Origin: a bacterium
GTDB taxonomy: Bacteria > B130-G9
Length of the DNA: 15,044 nt
Direction of reading: 5' to 3'
Assembly (NCBI GenBank): GCA_021160245.1
Contig: JAGHCW010000011.1
Coordinates: forward strand, 1 to 15,044
Position 1 is the first letter of the stretch. Each line of letters starts with the position of its first letter. The notes beneath the pieces are model-generated. The model was given only the letters and a program-made list of their open reading frames with translations. It searched no databases and was not told the origin of the DNA. Of this stretch, positions 1 to 15,044 are shown in pieces. The translations under genes were made by a program, and so were the position numbers.

Positions 1-2243
1 GATCTCTGACCCACACAGCACGTCGCTCAAATGAGGGCGTACTTGAGTCTGCTCCGACGTTTAAGCGATCGAAAACCGGGCGCGTGGCAAGGCCCTTTGT
101 TGGACGGCGGGTGCTGAAAAACCCCTCAAAGGGGGCGCCAAGACTGACATCCAGGGAAGTGCCAGAAGTGCCTTCAAAAGGTAAACTAACTACCGACCGA
201 AATCAGACGACTATTATTAGGGGGCGCGTTCGCAAGGGCATTCCGGTCAATTCTCAGGGCGGCACAGGAACCATGCCCACGGATAGCGCCTCGACCCGCG
301 TGGGTCGTTCGACGACGATTGCCAGACCCGAACGGGTCAATCTCAGAGGCAAGAGTCAAGCGGAATCCGTGAAGCATGATGCCACGACAAAGGCAGAATC
401 TACCGTTGTGCGCGGAAGGAGACCCGCCCGGATGCAGACCCGGGCGAGCGATGTTAATAGGCGTGCCCCATTCAGAAGTGACCCAAACGGGACTTCAGTG
501 AAGGAATCTGGCGCGAGAGATTCGGCAGTAAAGAGACCTACAAGCGAGGTGAAGAGAGGCTCGTGGGAAGTCGCTGAGAGGACACAACGTCCAGCCAAGA
601 CTACTTTGCAGCGTCTCGTCAGCCCCAAAGAGGGCAGAGAGGTTGCCCAGAGAGAGAGCTCGACCCCTCAGAGAATTATCTCATTGAGGAATAGAGGGGA
701 AGAGAGCCCCAGAAGTCAGCCATTGCGTGAAGAAGGGCCTGCGGGTAACAAAGAACCAGCATTAAGAAGCGGGAAAGAGTCGCTTCAGGTTGCCGAAGGA
801 GAGACGCGTCACGCCAGTCAGAAAGATAATCAAAATGCCACTCAGCGAGTGGGGAGTCCCCATCTGAAGAGCCAACGAACCCAAGTTCAGGACCCACCCA
901 GGGCAGAGAATCAGGAACGGACAAGCTCGCATAGAGACCCCGTCCCTCGCACTCTCGACCGTGCGCCCACTCCGAAATCGGAGGCAGGCGTCAAGCCCGA
1001 GTCGCCTCGTATGGATGCGCGAAGGTCAGTTCTGAAGACTCAGCAATCGTCTTCGGCGCGGACAACTGCTTCTGAAGGCGCTCAGTTGAAGGAAGCTTCG
1101 GGTCTTAAGCCTGAAGGCCCATTGAGCCCCCAGAGGGGTCTCGACGCTAAGGGCAAAACGGTTGCCGTGAAGGCGCCGCCGGTCTCATCGAAGATGAGTT
1201 CAATGCAGCTCAAAGATGAGCTCCAGAGCCCAGGCGTCGAGGTCGCCGCTCGAAGCAACACTCGAGGATTACATCAGCCAACAGAATCGGAACCCATACA
1301 TCGGGTTGATGAGCGTGGACCGGGCGAATCGAGGTTGGCTGCTGGCAAAGACGCCTCGACTGATGGCAAGAATAGCAATCCCAGCGATTTTAACAGCAGA
1401 AAGGGCGGCGAGTTTCGGCAGCGGGTCGTGAAGGCTTCAAGAGGTGTCGAAACCCGCGCGGGTCGATTTGCGGTTGATGAGGACGCTTTGAATGGGGCAG
1501 ATGACGATCATCGAGGCAGAACGGAGCGTTCGACGGAGAGGCCTGTGGCGCCGCGTCAAGCCGCAAGCAGCACAAAGGGGAGCGGCCTTCAGAGCGTTGA
1601 CGAGAAGGGAGCTCGGCTAGCGAGTAAACTCAAAGGCGGTGGGGGAGTCACCGGGCAAGCCGACCCGTCAATTGCCAAACCGATTTTCGCGGCGGATGAA
1701 GTGGGCAAGGGCGAGAGCAGGCCTCTGTTCGACGCCCCGGCGCTTGAGCACAAGGCGCTTGAGGCTTTTGTATCTGAACAAGCAAAATCCGGACCCATGA
1801 ACGTCGCGTCAGGAAGACAGGCAACGATATTCGCCTCGTCCAGGACTATTGTTCCGGATGTGGTCGCACGGATCAAACAGCTTTACAGGAGCGGTCGCAA
1901 AGAGATGCGGATTCGGCTTGATCCACCTCGGATGGGTCAGATGAGAATCACGATTGGCGTTGTGAAGGGAGCTGTTCGAGCGACTCTGTTGGTCGATCAA
2001 TCTCAGGCACAGGCGCTTCTGGAGGACAATTTGTCATCGCTTTCGAGGTCTTTGCAGGAACAGGGATTGAAAGTGGATAGCCTGTCGGTTATGCTGAGCG
2101 ATGAGAGCGGCGAGTTTGGTCTAGCATCTCGTGACGGGAGCGATGGTCATGGTCGCGGCTCTGGCCATTTGAGCTCGGGGCCTGGTAGTTCATTTGGAGA
2201 TCAACATGAGGAGCCCACAATGCCCATTCCCCCTCAGGCGTAG
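1..2243 (+). CDS. fliK: Flagellar hook-length control protein FliK, 5' end outside the window
   Basis: FliK measures hook length during flagellar assembly and switches the export apparatus from hook to filament substrates. Only the C-terminal part is recognisable. From about position 1850 to 2120 the product has the Flg_hook domain pattern: an RIRLDPPRMGQ motif (family form L-x-P-xx-LG), a short beta segment, then an amphipathic LSSLSRSLQEQGL helix. The preceding roughly 600 residues are low-complexity, rich in Arg, Lys, Ser, Glu and Gln, and look disordered, as FliK N-terminal regions often are. The first in-frame start candidate is GTG at 84, but it has no convincing Shine-Dalgarno sequence, and the frame stays open to base 3. 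The gene therefore probably begins upstream of the window (codon phase starts at base 3). It ends with TAG and is followed by flgD after 87 nt, the usual hook-cluster order. Identity rests on the C-terminal domain plus context; the N-terminal part alone would not be assignable. Confidence 0.82.
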   Translation, partial: SLTHTARRSNEGVLESAPTFKRSKTGRVARPFVGRRVLKNPSKGAPRLTSREVPEVPSKGKLTTDRNQTTIIRGRVRKGIPVNSQGGTGTMPTDSASTRVGRSTTIARPERVNLRGKSQAESVKHDATTKAESTVVRGRRPARMQTRASDVNRRAPFRSDPNGTSVKESGARDSAVKRPTSEVKRGSWEVAERTQRPAKTTLQRLVSPKEGREVAQRESSTPQRIISLRNRGEESPRSQPLREEGPAGNKEPALRSGKESLQVAEGETRHASQKDNQNATQRVGSPHLKSQRTQVQDPPRAENQERTSSHRDPVPRTLDRAPTPKSEAGVKPESPRMDARRSVLKTQQSSSARTTASEGAQLKEASGLKPEGPLSPQRGLDAKGKTVAVKAPPVSSKMSSMQLKDELQSPGVEVAARSNTRGLHQPTESEPIHRVDERGPGESRLAAGKDASTDGKNSNPSDFNSRKGGEFRQRVVKASRGVETRAGRFAVDEDALNGADDDHRGRTERSTERPVAPRQAASSTKGSGLQSVDEKGARLASKLKGGGGVTGQADPSIAKPIFAADEVGKGESRPLFDAPALEHKALEAFVSEQAKSGPMNVASGRQATIFASSRTIVPDVVARIKQLYRSGRKEMRIRLDPPRMGQMRITIGVVKGAVRATLLVDQSQAQALLEDNLSSLSRSLQEQGLKVDSLSVMLSDESGEFGLASRDGSDGHGRGSGHLSSGPGSSFGDQHEEPTMPIPPQA

Positions 2244-2330
2244 GGATCGAGATTACTGGATGTTATTGCATAGTATGGAACGAAGAACGAAGAATACAAA
2301 TATATTATTTGAAGGAGGTGAGGTTCAATT

Positions 2331-3032
2331 ATGGACGGAAGTAATGGACTGACTGCTGCCACAATGAACTCCTATCGGGCGCCGGTTGAGGACAACTACG
2401 CAGGGAAGAATGCCAGCGATCTCTCGGAGAACGACTTCTACCAGCTCATGGTCGCGCAGCTGACCCATCAGGACCCTTTGAAGCCGGTCGGCAACACGGA
2501 ATATGTGGCGCAGCTTGCGCAGTTCACGTCGCTTGCGCAGTTGAACAGTATCAACGATAACCTGCTCTATTTGCAGATGTACCAAGCGTCGTTGAACAAC
2601 ACGCTGGCGGTTTCGCTAGTAGGAAAAGACGTGAAAGTCGGGACGGCTGATCTCGAGCTCGAGAATGGCGACTGTAACAAAGTCTGGTACACATTGGGTT
2701 CGGATGCTCCTCAGGTTGATATCAGGATTACCGACAAGGATGGGACGCTTGTTGCGAAGGAGGAACTTGGTCCTCTCGACGGGGGCGATTTCACTTTCGA
2801 GTGGGACGGCACGGACATCAATGGCAATCCCGCGCCCGATGGTGATTACACTTTCGAGATAGTGGCCAAGACGACAGAGGGCACAGATATCCCCGTAACT
2901 TACGGTATTCGCGCCCGGGTCACGGGTATCTCATTTGAGGACGGCACAACCTATCTATTGCTAGGCGATCAGAGAGTGCCGTTGTCAGAGGTATCAGAAA
3001 TACACGAGGGAGAGAGTTCCGATGGGGAGTGA
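2331..3032 (+). CDS. flgD: Flagellar hook assembly (hook cap) protein FlgD
   Basis: FlgD forms the temporary cap at the tip of the growing hook and guides FlgE polymerisation; it is exported by the flagellar type III apparatus. The FlgD N-terminal domain is clear at residues 33-80, with NDFYQLMVAQLTHQDPLKP followed by the QLAQFTSLAQL segment. Residues about 120-180 form the FlgD Ig-like region, including FEWDGTDINGNPAPDGDYTF, which matches the typical W-DG-D--G---P-G-Y pattern. The length of 233 residues is normal. The start is ATG, with a very strong AAGGAGGTGA ribosome binding site at 2312-2321, nine bases upstream. The 87-nt gap after fliK holds an A/T-rich leader and a small tandem repeat (AACGAAG twice) but no promoter I can defend. 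The last 11 bases overlap the next gene, which implies coupled translation. Confidence 0.95.
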   Translation: MDGSNGLTAATMNSYRAPVEDNYAGKNASDLSENDFYQLMVAQLTHQDPLKPVGNTEYVAQLAQFTSLAQLNSINDNLLYLQMYQASLNNTLAVSLVGKDVKVGTADLELENGDCNKVWYTLGSDAPQVDIRITDKDGTLVAKEELGPLDGGDFTFEWDGTDINGNPAPDGDYTFEIVAKTTEGTDIPVTYGIRARVTGISFEDGTTYLLLGDQRVPLSEVSEIHEGESSDGE

Positions 3033-3423
3033 CGTCTCCGGTCTAAGCATTCTGCGCAGTTTGCAGCATTCGGAGCACATCGGGTCAAAACGACCGGATA
3101 TAGCGAAGCCTGAACCGGCAAGTGAGGGTTTTGATTCGACCTTGCAGGGTGCTCTTCGTGAGCCTACAGAGCTTCGGTTCTCTGCGCACGCGACGAGGCG
3201 TCTTGAGGCTCGGGGCATTGAGCTTTCAGGAAAGGACCTCAATCGTCTTTCGCAGGCTGTAGGTCAGGCGGAGGCAAAGGGCAGTCGGGAATCGCTGGTT
3301 GTGATGGGCGACTTGGCAGCGATTGTTAGTATCAAGAACAAGACTGTTGTAACTGTATTGGAGGCCAATAACACGGAGCAAGTATTCACGAATATAGACA
3401 GCACAGTGATAGTAAAGAAGTAG
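3022..3423 (+). CDS. TIGR02530-type flagellar operon protein of unknown function
   Basis: This 133-residue protein matches the small 'flagellar operon protein' family (TIGR02530), usually encoded between flgD and flgE. The family core fills residues about 50-131: LRFSAHATRRLEARGIELS, a helix containing AVGQAEAKGSRESL, then IKNKTVVTVLE and a terminal VFTNIDSTVIV. The core is strongly conserved, yet its biochemical role is not established; the gene's constant position suggests a part in hook assembly or its control. The first 50 residues are variable and look unstructured. The start is ATG at 3022, inside the end of flgD, with a GAGGGAGAG site at 3006-3014. The gene ends in tandem stops (TAG then TAA). 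Identification is by family motif and neighbours; the molecular function stays open. Confidence 0.9.
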   Translation: MGSDVSGLSILRSLQHSEHIGSKRPDIAKPEPASEGFDSTLQGALREPTELRFSAHATRRLEARGIELSGKDLNRLSQAVGQAEAKGSRESLVVMGDLAAIVSIKNKTVVTVLEANNTEQVFTNIDSTVIVKK

Positions 3424-3449
3424 TAAACCTGTTGCGGGCGGATGAATAT

Positions 3450-3472
3450 GGCTGGCCCTTTTCAAGGGAGCC
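3450..3472 (+). other. Stem-loop in the leader of flgE
   Basis: The gap between the TIGR02530 gene and flgE contains a short inverted repeat. GGCT (3450-3453) pairs with AGCC (3469-3472), and CCCTT (3456-3460) pairs with AAGGG (3464-3468). The loop is TTC, with a two-base bulge on the 5' side. No T-run follows, so it does not look like an intrinsic terminator. It could be an RNA processing or stability element that sets hook-protein mRNA apart from upstream genes. That role is inference. Confidence 0.35.
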
Positions 3473-3541
3473 TGAGTGCTGCTGAACGACTGACGCCGCA
3501 CACCCGTCCTGCGCAATGCTGATCATCATAAGGAGAGATAG

Positions 3542-4915
3542 ATGTTAGCATCATTCTATGCGGGCTTGTCGGGCCTAAGCGCACACGTCTTGGGCATGGA
3601 TGTAATAGGTAACAACATCGCCAACATCAATACGATCGGCTTCAAGGGATCATCGCCGATATTTCAGGACATTCTCAGCCGCTCTATCGGCCGGGACACA
3701 GGCAGCGGAGGTAGCCAGGTCGGACGCGGCGTAATGCTTGGCGGAATCACACCGTCATTTGCCCAGGGAGCGTTCCAGAGCACCGATGTGGCAACGCATC
3801 TTGCCATTCAGGGTAACGGGTTCTTTGTAATGGGAGACGAGGAGAATAACCAGTTCTACACTCGAGCTGGGGATTTCTTCTTCAGCAAAGACTACAACTT
3901 GGTTAACGCCAATGGCCTGAACGTGATGGGTTGGACAAATAGAGACAGCTCGGGAGAGGTTGATACGTCGAGCGGTGTCGGTGTCATACATTTGCCGCTG
4001 GGAATGACGATGGACCCGGTGGCGACACGAGACTTCAAGACGAGCATAAACCTCAATACGGAGGCAGCGGTTGATAATCCTGCTACTTCGGATATCGACG
4101 AGGCCGAGATGTTCAGCACTTCGCTCACCATCTTCGATTCTCTCGGCGCCTCGCACAGTGTGACGCTTGAGTTCACACCGACCGATGAGAACGCTGACGG
4201 GATGCTGGACCGGTGGGACTGGGTTGCTTATGTTGCGAGGTCAGAGGTAGCGTCGTCAACATCACTCCCATTGACGGCAGATGGGAATGGCGTGATCATA
4301 GCGCGGGGAAATCCCGACGTTCCGCCAACAGGCAACGAGGCGCTCGATTTTGATGCAATGAGGTTTGATTCGAGCGGAGTACTCATTACACCGGGACCCA
4401 CGTCACTCACATTCGCGTCCGTTGACTGGTCTAACCGCGCCGTTGACCAGGAATTTGTATGGCAGCTGAAGAGCGAGATCGACAGCAGCTCAACATTCCT
4501 GACGGGATATGCCCTGAACTCAGCCATTTCCTACACCTATCAAGACGGTTGCTCGATTGGTGAGATGGAATCGGTTATGATAAGGGCCGACGGAACGATA
4601 GTCGGCGTCTTCTCCAACGGCACAACGAATGCGGTTGCGAAGATCGCGCTTGCGACCTTCCCGGCTCCGACTTCCCTGACCATTATGGGCCAGAATATGT
4701 TTGCGCAGGCACCGGGCTCTGGTAGTCCAACGGTCGGCGCGGCAAACACTGGTGGTCGCGGAACGATACTCGGACAGAGCCTTGAGATGTCCAACGCTGA
4801 CTTGACCGATCAGTTCACGAGAATGATCGTCATGCAGCGTGGCTTTGAGGCGAATTCGAAGATAATCACAACGGCCGATGAGATGATACGTCAGATGTTG
4901 AACCTGAAGCGATAG
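3542..4915 (+). CDS. flgE: Flagellar hook protein FlgE
   Basis: FlgE is the structural subunit of the hook, the flexible joint between flagellar rod and filament. The N-terminal rod/hook signature is plain at residues 1-40: SFYAGLSGLSAHVLGMDVIGNNIANINTIGFKG, shown here as consecutive parts, SFYAGLSGLSAH, then VIGNNIANINTIGFKG. A QGNGFFVMGD motif lies near residue 95. The middle third is the variable D2-type surface region with an LTIFDSLGASHSVTLEF strand pattern. The end carries the conserved C-terminal block: G-LE-SNADLTDQF, then MIVMQRGFEANSKIITTADEM, which gives the coiled inner core with the N-terminus. The 457-residue length is normal. The start is ATG with AAGGAGA at 3530-3536. It is the last gene of this flagellar run; a terminator-like hairpin follows about 35 nt downstream, and flbD, motAB and fliL are not adjacent. 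Confidence 0.96.
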   Translation: MLASFYAGLSGLSAHVLGMDVIGNNIANINTIGFKGSSPIFQDILSRSIGRDTGSGGSQVGRGVMLGGITPSFAQGAFQSTDVATHLAIQGNGFFVMGDEENNQFYTRAGDFFFSKDYNLVNANGLNVMGWTNRDSSGEVDTSSGVGVIHLPLGMTMDPVATRDFKTSINLNTEAAVDNPATSDIDEAEMFSTSLTIFDSLGASHSVTLEFTPTDENADGMLDRWDWVAYVARSEVASSTSLPLTADGNGVIIARGNPDVPPTGNEALDFDAMRFDSSGVLITPGPTSLTFASVDWSNRAVDQEFVWQLKSEIDSSSTFLTGYALNSAISYTYQDGCSIGEMESVMIRADGTIVGVFSNGTTNAVAKIALATFPAPTSLTIMGQNMFAQAPGSGSPTVGAANTGGRGTILGQSLEMSNADLTDQFTRMIVMQRGFEANSKIITTADEMIRQMLNLKR

Positions 4916-4950
4916 AGCATTTTTCAGATTAGCATTCTCTGGTCTGTAGC

Positions 4951-4989
4951 AGGGGTTCGGAGCTTTCGCTTTGGACCCCTTTGCTTTTG
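4951..4989 (+). terminator. Probable intrinsic terminator after flgE
   Basis: AGGGGTTC (4951-4958) pairs with GGACCCCT (4973-4980), eight pairs with one T-G wobble. Inside, AGC and GCT can add a short inner stem around a TTTC loop. The 3' arm runs into a T-rich tail, TTTGCTTTTG (4980-4989). Position, stem strength and tail fit Rho-independent termination of the flagellar unit, although the T tract is interrupted. Confidence 0.65.
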
Positions 4990-5010
4990 TTGGGCGGTGT
5001 CGCATATAAT
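4981..5010 (+). promoter_or_regulatory. Candidate sigma-70-type promoter for the adaptor gene
   Basis: A perfect TATAAT hexamer lies at 5005-5010, and TTGCTT at 4981-4986 could serve as a weak -35 box with an 18-base spacer. Transcription would start near 5017, leaving a leader of about 50 nt before the GTG at 5069. The -35 overlaps the T tract of the preceding terminator, a compact arrangement. The -35 match is only three of six, so this remains a candidate. Confidence 0.42.
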
Positions 5011-5068
5011 CGTTCCAATTCTCGTAGTCGTGAGATGTTCAGAATCTATTCGTGTTGGAGGTTTATAG

Positions 5069-6409
5069 GTGCCGGCCGCAAGGACTAAGAAACGACGATG
5101 GCTAAGGACGACGCTGATTGTTCTGGGCGTTTTGACGGGATTGATTATTGGCGCTAGCGTCCTTGATGTCGATTTCTCTTACGAGAAAGATGAGACCGCT
5201 GCTGATGAGTTTGAGACTAGCAAGATAGAGAAGGGCGACATAGAATCGCGGTTGACGGAGACGGGGACGACCTATCTTGAGAACACCGTTGACATTATGT
5301 CGAAGGTCTCGGGTACCGTGACCCTTATGACTGTGGAGATGGGTGATAGCGTTCAGAAAGGCCAGCTCGTCGCGGTTGTTGCGCCAGACAACACGGAGCT
5401 TCTCAGGCTATATGGACGGCGAGCACAAGTTGCGAATAGCTACGTGCAGATGGTTCAGGCCAAGGATGACTTATCTCACTCCGAGAAGCTCTTCAATGCG
5501 GTTCAGGGAACGTCCCGGGACAATGTACTTAGAAAGAGGCGTGGTCTCTCCACGGCGAAGACGAATTTCCAGTTGTCTTTGCTAGAGCTTCATATACTAG
5601 AGAAGGACATGGAGATAAGAGGGGGAATGGCCAATAGGGTAATGTCGATTGTGAATAAGGGAGACGAGGCCGAGGTGCTTCAAGCGATGGACGAATCGCT
5701 GGAGGTCTTAGCTGGTGATTCGACGGGCTTCATCGAGCTGGCAGATGTCAGAGTTCTTTCTCCCACTTCAGGCATTGTGATTAGCAGGGGCGTTGATGTG
5801 GGGGAGATGATTCTCTCCGGCACGTCCAGTCTCTCCAGGGGGACGGTGCTGCTTAGAACAGGTGATCTCGGCTCAATGTTCATAAGCTGTCGGATATCGG
5901 AGGTCGATGCTGGCAAGGTTACTGTCGGTCAGCAAGCCAAGATAATGTTCGAGGCGTTTCCAGAAGACACGCATATTAGCCAGATAATCTGGATTTCGCC
6001 GATAGGAAGCGTGCCTCAGGGCTCGTCAATCGTATCGTTTAAGATCAAGATAAAGCTCGATGCTACTCCAGAATACGCAAAGCCGGGCATGTCCTGCGAT
6101 ATTGACATAATAACCGCGCAGAAGAAGCAAGTTCTGATGGCTTTGCTCGAATCGGTTGCCACGGATGATGAGGAGAAGTATGTTTTTGTCAAGAAGGGCG
6201 ATGACTTTGAGAAGCGGATTATTACAACAGGGATAGCGGACGACAAGCACTGCGAGGTTCTCTCCGGCCTCGAGGAGGGGGAGCAAATCGTAACGGACAT
6301 CGACGAGTATGAGGAGGTTCAGGAGGAGAAGAGGCTAGAGGCTGACGGCGAGAAGAATGATAAGGCTGACAAGTCATCGAGGCGCCGCGGACACAGGAGG
6401 ATTCGATAG
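5069..6409 (+). CDS. HlyD/MacA-type periplasmic adaptor (membrane fusion) protein
   Basis: Adaptors of this family link an inner-membrane transporter (RND or MacB-type ABC) to the cell envelope or an outer-membrane channel. Residues 1-11 are basic and 12-32 hydrophobic, forming an N-terminal membrane anchor with the rest outside the cytoplasm. Residues about 72-106 are the first half of a lipoyl-like domain (MSKVSGTV, then MGDSVQKGQLVAVV). Residues about 110-185 form a helical hairpin. The second lipoyl half is at 229-252 (VLSPTSGIVISRGVDVGEMI). Beta-barrel and membrane-proximal regions follow to about residue 410, with KPGMSCDIDI and a closing GLEEGEQIVTD typical of the family. The last 30 residues are an unusual charged tail ending in a basic cluster. 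The start is GTG, with TTGGAGGT at 5055-5062. No transporter or outer-membrane channel gene is adjacent, so its partner is unknown. Confidence 0.9.
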   Translation: MPAARTKKRRWLRTTLIVLGVLTGLIIGASVLDVDFSYEKDETAADEFETSKIEKGDIESRLTETGTTYLENTVDIMSKVSGTVTLMTVEMGDSVQKGQLVAVVAPDNTELLRLYGRRAQVANSYVQMVQAKDDLSHSEKLFNAVQGTSRDNVLRKRRGLSTAKTNFQLSLLELHILEKDMEIRGGMANRVMSIVNKGDEAEVLQAMDESLEVLAGDSTGFIELADVRVLSPTSGIVISRGVDVGEMILSGTSSLSRGTVLLRTGDLGSMFISCRISEVDAGKVTVGQQAKIMFEAFPEDTHISQIIWISPIGSVPQGSSIVSFKIKIKLDATPEYAKPGMSCDIDIITAQKKQVLMALLESVATDDEEKYVFVKKGDDFEKRIITTGIADDKHCEVLSGLEEGEQIVTDIDEYEEVQEEKRLEADGEKNDKADKSSRRRGHRRIR

Positions 6410-6453
6410 GGTGTGGAGGCAATGAAAAGAGCGAGTCGCCCAAGGTTAAGACA

Positions 6454-8067
6454 TTGACAAGTAGTCTGGGCTCTCAAGAAGGCGATGCTTGGGCGGGCGA
6501 CCATTCGGTGAACATTCCTGCGACAGGAATACGCAAGAGGTTCACGCTCATCGCCTGTGGCGTCATTGCTATCATCTCGGTGTTGGTTCTGAGCTACGAG
6601 ATTACGGAGCCCTTCTGGGGCTACATGGATTTCAATTGCAATATCCAGTCGATTGCTGCGAGGAACTTCATCAAGCATGGACTCTTTGCCACGCGCCTCA
6701 TGCCGGCGGTTGACACGGGCGACGTTCCGGACGGGAACTTCGATCTCTACGTCCACCACCCCCCGATGATCGCGCATTATCTTGCGCTTTTTTACTCGAT
6801 ATTCGGCGAGACGGAATGGGCGGGCAGACTCTTTTTTGTGCTCTGCGCGGCCGGCAGCGCACTGCTGGTCTTTGCGATTGGCCGGCACTAGCTCTCACAG
6901 CTTGAGTCGCTTTTCGCGGCTTTGGCTTTCGCGCTCTTTCCGGCGACGGCCTATTTCGGCCGGATGATCAATTACGAGAGTCCGGGTCTTTTCTTCGCGC
7001 TCTTGGCGTTTTGGGGCTATTGCCTGTTCCTGAAGTCGGGATCGAATAGGGCGATTTGGCTTATGTACGCCGCGAATCTTCTGGGGCTGCTCGTCTGTTG
7101 GGAGGACTACTTATTCTCATTCGCCATCGCGTTTCACTGGCTTCTTTGGGGCAGGAAGAAGGGGGAATCTTCCTGGAAGGTCCTGCTTCTCCCAGCATCA
7201 ACAGTCGTCGTCTTTGCAATTCTCATGGCGAACATTCTGGCAGTTGCGGGCGGCTTATCAGCCAACACATTTGGTGGCTCCATGCGTTGGATACTCCAGC
7301 TGCGACTGGGCACACAGGTCAATGTCGGGGAGTATTTCACATTTCTTGAGTTTTTAAGCCGAGAGTTTCTGGCGCTCAAGGAGCTCTTCACACCGATTGC
7401 GGTATATGGGGCCGGAGCGTGGTTGGTTCTTCTGATAATTGGCCGCTTAAGAGGCGCGCGCAGAAGAGAGCATTTTGATTGGCTCGTTCTGAGTTTTCTA
7501 TTTTATGGGGTTGTGTATCTTCTCATCTTCAGGCAGCCCGCTTATCTGCACAATTACATGGTCTATTATATGGGGCCAGCTGTTGCGTTCGCCGCCGTCA
7601 TCGCCGCTCGCGAGCTTATCCTCCTCTGCCTCGCCCCGAAGCGTTGGGTCAAGGTCGCCGCCGCCGTCCTGTTGGGCTATTTGTTCCTAGTGGCGGGCGC
7701 TTTTGAGTTCTTCAAGCTGCACGAGAATCCCACTCGCTGCGATTGGATTGATCTTGGCAAGTATCTGCGGCATTATACCGACTCAGGCGAAGCGGTCATT
7801 CTCTCTTGGCAGGGCGGGAACCTTTACACCGAGTTCTACAGCGATCGGGAGATAATGCGCGGGATTACGACGGTGGAACAGTTCCAGGGGGCGCTAGCTG
7901 AGGCGCGTAACGAGGTGGTTGTCTATATGGATACAGCAAAGCCTGCGGCGTCCGCCCAGCTCTTGCGGTTTCTCAAGGACAACTACGTGAGTATGCCCGT
8001 CATGGTGAACGAGAGGCATTTCGTCGCGTTCATTGTGAGAGTGCCGAGGAAGTGCCGGCGAGGCTGA
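6454..8067 (+). pseudogene. GT39-like membrane glycosyltransferase interrupted by an in-frame TAG
   Basis: Read through one stop codon, this is a multi-pass membrane protein of about 536 residues resembling glycosyltransferase family 39 (ArnT/PMT-like, GT-C fold). Such enzymes move a sugar from a polyprenyl-linked donor on the outer face of the membrane. The 5' part has a first membrane helix near residues 30-50, a loop with GYMDFN and DLYVHHPPMIAHY, then ETEWAGRLFFVL, all typical of the family. TAG at 6889-6891 stops it after residue 145, in the middle of a membrane segment. The same frame resumes at once with LSQLESLFAALAFALFPATAYFGRM split by family-like spacing, and continues to TGA at 8067. 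The second part has only an internal TTG with no RBS, so it is not a separate gene. The start is uncertain: TTG at 6454 has AAGG eight bases upstream, and GTG at 6508 is an alternative. A point nonsense mutation, sequence error or stop readthrough could explain the TAG; all neighbours use TAG as a true stop, so recoding is least likely. Confidence 0.8.
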
Positions 8068-8085
8068 TTTGGGGGTTCCACAGGA

Positions 8086-9516
8086 ATGAAAGCTATTGAG
8101 CTATTCAAACGGGCTCTCTCCGGGCCCATAACCAGGCCCGCATTCGTAATTGCCACATGCTTTCTCGTGGCGCTTCTGGTCCAAATGATCTGCGGGGCGC
8201 TGTCAAGCGAGAGGATGAGGGTACGCGGCATCGACCCCGTCGAGTACTACGTTTATTTGCCCTCCCTTTTCTTTGACGGCGACGTCAATTTCTTCAACGA
8301 GTTCTTTCATTTCGCGCCAAGTCGATTGAAGAAGCAATGGGTCGAAACGGCGACGGGTTACAGAAGGAACCCGCACGGGATAGGGATGGCGATCGCTCAA
8401 TCACCATTTTTCGTGGCGGCATATCTCTTATTGGCGGTCAAGAGTGGCTACTTCCCTCTGCCGATTAGCCTCAAGTATGATCCTCTTTTCGAGCAGGCAT
8501 GGTACGCTGGGAATATCGCGTGGTTTGCCTTTGCGGTCTTCTTGCTCGCCTGGTGGCTGAAGCGATTCGCCGGGATTAAACACGCGCTTCATATTGGGGT
8601 CTTCTTCTTTCTCGCCACGCCGGTTCTCTACTACGCCTTCCCGATCGTTCCAATGGCGCACGGTGTGAGCCTCGCCGCTGTCTTGCTGGTAATGGTCTGC
8701 GTCGGCAAATACGAGGACACTTCGAGGCTTCGCTGGAGTTTTCTTGCGGGCGCGAGCCTTGGCTTCGCGGTCTCGGTGCGAACGACCAATTTCGTATTTG
8801 CAGCATATTTGGTGACTCACCTGTTCTTGATACTACGGAATAAGAAACAGACCTCACACCCAGCGACTTGGGCCGCCCAGACGCAGTGGCTCACCGCCCC
8901 AGCCCTCATGGTGATGGGCCTAGTCTTGGGCTTCCTGCCCCAGCTAATAGTGCTGAGCAAGGTCTTTGGCAGATTGACTGTCAATCCCTACGAGGGAGAG
9001 TCGATGTTTGCACCGGCCAACATCCTGAAAGTGGCGTTTTCCACGAAACATGGCTTCATAACCTGGCATCCTGTCCTGTTGCTCGGTCTGGTTGGGCTTT
9101 CTCTGGCGGTGTTCAAGAAGCCCCGGCAATCGCTCGTAGTCCCGGGCTTTTTCGCTATCTTCAGCCTGTGGATACTCATCAGTGCGTCCCGGAATTGGTG
9201 GGGCGGCTGGTCATTCGGACACAGGGTTTTCATTGAAGTTTATCCCTTCTTCGCGCTGGGCTTTGGAGTTCTTGTCGATGCGATTCTCAAGAAGCGAAGA
9301 CGCATAAAGAGCGCGACGGTGGGTCTCTTCGCATTCGTTGCGGTCCTTTGGAACGTGCTGTTTATGGTGCAATACAAGGCCGGGTTAATACCTAGAGAGG
9401 CTGAGTTGAATTTTCACCAGTATCTTGGGCAGAAGCTCGAGCTGCTTTGGGCAATACCCTCGGGAGGCCCGTTCTGCCGCGCTGATACGGAGCCGTTCCT
9501 CACGGGCTCCGACTGA
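8086..9516 (+). CDS. Multi-pass GT-C-type membrane glycosyltransferase-like protein
   Basis: The protein has 476 residues with about ten hydrophobic segments, the first at residues 21-40. It resembles GT-C/PMT-like membrane proteins that handle polyprenyl-linked sugars. Family-like marks are the first outer loop IDPVEYYVYLPSLFFDGDVNF with its acidic residues (near 45-65), RNPHGIGMAIAQSPFF (near 95-110), PIVPMAHGVSLAA (near 187-199), and a late WWGGWSFGHRVFIEVYPFF (near 368-386). No exact activity or substrate can be read from the sequence. The start is ATG at 8086, 18 nt after the interrupted GT39 gene, with GGGGG at 8071-8075 as the only upstream purine run; the two genes look co-transcribed. 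It may take part in cell-surface polysaccharide or protein glycosylation, possibly of the flagellum given the neighbourhood, but that link is only positional. Confidence 0.82.
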   Translation: MKAIELFKRALSGPITRPAFVIATCFLVALLVQMICGALSSERMRVRGIDPVEYYVYLPSLFFDGDVNFFNEFFHFAPSRLKKQWVETATGYRRNPHGIGMAIAQSPFFVAAYLLLAVKSGYFPLPISLKYDPLFEQAWYAGNIAWFAFAVFLLAWWLKRFAGIKHALHIGVFFFLATPVLYYAFPIVPMAHGVSLAAVLLVMVCVGKYEDTSRLRWSFLAGASLGFAVSVRTTNFVFAAYLVTHLFLILRNKKQTSHPATWAAQTQWLTAPALMVMGLVLGFLPQLIVLSKVFGRLTVNPYEGESMFAPANILKVAFSTKHGFITWHPVLLLGLVGLSLAVFKKPRQSLVVPGFFAIFSLWILISASRNWWGGWSFGHRVFIEVYPFFALGFGVLVDAILKKRRRIKSATVGLFAFVAVLWNVLFMVQYKAGLIPREAELNFHQYLGQKLELLWAIPSGGPFCRADTEPFLTGSD

Positions 9517-9536
9517 CCCGCTCTGGGTCTGGAGCC
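9488..9536 (+). other. Two mutually exclusive stem-loops at the end of the glycosyltransferase gene
   Basis: CGGAGCCGT (9488-9496) can pair with ACGGGCTCCG (9502-9511) around a TCCTC loop with a one-base bulge. The 3' arm of that stem, GGCTCC (9505-9510), can instead pair with GGAGCC at 9531-9536, enclosing a second stem of GACCC (9515-9519) and GGGTC (9525-9529). The two folds cannot coexist. The stop codon (9514-9516) lies inside the second fold. No T-run follows, so a standard intrinsic terminator is unlikely. Confidence 0.4.
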
Positions 9537-9867
9537 GCTCGCCGACGGACACAGCGCGGAAAAAGGGGGCAGACTCGGGGGCAGTTCGTCGCGATCATCG
9601 TGAAGGTCCCGAAAAGGTACCAGGACCGCTAGACCTCGCTCTGATCAGCGTCTTTGCGCCTGAGGGAAATTAAGCGTTTGCCATATTTGCAGAAGCCAGG
9701 GACACTGTGATATGTTCGGGTGGGCTATCAGTTGATCTATGATCAGAATGAGCGAAGCGAGAGAGGGAAGACCTAGTCGTAGCGTGCATAATTCGCTGTC
9801 CTCGCGAGAACCATGTTGCGGTTTCCGTTCCCGCATCATACTTGAAGCTAGCGGTTGAGATGGTCAT
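9517..9867. other. 351-bp intergenic region between glycosyltransferase and TA-like genes
   Basis: I see no intact gene here. The left third is G/C-rich and contains the second hairpin and a short glycosyltransferase-like C-terminal relic (listed separately). The right two thirds, about 9650-9867, are less G/C-rich and resemble the composition of the following ImmA gene. They hold two TGATCA palindromes (near 9642 and 9738) and a weak promoter-like pair, TTGCAG and TATGTT about 18 bases apart near 9685-9715, which I would not call without more evidence. Confidence 0.5.
9585..9632 (+). pseudogene. Short relic of a GT39-like C-terminus
   Basis: Read from 9585, the frame gives FVAIIVKVPKRYQDR and then TAG. 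The interrupted GT39 gene ends with FVAFIVRVPRKCRRG and then TGA. Seven of the first eleven residues are identical and the others are mostly conservative (R/K, F/I). At DNA level 25 of 33 bases agree between 8020-8052 and 9585-9617. Upstream of 9585 the frame gives an Arg/Gly-rich sequence unlike the family. The simplest reading is the last codons of a lost or degraded third paralogue. The match is short, so chance is not fully excluded. Confidence 0.45.
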
Positions 9868-11010
9868 ATGAAGACATATTCGAATCCTGAGATCATAACC
9901 TGGGCTCGTGAAAGGGCCGGTATGACAGTTGAGGTCTTGGCCATAAAGATGAAGCGAGCCCCCGAAGAAATTGAGCAATGGGAGCGAGGAGAAGGGGAAC
10001 CGTCCTATGCCCAACTCGAGAAGCTGGCCTACAAATACCTGCACATACCATTGGCAGTATTTTTCTTCCCTGAGCCTCCGAAAGTTGAGGGTCTTGACAC
10101 GAAGTTTAGACGGTTGCCTGATTGCGAGTTGCGCCGGTTCTCCCCAGACACATACGAGAAGTTCCGCCTCGCTCAAGCCTATCAACTGTCTCTCTCAGAG
10201 CTCCTGCATGATTTTCGATTCGACAGATTAATCTTCCGGGATATCGTCCCCGGCCGCCTCAGTCCAAAAGCCCTAGCGATGAAATCGCGTGAGTACCTTG
10301 GGATCAGCATCAAGCAGCAATCAAGATTACGGTCTTGCGATGAAGCACTCAAGATGTGGCGTCATGCAGTTGAGGAAGTCGGCGTTTTCACATTCAAGGA
10401 CTCGTTTGACGATCGCTTCCTCTCGGGATTTTGTATCTTGGGTGAAGATCATCCGATCATATTCATAAATAATTCGAATTCGTTTTCTCGACAGGTGTTT
10501 ACGCTAATTCACGAACTCGGCCACATCCTATATGGAATCGACGGAGTCACAGACGTTAACGAATCCTATCTAGACGAGATGGCTGCAGATCAAAGAGGCC
10601 TCGAAATCAGCTGCAATAGCTTCGCGGGGCATTTCCTGGTACCGGATGATTCATTTGAGGATGACCTCCCGTATTTCCGTTCCCACGGGCACGATTCGAT
10701 CTCTGAGATAGCAGATCGCTATTCCGTCAGTCGTGAAGTGATCCTCCGCAAGCTTCTCATCCATGGCGCAATCGCAGAAGGTGAATATGAGGAAATGGCT
10801 GCTCAATGGAATCAGGACTATTTTCGCCTTAAGGGTGGGGGAAAGCACGGCAACTTCTACAGAACCCGTCTAGCATACCTTGGAGAGGGATTCACGCGAG
10901 TGGCTTTCGATAACTATTACAGCGGACGCATAAGTAGAACAGAGCTCGCAAAGCACTTGAATATGAACTCCCGCAACTTAGGGAAGCTCGAAAGCTACAT
11001 GCGGTGGTGA
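9868..11010 (+). CDS. XRE-family regulator with ImmA/IrrE-type zinc metallopeptidase domain
   Basis: This 380-residue protein joins a DNA-binding helix-turn-helix to a COG2856/ImmA-type peptidase domain. Residues 7-60 form the XRE-type HTH (ITWARERAGMTVEVLAIKMK, then EEIEQWERGEGEPSYAQLEKLA). The zinc site is HELGH at residues 215-219, preceded by RQVFTLI. A likely third ligand, E246, sits before CNSFAGHFLVP (249-259), as in other members. Homologues cleave or relieve repressors (ImmA, IrrE) or act as antitoxins of adjacent toxins. Here it overlaps a PIN-domain gene by a few bases, so an antitoxin or regulator role is the best inference, probably with autoregulation through the HTH. The start is ATG at 9868 with only a weak purine-rich site upstream. 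The sequence looks less G/C-rich than the genes before it, which suits a mobile module. Confidence 0.9.
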   Translation: MKTYSNPEIITWARERAGMTVEVLAIKMKRAPEEIEQWERGEGEPSYAQLEKLAYKYLHIPLAVFFFPEPPKVEGLDTKFRRLPDCELRRFSPDTYEKFRLAQAYQLSLSELLHDFRFDRLIFRDIVPGRLSPKALAMKSREYLGISIKQQSRLRSCDEALKMWRHAVEEVGVFTFKDSFDDRFLSGFCILGEDHPIIFINNSNSFSRQVFTLIHELGHILYGIDGVTDVNESYLDEMAADQRGLEISCNSFAGHFLVPDDSFEDDLPYFRSHGHDSISEIADRYSVSREVILRKLLIHGAIAEGEYEEMAAQWNQDYFRLKGGGKHGNFYRTRLAYLGEGFTRVAFDNYYSGRISRTELAKHLNMNSRNLGKLESYMRW

Positions 11011-11480
11011 TTGTGTATATTCTGGACACGAACGTCTTCATGATGCTTGGCCTTGCTTATTACCCATCACGGTTTGTGACAATCTGGCAACGAATTGATG
11101 AATTAGTCATGAAGGAGGAATTATTCTCTGTCAGGGAGGTCCGGCGAGAGATCGAGGAAAATTGTCCATCCGAAGATATTGGGGAATGGGTGCATAGGAA
11201 CCGACACATTTTCCGGAAACCTAATTCAGAGGAATTGAGGCAAGTATCGGACATTTTCAAACACAAGCAGTTTCTGGGATTCGTCACAAAGAAGAATATC
11301 CTTCAGGGAAGGCCGGTAGCTGATCCCTTCATCGTGGCCGCTGCGAAGATCCATCATGGGATTGTTGTCACGATGGAGAAATTCAAGAGTGGTGGAGCGA
11401 GAATACCGACAGCGTGTGAGACGTTCGGCGTGAGATGTATCGATCTAGAGGAGTTTCTGGAGAGAGAGAATCTGCCGTGA
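11004..11480 (+). CDS. DUF4411 family PIN-domain protein, probable VapC-like toxin
   Basis: PIN-domain proteins of this group are predicted Mg-dependent ribonucleases. The 158-residue product shows the PIN layout: VYILDTNVFM at the N-terminus with D8, SVREVRREIEE with E45 or E49, and GRPVADPFIVAAA with D107; a C-terminal VVTMEKF strand closes the fold. The VADPF-IVA-A pattern and length fit DUF4411. GTG at 11004 or 11007 overlaps the TGA of the upstream ImmA gene; the 11007 choice gives a GTGA overlap. With no separate RBS, translational coupling is likely. DUF4411 genes are often found beside XRE-ImmA genes, so the pair looks like a type II toxin-antitoxin module. Toxicity itself is inferred. 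Confidence 0.87.
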   Translation: MVIVYILDTNVFMMLGLAYYPSRFVTIWQRIDELVMKEELFSVREVRREIEENCPSEDIGEWVHRNRHIFRKPNSEELRQVSDIFKHKQFLGFVTKKNILQGRPVADPFIVAAAKIHHGIVVTMEKFKSGGARIPTACETFGVRCIDLEEFLERENLP

Positions 11481-11611
11481 ACAGCAGACCATTTATTGCA
11501 GTATTAAGAGCGATTCCAGTCTCAATCCAGTGCAAATCTTGAACTGCAGTACATGCTCAAGAAGCGTGGTTGAATTGTGATGCGTGGCGCTCATGCGAAT
11601 TGGCGATGATG

Positions 11612-11636
11612 ATTCAGGTGGGGTGACGGCCTGAAT
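11612..11636. other. Perfect 7-bp stem-loop between convergent genes
   Basis: ATTCAGG (11612-11618) is the exact reverse complement of CCTGAAT (11630-11636) with an 11-base loop. It lies in the 248-bp gap between the PIN gene and the end of porB. No T-run flanks it in either direction, so its role is unclear; it could mark a 3' end or be chance. Confidence 0.25.
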
Positions 11637-11672
11637 TGGGCCTTGAGCGCTAGGATTCCCAACCCATCGCAA

Positions 11673-11709
11673 ATGCGGGGGCCGACTCCAGGCCAGCCCC
11701 CACACGCAT
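11673..11709 (-). terminator. Possible terminator of the por operon
   Basis: ATGCG (11673-11677) pairs with CGCAT (11705-11709), and the following GGGGC (11678-11682) pairs with GCCCC (11696-11700), with a four-base bulge on one side. Read on the minus strand it begins 20 nt after the porB stop codon and is followed by ATTTG, a poor T tract. Placement between convergent genes suits termination; the weak tail keeps confidence low. Confidence 0.42.
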
Positions 11710-11728
11710 CAATCAGTTTCTTCGGAGC

Positions 11729-12655
11729 CTATAAGGAAGTGCCATCCCGCGCGAGCAGTTTCTCCCACTCGCTGTCAACCTCGGTCTGGAACTCCTCGAT
11801 GAGGTGCTCGTTTTCGGGCTTTAGGATGTGGGAGTATCTTCCCTGCATCTTCAACCACTCAATTAACGGGAGTTTCTCCTTCGGCTTGTACGTGATCTTC
11901 AGCTTGCCATCAACTACCTCATACAGCGGCCAGAAGCATGTATCGACCGCGACCCTCGCTATTTCTAGCGAATCCACCATCGGGATTCGCCAGCCACGAT
12001 GGCACGGCGACAGGATGTTCAAAAAAGCCGGGCCATCGGTCGCAAAGGCCTTCTCAGCCTTACCGACAACGTCCCGCCAGTTATGAGGTGAGCACTGCGC
12101 CACATAAGGGATATGGTGCGCTGCTATGATAGCCGCAAGGTCCTTTCTATGCTGAGGCTTCCCGGGGATTACCTCACCCGCCGGGCACGTCGTCGTGCTT
12201 GCCCTAAATGGCGTAGCGCTTGACCGCTGGATGCCCGTGTTCATATACGCCTCGTTATCGTAGCAGACATAAACGAACTTGTGGCCTCGTTCGAGCGCCC
12301 CAGACAGAGCCTGGATGCCGATATCGTAGGTTCCGCCATCGCCGCCGAACGCCACGAAGTTGACGTCCTCTTTGTACTTGCCCTGCTTTTTCAATGCGCG
12401 ATACATTGTCTCAACGCCCGTTATTGTGGCGGCCGCATTCTCGAACGCATTGTGTATCCAGGGAATCTTCCAAGCAGAGTATGGATAGATCGTCGTTCCG
12501 ACTTCGAGGCAGCCCGTCGCACTCGCGGCGATGACCGGCTTGTCGGACGCCAGAAGCACCTGCCTCGCAACGATGCTGGCCGCACAGCCCGCGCAGAGGC
12601 GATGCCCGGGGCCAAGGCCATCGTAGCGGTGTGTCAGCTCCTTCAGAGTAACCAT
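11729..12655 (-). CDS. porB: 2-oxoacid (pyruvate):ferredoxin oxidoreductase beta subunit
   Basis: The beta subunit carries thiamine diphosphate (TPP) and the proximal [4Fe-4S] cluster of the cytoplasmic enzyme that oxidatively decarboxylates a 2-oxoacid to acyl-CoA and reduces ferredoxin. The TPP motif is GGDGG at residues 104-108 with the closing DNEAYMNTG at 133-141. The four cluster cysteines are visible: C21 and C24 (LCAGCAA), C49 (ASATGCLEV) and C218 (ILSPCHRGW), so the cofactor sites look intact. The 308-residue length is normal. The start is ATG, with AGGAGG a few bases upstream (minus strand, about 12663-12668). It is the last gene of porG-porD-porA-porB, 24 nt after porA. Pyruvate is the most likely substrate from gene order and subunit size, but 2-ketoisovalerate or another 2-oxoacid cannot be excluded. 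Confidence 0.92.
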   Translation of the reverse strand: MVTLKELTHRYDGLGPGHRLCAGCAASIVARQVLLASDKPVIAASATGCLEVGTTIYPYSAWKIPWIHNAFENAAATITGVETMYRALKKQGKYKEDVNFVAFGGDGGTYDIGIQALSGALERGHKFVYVCYDNEAYMNTGIQRSSATPFRASTTTCPAGEVIPGKPQHRKDLAAIIAAHHIPYVAQCSPHNWRDVVGKAEKAFATDGPAFLNILSPCHRGWRIPMVDSLEIARVAVDTCFWPLYEVVDGKLKITYKPKEKLPLIEWLKMQGRYSHILKPENEHLIEEFQTEVDSEWEKLLARDGTSL

Positions 12656-12679
12656 TTTATTCCTCCTAAGATCAATCGA

Positions 12680-13861
12680 TTAGCTTCTAACCGTGATGTA
12701 GTCAAAGACCTTCTCAACCTTGCCCGTGTCCGCCACCTTCTTCAGATCGCCAAAGACATCCACAATATCCTCGATATTGAGGTCGCGGCCTCCGAGCCCA
12801 TAGACAGACTGGATGACTTTCGGAACCTTAGGCAGATTGCAAATAGCGGAGCGAACCTCATGAGCAACTGGCCCACCCTGAGCGCCGAACGAATCGCACC
12901 TGTCCAGAACCGCGATCGCCTTGCAATGCGCGAGGCTCTGGGCGATGAGCTCCGCCGGAAACGGCCTGAACATCCTGATCTTCAGGAGGCCGGCCTTAAT
13001 GCCCTGCTCACGCATTTTGTCAACCACGGCCCGAGTTGAGCCAGCGGCTGAGTTCAGAACAACTATCGCAACATCAGCGTCATCGAGCTTATACGTCTCG
13101 ATAAGACCATACTTACGCCCACTCAGCGCCTCGAACCTCTTCGCCGACGCAAGCACGGCGTCCGGCACGAATTTCATCGCCTCGTGCTGTTGCCTCTTGT
13201 GCTCAATATAGTAGTCCTGAAGGTCCAAAGGCCCGAATGTCTTCGGATGCTCCAGGTCCAAGAGCGCAAATTGCGGCTTGTATTCGCCAACGAAATCCTT
13301 GACTTCTTTGTCCTCAAGCAGCTCCACGCGCTCGATTGAGTGTGAGATGATGAACCCGTCAAAGCAGACCATGATCGGCAGAAGCACGTTCTTGTCCTCG
13401 GCAATCGGCAGGGCCATGATCAGGTTATCATAAGCTTCCTGGGCATTCTCAGAGTAAATCTGTATCCAGCCCGAATCCCTTGCGCCCATCGAGTCTGAAT
13501 GATCGCAATGGATGTTGATTGGGGCGCTCATCGCCCTGTTCACGACGGTCATGGCAATCGGCAGACGGTTGCCTGAGGCGCAGTAAAGTATCTCCCACAT
13601 AAGCGCCAGGCCGTTAGCTGCGGTAACGGTCATGGCCCTTCCGCCAGCCGCCGCCGCTCCCACGCACGCGCTCATTGCGCTATGCTCACTCTCGACAGTC
13701 ATCATCTCCGTCTGGATTAGTCCGTCGCTGACGAACCCGGAAAACGCCTGAACCACCTCAGTCGCGGGCGTGATCGGATACGCCGCCACAACATCAGGTT
13801 CTATCTGACGCATGGCCTCGGCGGCAACCTCGTTGCCGGTGTATGCAACTACTCGTTTCAC
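12680..13861 (-). CDS. porA: 2-oxoacid (pyruvate):ferredoxin oxidoreductase alpha subunit
   Basis: The alpha subunit forms the other face of the TPP/substrate site. AAYPITPATE at residues 26-35 is the YPITP motif near the TPP and substrate site. MTVESEHSAMSACVGAAAAGGR at about 54-75, given here as VESEHSA then GAAAAGGR, carries the conserved Glu59 expected to activate TPP. The C-terminal part has RMFRPFP and the region IAVLDRCDSFGAQGG typical of domain II. At 393 residues it has the length of stand-alone alpha subunits, not of fused single-chain enzymes. The start is GTG at 13861 with GGGAGG eight bases upstream (13870-13875). It lies 34 nt after porD. Substrate specificity is not readable with certainty. 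Confidence 0.92.
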   Translation of the reverse strand: MKRVVAYTGNEVAAEAMRQIEPDVVAAYPITPATEVVQAFSGFVSDGLIQTEMMTVESEHSAMSACVGAAAAGGRAMTVTAANGLALMWEILYCASGNRLPIAMTVVNRAMSAPINIHCDHSDSMGARDSGWIQIYSENAQEAYDNLIMALPIAEDKNVLLPIMVCFDGFIISHSIERVELLEDKEVKDFVGEYKPQFALLDLEHPKTFGPLDLQDYYIEHKRQQHEAMKFVPDAVLASAKRFEALSGRKYGLIETYKLDDADVAIVVLNSAAGSTRAVVDKMREQGIKAGLLKIRMFRPFPAELIAQSLAHCKAIAVLDRCDSFGAQGGPVAHEVRSAICNLPKVPKVIQSVYGLGGRDLNIEDIVDVFGDLKKVADTGKVEKVFDYITVRS

Positions 13862-13895
13862 TTATATTTCCTCCCGATTTAGGATTGGCAATCCC

Positions 13896-14189
13896 CTACG
13901 TCTCCTCGATTACCATCGTTATTGCTTGCACCTTGTCTGGACACACGCTAGCGCAAAGCCCACAGCCCTTGCAGTGGAAGTAGTCGATGCCCGTCATCTT
14001 CTCGTTCTTAACCTGAATCGACGAATCAGGGCAGTATATCCAACACTGCAAGCAGTGGATGCACTTGTCCGGGTCCCAGATTGGCTTGCTGGACCGCCAC
14101 GTGCCCGTCTCATACTTGGCAGCATTACCCGCCTCAAGAATCATCCCGCCAATCGGTATGTCTTTCCAGCCTGGAAGTTTCTCGCTCAT
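13896..14189 (-). CDS. porD: 2-oxoacid:ferredoxin oxidoreductase delta subunit (2x[4Fe-4S] ferredoxin-like)
   Basis: The delta subunit passes electrons from the catalytic core to external ferredoxin. Two complete CxxCxxCxxxCP motifs are present: C43, C46, C49, C53 (CIHCLQCWIYCP) and C73, C76, C79, C83 (CKGCGLCASVCP), each able to hold a [4Fe-4S] cluster. The 97-residue length and the N-terminal extension before the first cluster fit PorD rather than a free ferredoxin. Its ATG overlaps the TGA of porG in an ATGA arrangement at 14186-14189, so the two are translationally coupled. Confidence 0.93.
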   Translation of the reverse strand: MSEKLPGWKDIPIGGMILEAGNAAKYETGTWRSSKPIWDPDKCIHCLQCWIYCPDSSIQVKNEKMTGIDYFHCKGCGLCASVCPDKVQAITMVIEET

Positions 14190-14761
14190 TCTCCCTTAAC
14201 CTCCTCGAACCCTCGTTCCGCCATCTTGATGTTGGCGTCAATGATCTTGTTAGAAAACTTCTTGCCGAGCCGCAGCTTGATCGCGCCCTTTAGCGTCTCA
14301 AGGGTAATCTGGCCTGATATCTTCGCTATCGCGCCCAACATCGGCGTATTCGGCAGCAGCCGCTCCAGCTCGTCACGTGAGATGCCATTGGCATCTATTG
14401 TGAACAATTTGGCGCCCGAAAGCCCCATGGTTTTGCGGATTTCGCTCGCGGGCTTAGTTGTGTTGACGAGGTATATCGCATCCTCCGGGGCGCCCTTCTT
14501 GACGTCAATGCCGCCCGTCAGAAGAGTCGCGTCAACCACCGCCACATAACGCGGATTCTTCACCGCGCAATGGATATGGATGTCCTCGTCACTGACCCGA
14601 TTGTACGCCGCGAGTGGCGCGCCAGCACGCTCTGGGCCGTATTCAGGGAATGCCTGAATATATTTGCCCTGGGCAAGCGCCGCCTCAGCAAACAACTTGG
14701 CCGCGGTTACCGTCCCCTGGCCGCCTCGTCCGTGCCAGCGGAACTCCAGAATCTCAGTCAT
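14186..14761 (-). CDS. porG: 2-oxoacid:ferredoxin oxidoreductase gamma subunit
   Basis: The gamma subunit is the CoA-binding and assembly partner of the heterotetramer. The family signature WHGRGGQGTVTAAKL is at residues 9-23, followed by FPEYGPERAGAP. The frame stays open upstream to a TTG at 14998, but the true start is ATG at 14761: an AAAGGAG site sits seven bases before it, the GRGGQG motif then falls at the usual position, and the upstream extension has no family similarity. With this start the protein has 191 residues, normal for PorG. It is the first gene of the operon; the promoter should lie in 14770-14960 on the minus strand, though I find no clear -35/-10 pair. Confidence 0.93.
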   Translation of the reverse strand: MTEILEFRWHGRGGQGTVTAAKLFAEAALAQGKYIQAFPEYGPERAGAPLAAYNRVSDEDIHIHCAVKNPRYVAVVDATLLTGGIDVKKGAPEDAIYLVNTTKPASEIRKTMGLSGAKLFTIDANGISRDELERLLPNTPMLGAIAKISGQITLETLKGAIKLRLGKKFSNKIIDANIKMAERGFEEVKGE

Positions 14762-14799
14762 CGCTATGCTCCTTTCATAGAGAACTGCAAAATAATGAA

Positions 14800-14820
14800 C
14801 CTTCCCAACTTTTGGGCAGG
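14800..14820 (-). other. Stem-loop in the por operon leader
   Basis: CCT (14800-14802) and CCCAA (14804-14808) pair with TTGGG (14812-14816) and AGG (14818-14820), with a three-base loop and one mismatch. On the minus strand it sits 39-59 nt before the porG start, followed by a T-rich stretch. It could act as an attenuator or mRNA-stability element; this is inference. Confidence 0.3.
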
Positions 14821-14967
14821 ATAATAGACAACGGACGGGATTGTAGTGAGGCATTCCTGCAGGGTCAAGTGAATATGGGATTGTGAGCAGGAGTTTTCGT
14901 ATTTGAGTTGATGATGAGTGAGTTGTTGGCTCCGGGGCTTTGTTTTGGTGAAGAAAGAAGTGGAATA

Positions 14968-15035
14968 GAGGTTCCTCCTTTGATATAGTTCGAGGCAATG
15001 TTCTTTAACCTAAATAGAACTATAGGAGGAACCTC
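14968..15035 (+). promoter_or_regulatory. Long inverted repeat sequestering a ribosome binding site
   Basis: GAGGTTCCTCC (14968-14978) is the exact reverse complement of GGAGGAACCTC (15025-15035), and TATAGTTC (14984-14991) of GAACTATA (15017-15024). The arms make 19 base pairs, broken only by a five-base bulge (TTTGA, 14979-14983) on the left, with a 25-base loop. The right arm contains AGGAGG directly before ATG at 15037. In RNA the Shine-Dalgarno sequence would therefore be fully paired. This could be a translation-control hairpin of the following gene, or the end of a mobile element whose transposase RBS is hidden, as known for IS200. Both arms carry the same AGGAGGAACCTC on opposite strands. 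Confidence 0.65.
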
Positions 15036-15036
15036 G

Positions 15037-15044
15037 ATGATAGA
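15037..15044 (+). CDS. Start of a further gene at the right edge, product unknown
   Basis: ATG ATA GA follows a strong AGGAGG site (15024-15029) at a suitable distance. Only two codons fall inside the window, so the product cannot be named. The start is inferred from the RBS spacing and from the hairpin that covers it. A transposase is one possibility. Confidence 0.42.

Follow-up and report, generated by a model that had tools for sequence, protein, structure and literature searches.

A hairpin over the Shine-Dalgarno sequence of an outlying IS4-family transposase gene as a probable fold-back gate against read-through

In IS10 and IS50, a hairpin forms over the transposase translation start only in transcripts initiated outside the element, as the element's own transcript lacks one of the two arms. 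This fold-back has been established for a few well-studied elements such as these, whereas the comparable arrangement described here appears near-universal in a divergent clade spread across phyla. IS200 is a further point of reference and is not known to generate a target duplication. PMC2965389 cites Davis et al. 1985 for the protection of Tn10 from external promoters and Beuzon et al. 1999 for a stem hiding the ribosome-binding site (RBS) of the IS200 transposase. The leader of the ISPpu9 transposase mRNA, 245 nt long, likewise buries the RBS and is proposed to be opened by an antisense RNA (PMC8450116). De Palmenaer et al. 2008 (PMC2266710) divide the IS4 family into the subgroups IS4Sa, IS4, IS231, ISH8 and ISPepr1, and define it by DDE residues spaced as D(60-110)D(100-150)E together with a YREK signature.

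A hairpin and a transposase gene start at the contig edge

The window, meaning the whole stretch of DNA that was analysed (15,044 bp), is an entire contig, C110, of a Coatesbacteria-family genome of 3.43 Mb in 244 contigs. Its right edge carries the following features.

14888..15044, + strand: left 157 bp of an insertion sequence (IS) assigned to the IS4 family, which recurs where contigs C85 and C213 end and is homologous to the intact 1.44-kb element at L049
14888..14902, + strand: left terminal inverted repeat CAGGAGTTTTCGTAT, common to IS and MITE copies and matching the right ends TACGAAAACTCCT
14961..14989, + strand: predicted transposase promoter, from consensus scoring only (1 of 100 shuffles equal)
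14968..14991, + strand: hairpin 5' arm, with the bulge TTTGA at 14979-14983, from folding; it has a counterpart in all 24 homologous leaders tested
14992..15016, + strand: hairpin loop, from folding; the predicted start of the element's own transcript falls here
15017..15035, + strand: hairpin 3' arm, from sequence and folding
15024..15029, + strand: Shine-Dalgarno sequence (SD) AGGAGG, within the 3' arm and 7 nt 5' of the ATG at 15037
15037..15044, + strand: start of the transposase gene, in which the contig ends; C85 continues it as MIDNAKLLHR, and L049 holds a 424-aa homolog

The stem is made up of 11 + 8 bp, with 14968-14978 (GAGGTTCCTCC) and 14984-14991 (TATAGTTC) pairing with 15017-15035 (GAACTATAGGAGGAACCTC). 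The earlier note had thus correctly described arms that pair perfectly save for one five-base bulge, with AGGAGG in the right arm (15024-15029) ahead of an ATG at 15037. The folding energy of the 83-nt leader was −27.9 kcal/mol, compared with −16.7 ± 2.8 for shuffled sequences (z = −4.0), and the RNA folding suggested in that note gave a stem more stable than all 200 shuffles. Accessibility of the SD in the window was approximately 0%, and none of 200 SD-preserving shuffles was equally closed. The open reading frame does continue beyond 15037, as had been anticipated: C85 supplies 22 more bases, and MIDNAKLLHR resembles MGDDAKLVYR of the complete 424-aa transposase.

Three contigs (C110, C85 and C213) terminate in the same leader; their stop points are at most 22 bases apart, which marks a collapsed repeat. 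The note had proposed a search for other genomic copies, and C85 and C213 are those found besides the window, with no additional exact leader copies in this genome beyond the three collapsed contig ends. The three copies are identical over 77 bases from the hairpin onward, and the 80 bases before it contain about nine differences between the window and C85/C213. Matches of GAGGTTCCTCC in C33 and C202 were rejected as chance, not element copies. The closest relative carrying the same leader, G003, belongs to the window's family. In the intact relative L049, the leader with its hairpin is followed by the 424-aa DDE transposase, and the element is bounded by the inverted repeats AGGAGTTTTCGCATT and GAATACGAAAACTCCT. 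Three further contigs of the window's own genome (C86, C80 and C227) start within the 3' half of the same transposase gene and are 76-80% identical. From the homologous leader and transposase in L049 and these 3'-half contigs, it follows that the window ends 157 bp inside an IS. The suspicion that this was the end of an IS was therefore well founded, the element being an insertion sequence with a hairpin over its transposase RBS, but the repeat that the two arms carry in opposite orientation does not represent paired element ends. The AGGAGGAACCTC inverted repeat is internal, and the true left end, CAGGAGTTTTCG, lies at 14888, 80 bp upstream of the hairpin. When the right junction of the window copy was sought by target duplication, none of the contigs had a right end that fitted.

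The transposase matches Pfam DDE_Tnp_1. Its catalytic residues are D103, D190 and E312 in P0001, invariant in alignment A3 and separated by 86 and 121 residues, within the IS4 spacing. The Y(2)R(3)E(6)K signature is complete (Y305, R308, E312 and K319 in P0001) and invariant in six homologs, and the transposase is encoded by a single ORF without a frameshift (424 aa, L049). Target duplications of the IS4 family are about one helix turn (7-13 bp); here, MITEs that share the element's ends have duplications of 8-11 bp and several IS homologs have 11-13 bp, with none visible at L049. The direct repeats flanking L103 and L108, at 18 and 17 bp, exceed the 8-13 bp found in the rest of the clade. Membership of IS701, ISH3 or IS1634, which are characterised by an incomplete YREK and duplications of 4-6 bp, was considered and rejected, given the complete YREK and the duplications of 8-11 bp. 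By profile search, the only solved relative is the Tn5 transposase of IS50 (E = 5 × 10−6). None of the curated NCBIfam IS4/IS701 models reached its cut-off (best 49 and 46 bits versus cut-offs of 115-250), which places the transposase in an outlying group of the superfamily. The element is thus classed as an outlying IS4-family IS by its anatomy rather than by a model match. It shares with the IS4 subgroups, as PMC2266710 describes them, the YREK signature, the DDE spacing, the single ORF and target duplications of around 10 bp; the CA------T pattern given there for IS4Sa also holds at its left end, whereas its right end begins with G, not C. The IS200-type (Y1/HUH) element envisaged in the note did not hold up, as the element encodes an IS4-superfamily DDE transposase. 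Although IS200 (IS200/IS605 family) also has a stem over the transposase RBS, it encodes a Y1 transposase, whereas the present element combines a DDE transposase with terminal inverted repeats and target duplications of 8-11 bp.

A single 18-base match in viral contigs falls inside a coding gene and was rejected as chance, and protein scans of the viral contigs found no relative. Plasmids gave one weak partial match. Among phage records there was one gut contig; its transposase is 27% identical, and it too has a weak hairpin.

Arm pairing across the clade and the proposed gate

Homologs with 26-41% identity were found in several other phylum-level groups and on one gut contig. Twenty-four leaders, including that of the window, were long enough to be tested; L084 and several fragments with incomplete leaders were left out. 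In the minimum-energy structures the SD pairs with an upstream arm in 24/24, so the comparison of homologous leaders that the note had called for turned up no locus that keeps the gene and has unpaired arms. SD accessibility was lower in the clade leaders (median 0.12) than in 80 further genes with an SD at the loci analysed (0.44, P = 1 × 10−10), although single-sequence accessibility is a blunt measure in AT-rich leaders, L097 scoring no better than its shuffles. Weak arms were seen in two leaders (L096 and L097). The arm sequences are unrelated among groups, as in GGGTCTCC/GGAGACCC, CGACGCTCC/GGAGCGTCG, GAAATGCTCCTT/AAGGAGCATTTC and AACTCCTTGGA/TCCAAGGAGTT. An arm-swap test is sharper: own arms paired at an average of −20.5 kcal/mol and swapped arms at −10.9 (z = −12.5, 20,000 permutations), a z that overstates the number of independent events as some leaders are mutually related, while the unrelated groups alone still show the pattern. 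Thus, pairing is co-maintained without sequence conservation, and the hairpin is a hallmark of a broad transposase clade. Such complete turnover of arm sequence implies that pairing itself is what selection keeps.

We located the predicted promoter of the window at TGGAAT (14961-14966) and, after a spacer of 17, an extended −10 element TGA-TATAGT (14981-14989), with a predicted start at approximately 14996. Among the promoter-like sites of most leaders, the one ranked first or second places its −35 immediately 5' of the hairpin 5' arm and its −10 in or directly after that arm, and these arm-straddling sites score higher than in shuffled sequences (8.5 versus 4.9, P = 1 × 10−7). The RBS is predicted to be paired in the read-through RNA of 24/24 leaders, as fold-back demands, and in every one the SD is more exposed in RNA from the predicted start, the median accessibility rising from 0.11 to 0.65. 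The predicted native RNA of the window retains a small competing fold (−5.8 versus −27.9 kcal/mol), and its SD accessibility is only 0.23.

We infer both the position of the promoter and a fold-back function from this arrangement. A neighbouring host gene's transcript running into the element would contain both arms and fold, burying the SD, and no transposase would be made. The element's own weak promoter would straddle the 5' arm, so that its transcript would begin in the loop, lack the 5' arm and be translatable. The hairpin is therefore probably a translational gate of an IS4-family transposase gene, acting through fold-back against read-through. Control by sequestration, as suspected in the note, agrees with the predicted burial of the SD by the hairpin, but the undescribed translational switch offered there is unneeded because fold-back protection against read-through accounts for the anatomy. 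The proposed gate logic is the same as in IS10/Tn10 and IS50/Tn5, both of the IS4 family, and the Tn5 transposase is also the only solved profile relative. The transposase subgroup and the ends are different, however, the leader sequence is unshared, and the arrangement predicted here is clade-wide.

The hairpin could instead be switchable: the normal mRNA would contain both arms and be opened by an antisense RNA, by a protein or by temperature, along the lines suggested for ISPpu9 or in the manner of an RNA thermometer. The buried RBS in the 5'-UTR structure of ISPpu9 (PMC8450116) offers a precedent, and the window promoter that speaks for fold-back is itself a prediction only. We consider this unlikely, as the best promoter-like sites imply a transcript without the 5' arm across many unrelated leaders, the groups share no common loop or arm sequence of the kind that a ligand or protein site would need, and the leader has no match in Rfam. 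Where the ISPpu9 leader is long, that of the present element is short, and the 5' arm is predicted to be missing from the element's own transcript.

There is a much slimmer chance that the inverted repeat works as DNA, either as a transposase or host-factor site or as a cruciform, with burial of the RBS a side effect. The repeat does lie 80 bp from the left end, where an IS may have subterminal sites. However, its 3' arm overlaps the SD ahead of the ATG throughout the clade, which a DNA site would not need, and the MITEs also argue against it. In this genome and two relatives, MITEs match the IS at its ends and over the first 85-90 bp, diverging where the hairpin 5' arm begins. These MITEs have target duplications of 8-11 bp and no hairpin, so the hairpin is unneeded in cis for mobility; it is an expression device, not an element end. 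Least credible of all is that the stem is a chance palindrome or an intrinsic terminator that halts transcripts as they enter the IS: 5' terminators that block incoming transcription are known in IS (PMC2965389), but this stem lacks a following U run (GATGATAGA), and chance is ruled out by the shuffles and the arm-swap test.

The IS ends are also found on several families of MITEs, about 180-400 bp long (L066, L068, L070-L074 and L078). These MITEs contain internal short hairpins, e.g. ATCCCTTTCAGGGAT, and exist in dozens of copies.

Apparent insertion beside −35 boxes and the neighbouring genes

We compared aligned flanks of IS and MITE copies, setting the right or left class of each end from the inner sequence and not from the flank. 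TTGA was present 12-15 bp outward of 23/30 right ends, compared with 2/34 left ends. Aligned on TTGA, the right-end flanks extend to TTGACA, and the −10 score has its maximum exactly at spacers of 17 and 18 (P = 5 × 10−7). The longest ORF beyond the right ends mostly runs in the same direction. Among IS relatives in other phyla, TTGACA was found within 60 nt past the transposase stop in 16/23, versus 2.5% of control windows (P = 4 × 10−21), typically 2-4 bp past the target duplication. In the AT-rich phylum of G280 a −10 element downstream of TTGACA was not demonstrable, and 'promoter' there means TTGACA alone. The loci were as follows.

Right-end flanks considered for TTGACA-type −35 boxes: L004, L005, L008, L061, L062, L067, L071, L075, L117-L135, L148-L150 and L166
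Homologs examined for TTGACA downstream: L053, L087 and L092-L114

The insertions of this clade thus appear to be oriented and to lie immediately upstream of −35 boxes. Some IS4 elements are noted for strong target-arm specificity in PMC2266710; our search for reports of IS4 elements directing their insertion to promoters, with subscription papers mostly outside its coverage, found none. We see roughly even odds for a joint reading in which an unnamed, widespread IS4-superfamily clade combines a right end 12-15 bp upstream of TTGACA with a promoter-straddling hairpin that silences transposase translation from host transcripts, its oriented −35 preference placing it between genes yet amid transcription. 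Insertion next to a −35 box would be a reason for strong shielding from host transcription, and the oriented insertion makes this bacterial IS a testable example of insertion directed to promoters. The preference could come from direct DNA recognition or from contact with RNA polymerase. Either the transposase reads TTGACA in DNA, with selection leaving the survivors in promoters, or promoters are recognised as such. At L096, an array of TTGACA-N5-7-TGTCA repeats, possibly operator sites, adjoins the right end past the transposase stop, and TTGACA itself may accordingly be the recognised feature.

In the window copy, only the left junction is present. A predicted promoter lies 19 bp outside this end.

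14840..14868, − strand: predicted promoter of the divergent por operon, TTGACC (14863-14868), N17, TACAAT (14840-14845), from sequence and flank analysis

The operon, of the pyruvate:ferredoxin oxidoreductase type (11729-14764), reads leftward, and the IS, lying 19 bp ahead of the operon's predicted promoter, may change how the operon is expressed. Further into the window, at 9868-11480, a gene for a protein with an HTH and an ImmA/IrrE peptidase (M78) domain is overlapped by one for a DUF4411 (PIN-like) protein, and the two look like a toxin-antitoxin pair.
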